A stretch of 37,349 nucleotides of DNA from an uncultured Pseudomonadota bacterium (lineage in GTDB: Bacteria; Desulfobacterota; Syntrophorhabdia; Syntrophorhabdales; Syntrophorhabdaceae): positions 1-37,349 of the forward strand of contig CALMFJ010000085.1 in NCBI GenBank assembly GCA_937862865.1, given 5' to 3'. Position 1 is the stretch's first letter; each line of letters opens with the position of its first letter. This document shows, piece by piece, positions 1-37,349 of the stretch. Under the pieces are notes generated by a model. That model saw only the letters and a program-made list of their open reading frames with translations. It searched no databases and had not been told where the DNA came from. The translations under genes and the position numbers were made by a program.

Positions 1-211
1 TACCCCGTATAATACATACAGGTTCAAGGGTTACCCGGCCGGTCCCATATGCAGCGTCTCGAAGGCGTCGATCCTGGCCGCGCTTGACCCCGCTCCGGTC
101 GATTATCTCTACTTCGTTTCGAAAAACGATGGCACCCATGTCTTTTCCCGGGACATGGCTGAACATAATAAGTACGTAACCATGTATCAGAGAACCAGGA
201 CAACACATTAA
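1..211 (+). CDS. mltG: Endolytic murein transglycosylase MltG, C-terminal end (partial)
   Basis: The window opens inside this gene; frame 2 is open to TAA at 209-211 and gives 69 residues. They read TPYNTYRFKGYPAGPICS, then a stretch ending LYFVSKNDGTHVFS. The YNTYR-x-GxPxGPI motif and the YFV-x-K-x-DGTH-x-FS motif are typical of the C-terminal catalytic region of MltG (YceG-like), a membrane-anchored lytic transglycosylase that cuts nascent peptidoglycan and so sets glycan strand length. The catalytic Glu and the membrane anchor lie outside the window. The stop is 13 bases before the next start codon, so the thiolase gene could be co-transcribed, although the functions are unrelated. Confidence 0.85.
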   Translation, partial: TPYNTYRFKGYPAGPICSVSKASILAALDPAPVDYLYFVSKNDGTHVFSRDMAEHNKYVTMYQRTRTTH

Positions 212-224
212 TAAGGAGGAATGT

Positions 225-1406
225 ATGGCAAAAGATGTTGCAGTTATCGGCGTTGGCCAGACGTACTTTGTCAGGGGCTACGAAGGCTCCATCAGGGAAC
301 TGGCCTTTGAAGCCTTCAGAGAAGCGATGCAGGATGCGAACCTTACCACGAAGGACGTGGACGCATCCATATTCTGCTCCGCCCCGGAATATGACAAACA
401 GAGGTCGCCGGCCGGCGTGTTGGCTGAGTACCTTGGCCTTGTGCCGCAGCCGACATTCTATGTTGAGACAGTTTGCTCGTCAAGCACCGTCGGCGTCAAG
501 ATCGGCTACAGTATGATCAAGGCCGGCCTCCACGACATCGTCGTAGTGCTCGGTTTCCAGAAGATGTCGGAGATCACCTCCGCCGAATCCCAGGAGAGAA
601 TGGGGCGCGGCGGCGATATCCAGTGGGAAGCCCCGTTCGGCACAATGATGCCTGCCTACTATGCACTGTATGCTCAGGCATACCTCGCAAAGAACGGCCT
701 TACCCTTGATGACCTCAGGGACGTCAGGGTCAAGGCGGCAACCTACGGCCAGATCAACGAAAGGGCCGTCTACCGCAAGGGCGTGAAACCGGAAGATTTC
801 GATCCCAATAACCCGGATGCCAAGATGGCAGGCCCCGTTGCATCACCTCTTCGCGTCGGCGACTGCTGCGCGAACGCAGACGGCGCATCATGCATCATTC
901 TTGCAAATGCCGAGAAAGCAAAGGCCTTCCAGAAGAAACCGGTCTGGATCCTCGGCATAGGCGCCGCATCGGAAGTGGTCAACATGGCATCCCGCCCCGA
1001 CTTCTCAAAGGGCATCCAGGTCGCCAAGGCAGCTGCCGGCCAGGCCTATAAAATGGCAGGCCTCGGCCCCAAAGACATTAACGTGGCCGAAGTCCACGAC
1101 TGCTTCACCATTGCAGAGATCATGGCATACGAAGGCCTCGGATTCGCACCGGAAGGCGACGGCAAGCAGCTTATCCGCGAGAAGGCAACCTACAAAGAAG
1201 GCAGGATCCCCGTCAACGTTGACGGCGGCCTCCTCTCAAAAGGTCACCCCATCGGAGCAACGGGTGGCTCGCAGATCCGGACCATTGTCCTTCAGCTCAG
1301 GGACGAAGCCGGACCGATGCAGGTAAAAAATCCTCAGATCGGCCTCAACCACAACATTGGCGGTGTAGGCCTTTACGGAAACGTCACAATTTTTGGGAGG
1401 GACTAA
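225..1406 (+). CDS. Thiolase (SCP-x/acetyl-CoA acetyltransferase-like)
   Basis: 393 residues, the usual length for the lipid-transfer-protein (SCP-x) type of thiolase. Visible features are the nucleophile Cys84 in ETVCSSSTVG, the EVHDCF motif at about 289-294, His341 in SKGHPIGATG, and His376 in LNHNIGG, which in this subfamily stands where ordinary thiolases carry a second Cys. The expected reaction is CoA-dependent cleavage of a 3-ketoacyl-CoA or the reverse condensation. The start is supported by AAGGAGGA at 213-220. It is followed after one base by a DUF35 gene, a pairing seen in archaeal acetoacetyl-CoA thiolase/HMG-CoA synthase operons and in the BbsA/BbsB thiolase of anaerobic toluene degradation. 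The substrate cannot be read from the sequence; a role in aromatic or beta-oxidation metabolism is an inference. Confidence 0.88.
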   Translation: MAKDVAVIGVGQTYFVRGYEGSIRELAFEAFREAMQDANLTTKDVDASIFCSAPEYDKQRSPAGVLAEYLGLVPQPTFYVETVCSSSTVGVKIGYSMIKAGLHDIVVVLGFQKMSEITSAESQERMGRGGDIQWEAPFGTMMPAYYALYAQAYLAKNGLTLDDLRDVRVKAATYGQINERAVYRKGVKPEDFDPNNPDAKMAGPVASPLRVGDCCANADGASCIILANAEKAKAFQKKPVWILGIGAASEVVNMASRPDFSKGIQVAKAAAGQAYKMAGLGPKDINVAEVHDCFTIAEIMAYEGLGFAPEGDGKQLIREKATYKEGRIPVNVDGGLLSKGHPIGATGGSQIRTIVLQLRDEAGPMQVKNPQIGLNHNIGGVGLYGNVTIFGRD

Positions 1407-1407
1407 G

Positions 1408-1815
1408 ATGGGATTCGATAAATTTGGAAGAAAAAGCTTCACCAGCTTCACGAAAACCGGAAAATTCGTAGACCTCCTTGCCGAAGGCAAGGTCGAGGGA
1501 ACGGTCTGCAAACAGTGCGGCGCCAAGTATTTTCCGCCGCGCGCCGACTGCGCAAAATGCTTATCCAAAGACTACGATTGGTTCGAACTGCCCGCGAAAG
1601 GTACGCTGGAAACATTCACCACGGCCATGTACGCACCGTTCGGTTTTGAGGCCGACGCACCGTACACGATGGCAGTCGTCGATTTCGGAGACGGCCTGAA
1701 AGCCTTCGCCCGCCTCGCAAAGGACTTCGCCGAACCGAAGATCGGCATGACCGTGGCGGTAAAGCCCCTGAAATACGAAGACGGCCAGCTGACATTCGAA
1801 ATAACAAAAGCATAA
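1408..1815 (+). CDS. Zn-ribbon/OB-fold DUF35 protein, thiolase partner
   Basis: 135 residues. The N-terminal rubredoxin-like zinc ribbon has Cys34, Cys37, Cys48 and Cys51 (CKQCG and CAKC). It is followed by an OB-fold with the family-typical KGTLETFT and PYTMAVVDF segments. DUF35 proteins bind thiolase-fold partners and form the CoA-binding or bridging subunit of the complex, so this is most likely a structural subunit of the enzyme encoded just upstream. The ATG at 1408 is preferred over an in-frame TTG at 1393 because GGGAGGGA ends a few bases before it; the TTG would also overlap the thiolase. An intrinsic terminator follows directly, so the unit ends here. Confidence 0.85.
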   Translation: MGFDKFGRKSFTSFTKTGKFVDLLAEGKVEGTVCKQCGAKYFPPRADCAKCLSKDYDWFELPAKGTLETFTTAMYAPFGFEADAPYTMAVVDFGDGLKAFARLAKDFAEPKIGMTVAVKPLKYEDGQLTFEITKA

Positions 1816-1831
1816 CAAAACATAGCCCAAT

Positions 1832-1861
1832 AAAAAAGGCCGCTTCCGGGCGGCCTTTTTT
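1832..1861 (+). terminator. Intrinsic terminator of the thiolase/DUF35 unit
   Basis: GGCCGC at 1838-1843 pairs with GCGGCC at 1850-1855 around a six-base loop. It is preceded by six A and followed by six T, 17 bases after the DUF35 stop. Confidence 0.9.
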
Positions 1862-1880
1862 ATTGATACTCCCTGCCGTC

Positions 1881-1900
1881 ACCCCGGCGAAGGCCGGGGT
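1881..1900. repeat. REP-like palindrome, copy 1
   Basis: ACCCCGGC and GCCGGGGT form a perfect 8-bp stem with a 4-base loop, set in GTC-stem-CCA. It is a GC-rich relative of the GTCATTCCGG...CCGGAATCC palindromes scattered in many bacterial genomes. Two relatives lie at 1969-1991 and 23332-23349. It is non-coding and close behind the terminator. Confidence 0.6.
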
Positions 1901-1968
1901 CCAAGGTTTTTCTGTATCTTATCTTTCCCCATGCCAGGGTTGTGAAGTGCATCAAGGACAAACCTTAG

Positions 1969-1991
1969 ATTCCGGTGTCACGCACCGGAAT
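1969..1991. repeat. REP-like palindrome, copy 2 (inverted)
   Basis: ATTCCGGTG and CACCGGAAT form a perfect 9-bp stem with a 5-base loop, followed by GAC, so read on the minus strand it starts GTCATTCCGG like copy 3. It lies in the 283-bp gap between the DUF35 gene and the HD-domain gene. Apart from this, copy 1 and the terminator I see nothing recognisable in that gap. Confidence 0.6.
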
Positions 1992-2098
1992 GACGAATAA
2001 AATATTGAAGGCATAGTCTCTTCGCCAGTATGACAGCGGGAAAATCGCCCTTTCTTTCTTTGGCTGTTTCTTTTACAATTACCTGACAAAGGGGAAAC

Positions 2099-3280
2099 AT
2101 GACCAAAGAATTCATCCTCGAGATATTCAGTGCCGCGGCGATGCAGCGGTGGAACGACAAGATCCGGCCGGTGGAGCTCAAGGAGCTGGATAAACAGGCG
2201 CACAAGATGACGATTGCGTACTTCCTCGGGAAATTCGAGGAATCGACCGAGGGGTTCAGCTGGCTCGAGATCATCGAGGGAGGGCTTTTCGAGTTTCTCG
2301 AACGCCTTGTTATAACGGACCTCAAGCCCCAGATATTCAACAGGATCAAGGAAGACAGGAAGAAATACCGTGAACTGACCGGATGGGTCTTCGCGAAATT
2401 GGAGCCCATTCTCGCCCCGCTGGGAAGGGAATTTGTCGAACGTTTCCAGCATTATTTCGCAAGCACCGACAACACCGTCAACAAAAGGATCATCAACGCC
2501 TCACATTTTTATGCGACGCGCTGGGAGTTCGACATCATCGAACGGGCCAATCCGGCCGGGTACGAGATCCCCGAGATCAGGAGCTTTCTCCAGGAGCGCC
2601 AGGAGCGTTACTACGATCTTGCCGGTATCCAGCAGCTCGCCCTGTTCCAGAAATACCGGAACTTCCTCGACCTGTGCGGACAGCTGCGTTTCCAGTACCG
2701 CTGGAGCCACATAAACATGATACCCCGCACGTCGGTGCTGGGACACATGCTCATCGTTGCCATCCTCGCGTATCTTTTCTCGCTGCAGATCGAAGCATGT
2801 CCCAGACGCTGCTTTAACAATTATTTCACCGGGCTGTTCCATGATCTCCCCGAGGTCCTGACACGCGATATCATATCGCCCGTCAAACGGTCCATCGAGG
2901 GGCTCGACTCCCTCATCAAGGCCTATGAGAAAGAGCAAATGGACAAGGAGGTATTCAACCTGATCCCTCCCGACTGGCATGACGAGATGAAAACCTTCAC
3001 CGAGGATGAATTCTCGAGCATTGCCGATGTCGACGGCGTCATTGTCAGGACGGACACGGAAACAATAAGCCGGCAGTACAACGAGGACCGGTACAACCCC
3101 CGTGACGGTGCGATGATCAAGGCGGTCGATGACCTGGCCGCATATGTCGAAACATACTGTTCGCTGGAAAATGGGGTCCGGTCGCCTGAACTCGCACAGG
3201 CGCGCAGGTCGATACGAGACAAATACCGTGATACGGTCATCGGGAACATCCTTTTCCATGCCCTATTCGCACAATTTTGA
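2099..3280 (+). CDS. HD-domain metal-dependent hydrolase
   Basis: 393 residues with no signal peptide, so cytoplasmic. The C-terminal half carries an HD phosphohydrolase pattern: Arg201, a helix with GHM (His216), then FHDLPEVLTRDI with the His248-Asp249 dyad and Glu252, as in the YfbR/HDDC2-type nucleotidase branch. The N-terminal 190 residues contain DKQAHKM (His35) and many charged helices but no recognised second active site. The family usually hydrolyses phosphomonoester or phosphodiester bonds of nucleotides; the substrate here is unknown. AAGGGG lies 6 bases before the ATG. It stands alone, with a 283-bp gap before it and a convergent lexA after it. Confidence 0.7.
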   Translation: MTKEFILEIFSAAAMQRWNDKIRPVELKELDKQAHKMTIAYFLGKFEESTEGFSWLEIIEGGLFEFLERLVITDLKPQIFNRIKEDRKKYRELTGWVFAKLEPILAPLGREFVERFQHYFASTDNTVNKRIINASHFYATRWEFDIIERANPAGYEIPEIRSFLQERQERYYDLAGIQQLALFQKYRNFLDLCGQLRFQYRWSHINMIPRTSVLGHMLIVAILAYLFSLQIEACPRRCFNNYFTGLFHDLPEVLTRDIISPVKRSIEGLDSLIKAYEKEQMDKEVFNLIPPDWHDEMKTFTEDEFSSIADVDGVIVRTDTETISRQYNEDRYNPRDGAMIKAVDDLAAYVETYCSLENGVRSPELAQARRSIRDKYRDTVIGNILFHALFAQF

Positions 3281-3408
3281 CCGGTCATGGTACATAATTG
3301 TTTGACCGGCCCGACAGAACGCATCGTACAGTTACCAGCGCAAAGATGCCGAAAGCCCTTCATAAGCCGGTAAAGGGCCCTCTTCATTTCACGACAGGGC
3401 TCCATGTC

Positions 3409-4041
3409 TTACGGATTCATCCGTAAGACCATCACCACTTTCCCCTGGATGCGGACATTCGCTGCGTCGTGGAACACGGGCAGCATGTAGGGATTGCACG
3501 GCTGAAGCCGTATCTTTTGGCCCTTTTCGTAATAGATCTTTTTGAGGGTCACTTCCTGCTCGCTCTCGAGCCAGCACGCGGCGACCTCGCCGTTGTTCAC
3601 GGAATCGGCCTCTTCCATCACCACAATGTCAGAATCGGCTATCATGGCGTCCACCATGGAATTTCCCCTGACCCTGAGCGCAAAGAGGCGCCTTCCTTTC
3701 CGCATTATATCGCGCGGGACATCGATCATCTCCTGGCCGGCGGCGCTTTGCCTGTCCATGGAAGGCACGCCTATCGGCTGGCCGGCTGCGATCACCCCAA
3801 GGAGCGGCACACAGGCAGGCCCTTCCTCATCCCCCACGAGGCCGATGCTGCGCGATCGGACCCTGTCCCTCGTGATCAGCCCGGCCTCCTCAAGCTGTTC
3901 CAGGTGATACTGCACCACGGACGGGCTTTTTATTCCGCAATGGCCCGCAACCTCACGCACGGACGGTGAATAACCATTGTCACGCCTGAACACCCTGATA
4001 AATTCAAGTATGTTTTCCCGGGTATCTGTTTTTCTGACCAT
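3409..4041 (-). CDS. lexA: LexA SOS repressor/autopeptidase
   Basis: 210 residues. The N-terminal winged helix (about 1-65) includes GYSPSVREVA and a recognition helix near SPSVVQYHL. The linker ends at the Ala86-Gly87 autocleavage bond in VIAAGQP. The catalytic dyad is Ser128 (GNSMV) and Lys167 (VTLKK), with the usual spacing for the family. LexA represses SOS genes and cleaves itself when activated RecA filaments form. No Shine-Dalgarno sequence precedes the ATG; instead a near-palindromic LexA box abuts the start codon, which suggests autoregulation and a leaderless or very short-leader transcript. It is transcribed away from the imuB-dnaE2 genes. Confidence 0.95.
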   Translation of the reverse strand: MVRKTDTRENILEFIRVFRRDNGYSPSVREVAGHCGIKSPSVVQYHLEQLEEAGLITRDRVRSRSIGLVGDEEGPACVPLLGVIAAGQPIGVPSMDRQSAAGQEMIDVPRDIMRKGRRLFALRVRGNSMVDAMIADSDIVVMEEADSVNNGEVAACWLESEQEVTLKKIYYEKGQKIRLQPCNPYMLPVFHDAANVRIQGKVVMVLRMNP

Positions 4042-4056
4042 AGAACAAGTGTACTA
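4041..4056 (-). promoter_or_regulatory. Probable LexA box at lexA
   Basis: TAGAACAAGTGTACTA directly abuts the lexA start codon. Its halves TAGAACA and, on the other strand, TAGTACA differ by one base, and the core GAAC-N4-GTAC is one mismatch from the GAAC-N4-GTTC box found upstream of imuB. Its position fits autorepression. Confidence 0.7.
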
Positions 4057-4095
4057 CAAACAGGGAAAAATTTGAAGCAAATTTTTCCCTGTTTG
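4057..4095. repeat. Perfect 18-bp inverted repeat upstream of lexA
   Basis: CAAACAGGGAAAAATTTG at 4057-4074 and its exact complement at 4078-4095 are separated by AAG. It begins immediately beyond the LexA box and covers the place where the lexA promoter should be. On the minus strand a possible weak promoter is TTGCTT-18-TAGTAC, with the -35 box at the loop and the -10 inside the LexA box. It could be an operator or a transcribed hairpin. Confidence 0.75.
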
Positions 4096-4096
4096 C

Positions 4097-4207
4097 GTTC
4101 TACGTTTTAGGTTCTACGTTAAAAAATACATTTTCGAAATTAAAGTGTTTTCCTAATAATAACAGAATTCTTCTGAAACGTAGAACGTAGAACGCGGAAT
4201 GCGGAAT
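4097..4207. repeat. Mirrored heptamer array 1
   Basis: The left array (4097-4124) is four units of 7 bp: GTTCTAC, GTTTTAG, GTTCTAC, GTTAAAA. The right array (4175-4207) is the complementary kind: GAAAC, GTAGAAC twice, GCGGAAT twice. An AT-rich 50-bp centre separates them. The array fills the divergent region between lexA and the imuB promoter. The same unit recurs at 16563-16640 and 29532-29698. Confidence 0.8.
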
Positions 4208-4219
4208 TAAAAAAAGTGC

Positions 4220-4248
4220 TTGCCAAATTAGAACATATGTTCTAATAT
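4220..4248 (+). promoter_or_regulatory. imuB sigma70-type promoter
   Basis: TTGCCA at 4220-4225, a 17-bp spacer, and TAATAT at 4243-4248. Transcription would begin about 7 bases downstream, at or one base before the imuB ATG (4256), which predicts a leaderless mRNA; no ribosome-binding site is present to contradict this. Confidence 0.6.
4228..4245. promoter_or_regulatory. LexA (SOS) box of imuB
   Basis: TTAGAACATATGTTCTAA is a perfect 18-bp palindrome with the GAAC-N4-GTTC core known from Bacillus-type LexA. It fills the promoter spacer and overlaps the -10 box, an ideal position for repression. Confidence 0.88.
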
Positions 4249-4255
4249 TACCTTT

Positions 4256-5446
4256 ATGCGTGCTGCCTGTCTTTATATCCCCCATTTCTATTGCCAGATC
4301 GAATACGGGAAGGATCCTTCCTTACGAAACAGGCCTGTCGTGATCGTGGGCATGCCCGAGGAAAGAGGGTTTATCATGGATTGTTCAGAAGAGCTTGCCC
4401 GAAGAGGGGTTGTTCCCTCGATGCCGCTTAAAGACGTCTATCATCTCTGCTATGATGCAACGCCGGTACTCGCACGCAGGAAGGAATACGGGACCGTATG
4501 GGAAGACATCCTCTCTTCTATCGCGGAGATAACCCTGCGCATCGAGCCAAAAGAACCGGGCACGGTATTTCTCGATATCACGAGGCTTCCCGGTATGTTC
4601 ACAAGCGAAGAGCGGATCGCGCGCGCCCTTACCGACATGGTGTCCGAAAAATTCGGGCTCGATGTCACAATGGGCGTCGGCAATTCCCGATTCCTTAGCC
4701 ATGAGGCCGCCTCGTCGGCGCCGGGCAATGTGCGTGTCGTTCCCCCGGGTACGGAAAGGGATTTCCTCTCCCCTGTCGGGATAGACCGCCTGCGGGTACC
4801 GGACGGCATTCGCGAAAGGCTGCATCTTCTCGGCCTCGATTCATTGGGACAGATAAGCGCATTTACATTGTCCGCCCTCACCTCGCAATTCGGGGCTGCG
4901 GGGAAAGAACTATGGGAGATCGCGAACGGGGTCGGCGACCAGGGCAGGATACCCTGCGCTTTCACCATCACCGATATAGACCGGGAAATGGTCTGTGAAG
5001 GGCCCGTCTGTTCACGGCAGGAGATCAAGGCCGCCCTTCTCGAACTTCTCGACGGGCTGTGCCGGGAACTCGAGGAGCTGGGTAAGGCCTGTCGCATGAT
5101 AAAGCTCGTTTTCGACCTCGAGAACAGGACGTTCTTTGAGAAAGATTTTTTTATGCACGGCCCTACGGCACACAAAGACGACATGCTGCTGAGGATCATG
5201 GCGGGACTCGAAGGGGCCGAGTTTTCAAGCCCGGTCAGGATAATGAGCGTACGCGCCGGGGCCCTTGTCAATTACACCGGGAAACAGGAAAGGCTTTTCC
5301 GGAACCGCAGCGGTATTGAAAAGAGCATGACCGAGATCAGGGGATTCTTAAGAACAAAATACGGGTCGATGCCGCTTGTGCGCGCTGTCAGGAACGACAG
5401 TGCGGCCCTCCTGCCCGACGACAGGTTTATCTTTGTCGAACCATGA
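4256..5446 (+). CDS. imuB: ImuB-like, catalytically inactive Y-family polymerase
   Basis: 396 residues with the Y-family fold. The acidic catalytic residues are missing: the N-terminal metal-binding aspartates of DinB (the IDMDAFYA region) are replaced by CLYIPHFYC at 5-13, and the SIDEA motif by PGTVFLDI. The palm sequence VTMGVGNSRFLSHEAAS is kept. Near the C-terminus QERLF (344-348) resembles a beta-clamp-binding motif. ImuB is the non-catalytic hub that recruits the error-prone DnaE2 to the sliding clamp during SOS mutagenesis. The following gene overlaps by four bases (ATGA) and dnaE2 comes next, matching the known cassette. The ATG at 4256 has no ribosome-binding site but lies at the predicted transcription start. 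An active Pol IV is the alternative and is disfavoured by the lost residues. Confidence 0.88.
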   Translation: MRAACLYIPHFYCQIEYGKDPSLRNRPVVIVGMPEERGFIMDCSEELARRGVVPSMPLKDVYHLCYDATPVLARRKEYGTVWEDILSSIAEITLRIEPKEPGTVFLDITRLPGMFTSEERIARALTDMVSEKFGLDVTMGVGNSRFLSHEAASSAPGNVRVVPPGTERDFLSPVGIDRLRVPDGIRERLHLLGLDSLGQISAFTLSALTSQFGAAGKELWEIANGVGDQGRIPCAFTITDIDREMVCEGPVCSRQEIKAALLELLDGLCRELEELGKACRMIKLVFDLENRTFFEKDFFMHGPTAHKDDMLLRIMAGLEGAEFSSPVRIMSVRAGALVNYTGKQERLFRNRSGIEKSMTEIRGFLRTKYGSMPLVRAVRNDSAALLPDDRFIFVEP

Positions 5447-5694
5447 AAGCTTCACCCTTCGGCCCCGAACCTCTACCCGTTATTGCCGTTAAAAACAGGC
5501 CGGTATGGGTCATTCTCAGAAAGAAGAAACAGAAAGTTCAGAGAATCGTCAATATCTGGCGGATCGACGACGCCTGGTGGCGCAAGCCCGTTGCCCGTAT
5601 GTACTACGCAATTGAACTTGAAAGCGGCAGCCGGATAACGGTTTTCCAGGACCTTGGGTCGGGTGACTGGTACCTGCAGAACTGGTCCGTCTGA
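5443..5694 (+). CDS. DUF6504-like small protein between imuB and dnaE2
   Basis: 83 residues, rich in Trp and basic residues, with the pattern NIWRIDDAWWRKPVARMYY followed by ITVFQDLGSGDWYLQ. This resembles the small DUF6504 proteins often encoded between imuB and dnaE2 in other bacteria; the family name is from memory. Its start codon overlaps the imuB stop (ATGA), so translation is probably coupled, and dnaE2 begins six bases after its stop. A role in the mutasome is inferred from position only. No catalytic motif or metal site is visible. Confidence 0.75.
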   Translation: MKASPFGPEPLPVIAVKNRPVWVILRKKKQKVQRIVNIWRIDDAWWRKPVARMYYAIELESGSRITVFQDLGSGDWYLQNWSV

Positions 5695-5700
5695 GGCCCC

Positions 5701-8700
5701 ATGTACACCGAACTGCATGCCCATTCAAATTTTTCTTTTCTCGACGGGGCTTCGCCGACGCACGCCCTCGTCGAGCGCGCCGCGTCCCTTGGCATGAAGG
5801 CCCTCGCCATCACCGACCATGACGGGCTCTACAACGCATGCGTTTTTACGAGGCTCGCAAAACAGGCGGGAATAAAACCCATTATCGGCGCCGAACTGAC
5901 ATGCGAAGGGGAGCGGCACCTTACCGTGCTCGTTGAGAACGGGAAGGGGTATGCAAACCTGTCCAGCCTGATCACCGGCGGACATCTCGCAGGCTCCAAG
6001 GGAAGGCCGCTATTGTCCGTGGCCGGGCTTCGGGGCCGGACGGAAGGCCTCATTTGCCTGTCAGGCTGTGCACGGTCTGAGATAAACCGCCTTCTTCTAA
6101 AACGGGAAATGCGGGCCGCATACGGGGCGGCAAAAATGTACAGGGAACTTTTTGGCAAAGAAAATTTCTATATCGAGCTCCAGGTGCATCTTAACCCCGA
6201 AGACAGGGACCTGTGCCGCCAATTGACAGAAATGGCGCAGATTCTCGGCCTCAAGACCGTGGCCTCAAATAATGTCCACTATGCCACACGGGACGGGCAC
6301 ACCCTTCACGATGTCCTCACCTGCATACGGCACGGGGTGACCCTGGAAAGATCGGCCCCCTTCCGGAGGCTAAACTCGGAATTTTACCTCAAGGGCCACA
6401 AAGAGATGCTCGAGCTTCCCTTTATGCCCCGGGATGCCGTCCTGAGGACCGAAGAGATAGCCCGGAGGTGCACGTTCAGCCTGGATTTCTCTTCGTTTTC
6501 CTACCCGGATTTCCCCCTGCCGGAAAATGAGACCGCAGCAGGGCTCCTCAAAAAAATGGCTTTGCAAAAAGCCCGGGAGCGCTACGGCACCCTGACGGAA
6601 GAGGTCCTGGCACGGATCGAGGATGAGACCGGCCTCATTGAGCAGAAAGGTCTTTCGGGATACTTCCTCGTTGTCCGGGACATCATCGAATACGCCCGGA
6701 AAATGGGGATATCCGCACAGGGCAGAGGCTCCGCCGCAAGCTCTGTCGTGGCATATGTCCTCGGGATAACCCCTGTCGACCCGATACGCCACAGGCTTTT
6801 CGTGGGGCGCTTCCTCAATGAACTGAGCATCCCCGATATCGACATCGATATCGCGACAAACAGGCGCGAGGAAGTTATCAGGTACGTCTATGACACGTAC
6901 GGCAGTGAGCATGCCGCAATGGTCTGCACGTACGTGACCTTCCAGGGGCGCAATGCGATACGCGAGGCCGGAAAGGTGCTTGGGCTTCCCGCACACATCC
7001 TCGACAGGATGGCGAAGTCGACCTGTGCATACGGCAGGCGCGGGGCCGTCGAGTCATTGAAGGAGGTCCCCGAATTCAGAGCGTACCTCGATTCCGGGGC
7101 CTGGGAGCATTTCAGCAGGATATGTACGCAGATATCGGGCTTCCCGAGACATCTTTCCATTCACGTCGGGGGCATGATAATCACCCCGAGGCCGATATCG
7201 GAAATTGTTCCCCAGGAGCATGCCCGCGCAGAAGGACGGATCGTCTGCCAGTGGGACAAGGATTCCGTCGACGATGCGGGGCTTATCAAGTTTGACCTCC
7301 TGGGCCTGAGAATGCTCTCCCTGATCGACGATGCCAAAGAACTTATCCTCAGGCACAGGAGGATCGACCTCGATCTCGACCGCCTTGCGCCCGACGACCA
7401 TCGTGTCTATGACATGATAAGCGACGCGGACACGGTCGGGGTGTTCCAGGTGGAAAGCCGGGCGCAGATGCAGACACTGCCCAAGATGAGGCCGCGCTCT
7501 TTCGAAGACCTCACCATCGAAGTGTCCATCGTCCGGCCCGGTCCCCTCCAGGGGAATATGGTCCATCCCTTCATACGCCGTCGGCAGGGCAAAGAACCCG
7601 TTGTCCATCTTCACCCGAAGCTGGCCCCGATCCTGAACGAGACGCTCGGTGTGATACTCTTCCAGGAACAGATCCTCGAGGTGGCAATGGCCATAGCCGG
7701 ATTCACGGCGGGAGAAGGGAACAAACTGCGCAAGGTAATGGGCCGGAAGAACGCACGAGAGGAGCTCCTCAAGTGGCATCGGCGTTTTCTCGAGGGGGCA
7801 GAAAACCAGGGCATAGACAGCGATACCGCGACAAAGATATTCGACCACATCTGCGGCTTTGCCGATTTCGGTTTTTGCAAGAGCCACGCCGCCAGCTTTG
7901 CGGTCCTGTGCTATCGGTCCGCCTACCTGAAATACCACTACCCGGCAGAATTCTATTGCGCCCTTCTCAATAACCAGCCCATGGGCTTTTATGAACCGGA
8001 GGTGATCATAGGGGACGCAAAAAGGCACAATGTACCTGTCCTTCCTGTCGACATCAACAGGAGCATGTGGAACTGCACGATCGAGGAAGGCTCCGTCAGG
8101 ACCGGCTTCAGATACGTGAAGAGGATCGGGGAGGAGAAAGGGGACCGCATCATAACGGCGCGCAGCCGGGGGCTGTTTTCCTCATTGCAGGATTTCGCCG
8201 ACCGGTCGGGGCTCGACTCGAGGTCCCTCCAGAACCTCGTTGCGGTCGGGGCATTCAGCGCCATAAAAAATTCGCGCAGGCAGCTTCTCTGGGAAGCGGG
8301 GACAATACGGACGGCGGGGCTCACAGGGCTCAATGCCGTTAAGGCACATGAAAGCCCGCCCATCCCCGAAATGACGACGGGCGAGGAAACGATCACCGAT
8401 TACATCTACCAGGGGTTCTCCCCGTCCCGCCACATCATCAAGCTTTACCGGGAAAAGCTCGACAGGCTTGGCGCAGTCCCGAGCGACAGGCTCACCGAAC
8501 GCGCTTCCGGCAGCAGGGTCCTCGTCGCAGGGTACATGGTCTGCCTGCAGATGCCCCCGACAGCGAAGGGAAGATTCTCATTCATCACCCTCGAAGACGA
8601 ATACGGCCTTATCAATCTCGTGATAAGGCCGGAAGTTTACAAAGCGTACCGGACCGTCATACGCCTCGAGCCCCTCCTCCTTGTCGAAGGCATTGTCGAA

Positions 8701-8757
8701 AAGAAAAACAGCCTGATCAACATAAAGGCAAACAGGATCGAAAGCCTTGCGCGATAG
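5701..8757 (+). CDS. dnaE2: Error-prone DNA polymerase DnaE2 (ImuC)
   Basis: 1018 residues. The N-terminal PHP domain has ELHAHSNFSFLDGAS and ITDHDGL. The C-family polymerase core has GRGSAASSVVAY, the catalytic Asp379 and Asp381 in PDIDIDIA, and the third acidic residue Asp532 in KFDLLGLRMLS; the spacing nearly matches E. coli DnaE (401, 403, 555). FGFCKSHAASFAVLCY follows, then a C-terminal OB fold from about residue 920 (VLVAGYMVC...FITLEDEYG). The length is nearer DnaE2 than the replicative DnaE1 (about 1160), and the gene follows imuB and DUF6504 in one operon. It performs SOS-induced translesion synthesis. No imuA gene is present in the operon. Confidence 0.93.
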   Translation: MYTELHAHSNFSFLDGASPTHALVERAASLGMKALAITDHDGLYNACVFTRLAKQAGIKPIIGAELTCEGERHLTVLVENGKGYANLSSLITGGHLAGSKGRPLLSVAGLRGRTEGLICLSGCARSEINRLLLKREMRAAYGAAKMYRELFGKENFYIELQVHLNPEDRDLCRQLTEMAQILGLKTVASNNVHYATRDGHTLHDVLTCIRHGVTLERSAPFRRLNSEFYLKGHKEMLELPFMPRDAVLRTEEIARRCTFSLDFSSFSYPDFPLPENETAAGLLKKMALQKARERYGTLTEEVLARIEDETGLIEQKGLSGYFLVVRDIIEYARKMGISAQGRGSAASSVVAYVLGITPVDPIRHRLFVGRFLNELSIPDIDIDIATNRREEVIRYVYDTYGSEHAAMVCTYVTFQGRNAIREAGKVLGLPAHILDRMAKSTCAYGRRGAVESLKEVPEFRAYLDSGAWEHFSRICTQISGFPRHLSIHVGGMIITPRPISEIVPQEHARAEGRIVCQWDKDSVDDAGLIKFDLLGLRMLSLIDDAKELILRHRRIDLDLDRLAPDDHRVYDMISDADTVGVFQVESRAQMQTLPKMRPRSFEDLTIEVSIVRPGPLQGNMVHPFIRRRQGKEPVVHLHPKLAPILNETLGVILFQEQILEVAMAIAGFTAGEGNKLRKVMGRKNAREELLKWHRRFLEGAENQGIDSDTATKIFDHICGFADFGFCKSHAASFAVLCYRSAYLKYHYPAEFYCALLNNQPMGFYEPEVIIGDAKRHNVPVLPVDINRSMWNCTIEEGSVRTGFRYVKRIGEEKGDRIITARSRGLFSSLQDFADRSGLDSRSLQNLVAVGAFSAIKNSRRQLLWEAGTIRTAGLTGLNAVKAHESPPIPEMTTGEETITDYIYQGFSPSRHIIKLYREKLDRLGAVPSDRLTERASGSRVLVAGYMVCLQMPPTAKGRFSFITLEDEYGLINLVIRPEVYKAYRTVIRLEPLLLVEGIVEKKNSLINIKANRIESLAR

Positions 8758-8771
8758 CGTACAAAGACACC

Positions 8772-9719
8772 TTACGGCTGACTGACCGTGACGGTCAATT
8801 CCCTGTCGAGCTTCATTTCCTGGAGAAAGTGAGGTTTTATGAAGACTTTTATGACCGCCCTGCCCGGCTTTTGCGCTCTGAACTCCTTCGCAAGCACCGT
8901 GTCCGCAACAAGCCAGCCGTCGTTATCCATGGAAAAGACGCCTGCCCTGACATCACGAGGCGTGGCCAGCGCATCGCCATCGACCCGGACATCATAGAAA
9001 GGCCCGCTCTTGCTGCCTTCCCTGCCATAAGAGAGCATTGCGGTCTCTCCAAGGGGAAGAAGGCCCTCTTCCCCGAGGTAGAAAAAAGTGAAGTTCTTGA
9101 CGATAAGTCCTCCGTCGAATTTGGTCGCGCTGACTGTGAGGGTATTCTTGCCCACCCTCCACGCCGGATCCAGGGAACGGGCCTGCACGTCGCCGCCCGT
9201 CGGCTTCGCGTACATATCCTTGCCGTTAAAAGATATCCTGACATCCACAACATTGGCCGTGGCGACAATGAACTGCCTGTCGTTTCCCGTGAGCATCTCC
9301 CGGTCACCGGGATGGCCCATGACAGCAATAAAGGGCATTTCCTTCCATTCAAAAACGCCCCTCGCCAGCGCGCTCCTGCTGCCGGCGGTCATTTTTACCG
9401 TTATGTTCTGTTTGCCGGCCCTTCCGGGAAAGAACATGAGATCAGCCATGTTCCTGCTGCCTGAGAAACCGCCGGATATCCTGCGTGCCCGGACCGCCCT
9501 GCCGTTCACCTCAACCGTGAACCTGGCATCGTCACTCCAGGCCTTCGGATATTCGAGCGACACTATGGCGTATATACTGTTTGGGGCAGGCCCTACCGAA
9601 ACGATCTTCAGGGTAGTTGCCGGCGCATCGGGTTCCGGTGACCGTGCCGCACCGGGGCCCGAAAACAGGATGATGCTCATGATGATAACAATAACAGCCG
9701 AAGAAAAATACTTTGTCAT
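8772..9719 (-). CDS. Exported protein of unknown function with Ig-like segments
   Basis: 315 residues from the ATG at 9719, which has GAGG about 6 bases upstream; an upstream in-frame TTG is less likely. The N-terminal segment (FSSAVIVIIMSIILFSG, then GAA) looks like a signal peptide. The rest is beta-rich, with repeated patterns such as FTVEVNGRAV, ITVKMTAGS, VRISFNGKDMY and NTLTVSATKFDG, suggestive of several Ig-like or cadherin-like beta sandwiches. I recognise no family. It converges on dnaE2 with 14 bases between the stops and lies downstream of another exported protein on the same strand. Confidence 0.65.
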   Translation of the reverse strand: MTKYFSSAVIVIIMSIILFSGPGAARSPEPDAPATTLKIVSVGPAPNSIYAIVSLEYPKAWSDDARFTVEVNGRAVRARRISGGFSGSRNMADLMFFPGRAGKQNITVKMTAGSRSALARGVFEWKEMPFIAVMGHPGDREMLTGNDRQFIVATANVVDVRISFNGKDMYAKPTGGDVQARSLDPAWRVGKNTLTVSATKFDGGLIVKNFTFFYLGEEGLLPLGETAMLSYGREGSKSGPFYDVRVDGDALATPRDVRAGVFSMDNDGWLVADTVLAKEFRAQKPGRAVIKVFIKPHFLQEMKLDRELTVTVSQP

Positions 9720-9727
9720 GAGGTCCC

Positions 9728-9758
9728 TCAAAAAAACCAAAAGGGGGCATTCTGCCCC
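9728..9758 (-). terminator. Intrinsic terminator after the 185-residue exported protein gene
   Basis: On the minus strand GGGGCA-GAA-TGCCCC is followed by CCTTTTGGTTTTTTT. It lies between the two exported-protein genes and would separate them into different transcripts, at least in part. Confidence 0.6.
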
Positions 9759-9774
9759 GGCATGCGTCCCGGCC

Positions 9775-10332
9775 TTATTTCATTTTGGACATGATTATCA
9801 TTGCCATGTTCTGGGTATAGTTGAAATTCTGCTGTTCCCGGGCCTTCCCCATGGCCTCGCTCGTTGGAAAGCTTCCCTCGAGATGCGGCTGGGCAAGGAG
9901 AACGAACAGGTAATCTGCCTTTATTATCCAGAGATCATACCCGTTCCAGAACGCCTCTTCGCCAAGGGCGGGGATGTTCCGCATCTTCTTTGCCGTATCC
10001 GGATTAGCCATCCGGGCCTTCTTCTGCCTTTCAAAGGCGTCCCGCGCAGATTTGAATATCTTTTCCGCCTTTATCTCTTCAGATGAGGACACCCTGACCT
10101 TGATAACGCACGTCGTGCCTTTTATCTTAAAGGCATATGCACACAAATTGCCGGCAGGGGCACTGACCTTCTCCAGTTTCTGCGCCTGCGCTTTTGCATT
10201 AAAGAGTGACTCCGCATCGGACTTCGTAAAGATGCCGCATGCGTTAACCGGACCGGCGGCGTGTACGGCCGGTGCTACCAAGAAAGAGACAAAGCATATG
10301 ACAACGATGGAAAGTAAAACGGACCTTTTCAT
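9775..10332 (-). CDS. Small exported protein, unknown function
   Basis: 185 residues from the ATG at 10332, which has a strong GAGGAGG site; an upstream in-frame start would lack one. The signal peptide ends near AVHA. The mature protein begins with NACGIFTKSDAESLF, then LCAYAF and a third Cys in TTCVIKV. The ACG-I/L-(L/F)TK-x-(D/E)-(V/A)-E pattern is shared by various exported proteins of the DUF3558 type, but I cannot assign it with confidence. It is 79 bases downstream of the benzoyl-CoA reductase operon on the same strand and followed by a terminator, so it may be a tail gene of that operon or have its own promoter. Confidence 0.65.
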   Translation of the reverse strand: MKRSVLLSIVVICFVSFLVAPAVHAAGPVNACGIFTKSDAESLFNAKAQAQKLEKVSAPAGNLCAYAFKIKGTTCVIKVRVSSSEEIKAEKIFKSARDAFERQKKARMANPDTAKKMRNIPALGEEAFWNGYDLWIIKADYLFVLLAQPHLEGSFPTSEAMGKAREQQNFNYTQNMAMIIMSKMK

Positions 10333-10374
10333 AATTCCTCCTCGCGGCACGGCCTGCAACGCTTCTGTGATTGA

Positions 10375-10403
10375 ATGATACTACAAAATGAAGAGGTTTG
10401 AAA
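10375..10403 (-). promoter_or_regulatory. Possible promoter of the small exported protein gene
   Basis: On the minus strand TTTCAA-17-TATCAT. The -10 box matches five of six consensus positions but the -35 box is poor. It lies between bzdQ and the exported-protein gene. Confidence 0.3.
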
Positions 10404-10411
10404 GTTCCGGG

Positions 10412-11206
10412 CTATTTTTTGCTCTGTTCCCAGGCGATAAGCGCGGCACCCAGGGCGGCGGTGATCTGGGGGTGGTCCGGGACGAAGAGCTTCGCCCCGA
10501 GTTCCGCACCGACAGAATTTACAAGCCCTATGTCCATGGCCCCGCCTCCTGTCATGACATAATCCGGATCGAGCCCCACGCGCATCGCCAGGATAACGAC
10601 CTTCGATGCCATGGCGTTGTGTATCCCCGCCAGGATATCGGCAGGCGCCGCCCCTTCCGATATGCGGGATACCGCTTCCGATTCCGCGAAAACGGCGCAC
10701 CCTGTGGTGAATTTGACGGGCCTTTCCGCCTTCAGCGAGAGCTCTCCGATGTCCGCGATATTGATATGGAGTATCCGTGCCGCTACCTGGAGAAATTTTC
10801 CGCTCCCTCCGGCGCATTTTTCATTCATAATGAAATTGCCGACCCTTCCCTCGTCGTCGACCCGGATAGCGCGGGAATACTGGGCCCCGACATCTATGAC
10901 CGTCCTCGCGGAAGGAAAGAGATAATGGATGCCGGTTGCGTGGCATGAAATATCCGTCGATGTATCATCGGCAAAATCGACCATGTTCCCGCCATACCCC
11001 GCCGCAACCGTGCGCTTGATATCCGTCAGGGTGATCCCGGCCCTGTCGAGGGCCTCCGCGGCCGCCTTTGTTCCGGCCTCCCTGTAGTCGCCCCCCGACG
11101 GTATCACGGCGCAGGACCGGAGCTTGCCGTCCTCGAGGACGACCGCTTTTGAATATCCGGACCCTACATCTATTCCCAGTACGCATGCCACTTTTTGCAA
11201 CCTCAC
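10412..11206 (-). CDS. bzdQ: Benzoyl-CoA reductase, ATPase subunit BzdQ/BcrD type
   Basis: 264 residues of the BadF/BadG/BcrA/BcrD ATPase family (ASKHA fold). The nucleotide-binding loops are GIDVGSGYSKAV near the N-terminus and TGGGAMDIGLV near the C-terminus. Cys131 (NEKCAGGSG) and Cys170 (TTGCAVFAESE) are the expected ligands of the [4Fe-4S] cluster shared between the two ATPase subunits. The usual DVGGQDSK motif is changed to DVGAQYSR, in line with the second, diverged ATPase subunit. The start is GTG, overlapping the bzdP stop by four bases (GTGA), so translation is coupled. With BzdP it drives ATP-dependent electron transfer to BzdNO. Confidence 0.85.
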   Translation of the reverse strand: MRLQKVACVLGIDVGSGYSKAVVLEDGKLRSCAVIPSGGDYREAGTKAAAEALDRAGITLTDIKRTVAAGYGGNMVDFADDTSTDISCHATGIHYLFPSARTVIDVGAQYSRAIRVDDEGRVGNFIMNEKCAGGSGKFLQVAARILHINIADIGELSLKAERPVKFTTGCAVFAESEAVSRISEGAAPADILAGIHNAMASKVVILAMRVGLDPDYVMTGGGAMDIGLVNSVGAELGAKLFVPDHPQITAALGAALIAWEQSKK

Positions 11207-12042
11207 TTGAAGAATGTCGCTTCTTCGAGCTTCTTTCCGATACGGGTCGGCTTTTGTCCTTCCGCGGCATATTTCTCGTAAATGTCCTTGCCCATCAAAG
11301 CGGCCCCCAATGCACCCGTTATGAGCGGCTCGGGGGGAACGAGAAGTTCTCTGCCGAACTTTGACCCCAGGGCTTTCACGAGGCCGATGTTCTTGGCGCC
11401 TCCGCCGGTTACGGCTATATCCGGCTCCACGTTCAGTTTCTTTACCATAGACGCGATCCTCGTTGCGACGGCATCGTGTATCCCGGCGATGAGATTTGCG
11501 ATAGGTTCGCCCGTTGCAAGCCGGGAGATGATCTCCGCCTCTGCGAAAACAGTGCAGGTACTGCTCACCGGTGCTATCTTTTCGGCCGTGAGGGATATCT
11601 CACCGATCTTATCGAGGGGTACGCCGAGCGAATCGGCAATGATCTCAAGGAAGCGCCCCGTGCCTGCGGCGCATTTGTCATTCATGACAAAGTTCATTAC
11701 TTTGCCGTTCAAGATCTTGATGCCTTTACTATCCTGACCGCCGACATCAATGACGGTTTTAACAGAGGGGAGGAGGCTTTGGAGGCCTTTTGCGTGGCAG
11801 GTGATTTCAGTAATCTGTCGGTCAGCAAAGGGAACGTTGATCCTGCCGTATCCAGTAGCAACTATGTATGTCAGGTCGTCGAAGGAGAGGCGCGCTTGTC
11901 CTAGCGCCTCCTCCATCACTCTGTTTGCTAATTTTCGATGCTCGGGGCCGGTCGGCCCGATAAGCGACGATTCGATCCTGCCGCTTACGATGACCACCTT
12001 GGTCATGGTGGAACCGATGTCGACTCCGGCAAAATAATCCAT
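11203..12042 (-). CDS. bzdP: Benzoyl-CoA reductase, ATPase subunit BzdP/BcrA type
   Basis: 279 residues of the BcrA/BadF/HgdC ATPase family. It has GVDIGSTMTKVV, DVGGQDSKGIK, Cys124 in NDKCAAGTGRFLE, Cys163 in SSTCTVFAEAE, and VTGGGAKNIGLV. These are the two phosphate loops, the activation motif and the cluster Cys. Both ATPase subunits here are under 300 residues, as in the Azoarcus (Bzd) enzyme; in the Thauera (Bcr) enzyme one ATPase subunit is much longer. A lone 2-hydroxyacyl-CoA dehydratase activator would be a single gene, whereas two distinct ATPase genes beside two dehydratase-like subunits point to a class I aryl-CoA reductase. Confidence 0.87.
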   Translation of the reverse strand: MDYFAGVDIGSTMTKVVIVSGRIESSLIGPTGPEHRKLANRVMEEALGQARLSFDDLTYIVATGYGRINVPFADRQITEITCHAKGLQSLLPSVKTVIDVGGQDSKGIKILNGKVMNFVMNDKCAAGTGRFLEIIADSLGVPLDKIGEISLTAEKIAPVSSTCTVFAEAEIISRLATGEPIANLIAGIHDAVATRIASMVKKLNVEPDIAVTGGGAKNIGLVKALGSKFGRELLVPPEPLITGALGAALMGKDIYEKYAAEGQKPTRIGKKLEEATFFK

Positions 12043-12078
12043 GTACTGCTCCTACAATCTATGGGTTATGATGCGTTC

Positions 12079-13407
12079 TTAACCTTTTTTTGCCTTGTAT
12101 GCCGCAAGGGTCTCGATGAACGCGTCTATCCTGTTGTGCGTGTCCGCTTCGTTATAGGAGCTTATATCAACAATATCGCCTTCCATGATCAGGATGGGGA
12201 TATCCTTGTACACTTTCTTCAGTGTGGCTGCCTGCTGCATAATACCCGCGTGCCAGCTTCTGCAGGAGAAGGCCGAATGGAACACGGCGCCGTCACAATC
12301 ATAATCCTCGATATACTCGATGATCCTTTCAACCTTCGGTGTGGAGCCCGGGCGCTTCTTTGCCGCATCATACCAGTGCGTCCAGTAACGGACCCATCTC
12401 CATGCGATGTGTTCGAGGGGATCATTCGTTTTCGGGAGGTCGAGCCGCTCGACCTTCTCGCAGCCGCGGTAGGTCACTTCGACCGGGAACACGACTCCCT
12501 TGCCGTTGAAATACTGGAAATCGCCCAGAGCAAACCAGCTGGGTAAACCTGCCGCCCAGATGACCCTGTATTTTTCCGGGTTGGCGACACCGACGCCGTC
12601 CTTTATCTTCTGCTCAAGCTCGGCCTTCAAGCTTACATAAAAATCGTATGCTTCCTGCGTGCCGAGGTTGAATGTCAACGGGACCATCGTGTTCATCGCA
12701 TCGCCCGTATCCATCGGCGTCGGGTGGTGTTTGCGGAGTTCATACGTATCGATGAAAAGGTCCCAGGTCTTATCGGAAAGTTCAACTGTCGCCGCCAGGC
12801 GGTCCCAGTCCATCTTTTTGCCCGTGATCTTTTCGCAGAACTTTACGGTCTCGTGGAGCTCTTCTTTTGCATATTTAACATACAACGCTTCAACCTCGTG
12901 ATGGTCCCCGCTCGGGTCCCACGGGGGGTAATACATGTTGGTGACGAACACCGGAACATCCTGCTGGTAATGCTGGGTCGCCTGCGGCCATTTGAACCGC
13001 GGGTCGCACAGGAGCTGGCCGTTGCCGAGCATCATGTCGGGCCGTGCCATGCCGCCCCAGGGTGCGCCCTCGGGTGCGTGGCCGAGCTCTTCGCGCATCA
13101 TGTCGAAACCGATGTTGCAGGTCGCGTATGTGCAAAGTGACCTCGAGAAGTTGTCGGACTCGGCTTTCTGGAGATATTTCTCGGCATCGCGCTTGGCCGC
13201 GCAGACACCGGAAAAGCTCTCGCCCCACGCCGGGACGATGTCCATGGCGCGCATGATCTCGTCCTGGCCGTCAGCGATGAACGCCGCGGCGACCTTCTTG
13301 CCTTCTTCCTTCGCCTTTAATGTTGCAGACAGGTTTCCCCGTACGAATTTCGGTATACTTGCTGCCGTGGAGGTTGCTACCGCTCTTCCTTTTTTTTCTT
13401 CAGCCAT
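12079..13407 (-). CDS. bzdO: Benzoyl-CoA reductase, catalytic subunit BzdO/BcrB type
   Basis: 442 residues of the 2-hydroxyacyl-CoA dehydratase/benzoyl-CoA reductase family. Cluster-ligand candidates are Cys69 (SGVCAAKRD) and Cys92/Cys97 (SLCTYATCNIG); a third conserved region is AFSCRSWHAG near the C-terminus. The opening KVAAAFIADGQDEIMRAMDI is the usual N-terminal pattern. Together with BzdN it forms the module that binds the aryl-CoA and holds a [4Fe-4S] cluster. A good ribosome-binding site (AAGGAG) precedes the ATG. It starts 26 bases after the bzdN stop. The exact substrate (benzoyl-CoA or a substituted or analogous acyl-CoA) cannot be told from sequence. Confidence 0.87.
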   Translation of the reverse strand: MAEEKKGRAVATSTAASIPKFVRGNLSATLKAKEEGKKVAAAFIADGQDEIMRAMDIVPAWGESFSGVCAAKRDAEKYLQKAESDNFSRSLCTYATCNIGFDMMREELGHAPEGAPWGGMARPDMMLGNGQLLCDPRFKWPQATQHYQQDVPVFVTNMYYPPWDPSGDHHEVEALYVKYAKEELHETVKFCEKITGKKMDWDRLAATVELSDKTWDLFIDTYELRKHHPTPMDTGDAMNTMVPLTFNLGTQEAYDFYVSLKAELEQKIKDGVGVANPEKYRVIWAAGLPSWFALGDFQYFNGKGVVFPVEVTYRGCEKVERLDLPKTNDPLEHIAWRWVRYWTHWYDAAKKRPGSTPKVERIIEYIEDYDCDGAVFHSAFSCRSWHAGIMQQAATLKKVYKDIPILIMEGDIVDISSYNEADTHNRIDAFIETLAAYKAKKG

Positions 13408-13433
13408 GGTGGTGTCTCCTTATCTCTCTTCCG

Positions 13434-14597
13434 TTATGCGATCATTTCGAGGAAAGCCTCGATCCTGGTCTTGATCCGTGCGAGGGATGACGTCGAATAC
13501 TCGTCCTCCAGGTACAGCACGGGCGCTCCCGCCGCTTCGACGTAGCTCTTGATAGCCGGTACTTCAAATCCGTAGGGGTCGCAATACTTGTAGATAAAGA
13601 GGATGACTCCGTCCACCTTGAAATCTTGCACGTAATTCTTCATGTGTCCGAAACGTTCCTCGAGGATGCCCTGGTACGTGGGGGCCGAACCGATAAATGT
13701 CGTCGGTATCTTCAGCTTTCTCATATACCGCTCTGCAATTCCCCGGAGCGGGTCAGGCGTAGCATCGACATCCTGCCAGTACATTTTGGAGCCTGTTGAG
13801 AGATCGTCCATCACGAGGTACGCGCCGGTCGACTCGATAGCCTCGATCACCGCGATATCATCGATCTGATCGCCGATTATCATGATGCGTTTTGCCGCAG
13901 GGTCTCCCGCCGCAGGCGCACGGCCTTTGACCTCTTTTATGACCGATTCTATGAGAGCGCTCGACTCTTCGACCGGAAGGCTCATTGCAGCCACGCAGAC
14001 CTTCATCATTTCAACGCCGGAGATGAGGGGGGGATTCGATTTCCGAAGGTCATAGAGGTCCCTCATGAGCTTCCTGTTCTGATTGTGCGCTGCAACCGCC
14101 TTCGCGATCGCTTCGTCGGTTATTTTATTGCCGGTATATTTTTCGAGTGATCTTACAAAGATCCGCAGGATCTCTTGCGTAAAAGCGATCGATGGGTCGT
14201 CCGCCACATGCGGGAGATTCAGAAAATGCCAGTAAGGGAGATTCAGCGTGTAGCTCCATGTCTCGTTGGTGCGGTCTATCGAGTCGCACTGGTGAGGCAG
14301 GACCATGCCATCGAGAAAATCGTATTTTCCTTTTACTGCTGCGTCGAAAACATTGCGCACGAATGGACACACGATCGTTTCCATGTACGCGTCGCCTTTT
14401 GTTACAGCTTCGGAAACATTCCCTTTGAGCCTTATCGGGAGAACGCCCGCTGCCGTCATGATCTCAACCGGACCAAGGGCGGACAGGTAACCGATCACCT
14501 TCTTCCCCGAGGCTTTCAATTCTCTCGCCCTCGACCCGTATTGGGCGTAGAACTTCTCGGCGGCTGCCAGACCGTTGCCGTTTTGTATATCAGTCAT
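13434..14597 (-). CDS. bzdN: Benzoyl-CoA reductase, catalytic subunit BzdN/BcrC type
   Basis: 387 residues from the ATG at 14597, chosen because AAGGAG precedes it; in-frame GTG and ATG codons up to 30 bases upstream lack a site. It has the HgdB-like pattern GKKVIGYLSALGPVEIMTAAG, Cys77 (ETIVCPFVRN), Cys104 (PHQCDSIDRT) and IYKYCDPYGFE, the expected ligands of the substrate-side [4Fe-4S] cluster. The partner is BzdO. The gene order N-O-P-Q is the same as in the Azoarcus bzdNOPQ cluster. A strong promoter lies about 90 bases upstream, so this is probably the first gene of the operon proper. Confidence 0.87.
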   Translation of the reverse strand: MTDIQNGNGLAAAEKFYAQYGSRARELKASGKKVIGYLSALGPVEIMTAAGVLPIRLKGNVSEAVTKGDAYMETIVCPFVRNVFDAAVKGKYDFLDGMVLPHQCDSIDRTNETWSYTLNLPYWHFLNLPHVADDPSIAFTQEILRIFVRSLEKYTGNKITDEAIAKAVAAHNQNRKLMRDLYDLRKSNPPLISGVEMMKVCVAAMSLPVEESSALIESVIKEVKGRAPAAGDPAAKRIMIIGDQIDDIAVIEAIESTGAYLVMDDLSTGSKMYWQDVDATPDPLRGIAERYMRKLKIPTTFIGSAPTYQGILEERFGHMKNYVQDFKVDGVILFIYKYCDPYGFEVPAIKSYVEAAGAPVLYLEDEYSTSSLARIKTRIEAFLEMIA

Positions 14598-14688
14598 CTT
14601 CACTCCTTGCATCCCGCGCCCTGCCACGTACGGGATCTATTTATGGGATAGCCAGGTCAGGCTTCAAAGGGGCCAATCCTGGCACACA

Positions 14689-14718
14689 ATTCTAATGGAA
14701 CGCAGCGCCCTTTGTCAA
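14689..14718 (-). promoter_or_regulatory. Promoter of bzdNOPQ
   Basis: On the minus strand TTGACA (14713-14718), an 18-bp spacer and TAGAAT (14689-14694), six and five matches of six to the sigma70 consensus. The predicted start near 14682 gives a leader of about 85 bases, which contains GCCAGG...CCTGGC, a possible hairpin or operator. It begins just after the stop of the upstream small gene. Confidence 0.65.
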
Positions 14719-14736
14719 TCAATTATGTGAAGCTTT

Positions 14737-15054
14737 TCACACAATCAAGCGCATCGGGACATTGTGCACGCTGCCGTCGTCATGGACAACGCGGACGATA
14801 ACCTTCTTCTTCCTGTCGACGTCAAATTCGACGACGTGTTTGTGAAGCGGCAGGCACCCGAATGTCTCGACCAGGGCCTTCTCCTGCGCCCCGAGGCCTT
14901 CTTCCGGCTGTACCATCGGCGTTCCCCTGCGAACGTCAAGTTTGACCACCCTTTTGTAATCAACGGGGATGCAGCCATAGACCTCGATCAGATTCTTTTC
15001 GAGTTCCCTGAATTTAAGATTCGTAACCGTTCTGAGAGACCATTCCCTTGCCAT
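14737..15054 (-). CDS. Small protein with duplicated GCxP motif, upstream of bzdN
   Basis: 105 residues from the ATG at 15054, which has AGGAGGA 4-10 bases upstream; a longer frame to 15144 lacks a site. I recognise no family. It contains an internal duplication: residues 17-43 (EKNLIEVYGCIPVDYKRVV...) align with 56-82 (EKALVETFGCLPLHKHVV...), giving the consensus EK-x-L-(I/V)-E-x-(Y/F)-GC-(I/L)-P, then VV-x-x-DV. Each half has one Cys (28 and 68), the only ones in the protein. It is soluble and charged. It lies 139 bases upstream of bzdN on the same strand, so a role with the reductase (assembly, electron supply or regulation) is possible but is only positional inference. It is not a ferredoxin. 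Confidence 0.75.
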   Translation of the reverse strand: MAREWSLRTVTNLKFRELEKNLIEVYGCIPVDYKRVVKLDVRRGTPMVQPEEGLGAQEKALVETFGCLPLHKHVVEFDVDRKKKVIVRVVHDDGSVHNVPMRLIV

Positions 15055-15124
15055 GATATCCTCCTCCCTTCTCGAAGACCTGACAACTGCGCCGGGGAAA
15101 AACCAGTGTTCGTTCAGCCATTTT

Positions 15125-15138
15125 GTGCCATATGGCAC
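15125..15138. promoter_or_regulatory. 14-bp palindrome, possible operator
   Basis: GTGCCATATGGCAC is a perfect palindrome about 70 bases upstream of the small gene start at 15054. It could be a regulator site; nothing identifies the regulator. Confidence 0.35.
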
Positions 15139-15237
15139 GTCCAACCGTCATCTGATTATGATAAAGCAAAGGATATGCCACAGTTCTTTTATCTGTTATT
15201 TTCTATAGTTAAGTACTTCAGGGGTACCGTATCCTAT

Positions 15238-15268
15238 CACATGCGTCAGTTTTATACTGACGCATGTG
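15238..15268. promoter_or_regulatory. 13-bp perfect inverted repeat, probable operator
   Basis: CACATGCGTCAGT and ACTGACGCATGTG flank a TTTAT loop. Read on the minus strand the centre contains TATAAA, a possible -10 box for the leftward unit. An extra half-site TGTGTCA overlaps the right arm. There is no T-run, so an operator is more likely than a terminator. Confidence 0.55.
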
Positions 15269-15378
15269 TCAGACGATAACTATTTCTGTAATATATGTCA
15301 GAACGCGATGACAAAAGAATACAACACGAGCTGTATCATACAGATGTCCGAAAAAAGGGGGCCCTCCATCGGCATCCC

Positions 15379-15407
15379 TTGAAAAATTAAGCGTAATCAC
15401 ATATAAT
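15379..15407 (+). promoter_or_regulatory. Sigma70 promoter of the flavoprotein gene
   Basis: TTGAAA, 17 bp, TATAAT. The predicted start near 15414 gives a leader of about 30 bases to the ATG at 15445, with GGGGA as ribosome-binding site. Confidence 0.8.
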
Positions 15408-15444
15408 CCTTACGTTTTAAAACACATTACCGGGGATCACATGC

Positions 15445-16557
15445 ATGGAACGGTATGATTGCGTGGTTGTTGGGGCCGGTCCCGGTGGATCGACCTTCGC
15501 GCTGAATGCGGCCAATCGCGGGCTCAAGACCCTTATCATAGAAAAAGAATCCCTCCCGCGGTACAAAACATGCGGCGGGGGCCTCACACCGGCCGTAAAA
15601 ACTCTCCTCGATTTTGACTACTCACCTGTCATCGAACGAAAGGTCGCGGGCGTCGCCTTTCTGTCCCGCGACGAGGACGATATGGTGTATTACGATGACA
15701 GCATGCCCGTGGAGATGGTCGCTCGAAGCGAGTTCGATCATTGCCTCGTAAAGCAGGCGGTTGCGGCGGGAGCGGCGCTTATCGAAAAGACCCGTGTCGT
15801 CTCGGTCAATGAACTGAAGGATGAGGTGCTCATCGAAACGGGTGACGGCTCGAGGATGTCCGCCCTTATCCTGGTCGGCGCTGACGGGGCGCGCAGCATT
15901 GCCGCGCGTGCTGCGGGACTGAACCGGGGATACGGCGGGATAGCCGTCGAAGCCGAGATCTATCCGCGCGACCCGGGGGTCGTCGATGAGCACGGGGGGC
16001 ACTCCATATTCGGTTTCGGGTTCACTCCGGGAGACGGGTATGGATGGGTCTTTCCGAAAAAAGACCATTTCTCTGTCGGCATAGGTACCAGCAAGGCGCG
16101 GATGCCGGGACTCATCACCGTGTACCGGGCGTTTGTCGACCGTTTTGATTTCTTACGAGATGCCGAGGAAAGGCTCCGCCGCGGATGGTTCATACCGTAT
16201 TGCAAAAGCTCGGAGACGATCAATACCCGCCGTATCTGCCTCGTCGGGGATGCGGCCCATCTCGTTGACCCTTTCAGCGGCGAGGGGATATACCACGCTA
16301 TATCGAGCGGCATCATCGGCGCACAGACCGTGGCCGAAGAACTCGGAAAGAAAGGCCGCCTATCCCGCCGATACAGCAGGGAAATAAGGAAACAGATCAC
16401 CCGGGACTTCATGTTCGGCCGCTGGTGCTCCGACATCTATTACCGGGCCCCCTCCTATTTCTACCGCAAGAACCGCGTGATCCAGGCCCTCACCCGGCTG
16501 GCAAAAAAAGAAATTCAATACAGGGATGTGTTGAGCGAGCTGAGGAAGAGAAAATAA
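15445..16557 (+). CDS. Geranylgeranyl reductase family FAD-dependent oxidoreductase
   Basis: 370 residues. The N-terminal Rossmann FAD motif is VVVGAGPGGSTFALNAANRG; KTCGGGLTP is typical of the geranylgeranyl reductase branch; the second FAD motif LVGDAAHLVDPFSGEGI lies near residue 265-285. Members saturate prenyl chains of lipids, quinones or chlorophylls, or act as related monooxygenase-fold enzymes. No prenyl-lipid gene is nearby, so the substrate is unknown; the gene shares a control region with the aryl-CoA reductase side, which might mean a linked role but proves nothing. It has its own consensus promoter and ends in a heptamer array shared with the convergent helicase. Confidence 0.85.
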   Translation: MERYDCVVVGAGPGGSTFALNAANRGLKTLIIEKESLPRYKTCGGGLTPAVKTLLDFDYSPVIERKVAGVAFLSRDEDDMVYYDDSMPVEMVARSEFDHCLVKQAVAAGAALIEKTRVVSVNELKDEVLIETGDGSRMSALILVGADGARSIAARAAGLNRGYGGIAVEAEIYPRDPGVVDEHGGHSIFGFGFTPGDGYGWVFPKKDHFSVGIGTSKARMPGLITVYRAFVDRFDFLRDAEERLRRGWFIPYCKSSETINTRRICLVGDAAHLVDPFSGEGIYHAISSGIIGAQTVAEELGKKGRLSRRYSREIRKQITRDFMFGRWCSDIYYRAPSYFYRKNRVIQALTRLAKKEIQYRDVLSELRKRK

Positions 16558-16562
16558 AAAAC

Positions 16563-16640
16563 GTTCTACGTTCCGGGTTCTACGTTAAGGATCAATCCCT
16601 GAATTATTAACGTGGAACCTGGAACGTTCAACGCAGAACG
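16563..16640. repeat. Mirrored heptamer array 2
   Basis: Left array 16563-16590: GTTCTAC, GTTCCGG, GTTCTAC, GTTAAGG. Right array about 16607-16640: GTGGAAC, CTGGAAC, GTTCAAC, GCAGAAC. The arms are imperfect complements around a 16-bp centre. It fills the 87-bp gap between the convergent flavoprotein and helicase genes, and no other terminator is seen there. Confidence 0.8.
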
Positions 16641-16644
16641 GTTC

Positions 16645-17841
16645 CTATCTTCTCCGCGATCTGCCGTACGTCACCCTTCTTCTGGTGACCGGTTTTGCCG
16701 TGATCGTGAACTCGTCTTCCGGCGAGAGCGGGGGGTGACGCTTTATTTCCGTTTTTGCGTAATTCTTGATGTCCCTCAATTTACCCATCTCCGTGGGAAG
16801 GATGATGGTGAAGGCGTAGCCGGTTTTCCCCATGCGCGCCGTCCTGCCGATCCGGTGGACATAGTACTGGTCGTCGCGCGGGATGTCGTAGTTGATGACC
16901 GCTTCGATGCAGCTGACGTCGATGCCGCGCGCCGCAACATCGGTGGCGACGAGTATGGTTGAACGTCCCCGCTTGAAATTCGCCATCACGCGCTCCCTCT
17001 GCCCCTGCGTCATGTCGCCGTGGATGCTCTCCGTGTCGTATCCCAGGGCCTTGAGGTCGCGGGCCACATCGTCAACGCATCTCTTCGTGTTGCAAAAGAC
17101 GAGCGACGAGGAAAATTTATAGTTGTCCACGATCTTCCGCAGGAGATTGAGCTTCTTGCCCGGCCGTGCCTCTATGTAACTTTGCTCGACCTCCGAAACC
17201 GTAAGTTCCTCTCCCACAACCTTCACATGTGAGGGATCTTTCTGATATCTACCGGCAAGCCGCCGTATGCTTTCAGGCATCGTCGCGGAAAAAAGCAGGG
17301 TCTGCCTGTTGGCTGCAGTTCCGTCCAGAATGGTTTCGATGTCTTCAAGAAACCCCATATCCAGCATTTCATCCGCCTCATCAAGGACCACCTTCGTGAC
17401 GGTACCCAGTTTTATTGTCCTGCGCCTCATGTGGTCGATCATCCGTCCCGGTGTGCCGACCACGATATGAACCCCTTTCTTCAGGCTGGCTATCTGCGGG
17501 CGTATCGACTGGCCGCCGTACACGGGTATAATGATTATATCCTTCCTGTACCGCGCCAATTTCCTGAGTTCCGACGCCACCTGGACGGCAAGCTCGCGTG
17601 TCGGGCACAGGACGAGCGCCTCCGTCTGTTTCACCTTTGCATCGACCAGTTCAATGAGAGGGATACCAAACGCGGCCGTTTTACCCGTGCCGGTCTGTGC
17701 CTGCCCGATGATGTCGCTCCCCCCGAGCACGAGGGGTATTGCCTGTTCCTGGATCGGGGTCAACTCTTCAAATCCCATCGTATCCAGCGCCTTCTGCACT
17801 TTTCTCGAAAGGTGCAGCTTTTCAAATTTTGTTTCTTGCAT
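16645..17841 (-). CDS. DEAD-box ATP-dependent RNA helicase
   Basis: 398 residues with all the family motifs in order: Q motif region (FEELTPIQEQAIP), Walker A AQTGTGKT at 48-55, PTREL, GTPGR, DEAD, SAT, ATDVAARGID and HRIGRTARMG. It remodels RNA in ribosome assembly or mRNA turnover. The C-terminal extension is short (about 40 residues) and ends in a basic RRRVTYGRSRRR tail, so it is nearer the RhlE/CshA-like minimal type than the long CsdA type. The ATG is preceded by ACGGAG. It converges on the flavoprotein gene. A cold-shock role cannot be judged from sequence. Confidence 0.93.
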   Translation of the reverse strand: MQETKFEKLHLSRKVQKALDTMGFEELTPIQEQAIPLVLGGSDIIGQAQTGTGKTAAFGIPLIELVDAKVKQTEALVLCPTRELAVQVASELRKLARYRKDIIIIPVYGGQSIRPQIASLKKGVHIVVGTPGRMIDHMRRRTIKLGTVTKVVLDEADEMLDMGFLEDIETILDGTAANRQTLLFSATMPESIRRLAGRYQKDPSHVKVVGEELTVSEVEQSYIEARPGKKLNLLRKIVDNYKFSSSLVFCNTKRCVDDVARDLKALGYDTESIHGDMTQGQRERVMANFKRGRSTILVATDVAARGIDVSCIEAVINYDIPRDDQYYVHRIGRTARMGKTGYAFTIILPTEMGKLRDIKNYAKTEIKRHPPLSPEDEFTITAKPVTRRRVTYGRSRRR

Positions 17842-18048
17842 TCATTCTCCGTAAAAATATTATCGTGCCGCCTGTGCCCGCCCGGCATTCGACCATTTTT
17901 TCTTAATTGTCAGATCATGGTAGAGCAAAAGAGGACTTCAAGCAGCTTCTGACCCATTTTAGCACAAAAACAGGAAAAATAACAGGATAAACAATTAACG
18001 GGCGGGTAAATGCCCTTTGAGGGACGTTGGTCCATGATCTGTCCGGGA

Positions 18049-19293
18049 TTATTTGTCGCTGTATTTCTTGTAAAGTTCCTCCGCGAGGGCACCCATCGCC
18101 TCTTCGGCCTTATCTGTCCCCACATTCGTCATGATCACCATGGCAAAGTCCTTCTTCGGCTGGACAAATAACTGCGTGCGGTTCATCTGGTTCGAACCGT
18201 TATGCCATACGAACGGTTCCTTTGACCATGAGAAGTATGCCGAAAGCCAGCCAAGGGCATACCCTCCGCTGTCGGGCAGGCCCTTCTTTCCGCCGGGAAG
18301 AGGCACGTCGATCACCGGGGCCGTCAGTTTAACGAACATCGCGGCGGGAACGAGCTGCGGCGCTCTCTTCCCCGCACCTGCGTTCCACGATGCCCAGCGG
18401 GCAAAATCCTGCAGGGACATATGTACAGACCCGGCGGGCCCTATAACGGGGGGATTGTCTGCAAAAGGACCGGCCATCATTGGCTTGGGCCTCCCGTCGA
18501 CCACTTTGTGGGGAAGCGGCGCATCGATCATGCCGGGCGACGATTGCGGACCGAAACCGGCCGTGCGGAGCCTCAACGGAACGAAGATCTTCTCGATCAC
18601 AAGCTCCTCCCACGATCTGCCGGAAACCTTCTCCATCATGGCGCCGGCCATAATATAGCCCATGTTCGAGTATGAATATCTCATGCGCGGCGCTGCCGCG
18701 ACCGGCTGGCTCACCCAGCGCGACATCATCCAGTAGCGCGTATCGCTCAGGTTGTCATTCTCGCGTGTACACAATTCAAGGAAAAGCTTTTCGGTAAGAG
18801 GTATCTTGTCTTCGGGCATTCCGCTCGAGTGCGACAGGAGCTGTTCGAGAGTGATCGAGCCCATGCCCGGTGTCATTGTTTTCGCCAATTCGGGGAATAC
18901 CTCTTCCAACCGCGAATCCCAGCGTAGTCTTCCTTCCTTCACAAGGATCGCTGCGAGAAGAGATGTTATCGCCTTCGTGTTGGAACCGATATGAAAGCGG
19001 TCGCCCGGACCGACCGGTATCTTCTCCCCGGCCTTGCGGGTACCCGCCGTCCCTATCGCAATGGTCCTTCCATCCTTTATGACGGCCGCACCTATTGCGG
19101 GAAGGCCGTATTTTTCGCAATACGGCTCCAGCACGGGCGTGAGGGATTCGGAGCTTTTCATCACGACGTGCCTGTCCGCAATGACCCTCTGGGCACCCGT
19201 CTCAGTGCTGACGAACACCACAACAAAAACCAAAAGACCCGCCAGAAGCACGGGAGAAAAGAAACGTATACCGGACCTCATGTGTCCCGCCAT
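18049..19293 (-). CDS. Exported serine hydrolase (class C beta-lactamase/EstB family)
   Basis: 414 residues. The signal peptide or anchor is FFSPVLLAGLLVFVVVFVST at about 11-30. The active-site motifs are S104-N-T-K107 (SxxK), Y208-S-N210 (YxN) and a late WHNGSN that stands at the KTG-equivalent position. The H-x-G form points to an esterase or peptidase of the penicillin-binding-protein-like family (PF00144), not to a true AmpC. It probably acts in the periplasm on a peptide or ester. AAGGGGG precedes the ATG at 19293. It is divergent from fructose bisphosphatase with a shared promoter region. Confidence 0.85.
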   Translation of the reverse strand: MAGHMRSGIRFFSPVLLAGLLVFVVVFVSTETGAQRVIADRHVVMKSSESLTPVLEPYCEKYGLPAIGAAVIKDGRTIAIGTAGTRKAGEKIPVGPGDRFHIGSNTKAITSLLAAILVKEGRLRWDSRLEEVFPELAKTMTPGMGSITLEQLLSHSSGMPEDKIPLTEKLFLELCTRENDNLSDTRYWMMSRWVSQPVAAAPRMRYSYSNMGYIMAGAMMEKVSGRSWEELVIEKIFVPLRLRTAGFGPQSSPGMIDAPLPHKVVDGRPKPMMAGPFADNPPVIGPAGSVHMSLQDFARWASWNAGAGKRAPQLVPAAMFVKLTAPVIDVPLPGGKKGLPDSGGYALGWLSAYFSWSKEPFVWHNGSNQMNRTQLFVQPKKDFAMVIMTNVGTDKAEEAMGALAEELYKKYSDK

Positions 19294-19310
19294 GAACGAC
19301 CCCCTTGATC

Positions 19311-19339
19311 TGTATACCTCTACCGTATAGTACGGTAAA
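19311..19339 (-). promoter_or_regulatory. Probable promoter and palindromic operator of the serine hydrolase gene
   Basis: On the minus strand TTTACC, 17 bp, TATACA. The spacer and -35 box contain the palindrome TACCGTA-TAG-TACGGTA (19321-19337), which would let a dimeric regulator block the promoter. Confidence 0.45.
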
Positions 19340-19359
19340 CAACTTGTAAAGTGAAAAGA

Positions 19360-19389
19360 TTGACGAAACCTGATGAAAACTCATATACT
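19360..19389 (+). promoter_or_regulatory. Sigma70 promoter of fbp
   Basis: TTGACG, 18 bp, TATACT, five of six matches in each box. The predicted start near 19396 gives a leader of about 37 bases. Confidence 0.7.
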
Positions 19390-19432
19390 CTCAACTACAT
19401 ATACAATTTTTGGCCCCACCGGAGAGGCTTTG

Positions 19433-20410
19433 ATGGAATTTGAACAGACATTCATGAATTTTCTCCTGGAACACCAGGAACGGCACAAGCGCACCGGGCA
19501 TTTCCTCGTCCTCATGGACGCGATCATCAGTGCGGCAAAGCATATCGAGCATTACTACATCACGGGCGCGCTCAAAGGCCATCTCGGACAGGCGGGAAAG
19601 GTGAACGTGCAGGGCGAGGACGTCATGCAAATGGACGATATGGCCCACGAGATCGTCATCCATTACCTCAAGACGACGCGCCGGGTGATACATGCGGTCA
19701 GCGAGGAATCCGACGAGATAATCAGGCTCAACGAAGACGGGCGTTACTTCATGTATTTCGACCCGCTCGACGGCTCGTCGAACGTCGCGCACGGCCTGCC
19801 GGTCGGTTTTCTTTTCGGCATAGCAAAACGCAACCTCAAAGGCAAAGAGGATCTCCACCTGCGCGCCGGGAAAGAGTACATCGCGGCCGGCATGTTCGTT
19901 ATCCCGACGGGGACCCTGACGATCGCGCTGCGCGACGCCGGGGCCTGGCGCTTTCACATCGACGAGACATTCAATTATGTAAGACCCACACGGCTCAGCC
20001 TGCCGGATACCCCGAAGACCTGGGAACTTTCTTTCAATGCGACGAACCGCTACACGTACAGGCAGGAGGTGCAGGAATGGGTCAGGAACAACGAGCGGAA
20101 ATATTCGTTCCGCTACCTTGGCGCACTTGCCGGCGATTTTCACCGGATCCTGACGAACGGCGGGATGTTCATGTATCCCGCTATCGTCAACCATCCCGAC
20201 CCGAAAAAGAATAGGCCCGAAGGGAAGCTGCGCCTCATGTACGAGGCGGCGGTCGTTGCTTTCATGTGCCGTGAGGCCGGGGGGCACGCGGTGAACGAGA
20301 AGGGCGTCCCGATCCTCGATATACAGCCTTCGGACCACCACCAGAGGACCGCCCTTTACGTGGGGTCAAAACAGCTCGTCGACGATATAGCAAAGGTCCT
20401 CAGGGCATGA
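19433..20410 (+). CDS. fbp: Fructose-1,6-bisphosphatase class I
   Basis: 325 residues. It hydrolyses fructose 1,6-bisphosphate to fructose 6-phosphate in gluconeogenesis. The metal-binding segments are SEESDE near residue 90-95 and FDPLDGSSNV near 110-119, followed by the substrate-binding region with MYEAAVVAFMCREAGG near the C-terminus. The ATG at 19433 is chosen because GGAGAGG lies 8 bases upstream and the family usually starts here; an earlier in-frame ATG at 19373 lies before the predicted -10 box at 19384-19389. It overlaps the next gene by four bases (ATGA). Confidence 0.93.
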   Translation: MEFEQTFMNFLLEHQERHKRTGHFLVLMDAIISAAKHIEHYYITGALKGHLGQAGKVNVQGEDVMQMDDMAHEIVIHYLKTTRRVIHAVSEESDEIIRLNEDGRYFMYFDPLDGSSNVAHGLPVGFLFGIAKRNLKGKEDLHLRAGKEYIAAGMFVIPTGTLTIALRDAGAWRFHIDETFNYVRPTRLSLPDTPKTWELSFNATNRYTYRQEVQEWVRNNERKYSFRYLGALAGDFHRILTNGGMFMYPAIVNHPDPKKNRPEGKLRLMYEAAVVAFMCREAGGHAVNEKGVPILDIQPSDHHQRTALYVGSKQLVDDIAKVLRA

Positions 20411-20748
20411 AAAGCAAAGGCTACGTAACGCACAGGTCAAAAAGGCCGGTCAAGAAAGAGATCCGGGGATCGATCGACGATATTGTCAGGGAGATCACGC
20501 GTGACCGGGACATAAAGAACGAAGAGTACCGCGAGCAGTCCCTCAAGATGCACGGCCTGTTCTGCGCCCGCTGCGGCAGGCAGTTCGACCACACGGACAG
20601 GCATCTGCTGACCGTCCACCATAAGGACGGCAATCACAACAACAATCCGCCTGACGGTTCGAATTGGGAAAACCTGTGCACGTACTGTCATGACGACGTC
20701 CACGGCCGGAATTTCTTCGCCGCCGATGAAGAGGAGAATAAACAATAA
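20407..20748 (+). CDS. yajD: YajD-type HNH nuclease family protein
   Basis: 113 residues. The basic N-terminal 40 residues are followed by an HNH/zinc domain: FCARCGRQF, then LTVHHKDGNHNNNP, DGSNWENLC and TYCHDDVHG. This closely follows the pattern of E. coli YajD: two CxxC pairs for a structural zinc and an HH...N...H active site. The biochemical role of YajD is not established. Translation is probably coupled to fbp through the ATGA overlap, an odd pairing that may be only economy of space. Confidence 0.85.
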   Translation: MKSKGYVTHRSKRPVKKEIRGSIDDIVREITRDRDIKNEEYREQSLKMHGLFCARCGRQFDHTDRHLLTVHHKDGNHNNNPPDGSNWENLCTYCHDDVHGRNFFAADEEENKQ

Positions 20749-20767
20749 CAGACTGGAGGATTTTGGG

Positions 20768-21577
20768 ATGAAAAGGTCGGTCTTCGTCGTATTGCTTGCT
20801 TTTGTCACCGCGCTTCTTCCTCTGATATGTTCCAGCACCTCACCGTCGCCTGCATTGCTGGAAGACGTGGTGTACAGGATCGGACAGTCATTGAAAACGG
20901 TCGATGCGGACCTTTCAAAGACCGCCCGGGCCATAGAAAAAGATGTCACTGAACCGACAGCAAAACGGCAGGCGCTCCGCGATCTGTGTTCCGGCAAGAC
21001 CTACGCCGTGGATTGCGCCTTTATAAACACGCGGGGCATAATGGAGACGGTCGAGCCCCGGAAATACCGGAAGCAGGAAGGCAAGAACGTCAGCGACCAG
21101 GATCACGTGCGGCGTATCCAGAACGACAAAAAACCGGTGCTCAGCCAGATCTTTATATCGGCAGAAGGCCTGCAGGGCGTCGTCTTTGCCTATCCTGTCT
21201 TCGACGGTAAAAAGAGGTTCGCGGGATCGATCAGCCTGTTCGTCATGCCGGAGGTCCTCGTGCGAGAAGCGATAAAAGACGTAAAGATGGAAACAGGGAC
21301 GGGTGTCACCGTAGTCGAGCCGAGCGGCACGAATGTCTTCGCGACCGAGCCCGAACAGATACGGCTCAACGTCCTGAAAAGCCCGCAGTACAGAGGATAC
21401 GACCAGCTTCATGACATGGTGCGCCGCATCATCACAGAAAAAGAAGGGACAGGCATGTATCATTACAGGAAGCCGGGCACCGACATAGTCGTGAGAAAAT
21501 CCGCTGCCTGGAAGAACATCTCTTTTTACGACAATTTCTGGCGCGTCGTTGTGACGACCGAGGCACACCGGCCTTAA
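20768..21577 (+). CDS. Exported stand-alone Cache-domain protein
   Basis: 269 residues from the ATG at 20768, with GGAGG 8 bases upstream. The N-terminal signal peptide is followed by Cys21 (LPLIC), which is not a good lipobox. The remainder resembles a periplasmic Cache sensor domain: a long helix, then CAFINTRGIMETVEP, VSDQDHVRRI, GLQGVVFAYPVFD and GSISLFVMPEVLV. There is no second membrane helix, HAMP, kinase or methyl-accepting domain, so it can bind a ligand but cannot signal by itself. It is 19 bases downstream of yajD. The function is unknown. Confidence 0.72.
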   Translation: MKRSVFVVLLAFVTALLPLICSSTSPSPALLEDVVYRIGQSLKTVDADLSKTARAIEKDVTEPTAKRQALRDLCSGKTYAVDCAFINTRGIMETVEPRKYRKQEGKNVSDQDHVRRIQNDKKPVLSQIFISAEGLQGVVFAYPVFDGKKRFAGSISLFVMPEVLVREAIKDVKMETGTGVTVVEPSGTNVFATEPEQIRLNVLKSPQYRGYDQLHDMVRRIITEKEGTGMYHYRKPGTDIVVRKSAAWKNISFYDNFWRVVVTTEAHRP

Positions 21578-21584
21578 AAATATA

Positions 21585-21722
21585 GTAAACGGTAAACAGT
21601 GAACGGTGAGCAGTAAAAGAACCCGTGAAGCAAGCCGGGCTTTTTCTCCTAGCCCCAGGCAAGCCGAACCGTGTGCAATGGCAGGCCCTTAGCGCTCTTC
21701 ACTCTTTACTGCTTACTACCCT
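21585..21722. repeat. Mirrored heptamer array 3
   Basis: Left array 21585-21619: GTAAACG, GTAAACA, GTGAACG, GTGAGCA, GTAAAAG. Right array 21695-21722: CTCTTCA, CTCTTTA, CTGCTTA, CTACCCT. The 75-bp centre includes AAGCCGGGCTTTTT, a possible weak terminator. It lies between convergent genes. Confidence 0.8.
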
Positions 21723-21725
21723 TTA

Positions 21726-22052
21726 TCAGTCCCTGAACATAAAGAACACGGCGCATGCCATCAGTGCGAAAGATACCAGGTAATTCCATTTGAATTCTTC
21801 TCTCAAATAGAGGAGGGAAAAAACAGCGAAGACGACGAGCGTTATCACCTCCTGGATTATCTTGAGCTGTGCGGCCGAAAACTGGTAATGCCCTATCCTG
21901 TTTGCCGGCACCTGGAAGCAGTATTCTGCGAACGCAATAACCCAGCTCACCAGTATCACCTTCCAGAGTGAAGAATCTTTGTACCTCAGATGGCCATACC
22001 AGGCGAAGGTCATAAAAACATTGGACACGGTCAGAAGCATAACGGTTTTCAT
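21726..22052 (-). CDS. DUF486 small membrane protein (DMT superfamily)
   Basis: 108 residues with four predicted membrane helices (about 1-18, 29-50, 61-82 and 88-106) and the family pattern NVFMTFAWYGHL, SWVIAFAEYCFQVPANR and QEVITLVVFAVFS. This is the COG3169/DUF486 family, half-length relatives of drug/metabolite transporters. No substrate is known. GGGAG precedes the ATG. It is divergent from the 2-hydroxyacid dehydrogenase gene. Confidence 0.85.
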   Translation of the reverse strand: MKTVMLLTVSNVFMTFAWYGHLRYKDSSLWKVILVSWVIAFAEYCFQVPANRIGHYQFSAAQLKIIQEVITLVVFAVFSLLYLREEFKWNYLVSFALMACAVFFMFRD

Positions 22053-22105
22053 ATTTTTCTCCCGATCAACACACTACCAGTAATATACAGGAGGACAGCC
22101 CTGGC

Positions 22106-22135
22106 ATGAAAGGGAAATGCATGGAATTCAGTTGA
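22106..22135 (+). other. Possible 9-codon leader ORF
   Basis: ATG at 22106 follows a very good AGGAGG site and encodes MKGKCMEFS before TGA. It lies upstream of the 2-hydroxyacid dehydrogenase start and could be a leader peptide, or the site may be chance. Confidence 0.25.
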
Positions 22136-22206
22136 AAAAAGGCAAGGATTGCGCGAGAATAGAGGGCAATTTTTCAAATACGGCGTCATCGGAGACTGCG
22201 AAGGAC

Positions 22207-23277
22207 ATGAGTAAAAAATATGACATAATACATTTTGAGGCCCTCGGCCCGGAGGCCACGTACCTTCAGGCGGAGACAAAGAAGGCGATCGAAAGAAAAG
22301 AGATCCCCGAAGGGCATACATACCTGATCACACCGAAAAATCTTCAGGAGTACATGAGGGATGACGCGTCTGCGACCCTTCCCGACATCATCACGACGAA
22401 GACGCATTCCGTCCTCCCCGATCGCTACATCTCGGGCAAGAAGAAAAGCGTCGTGACCCGCAGTGCCGGGTACGACCATTTTGAGCACCTGGTCGACAGG
22501 GTGAACATCGCTTCGCTTCGTGAATACTGCGTCAATGCGGTTGCCCAGACCGCCATCAAATTCCTTTACGCAGCCGCGGGCCAATTAAACCACTATACGG
22601 TCAACACGGCCACATTCGAAAGAAAAGATTCCCGCGCCTTCATAGAACTCGACAGGCACCTGGTATGCACAGTTTTCGGCGTCGGCAAGATAGGTAAAAG
22701 AACGTACGAACTCGCTGAGGCGAACGGGCTCACCGTCCAGGGCGTCGATATCCGTCAGGATGAACTTTCCGCCCTTTACGGCGAGTCGGTCCGTTTTGTG
22801 TCCAAAGAAGAAGCCATTCAAACGAGTGACATCATTATTAACGCTATGAATTTGACCCGGAATAAAGACAGCAGGTTCTATAATATGGGGTATTTCTCCA
22901 AATCCTATCTCGGCCAGGCAAAAAAGAGGCTGATCTTTATCAATGTCACCCGGGGGGAGATAGCGCCGGAGTCGGTCATAGCCAACCTCTACCGGGCCGG
23001 GAAGATAATCGGGATCGGCCTCGACGTGTTCAGCAATGAATCCCTGTTTGCCGAACTGCTCAACAAACAGGCCAACGTGACCGACGCGGACGTCCTCGCG
23101 GCGAGAGGCCTTGTCGAAAAAGCGATCGAGAGAAGTTCCAACATTTACGTGCAGCCCCACCAGGGGTTCAATTCAGACATTGCAGCCCAGACGAAGGCCG
23201 TCGAAGCAATCAAGCACGTAGAGGCCTGGTACCGCAACGGCGGGGCGGGGTTTGACGAACAGCTCCCGTATTACTGA
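22207..23277 (+). CDS. D-isomer-specific 2-hydroxyacid dehydrogenase
   Basis: 356 residues from the ATG at 22207. The NAD-binding loop is G158-V-G-K-I-G163 and the catalytic triad is Arg249 (NVTRGEI), Glu278 (VFSNES) and His318 (QPHQGFNS). It interconverts a D-2-hydroxyacid and a 2-oxoacid with NAD; a D-lactate dehydrogenase is the likeliest activity. Start choice: MSKKYDIIHFEALGP looks like the natural N-terminus, with GGAG 12 bases upstream; an in-frame ATG at 22117 with AGGG upstream would add 30 unrelated-looking residues. It stands alone between a divergent DUF486 gene and glutamine synthetase. Confidence 0.85.
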   Translation: MSKKYDIIHFEALGPEATYLQAETKKAIERKEIPEGHTYLITPKNLQEYMRDDASATLPDIITTKTHSVLPDRYISGKKKSVVTRSAGYDHFEHLVDRVNIASLREYCVNAVAQTAIKFLYAAAGQLNHYTVNTATFERKDSRAFIELDRHLVCTVFGVGKIGKRTYELAEANGLTVQGVDIRQDELSALYGESVRFVSKEEAIQTSDIIINAMNLTRNKDSRFYNMGYFSKSYLGQAKKRLIFINVTRGEIAPESVIANLYRAGKIIGIGLDVFSNESLFAELLNKQANVTDADVLAARGLVEKAIERSSNIYVQPHQGFNSDIAAQTKAVEAIKHVEAWYRNGGAGFDEQLPYY

Positions 23278-23284
23278 AAAAACC

Positions 23285-23312
23285 GTTTCCGGTTTCAAGC
23301 TTCAGGCAAAAA
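23285..23312. repeat. Single heptamer array 7
   Basis: GTTTCCG, GTTTCAA, GCTTCAG, GCAAAAA in tandem just after the dehydrogenase stop. No mirrored arm was found. The unit matches the array at 33136-33170. Confidence 0.65.
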
Positions 23313-23331
23313 TCTTCATAAAAAACGCGTC

Positions 23332-23349
23332 ATTCCGGCTTGCCGGAAT
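23332..23349. repeat. REP-like palindrome, copy 3
   Basis: ATTCCGGC-TT-GCCGGAAT, preceded by GTC and followed by CC. This is the canonical form of the palindromes at 1881-1900 and 1969-1991. Confidence 0.6.
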
Positions 23350-23405
23350 CCGGTGGCTTTTTCGCCTTGCACACGGCGCCTTAAGGTTTACCCGGCTTAA
23401 TTTTC

Positions 23406-23434
23406 TTGTATGTTCAGGGGCGGCATATTATAAT
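23406..23434 (+). promoter_or_regulatory. Promoter of glutamine synthetase III
   Basis: TTGTAT, 17 bp, TATAAT. The leader is about 100 bases and contains CGCCGC-AAC-GCGGCG (23477-23491) followed directly by GGCAA-G-TTGCC, so it is strongly structured before the ribosome-binding site AGGAGG. Confidence 0.65.
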
Positions 23435-23538
23435 TTTTTTCATATTTTCCTTCATTTTCTGGGTATTTGGCGGGGTCGCCGCAACGCGGCGGGCAAGTTG
23501 CCGGGCGCCCTGATATGCAAGGAGAGCAGGAGGAAAGG

Positions 23539-25635
23539 ATGGAATTGACTGAGGTCTTCGGGTCAAATGTTTTCAACGATAAGGTCATGAAGCAACGTCT
23601 TCCGAAAGAGGTGTACAGGGCCCTCAGGAAAACGATCGAGGAGGGCACGCCTCTTAAGGGGGACATCGCTGACGTCGTTGCGAACGCGATGAAGGATTGG
23701 GCGATCGAGAAGGGGGCCACGCATTATACCCACTGGTTCCAGCCTCTGACGGGAATTACGGCGGAGAAACACGATTCCTTCATCTCTCCTGCCCCGGACG
23801 GCAGCGTGATCATGGAGTTCTCCGGAAAACAGCTCGTGCAGGGGGAGCCCGACGCGTCATCATTCCCGAGCGGCGGATTGAGGGCCACGTTCGAGGCGCG
23901 CGGATATACGGCGTGGGATTGCACATCGCCCGCTTTTCTCAAGGAAGATGAGGCCGGCAACGTCACGCTGACCATTCCCACCGCATTCTACTCCTACCGC
24001 GGCGAAGCACTCGACAAGAAAACTCCGCTTTTGCGGTCGATGAAGGCTATCTCCAAGCAGGCGGTCCGGATCTTAAGGGCGCTCGGCAATACGACGTCTG
24101 AACGCGTGACATCCACCGTCGGCCCGGAACAGGAATATTTCCTCGTTGATAAACAATTCTACATGGAGAGGCTCGACCTGATGCTCGCGGGGCGTACGAT
24201 CTTCGGGGCCCCCGCGCCCAAAGGACAGGAGCTCGAGGACCAGTATTTCGGCTCGATAAAGGACCGCGTTTCCGACTATATGTTCACCCTCGACACGGAA
24301 TTATGGAAGATGGGCATAACCTCCAAAACGAAGCATAACGAGGTGGCGCCGGCCCAGTTCGAGATGGCCCCCATCTTCGACACGACGAACATCGCCACCG
24401 ATCACAACCAGCTCGTCATGGAGACCATGCAGAAGGTCGCCTTCCGCAACAACCTCGTATGCCTGCTCCACGAAAAACCGTACGCGGGAATCAACGGGTC
24501 GGGCAAGCACAACAACTGGTCGTTGTCGACCAATGACGGGCTCAACCTTCTCGAACCGGGCCATACGCCGAGCGAAAACGTCCAGTTCCTCCTTTTCATC
24601 AGTGCCATGATCAAGGCGGTCGATACCTACGCCGATGTCCTTCGGGCAACGTGTGCAACCGCCGGGAACGACCATCGGCTGGGTGCCAACGAAGCCCCGC
24701 CCGCGATCATTTCGATCTTCATGGGCGAGGAACTGACGGAGATACTGGAGAAGATCGCCAAAGGCGAAAAGATATCCTCGCGGGGCCAGCAATTCGTCAG
24801 CGTGGGCGTCGACACCCTGCCCGTGATACCGCGGGACAACACCGACCGCAACAGGACCTCCCCCTTCGCGTTCACGGGCAACAAATTCGAGTTCAGGATG
24901 GTAGGCTCAGCACAGTCCATCGCAGGATCGAATGTCGTGCTCAACACCATCGCCGCCGAAGCGTTCGACGAGATAGCGACACGGCTCGAAAAAGCAAAGG
25001 ACATCAATTCCGAGGCCGCAAAGATAATCCGCGACATCTGGAAGAAGCACGGCCGGGTCATTTTCAACGGGAACAACTATTCCGGGGAATGGTTAAAAGA
25101 GGCCCGGGGCAGAGGCCTCCCGAACATCAACAATGCCGTCGATGCCCTCAAGGCCTTCGTCACGGAAAAGGCGTTCAAGCTTTTTGAAAAATACGACGTC
25201 CTGACGCGAAAGGAGGTCCATTCGCGGTTCGAGATCTATGTCGAGGCGTATTCGAAACAGATAAATATAGAGGCCCGGGTGGCCATCGACATGGTGAAAA
25301 AACAGATATTGCCGGCGGCCCTGGAATATGCCGCATTTCTCGCAGAGGCCGTCGATGACCTCGCATCGGTGAAGGGCCCCGCCGATGTGCCCGCCGATAT
25401 GCTCAAGAAGTTCGGGGCCGTCCTGAAAGAGGCCTACAAGAACCTCGGGAGACTCGAGGAGGCCCTTGAAAAGTCGCAGGCGGTCACCGACACGGTCAAA
25501 TGCGCGGAGAGCTACCGCGATTCCGTACTGACCGCCATACAGACCCTGCGCGTAGACATCGATAACCTGGAGACAATGATCCCCGCCAAGATGTGGCCGA
25601 TCCCGACATACACGGATCTGCTATTCAAGCTGTAA
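23539..25635 (+). CDS. glnN: Glutamine synthetase type III
   Basis: 698 residues, the normal length for GSIII (about 700-730) and far longer than GSI. Motifs in order: [12 protein letters not shown] (metal site), [43 protein letters not shown] and [16 protein letters not shown]. It makes glutamine from glutamate, ammonia and ATP as a cytoplasmic dodecamer. The ATG at 23539 is preceded by AGGAGGAAAGG; longer in-frame starts lie in the structured leader. The adenylylation site of GSI is not expected in this type. Nothing else for nitrogen metabolism is adjacent. A mirrored heptamer array follows the stop. Confidence 0.93.
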
Positions 25636-25638
25636 GAG

Positions 25639-25721
25639 GCGATAGGCGATAGGCGATAGGCTATGGGCTATGGGAAAGATAAAAAAACCCATTGCCTATA
25701 GCCCATTGCCTATAGCCTCTT
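25639..25721. repeat. Mirrored heptamer array 4 (clearest copy)
   Basis: Left array 25639-25673: GCGATAG three times, GCTATGG twice. Right array 25688-25721: CCCATTG, CCTATAG, CCCATTG, CCTATAG, CCTCTT. The centre is 14 bases and A-rich. It fills the whole gap between the convergent glnN and acyl-CoA synthetase genes and could serve as a two-way terminator. Confidence 0.88.
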
Positions 25722-27797
25722 CTAATCCATTATTATTCGCGCATCTACCACATACAAGTGGTCTCCCGTTCCTTTGAGGGGGTTTATATCGATCTCGCGG
25801 ATGGCGGGAAAGTCGGAGACGAGGCGGGAGAGGCGTGCCAGGTTTACGCTGACAACATCGATGGAGACCCCTTTTTGCCCGCGGACGCCTTCAAGGATCC
25901 TGTACGCCCTGATCGACCGGATCATCCGCCGGCATTCCTCCTCGGCAAGGGGGGCAAGGGCGAAACTCACATCCTTGAGTACCTCGGTATAGATGCCGCC
26001 GAGGCCGAACATGACGAGTTGCCCTATATCCCCGGCACGGCTCGAACCAAGGATTATTTCCGTCCCTTCGACCATCTTCTGTACGGCAACCCCTGAAGCC
26101 CCGGGGATAGACATGAGGTCATGCCACGCCTTTACCGCCCCGGCAGCGTTTCCTACCCTGAGACGGACACCGCCCACATCGCTTTTATGGAGAGGGCCGA
26201 TCACTTTCATCGCAACGGGATAACCGATCGTATCGCATGCTTTCCTCACCTCATCGGGGGATGATGCCGCGGCCTGCGGGGGGAAAACGAACCCGGCCCT
26301 TTCAAGGACCTGCGTCACGGTGTCCGCTGACAGCACTCCGCCCTTCCCTTTCAGTGTGCCGGCGATGCCTTCCCTGTCATACCCGGGGATGCTGCGGGGC
26401 GCATCGAATATAAGAGGGCGTTTGAGCACCTTGCCCAGCCCGAACCCGCAATTCACCTCATCCACGAAGTAAGAATTGCCCTGCTGCGTAAATTCACGTA
26501 TCTGTCTGGTGCACGTCGTGACGGAACTCAGCGTCGGGACAATGGGGATCGGGCATGTCTTGCGCGCCTCGGACACTTCGTGATAGATCTCCCTGTTCGG
26601 GTGCATCCCGGGATTTCCAAACTGGACCGCCATAACATCGATGCGTCCCGGCTCTTCTTCCCCCATAACCTGGAATATCTGCCGCATCTGGGGCCCCGTG
26701 CGCGAAGGAAGGCAATCGACCGGGTTCAAGACCGAGCTTTCGGCGGGCAATATCCCCTTAAGCCTCTCGCGCGTCCGCTCGCCGAGGACAGGCAGCACAA
26801 ATCCCTGCCTCTCGAGTTCGTCGGTTAGCATGACGCCCGGCCCCCCCGCATCCGTTATCACGCATGCGCGGTTTCCCGCGAGACTTCCGCGGGTGCCTGA
26901 GAGTGCGCACGCCACATCGATCATTTCCATCTTGCTTTTGACCCTGATAATGCCCGCTTTCTCAAAAAGCGCCTCAATGGCCGTGTCGTCCGTCGCCATG
27001 GCGCCTGTGTGGCTTGCCGCAGCCCGTGCGCCGGATTCCGAGATACCCGACTTGATACCGATGATGGAACAGCCCTTTCGCGTCAGGCTGCGCGCAGCCT
27101 TAAGGAACAGTGACGGCTTTTTCAGGTTCTCAAGGTACAGAAGAAGGATGGGGGACCCGTCAACCTCATAATTCTCGTCATAAAGGGCGAAAAGATCTTC
27201 AACGCCGGTCTGTATGGAATTACCGACGTTGACGACGTTGCAGAATTTGAGCCCGCGAAGGACGGCCTGTTCCATGACAAGGTCGACCGTCGCGCCGGAA
27301 CCGCTTATGAAATCGATTGAGTTTGGTTCAAGCTCGGGGATGATCCCGGCAAACTTCCCGCTGTAATGATAGGTCATGAACCCCGAACAATTCGGCCCGA
27401 TGATGGTCATGCCGAGGTCGCGAGCAATGGCAAGCAGTTTCTTTTCTTCCTCTTTGCCTCTCTCATCCTTCTCGCCGAAACCCGCGGACAGGATCACGAC
27501 GGCCTTTGTGCCCTTGCGGCCGAGCTCTTCGAGCGATCCGGCCACCAGTCTGGCGGGGATCGCTATGATACCCAGCTCGGGCGTACCGGGGACGTCGCTT
27601 ATCGATGCATACGTCGGGAGCCCCAGCACGGGACCGCCGGGGTTTACAACATAGATGCTCCCTTTGTAGTGATGTTCGACGATGTTGGCAAGGACGGAAC
27701 CCCCCGGCTTGCTCTTACTTTCACTGCCTCCGACGACGACAATGCTCTGCGGCCTGAAAAGGGCATTGTATGTTTCTGCGGAATCCTTTGCGTTCAT
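25722..27797 (-). CDS. Acyl-CoA synthetase (ADP-forming), fused alpha-beta
   Basis: 691 residues. The N-terminal CoA-binding Rossmann domain is RPQSIVVVGGSESKSKPGG, then succinyl-CoA-synthetase-like domains with the phosphorylated His263 in ASHTGAM. The C-terminal ATP-grasp domain begins near residue 480 and includes YPVAMKVIGPLHKSDVGGVRL and the metal-binding IDINPL. It converts an acyl-CoA (often acetyl-CoA) plus ADP and phosphate to the acid, CoA and ATP, a way to recover energy in anaerobes. The ATG at 27797 is preferred over 27806 because AAGG is correctly spaced only for it. The substrate range is unknown; with an aryl-CoA reductase in the same region, recovery of ATP from fermentation acyl-CoAs is plausible. 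Confidence 0.9.
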   Translation of the reverse strand: MNAKDSAETYNALFRPQSIVVVGGSESKSKPGGSVLANIVEHHYKGSIYVVNPGGPVLGLPTYASISDVPGTPELGIIAIPARLVAGSLEELGRKGTKAVVILSAGFGEKDERGKEEEKKLLAIARDLGMTIIGPNCSGFMTYHYSGKFAGIIPELEPNSIDFISGSGATVDLVMEQAVLRGLKFCNVVNVGNSIQTGVEDLFALYDENYEVDGSPILLLYLENLKKPSLFLKAARSLTRKGCSIIGIKSGISESGARAAASHTGAMATDDTAIEALFEKAGIIRVKSKMEMIDVACALSGTRGSLAGNRACVITDAGGPGVMLTDELERQGFVLPVLGERTRERLKGILPAESSVLNPVDCLPSRTGPQMRQIFQVMGEEEPGRIDVMAVQFGNPGMHPNREIYHEVSEARKTCPIPIVPTLSSVTTCTRQIREFTQQGNSYFVDEVNCGFGLGKVLKRPLIFDAPRSIPGYDREGIAGTLKGKGGVLSADTVTQVLERAGFVFPPQAAASSPDEVRKACDTIGYPVAMKVIGPLHKSDVGGVRLRVGNAAGAVKAWHDLMSIPGASGVAVQKMVEGTEIILGSSRAGDIGQLVMFGLGGIYTEVLKDVSFALAPLAEEECRRMIRSIRAYRILEGVRGQKGVSIDVVSVNLARLSRLVSDFPAIREIDINPLKGTGDHLYVVDARIIMD

Positions 27798-28063
27798 GGA
27801 TAGCATCCTTGCTGTCAGGGTTTTTATTCTTCATGACATCATATCACACACGCGGCCTCGTTTTAAGTGATGAATTGACAACGACCCCGGCAACATGCTG
27901 GTTTCATGGAACTCTACCGCAGATTGCAGCCCTGGTTTCCCGAGCCGGCAGACATGCGCCCGTCCAATAGCCACAAAACCACTTGCAAACAGAACGCAGG
28001 CTATAGGAAAATAGATGAAGGCTGTCGCCTTGCTACCTGAATGTAAGGAGGCTCACGATAACT

Positions 28064-28594
28064 GTGAAAATGGATGGAAAAAAGTATTCACCCTTGAGGA
28101 CGATCTCCCGCTGCGCCCTGTGTTTATTCGCCATAACAGCCTGCCTCGTGTGGTCCGCCGGTGACGCGGGTGCACAGCGGGCCCCCGCTCCGGCAGAAAA
28201 AAAGCAGGGCCTCTCCGAGATGGACAAGCTGGTCCAGGAAAAGAACGAAGTAAGGAAGGCACGCTTCAAGCTCCTGCAGGACGAAAGTTCCTACCAGGTG
28301 CAGTATTTCAAGCCTGTCGACAGGCTGCGCAGACAGCTCGATCTGGAGGAAAGCGACCTGTATGCGGAATGCTCCGACGGCAAAGACCTGAAAAACCCGC
28401 GCTACAGTTTCTGTGCGGCCGAGCTCAACAGGTTCAACGAAAATGTAAAATACTACAATGAACGTGTCGATGCCCTGAAGTCGGGGCTCGCCGGCCACAA
28501 ACAGGAATTCAACGCGAAGATGGACGACCTTGACAGGAAAGAGCGGGAGATAGACCGCAGGATAACCCTGTTAAAAGAGAAAAAGCAGCGCTGA
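28064..28594 (+). CDS. Exported coiled-coil protein, unknown function
   Basis: 176 residues. The GTG at 28064 is chosen because AAGGAGG lies 12 bases upstream; an ATG two codons later is the alternative. A signal peptide (about 13-38, ending DAGAQ) is followed by a highly charged helical protein with coiled-coil character, KLVQEKNEVRKARFKLLQDE and DLDRKEREIDRRITLLKEKK, and one possible disulfide pair (Cys in YAECSD and SFCAAEL). I recognise no family. The 256 bases before it hold no gene. Confidence 0.65.
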   Translation: MKMDGKKYSPLRTISRCALCLFAITACLVWSAGDAGAQRAPAPAEKKQGLSEMDKLVQEKNEVRKARFKLLQDESSYQVQYFKPVDRLRRQLDLEESDLYAECSDGKDLKNPRYSFCAAELNRFNENVKYYNERVDALKSGLAGHKQEFNAKMDDLDRKEREIDRRITLLKEKKQR

Positions 28595-28612
28595 AAAACT
28601 TTCCGGTGCTTT

Positions 28613-28825
28613 ATGAACAGAAAAGCGTCCTGCGGAGTTAAACCCGGACAGGAAACGGTCGATTGTTTTTCCTGCGGACATTTCTTCATAACGCATGATA
28701 AGAAGTTTCCCTACGGCTGCGGGGCGATGGGATTCAAATCCCGCACAATTCCGTCCCGTGAAGTCTATGCAAGCTCCGGTATTGAGTGCCAGTTTTTTGT
28801 TCCCAAAATAGTACGGTCCCTGTAA
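28613..28825 (+). CDS. Small four-Cys protein
   Basis: 70 residues with CFSCGHFFITHDKKFPYGCG, then AMGFKSR, PSREVY and SGIECQFF. The CxxC...C...C spacing and the FFITHD, GFKS and SG-x-x-C signature belong to a widespread small family that databases often label, without good reason, as uracil-DNA glycosylase. It is probably a zinc-binding protein. The ribosome-binding site is weak. It starts 18 bases after the previous stop and may be translated from the same transcript. The function is unknown. Confidence 0.7.
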   Translation: MNRKASCGVKPGQETVDCFSCGHFFITHDKKFPYGCGAMGFKSRTIPSREVYASSGIECQFFVPKIVRSL

Positions 28826-28907
28826 AACAGGAGAACGGATGCGGCAAAGGAAAAAATGCTTATATGTACCGCATGATGAAGCAGTCACACATTAGAAAGG
28901 AGGCGTA

Positions 28908-29525
28908 ATGATGGAAGAGCAAAAATTGTATGCCTTACCCGATCTGCCGTATGCATATGATGCCCTCGCCCCGTACATGTCAAAAGACCTCGTTGCATTG
29001 CATCACGACAAGCACCACGCGGCCTATGTCAACGGCGCGAATGCGATCCTTGAGCGGCTCGACAAGGCGAAAACCGACGGCTCGGATTATGACACCAAGG
29101 CCACGTACAAGGAAATGTCTTTCCATATCGGCGGCCACCTGCTCCACTATATCTTCTGGGAAAACTTAGGCCCTGCCGGCAAGGGCGGCGGAGGCGCGCC
29201 AACGGGAGTTCTTGCCCGGCTTCTCGACAGGGAATATGGCTCCTTCGAGCGCTTTAAGAAACTCTTCTCGGCTGCTGCGGCCAGCGTGGAAGGCTCCGGC
29301 TGGGCAACCCTGACGTTCTGCAAGCTGACAAACAGGCCGATCATCATGCAGGTCGAAAAACACAACGTCAATATCTACCCCATGTTCCGGATCCTGATGG
29401 CCCTTGACGTCTGGGAACACGCCTATTACCTCGACTACAAGAACGACCGGGCAAAATTCATCGAGGCGTACTGGAACATCGTGAACTGGGGCGCTGTCGG
29501 AAAGAGCCTGGAGGAAGTATTGTAG
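28908..29525 (+). CDS. sod: Superoxide dismutase [Fe/Mn]
   Basis: 205 residues. Metal ligands are His32 (in HHDKHHAAYVNG) and His80 (LLHYIFWENL), plus the Asp and His of LDVWEHAYYLDY. The second-shell region is GSGWATLTF. It dismutates superoxide in the cytoplasm. The metal cannot be settled by eye; GGAGGAP-type loops occur in both iron and cambialistic forms. AAGGAGG precedes two adjacent ATG codons, and the first is used. A terminator follows. In a presumed anaerobe it is a defence against short oxygen exposure. Confidence 0.93.
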   Translation: MMEEQKLYALPDLPYAYDALAPYMSKDLVALHHDKHHAAYVNGANAILERLDKAKTDGSDYDTKATYKEMSFHIGGHLLHYIFWENLGPAGKGGGGAPTGVLARLLDREYGSFERFKKLFSAAAASVEGSGWATLTFCKLTNRPIIMQVEKHNVNIYPMFRILMALDVWEHAYYLDYKNDRAKFIEAYWNIVNWGAVGKSLEEVL

Positions 29526-29531
29526 AAGAAG

Positions 29532-29698
29532 GTTCTACGTTCCGCGTTCTACGTTCCGCGTTAAGAACACCATAATGGGCCGGGATTTTTACTATCCCGG
29601 CTTTTCTTTTCGCTTAATTCCGAAAAGATGTTTCATTGTAATAATCTTCTGTCCCATTTCTTTCGGAAATGAAAAACGTAGAACGCGGAACGTAGAAC
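29532..29698. repeat. Mirrored heptamer array 5
   Basis: Left array 29532-29566: GTTCTAC, GTTCCGC, GTTCTAC, GTTCCGC, GTTAAGA. Right array about 29671-29698: GTAGAAC, GCGGAAC, GTAGAAC. The 100-bp centre contains the real terminator of the superoxide dismutase gene. Confidence 0.82.
29579..29610 (+). terminator. Intrinsic terminator of the superoxide dismutase gene
   Basis: GCCGGGAT at 29579-29586 pairs perfectly with ATCCCGGC at 29594-29601 around a 7-base loop, followed by TTTTCTTTT. Confidence 0.88.
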
Positions 29699-29710
29699 GT
29701 CCTTGAAGTC

Positions 29711-30298
29711 TTACGGTATTTTTTTCCTCAGGTAGGCCTTTCGGGCGAGGATGATGCCGTACGTGATAAGAAGCAGCGTAAGGACAAACGCGGCCACAGG
29801 GACGAGGAGGGACAGCAGCGATACTATTATCGATGCTGCGAGTTCCAGGCTGGCGACAATAAAGTTTGCGAAACCGCCTGTAAAAACGGTCGACTTTGCC
29901 CGCAGGGCGACTGTCGCGCCCTGGAGCAAACCGGCGATGCCGCCTCCGGCAATGATCGAGATCGTCCATTTTAAAGACGGGGGAACATCCGTGATCAGGG
30001 AGGCCGATGCTATCGTACCGGCGATGATGCTGACCGGCGATGCGATCGCGTCCATGACGTTGTCGAGCCAGGGAACATAGTAGGCAACTATTTCAAGCGC
30101 GGTCGCAAGGCCGAATGCAACGGTCACCTGTTTCCCCGCGATCCACTCAAATCCCGGCGCCAGGCCGATATACCCGGACATCGACGCGAGGTTAAGGGCG
30201 AGAAGCGGCAGGAATATCCTGAAGCCGCACGCCGCGCTGAGCCCGATCCCCGTTAACACGGCAACGGCAACCTCGATATGTTCGCGTGACAATCCCAT
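29711..30298 (-). CDS. DUF4126 membrane protein
   Basis: 195 residues from the ATG at 30298. Several hydrophobic helices are visible: about 8-38, 58-78, 88-106, 115-132, 145-180. The patterns AACGFRIFLPLLAL, WLDNVMDAIASPVSIIAG and GLLQGATVALRAKST are those of DUF4126, a family of unknown function often found in bacteria with stress or envelope genes. No ribosome-binding site precedes this ATG, yet the upstream extension to 30385 reads through the heptamer array and is not protein-like, so this start is kept. It is divergent from the TPR-CHAT gene. Confidence 0.8.
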   Translation of the reverse strand: MGLSREHIEVAVAVLTGIGLSAACGFRIFLPLLALNLASMSGYIGLAPGFEWIAGKQVTVAFGLATALEIVAYYVPWLDNVMDAIASPVSIIAGTIASASLITDVPPSLKWTISIIAGGGIAGLLQGATVALRAKSTVFTGGFANFIVASLELAASIIVSLLSLLVPVAAFVLTLLLITYGIILARKAYLRKKIP

Positions 30299-30334
30299 TA
30301 CATCATTGTTGTACCATAAACGGGGGGAAAACGG

Positions 30335-30430
30335 GGAACAGGTGATGGGCAACAGGCAATTTTCCCGGCATTTCCTATAAACCATAACCCATCACCTGTC
30401 TTTTTGTCCCCTTGCCCATTGCCCGTCTTT
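30335..30430. repeat. Mirrored heptamer array 6
   Basis: Left array 30335-30362: GGAACAG, GTGATGG, GCAACAG, GCAATTT. Right array 30382-30430: CCATAAC, CCATCAC, CTGTCTT, TTTGTCC, CCTTGCC, CATTGCC, CGTCTTT. It lies in the divergent region and its right end overlaps the promoter of the TPR-CHAT gene. Confidence 0.75.
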
Positions 30431-30440
30431 TTGCTATTAT
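30412..30440 (+). promoter_or_regulatory. Promoter of the TPR-CHAT gene
   Basis: TTGCCC at 30412-30417, 17 bp, TATTAT at 30435-30440. The -35 box is part of two heptamer units. The leader is about 36 bases and ends with GAGGA before the ATG. Confidence 0.6.
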
Positions 30441-30482
30441 TTGATGTAGTGGAGACTTTCCTTCTACCAGCGAGGACATAAA

Positions 30483-33125
30483 ATGAGTTTCCTCCGCGCA
30501 TTTCCGGTATTGCTCGTTTTTTTACTGCTTTTCACAATCGGCCCGGCTCTTTCGTCCGGAACAACCGCCGATGATCCCTCTCATACTATTAAGCAGATAG
30601 ATGAACTGAGACGGCAGGGCAAGCTTCGTGCCGCAACCGGTCTTGCAATCGGGCTGGTCCGGGACACCGAGAAGAGATTCGGACCGGACGACCCCAATAC
30701 TGCCCGTGTGCTTTTTACGCTCGGCAATCTTTACCGGTTTTCCGGTGACTACGTTCAGGCCGAGCCCCTCTTGAGGCGGGCATTATCGATCTTAGAAAAG
30801 GCCCGTGGCGGTCACGGCAGCCTGCTCGTCCGTACACTCGTCATTACGGCAATGGTTTACAATAGTACGGGCCGGCATGCCGAGGCTGAACCCCTGCTCA
30901 AGCGCGCTCTCGATATCCAGCAGCGGGCCACGGTCCGAAATCAGGAAGGCATCGCCTTTTCCTGGACCCTGCTCGCCGAGGTGTACCATTTCACCGGACG
31001 CCAGCCGGAAGCGGAACCGCTCATGCAAAAGGCCCTGGATATCTGGGAAAGATCTGACGATTACACACCTGACAGAATAGCATACGCCCTTACCGCGATC
31101 GCCCGGATCTACCGGAACACAGGCCGTTTTGCCGAGGCCGAGCCTCTTATACGGCGCTCTCTCGCCATATCTGAAAAGAGCCTCGGGCCCGAGCACGGAA
31201 ATGTCGCGTTCGCACTGACCAACCTTGCCCTTATATACCGGAGGACGGGGCGCTCCGCCGAGGCTGAGCCGCTTTACCTGAGATCTCTCGCAATTGCGGA
31301 AAAAAACCGCAGCCCGAATCACCCGCTGATCACCGGGACCCTTATCAACCTCGCTTATCATTACGGCATTGCCGGGAAACACAAAAAAGCCAATGTCACG
31401 TTCAAAAGAGCGGCCAGGCTCCAGGAATCTCAACGCCAGTCAGTCTTTACCCTCCTGACGGAAAAACAGAAGCTCTCCTATATTAAAACCCAGGAATTTG
31501 GCATCTATGGATATGTCAGTCATACCCTGGGATTTCCGCATGTCTCCGAAACCGCTGTCACGGACACCTTCGATACCTGGCTGCGATGGAAGGGATCAGT
31601 TATCGAGGCACAGGGGCGTTTTCTCGATGCAGTCTATACATCGGAAGACCCCAAAACGCGGCATAAACTAACAGGTCTTTCGGAAGTGAAAAAGGAGCTC
31701 GCCCGGCTTGAGCTATCGGGGCCGGAAAAGATAGGGGTGGAAGATTACAAGAAACAAACCGCCGAACTGGAAAAGAAACGCGAAGCGCTCGAGATCGAGC
31801 TCATGTCAGAGAACAGGGATTTCATGCTTCAGAAGACGTCCCAGGATGCGAGCGTCGACGTATTGACCTCGTATATGCCGAAAGATGCGGTCTATCTCGA
31901 TTATGCAAAGATACGGCTCCTTGATTTCCGCAAAAAGAAATGGATGGGCCCTCACTATCTTGTCTTCCTGTTTTCGCCGGGGGCCGCAAAGTCAACGCAG
32001 CTTCTCGATATGGGCCCCGCCGACAAGATCGACGCGCACATCAATGCATATCTCGGAGAGATGGCGCGGGCGGGAAGCGAAGGGAAGCTGCCTGACGAGA
32101 CGAAGCTGAGAAAGGAGGCCTCCGCCCTTTACGATATCCTCATACGGCCGATAGAGGGTGTTTTTCCGGGAAGGAGCCGCATACTCATAAGCCCCGACGG
32201 GAACCTCAACCTGATCCCGTTCGAGGCCCTTGTCGACCCTGCCGGCAAGTATTTCATTGAAAAGGCGGTGATAAGCTACGTCGGGGCGGGACGGGACATC
32301 ATCAAGTTCTCGCGGATCTCTCTCAAGGGCGGCGCCTCGCTTATCATAGCAGATCCCGATTATGACCTCGGGCAGAACGAGATCGAAAGCGCCAGGAAAA
32401 GCGCCGGTGCTCCAACGTCCCGGGCGCGGTCCATCACCGTCAGGGACCTCGAAGGGATGCACTTTGACCGCCTGCCCGATACAAAGAAAGAGGCCGATGT
32501 TATCGAAAAGATCCTGCGCGAGATGTTTTCCCAAACCGTCTCTAACCGCCAGGACAAAAAGGCCCTCGAGCACACACTCTTCGAAAGCCATTCACCGAAG
32601 GTGCTCCACCTGGCGACTCACGGTTACTTCCTGACAAAACCGGAATCGAAAATGGCCGACGCCCTGGCCGATATCACCGATGCGGATGACCTGCTCGCAA
32701 ATCCCCTGCTCGTTATCGATAACCCGATGCTCCGGTCCGGAATTGTTCTGGCCGGCGTCAATACGTCCCTCAAGACCGGACAGGATGAAGGCATGGTAAC
32801 GGCAGAAAAGGTCCTCGGGCTTCGCCTGAAGGGTACGGACCTCGTCGTATTGTCCGCCTGCAGGACCGGCGTCGGCGACGTTCAGAGCGGGGAAGGCGTG
32901 TTCGGCCTGAAAAGGGCCTTCATCCTTTCCGGGGCCAAGTCGATCATCATGAGCCTGTGGAGCGTGCCCTCGCAGGAAACCGTAGACCTGATGAGTTCCT
33001 TCTACACGCAGATATCAGAGGGAAAGACCCCGTCCGTGGCCTTGCGGCAGGCGAAGCTGTCGATAATGCAGAAACAGCCCCATCCGTTCTTCTGGGCGGC
33101 TTTCATACTGACAGGCACGCCCTGA
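30483..33125 (+). CDS. Exported TPR-repeat CHAT-domain (caspase-like) protein
   Basis: 880 residues. The signal peptide (about 1-25) is followed by about seven TPR units of the Kinesin-light-chain kind, about 42 residues each between 35 and 310, with AEAEPL in each. A helical linker comes next, then a CHAT domain from about 540. The catalytic dyad is His713 (LHLATHGYF) and Cys793 (VLSACRTGVG), followed by GEGVFGLKRAF and SLWSVPS. CHAT domains are caspase-family proteases; TPRs bind partners or substrates. The signal peptide places the protease outside the cytoplasm. The target is unknown. It has its own promoter and meets the lipocalin gene tail to tail. Confidence 0.9.
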   Translation: MSFLRAFPVLLVFLLLFTIGPALSSGTTADDPSHTIKQIDELRRQGKLRAATGLAIGLVRDTEKRFGPDDPNTARVLFTLGNLYRFSGDYVQAEPLLRRALSILEKARGGHGSLLVRTLVITAMVYNSTGRHAEAEPLLKRALDIQQRATVRNQEGIAFSWTLLAEVYHFTGRQPEAEPLMQKALDIWERSDDYTPDRIAYALTAIARIYRNTGRFAEAEPLIRRSLAISEKSLGPEHGNVAFALTNLALIYRRTGRSAEAEPLYLRSLAIAEKNRSPNHPLITGTLINLAYHYGIAGKHKKANVTFKRAARLQESQRQSVFTLLTEKQKLSYIKTQEFGIYGYVSHTLGFPHVSETAVTDTFDTWLRWKGSVIEAQGRFLDAVYTSEDPKTRHKLTGLSEVKKELARLELSGPEKIGVEDYKKQTAELEKKREALEIELMSENRDFMLQKTSQDASVDVLTSYMPKDAVYLDYAKIRLLDFRKKKWMGPHYLVFLFSPGAAKSTQLLDMGPADKIDAHINAYLGEMARAGSEGKLPDETKLRKEASALYDILIRPIEGVFPGRSRILISPDGNLNLIPFEALVDPAGKYFIEKAVISYVGAGRDIIKFSRISLKGGASLIIADPDYDLGQNEIESARKSAGAPTSRARSITVRDLEGMHFDRLPDTKKEADVIEKILREMFSQTVSNRQDKKALEHTLFESHSPKVLHLATHGYFLTKPESKMADALADITDADDLLANPLLVIDNPMLRSGIVLAGVNTSLKTGQDEGMVTAEKVLGLRLKGTDLVVLSACRTGVGDVQSGEGVFGLKRAFILSGAKSIIMSLWSVPSQETVDLMSSFYTQISEGKTPSVALRQAKLSIMQKQPHPFFWAAFILTGTP

Positions 33126-33135
33126 CAGAAGAAGC

Positions 33136-33170
33136 GTTTCAAGTTTCAGCTGTCACGTTTCAGGGAAAAG
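33136..33170. repeat. Single heptamer array 8
   Basis: GTTTCAA, GTTTCAG, CTGTCAC, GTTTCAG, GGAAAAG in tandem in the 61-bp gap between the convergent TPR-CHAT and lipocalin genes. There is no mirrored arm. Confidence 0.65.
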
Positions 33171-33186
33171 CAAAAAACGGCGTGGG

Positions 33187-33720
33187 TCAGGGGAATTGGT
33201 GCTGGACTATGATCAGTTTGTCGGTGTCGAATCCCATGGTCTTTGCCTTTTCGATGAGAGCGGTCTTGACCGGTTCGTCCGGTTTGGGAGTGCGGGAGAG
33301 GATCCAGAGGTAATTTCGGGTGTTGCCGCATACTATGGCCCAGGTGTAGTCCCTGTCAAGGGCGATAATGTTATATGCGCCGTAGAAGGGCCCGAAAAAG
33401 GACACCTTTAATTGCCCGATGTCCGGGCTCCCGACGAAATATCCCTTGCCCGTCGCCCTTTTCCATACCTTCTTCCCGGGATTGAAACCGGAATTTATGA
33501 CGTCGATCCCGCCGTCCTTTCGCATGGTATATTCGGCCCGGACGTTCGTAAGGCCCCGCTCGAACGAATGGTCGAGGCGGGCTATTTCGTACCAGGTCCC
33601 CGTATAGCGGCCCGCGTCGAACCCTTTCACTGGTTCGATCCCCGGCGGGACACTCACACATGCGGCTAAAAACAATGTAAATGCTATAAAGATCAACATA
33701 TTAACTGACATTTTTTTCAT
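33187..33720 (-). CDS. blc: Outer-membrane lipoprotein lipocalin Blc
   Basis: 177 residues from the ATG at 33720 with AAAGGAAA upstream. The signal peptide ends in the lipobox LAAC with lipidated Cys21, and the residue after it (Val) fits outer-membrane sorting. The lipocalin signature GTWYEIARLDHSFERGL and the strands VRAEYTMRKDGGIDVINSGFN and NYLWILSRTPKPDE match E. coli Blc closely. It binds lysophospholipids or fatty acids and helps envelope maintenance under stress. Confidence 0.92.
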   Translation of the reverse strand: MKKMSVNMLIFIAFTLFLAACVSVPPGIEPVKGFDAGRYTGTWYEIARLDHSFERGLTNVRAEYTMRKDGGIDVINSGFNPGKKVWKRATGKGYFVGSPDIGQLKVSFFGPFYGAYNIIALDRDYTWAIVCGNTRNYLWILSRTPKPDEPVKTALIEKAKTMGFDTDKLIIVQHQFP

Positions 33721-33793
33721 ATGTTTCCTTTGTATGGCACGCATATATCAAATTTAATTCGGAAAAATAGCAATTGCAAAGAAAAAAACACGC

Positions 33794-33823
33794 TTGCCTT
33801 CTTGAAATGCTTAAAGGTATACT
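33794..33823 (+). promoter_or_regulatory. Possible promoter of the RND efflux operon
   Basis: TTGCCT, 18 bp, TATACT. It would give a leader of about 115 bases. The 224-bp gap around it holds no gene and no recognised operator. Confidence 0.4.
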
Positions 33824-33944
33824 CAAAAAAAGGTATGATCGGACCCGATTGGTGTCGCAGTGGGTCTTTAGCCTGTGGCGCCGGCGAAGAACAAAGCACA
33901 GTCCCCTACCGGACTGAAACCTATTCCGTGCATGGAGCTCCAGA

Positions 33945-35297
33945 ATGATCCGTGAAAAACGTCATCTTTTTCTCCGTAATAAGAAAAGCGGGATATTCCT
34001 GGCGGTCATTGTTCTCCTTATGATCGTTATCGTTGCCGGCGGCTGTTCGAAAAAAGCCAAGCAGGCGCCGCGCGAGGCCGAGGTGACCGTCACGACGGTA
34101 AAACAGGCCAATACGCCTGTGGCATTCGAATTTGTTGCCCAGACACAGAGCTCCCACGAGGTCCAGATACGGGCACGGGTGAGCGGGTTCCTTGAAAAAA
34201 GGGTCTACACGGAAGGCACCGTTGTAAAAAAAGGCAGCACCCTTTTCATAATGGACAAGAAACCGTTCCAGGCACAGGTGGCTGCCGCCGCCGCGGGGCT
34301 GGCCCGGCAAAAATCGAACCATGAAACCGCGCGCAGGAACCTGGAGCGTGTAAAACCGCTCGCCGAGCAGAACGCACTTTCCCAGAAGGACCTTGACGAT
34401 GCCAACCGCAATTTCGAAACGACCGCGGCTGAGGTCGAGCAGGCCAGGGCCCAGCTCCTGACGCAGCAGCTCGACCTGTCCTATTGCACGATCACATCCC
34501 CCATCACCGGCATAACCGGTGCGGCGATGGTCCAGGACGGCGCGTACGTGAACATGCAGAATAGCCAGCTGACCACCGTATCGGTCCTGTCCCCCATGTG
34601 GGTCAATTTCAGCATCTCCGAAAATGATGTGAAGAGGTACGCCGACAGGGTCGCCGCCGGCCAGATCATTCCCCCGAAAAACGACAACTACGAGGTCGAG
34701 ATAATCCTGGTCGACGGGACAATATTCTCCGAAAAAGGTGCGATAACGTTCGCCTCCCCGTCATACGACCCGAAGACCGGCACATTCCTGCTCCGGTCGA
34801 GCTTCCCGAATGCAAAAGGATACCTCCGGCCGAACCAGTATGTCCGCGCCCGGATGAAAGGGGCCGTCCGCCGCGACGCCATATTAATACCCCAGCGGGC
34901 CGTTCAGCAGGGCGCCAAGGGACATTTTGTATGGGTGGTGAACAAGGAGGGAAAGGCCGAGTTCAGGCCGGTAACGGTAGGCGACTGGTACGGGGACAGC
35001 GTCTTCGTCGATGCAGGATTGCGGACCGGAGATCAACTCGTCATCGACGGGATGCTTGGCGTGCGCACGGGCGAGACGGTCAAGATCAAACAGACAGCCG
35101 CGGAACAGCCCGCCGGAAAACGCGGCGAGGCGCCGGCGGTCAAAATGGAGCCCGCACCCCCCAAACCTCCCGTAAAGCCCGAAACATCGGCCCCTGCCAG
35201 GGGCGCCGCTCAACCGTCTGAACCAGCTGCTCCGGCAAAACCAGCCGCCAAGCCGGCCTCCACCGGAACAAGCGGGAGCCCCAAGCAGGGGAGGTAG
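33945..35297 (+). CDS. RND efflux periplasmic adaptor (AcrA/MexA type)
   Basis: 450 residues. A hydrophobic signal leads to the lipobox AGGC with Cys34. The membrane-fusion layout follows: beta-barrel and lipoyl halves (VQIRARVSGFLEKRVYTEGTVVKKGSTLF and LDLSYCTITSPITG), a helical hairpin between them (about 112-165), then the membrane-proximal domain. It links the inner-membrane pump to an outer-membrane channel. The last 65 residues (about 385-450) form a Pro/Ala/Lys-rich tail that is longer than in most relatives. The pump gene starts three bases after its stop. No TolC gene or TetR regulator is visible. Confidence 0.92.
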   Translation: MIREKRHLFLRNKKSGIFLAVIVLLMIVIVAGGCSKKAKQAPREAEVTVTTVKQANTPVAFEFVAQTQSSHEVQIRARVSGFLEKRVYTEGTVVKKGSTLFIMDKKPFQAQVAAAAAGLARQKSNHETARRNLERVKPLAEQNALSQKDLDDANRNFETTAAEVEQARAQLLTQQLDLSYCTITSPITGITGAAMVQDGAYVNMQNSQLTTVSVLSPMWVNFSISENDVKRYADRVAAGQIIPPKNDNYEVEIILVDGTIFSEKGAITFASPSYDPKTGTFLLRSSFPNAKGYLRPNQYVRARMKGAVRRDAILIPQRAVQQGAKGHFVWVVNKEGKAEFRPVTVGDWYGDSVFVDAGLRTGDQLVIDGMLGVRTGETVKIKQTAAEQPAGKRGEAPAVKMEPAPPKPPVKPETSAPARGAAQPSEPAAPAKPAAKPASTGTSGSPKQGR

Positions 35298-35300
35298 GGC

Positions 35301-37349
35301 ATGTTCTCCCGGTTTTTCATTGAGCGTCCCATCTTTGCGACCGTTGTAGCCCTCATCATAGTCATCGCGGGGCTTGTGGCGATGAACGCCCTTCCCGTTG
35401 CCCAGTACCCGACCATAACCCCGGTCCAGATACAGGTCACAACAACGTACCCGGGCGCCGACTCCAAAACGGTCAGCGATTCCGTGGCGGCACCCATCGA
35501 GGCACAGATCAACGGTGTCGACAACATGCTCTACATGACATCGACGAGCTCGAACACGGGCCAGTTGACCCTGACCGTCTATTTCACGTTGAACACGGAC
35601 CCCGACATAGCGCAGGTCCAGGTCCAGAACAGGGTCAACCTCGCGATGCCCCAATTGCCGGAGGCCGTGACGCAATTCGGCGTTTCCGTCGAGAAGAAAT
35701 CATCGAATATCCTGATGATCGTTTCGGTCTTCAACAAGGACGGCCGCTACACGGCGGATTACGTCAACAATTATGCGAACGTATACGTCCTCGATGCGGT
35801 AAAACGGGTGGAAGGCGCAGGCCAGGCGCAGATATTCGGTCTGCCCGACCAGGCAATGCGGATCTGGATGAACCCCGACCGCATGGCGTCACTCGGCATC
35901 ACGACAACGGATATCCAGCAGGCCATCAAAAAGCAAAACGCCCTCTGGGGCGCCGGCCAGGTCGGCCAGCAGCCAAACGACCCCAGGGTCCAGTTGACCC
36001 TGCCTGTCGTCACCCAGCCCCCGTTCACGAACCCGAGGCAGTACGAAAATATCATCCTCAAAACAAGTGCTGACGGCTCCGCCATCGTCAGGGTCGGCGA
36101 CGTAGCCCGGGCCGAGGTCGGCAAAAAACAATACATTGACGACAACAAGGTGAACGGGATTGCGGCGACGCCGGTGGCGGTGTACCAGCAGCCGGGAGTC
36201 AACGGGCTCGATGTCTCGAAGGCCGTCCGGAAGACCATGGAAGAACTGAAAAAGTCGATGCCGGACGGGATGGACTACAGCATCACGCTCGATACGACCG
36301 ACTTTGTCCGCATCTCGATCGAGGAGGTCATCCATACGCTTTTCGAGGCGGTCATCCTCGTCATTTTCATCGTCTACCTCTTCCTGCAGAGCTTCCGGTC
36401 AACCATAATCTGCACCGTTGCAATATTCGTCTCACTGATAGGCACATTCTGCGGCATGCTGGCGCTTGGTTTTTCCATCAACCTTCTCACTCTCTTCGGG
36501 GTCGTGCTCGCCATAGGCATGGTTGTCGACGACGCGATCGTCGTCGTCGAGAACGTCGAGCGCAACATGATGAAAAAGCACCTCCCGCCCAAGGAGGCGA
36601 CCATAAAGGCCATGGAGGAGATAGGTACGTCTCTCATCGCCGTGGTGCTCGTTATGGCCTCGGTCTTCATCCCGGCAGCCTTCCTTCCCGGTACGACAGG
36701 GCAGCTCTACAAGCAGTTTGCGATCACGATCGTCATCTCGGTCGCCCTTTCCGGTTTTACGGCCCTGACGCTGACACCCGCGATGTGCGCGATCATGCTC
36801 AAGCACGGCCAGCCGTCGGAAAAAGGGCTCTTCAAGTACTTCAACCGGTTCTTTGCATGGTTCAACCATGGTTTTGACCGTTTCACGGTATTGTTCGGCG
36901 ACCTCGTCGTCATGATGATCAAGAGGATGACGATCGCTTTCTGTGTCCTGGCGCTCTTGATCGGCGGGCTCCTGTACCTTTTCCACGCGATCCCGACCAG
37001 CTTCGTGCCCAATGAAGACCAGGGTTATCTCATGGGCATCCTCCTCATGCCGGATGCCGCAAGTTTAAAGCGCACCTCGGAAGCGGCCGATGAGATCGAC
37101 AAGGTCTTCGCAAAACAGCCGGGCGTCAAGGACCGGACCATCATCAACGGCTACAGTCTCATCGACGGCCAGTTCAAGAGCAATGCCAGCACGATCTTCG
37201 TCACCCTCAATGATTTCAAGGAACGCTACTCGTCCATGAAAAAAGCAAAGCAGGAAAATGCCAGGGCTGTCGTGCAAGGCGTTATGGCGCAATCCAGCCA
37301 CTTGAAGAAAGGCATATTCTTCCCCATCGTACCCCCCGCAATCCCCGGT
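35301..37349 (+). CDS. RND efflux pump, HAE1/AcrB type (partial, 3' end outside)
   Basis: 683 codons, open to the window end; the family is usually about 1030-1060 residues. It begins MFSRFFIERPIFATVVAL, the standard first membrane helix. The large periplasmic porter loop follows, then helices 2-6 with GMVVDDAIVVVENVERNM, where Asp410 and Asp411 are the proton-relay residues matching AcrB 407/408. GGGGAGG lies 5 bases upstream. It exports hydrophobic compounds by proton antiport. An anaerobe feeding on aromatics could use it against toxic substrates, but the specificity is not readable here. Confidence 0.93.
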   Translation, partial: MFSRFFIERPIFATVVALIIVIAGLVAMNALPVAQYPTITPVQIQVTTTYPGADSKTVSDSVAAPIEAQINGVDNMLYMTSTSSNTGQLTLTVYFTLNTDPDIAQVQVQNRVNLAMPQLPEAVTQFGVSVEKKSSNILMIVSVFNKDGRYTADYVNNYANVYVLDAVKRVEGAGQAQIFGLPDQAMRIWMNPDRMASLGITTTDIQQAIKKQNALWGAGQVGQQPNDPRVQLTLPVVTQPPFTNPRQYENIILKTSADGSAIVRVGDVARAEVGKKQYIDDNKVNGIAATPVAVYQQPGVNGLDVSKAVRKTMEELKKSMPDGMDYSITLDTTDFVRISIEEVIHTLFEAVILVIFIVYLFLQSFRSTIICTVAIFVSLIGTFCGMLALGFSINLLTLFGVVLAIGMVVDDAIVVVENVERNMMKKHLPPKEATIKAMEEIGTSLIAVVLVMASVFIPAAFLPGTTGQLYKQFAITIVISVALSGFTALTLTPAMCAIMLKHGQPSEKGLFKYFNRFFAWFNHGFDRFTVLFGDLVVMMIKRMTIAFCVLALLIGGLLYLFHAIPTSFVPNEDQGYLMGILLMPDAASLKRTSEAADEIDKVFAKQPGVKDRTIINGYSLIDGQFKSNASTIFVTLNDFKERYSSMKKAKQENARAVVQGVMAQSSHLKKGIFFPIVPPAIPG

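Follow-up and report, generated by a model that had tools for sequence, protein, structure and literature searches.

Mirrored heptanucleotide arrays in the intergenic gaps of a Syntrophorhabdaceae genome keep their layout while their sequence turns over

Intergenic gaps in the genome of an uncultured Syntrophorhabdaceae bacterium carry pairs of tandem heptanucleotide arrays in mirror orientation. This layout is real and nonrandom, and it is kept while the sequence of the repeats turns over. The window, that is, the whole stretch of 37,349 nucleotides that was analyzed, corresponds to contig 85 of G000, a draft genome of 2.64 Mb, and the statistics for G000 were based on a 601-kb sample containing 293 intergenic gaps. 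Genes were called with a codon-usage model, and all gaps were scanned for self-similarity at each lag. Dinucleotide shuffles of the gap served as the null for both the period counts and the per-site scores (300 shuffles for the lag-7 score and 100 for the hairpin score). The gaps of congeners were compared with their orthologs in G000 with the help of syntenic stretches.

The period-7 signal first noticed in the window was confirmed as real and genome-wide. The G000 sample contained 89 strong lag-7 segments, compared with 0.2 in the shuffles, and periods 4 to 6 and 8 to 13 gave only 0 to 3 segments each, with periods 14 and 21 appearing as echoes of 7. Some contigs had been picked for matches to one site; in the subset of arbitrary contigs, the lag-7 peak was weaker (z of 3.0 at lag 7 and 4.8 at lag 21). 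At looser thresholds, 124 period-7 arrays were counted, and 73 of the 293 gaps (25%) had at least one. Genes were almost free of them, with 2 arrays in 526 kb of genes versus 78 in the 74 kb outside genes at a threshold of 12. In 50 of the 73 array gaps, the best inverted match was higher than in any of 20 shuffles, and it was better than the direct match in 58 gaps, the reverse being found in 10. The arms are therefore complementary beyond what shuffled sequence gives, as the original prediction had proposed. Both outcomes that were to count against that prediction, a period 7 as frequent as any other and arms paired at chance level, are excluded.

That prediction had listed eight sites in the window. 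With a hairpin finder and shuffles, six of them stood as two-armed sites, five strong and one moderate. The first lies between the divergent lexA and imuB-like genes, with a left arm of the GTTCTAC family at 4095 to 4120 and its complement (AACGTAG/AACGCGG) at 4177 to 4207. The second has a GTTCTAC-family left arm at 16562 to 16586, 5 nt past the stop codon of an FAD-oxidoreductase gene, and a right arm at 16609 to 16633 that adjoins the stop codon of a minus-strand DEAD-box helicase gene. At the third, both arms are of the GTAAACG/AGTGAAC family (21585 to 21609 and 21698 to 21716), the right one lying before the stop codon of a minus-strand DMT-family gene. The fourth has a left arm of the GGCGATA/GGCTATG family that begins 1 to 2 nt past the stop codon of the glutamine synthetase III gene (25637 to 25674) and a right arm that ends 3 nt before the stop codon of a minus-strand acyl-CoA synthetase (ADP-forming)-like gene (25688 to 25718). 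The RNA of this gap (25636 to 25721) was predicted to fold at -47.5 kcal/mol (z of -7.3) and that of the reverse strand at -49.7 kcal/mol (z of -8.5). At the fifth, a GTTCTAC/GTTCCGC-family arm past the superoxide dismutase stop codon (29532 to 29562) faces its complement at 29667 to 29700, and the loop holds a canonical terminator-like hairpin on the plus strand (29577 to 29603). The lag-7 scores of these five sites were matched by 0 to 1 of 300 shuffles and their hairpin scores by 0 of 100. The sixth site, at about 30334 to 30424, was moderate (2 of 300 and 1 of 100, respectively), and its units, seen in the sequence and supported by gap-level shuffles, are degenerate: GGTGATG/GGCAACA in the left arm (30334 to 30360) and CCCATCACC and TTGCCC in the right arm (30377 to 30424). 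The two sites that had been listed as single arrays did not hold. The lag-7 score of the possible GTTTC... array at 23285 to 23307 was matched by 37 of 300 shuffles and that of the possible GTTTCAA array at 33136 to 33170 by 13 of 300, so that neither exceeded chance on its own, and neither formed a hairpin in comparison with gap shuffles.

Other elements were seen in and around these gaps. LexA-box-like sites, AGAACAAGTGTACTAC (4036 to 4055) and ATTAGAACATATGTTCTAAT (4222 to 4246), flank the mirrored array of the lexA/imuB-dnaE2 gap. A palindrome, GTCATTCCGGCTTGCCGGAATCC (23329 to 23351 of the window), and a dispersed core, TGTATTGGTTTCGATCATGCAGGACGGTCAG, are present in several gaps, including L009, L012, L013, and L016, and some of the copies lie within loops of GTTCTAC-family hairpins. 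A search of Rfam gave no match within the window.

The anatomy of the element was then described from all of the arrays in the sample. The repeat unit had been thought to be specific to each locus, which was only partly the case: two families, GTTCYRC (350 pattern matches across the G000 genome) and GGCNATR (303), account for most sites, and minor families (GTAAACG/AGTGAAC, GGCGAAC, CGTAAGG, GTGAAAC, and CGTAAAA) are also present. Most arrays are built as two inverted arms that share a unit family. We found 52 hairpins with inverted arms in G000, with spacers of 4 to 129 nt and many loops longer than 20 nt. An arm usually consists of 2 to 4 full units and a partial one. Array length peaks at 30 to 34 bp and seldom exceeds 36 bp, giving a sharp ceiling of about 31 to 36 bp per arm. 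The inner ends stop at a fixed phase, after GTT in 32 of 44 GTTCYRC arms and after GG in 51 of 64 GGCNATR arms. For the two main families, neighboring arms of the same family were in the plus-then-minus order 44 times and in the reverse order once. Reading inward, 84 of 90 arm pairs had more GT/GG than AC/CC, irrespective of unit, genus, or the orientation of the genes; the fixed polarity and G start noticed in the window thus extend across families and genera. Outside the arms, the left flank is A-rich and the right one T-rich (T frequency of 0.40 over 10 nt), and the flanks are alike in co-directional, convergent, and divergent gaps. The median RNA folding energy of 50 hairpins was -42 kcal/mol, with a median z of -7.2. 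We also considered whether each array is owned by a gene and oriented in its sense, with the mirror arising only where genes converge; this was rejected because the polarity is the same in divergent gaps. In one case (L068, 6839 to 7200), mirrored arrays are nested, with GTTCTAC arms outside and CGTAAAA/CGTTTTC arms inside one loop.

The position of the arrays relative to genes points to transcript ends. Arrays were found in 27 of 45 convergent gaps (60%), 37 of 186 co-directional gaps, and 9 of 62 divergent gaps. In the co-directional gaps, the median distance from the array to the stop codon was 5 nt, and that to the next start codon was 51 nt. A stable hairpin thus lies right past the stop codon, as in an intrinsic terminator. 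Our tentative reading, which we hold at a little less than an even call, is that the pairs act as sequence-flexible, two-way 3'-end hairpins of a terminator or insulator type, spreading within genomes and turning over there. A pair of mirrored heptamer arrays would fill the space behind the stop codon, either of a single gene or of two genes that converge. In RNA made from either side, the first arm would be richer in GU/GG and the second in AC/CC, and the two would pair into a long stem with an A-rich flank before it and a T-rich flank after it. Its job may be to end transcription in both directions, to insulate, or to protect the 3' end of the mRNA. What persists in this reading is the stem and not its spelling. 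New units could come from 7-nt slippage and reach further sites when similar arrays exchange sequence, and the two arms might stay family matched either because a stem requires matched arms or because one arm is renewed from the other by foldback copying.

A two-way terminator role is plausible. In the convergent gaps of G000, canonical terminators were near the shuffle level (5 of 33 versus 3 in the shuffles), and in array-free convergent gaps of congeners there were 13 of 34 versus 4. Downstream of the glutamine synthetase gene, G000 has an array where G001, G002, G003, G006, G007, and G011 carry a GC hairpin of the canonical kind and a T run. The heptamer hairpins may stand in partly for canonical GC-hairpin terminators. 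The A-rich left flanks resemble the AAAGG with which canonical terminators start in these genomes. Several results weigh on the other side and, together with a function that we infer, keep the reading tentative. Eight hairpins lie in divergent gaps, including that of lexA-imuB, where no transcript should end. Loops can exceed 120 nt, which is long for an intrinsic terminator. In the superoxide dismutase gap, a canonical terminator lies enclosed by the arms, which have not taken its place, and a hairpin similar to that at 29577 to 29603 is found at the corresponding place in the congener G009. Arms of one family in G000 also matched no more closely within sites than across them. RNA-level wobble bias was absent, with 19 G.U and 17 A.C mismatches on the sense strand in co-directional gaps. 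Without an excess of G.U, and with symmetric flanks, selection at the RNA level was not demonstrated.

The original prediction that the architecture, not the sequence, is kept was borne out by the congeners, whose orthologous gaps hold mirrored arrays with other units and even other periods. The unit families are species specific. GTTCYRC, so frequent in G000, has 28 matches in G004 and almost none in the other congeners, and GTTTCAR has 3 matches in G000 versus 99 in G002 and 88 in G010. Among 296 other genomes drawn from the phylum, a GTTCYRC triple unit was found in only 4. In the lexA-imuB gap, the unit is GTTCTAC in G000, GGTTCTG in G009, GTTTTAA in G006 and G010, and GTTTCAG in G003; in the DMT-family gap, it is GTAAACG in G000, CGTAAGT in G009, GTTTCAG in G010, and GTTCAAGA, with a period of 8, in G006. 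When left and right arms were permuted among species at three orthologous gaps, the same-species pairing was the best of 24, 120, and 6 permutations. Therefore, both arms changed together. Congener gaps retained an array more often where G000 has one (10 of 23 versus 12 of 72), with only 27 independent gaps in this comparison. The joint change of the arms, this retention, the species-specific units, and the limits on phase and length all count in favor of the reading as 3'-end hairpins. In G004, an orthologous gap is empty (10 versus 148 nt) and has no readable target site, few orthologous gaps having been compared. Relatives of the same family have period-7 arrays and some of period 8 and 9, and many genera had none in the sample. 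A second interpretation is that these arrays form a class of bacterial intergenic element whose hairpin layout (polarity, phase, arm length, and position by the stop codon) is inherited and selected, whereas the unit, and even the 7-base period, can be exchanged without constraint and simultaneously in the two arms, in a MutS-less lineage; we regard this as possible but doubtful.

Some further features of the congeners were noted. Arrays of period 8 and 9 (GTTCAAGA and GCTTGAACC; L202, L203, L212, L213, L210, and L211) occur besides those of period 7 and sometimes share the type of gap with them. Near position 17692 of L211 in G008, about 20 CCCATCACC-type heptamers follow one another, far over the length ceiling of G000. 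The dnaE2 gene of G009 (L198, 14978 to 18014) aligns as several separate segments; the gene may be disrupted, or its assembly may be poor.

Arrays of this kind could also be neutral, produced by replication slippage and foldback template switching and tolerated only in unconstrained gaps, so that both the mirror layout and the period would be purely mutational. The sharing of one period by many unrelated unit families is consistent with this explanation, as are the near absence of arrays from genes, their presence in divergent gaps, and the lack of RNA strand bias; moreover, heptamers have been tied by earlier authors to the contact length of the polymerase (quoted in PMC4692102 and PMC4679880). 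Mutational processes alone would fit poorly, however, with a ceiling of about 31 to 36 bp instead of a decaying tail, with ends at a fixed phase, with a polarity that is equal across unrelated families, and with the joint changes of arms between species. The same processes, slippage and template switching, had been named in the original prediction, and here the results were mixed. Within a family, two arms from one site in G000 were no more alike than arms from different sites (z of -1.5 for family A and +0.9 for family B), their composition did not match clearly inside a site (P values of 0.66 and 0.05), and neither outer nor inner flanks showed site-specific matching. Recent copying from arm to arm was therefore not demonstrated in G000, and we rejected it there. 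Eight GTTYCA sites of the congeners did match better inside the site (P = 0.0014), the pairs having been picked as best matches and some being orthologs.

Mismatch repair bears on this explanation. A search with one domain, MutS_I (PF01624), found it in none of 34 genomes of the order (G000 to G026 and G037 to G043) and in 6 of 9 other genomes of the phylum; a control search was positive in 11 of 14 known genomes. MutS mismatch repair may thus have been lost throughout the order, judging from this domain. Loss of MutS could relax control over exchange between imperfect repeats, and its absence is a possible permissive factor for the arrays. It is not sufficient, since many genera of the order that had no arrays in the sample also lack MutS_I. 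Taken together, we consider a neutral origin improbable.

A selfish, dispersed element with a REPIN-like way of working, REPINs being paired inverted REPs that a RAYT enzyme moves, would account for other properties. Its mobile arms would settle by stop codons, where they do the least damage, and would have no function for the host. The arrays are present in hundreds of species-specific copies, and the 52 hairpins are inverted extragenic doublets with variable spacers, a 44:1 polarity, a fixed phase, and a length ceiling. G000 encodes one PF01797 (RAYT-type) protein of 333 amino acids, with similar genes in most congeners, and REPs elsewhere likewise lie chiefly between convergent and co-directional genes (PMC3733652). 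However, the tag of REPs is missing at the outer ends of the arms: GTAG was found in 5 of 104 outer flanks (5.3 in shuffled sequence) and CGTC in 0 of 104. Membership in the REPINs is therefore not claimed, though a similar way of working is possible. The flanks and most loops differ between copies, and orthologous gaps change the unit while keeping position and mirror layout. We rejected transposition of a whole element together with its loop because loops are mostly unrelated, some GTTCTAC-family loops sharing the dispersed palindromes. An association of RAYT genes with the arrays was also rejected, as PF01797 and arrays are not correlated across genera. A REPIN-like element ranks first among the rival explanations but is rather unlikely.

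We finally considered paired sites, built in steps of 7 bp, to which a nucleoid or regulator DNA-binding protein would bind, an idea put forward for Geobacter metallireducens. There, 16 class 3 "global regulator" sites share one consensus, MTYCTGA, which is repeated five times in tandem and arranged in pairs (PMC2700814). The fixed polarity and step, the opposite orientation within pairs, and the variable distance of the arrays are like those sites, but at least six unit families in G000, a full change of units among congeners, and periods of 7, 8, and 9 are not what such a protein would predict. It is hard to see a single protein recognizing them all, and we consider this explanation very unlikely.

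Such arrays would show that a bacterial genome can hold a structural element by shape alone, its sequence being renewed genome-wide while the arms stay complementary. The arrays could serve as a test case for why, in many bacteria, long simple repeats are most often heptamers, which earlier papers did not answer, and for how transcripts end between convergent genes in MutS-less lineages.

In the open literature searched, no description of mirrored, multifamily heptamer arms that turn over was found, and the arrays share features with several known systems. Bidirectional intrinsic terminators have a stem after the stop codon with an A-rich sequence upstream and a T-rich one downstream. The arrays resemble them in all three respects; here, however, the stem is made of heptamers, the loops are often long, and divergent gaps are occupied too. 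Like REP, REPIN, and BIME elements (PMC3116915 and PMC3733652), the arrays are short, high-copy, species specific, extragenic, and mostly downstream of genes; they also form hairpin-capable inverted doublets in a genome with a PF01797-type gene. They differ in having tandem heptamer arms without the GTAG/CGTC tag, units that are replaced at orthologous positions, and several unrelated families per genome. The class 3 sites of G. metallireducens are also paired, oppositely oriented heptamer arrays at a variable distance (PMC2700814), whereas the arrays here have another consensus and mostly 2 to 4 full units, are genome-wide and multifamily, and turn over between species. In the Beggiatoaceae, TAACTGA direct repeats are likewise intergenic heptamers and occupy well over a hundred places, but they have a single unit, lie upstream of start codons, and are essentially not inverted (PMC4679880), in contrast to the mirrored, multifamily arrays here. 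Intergenic tandem heptamers are common to the arrays, the cyanobacterial STRR, and the GGGAATC/GGGGATT repeats of Xanthomonas and Nostoc, some of which form inverted pairs in Xanthomonas (PMC4692102). STRR have one or a few fixed units, whereas G000 has two main and several minor families and its congeners have others; in the arrays described here, inversion is the rule, arm length is bounded, and polarity is fixed.
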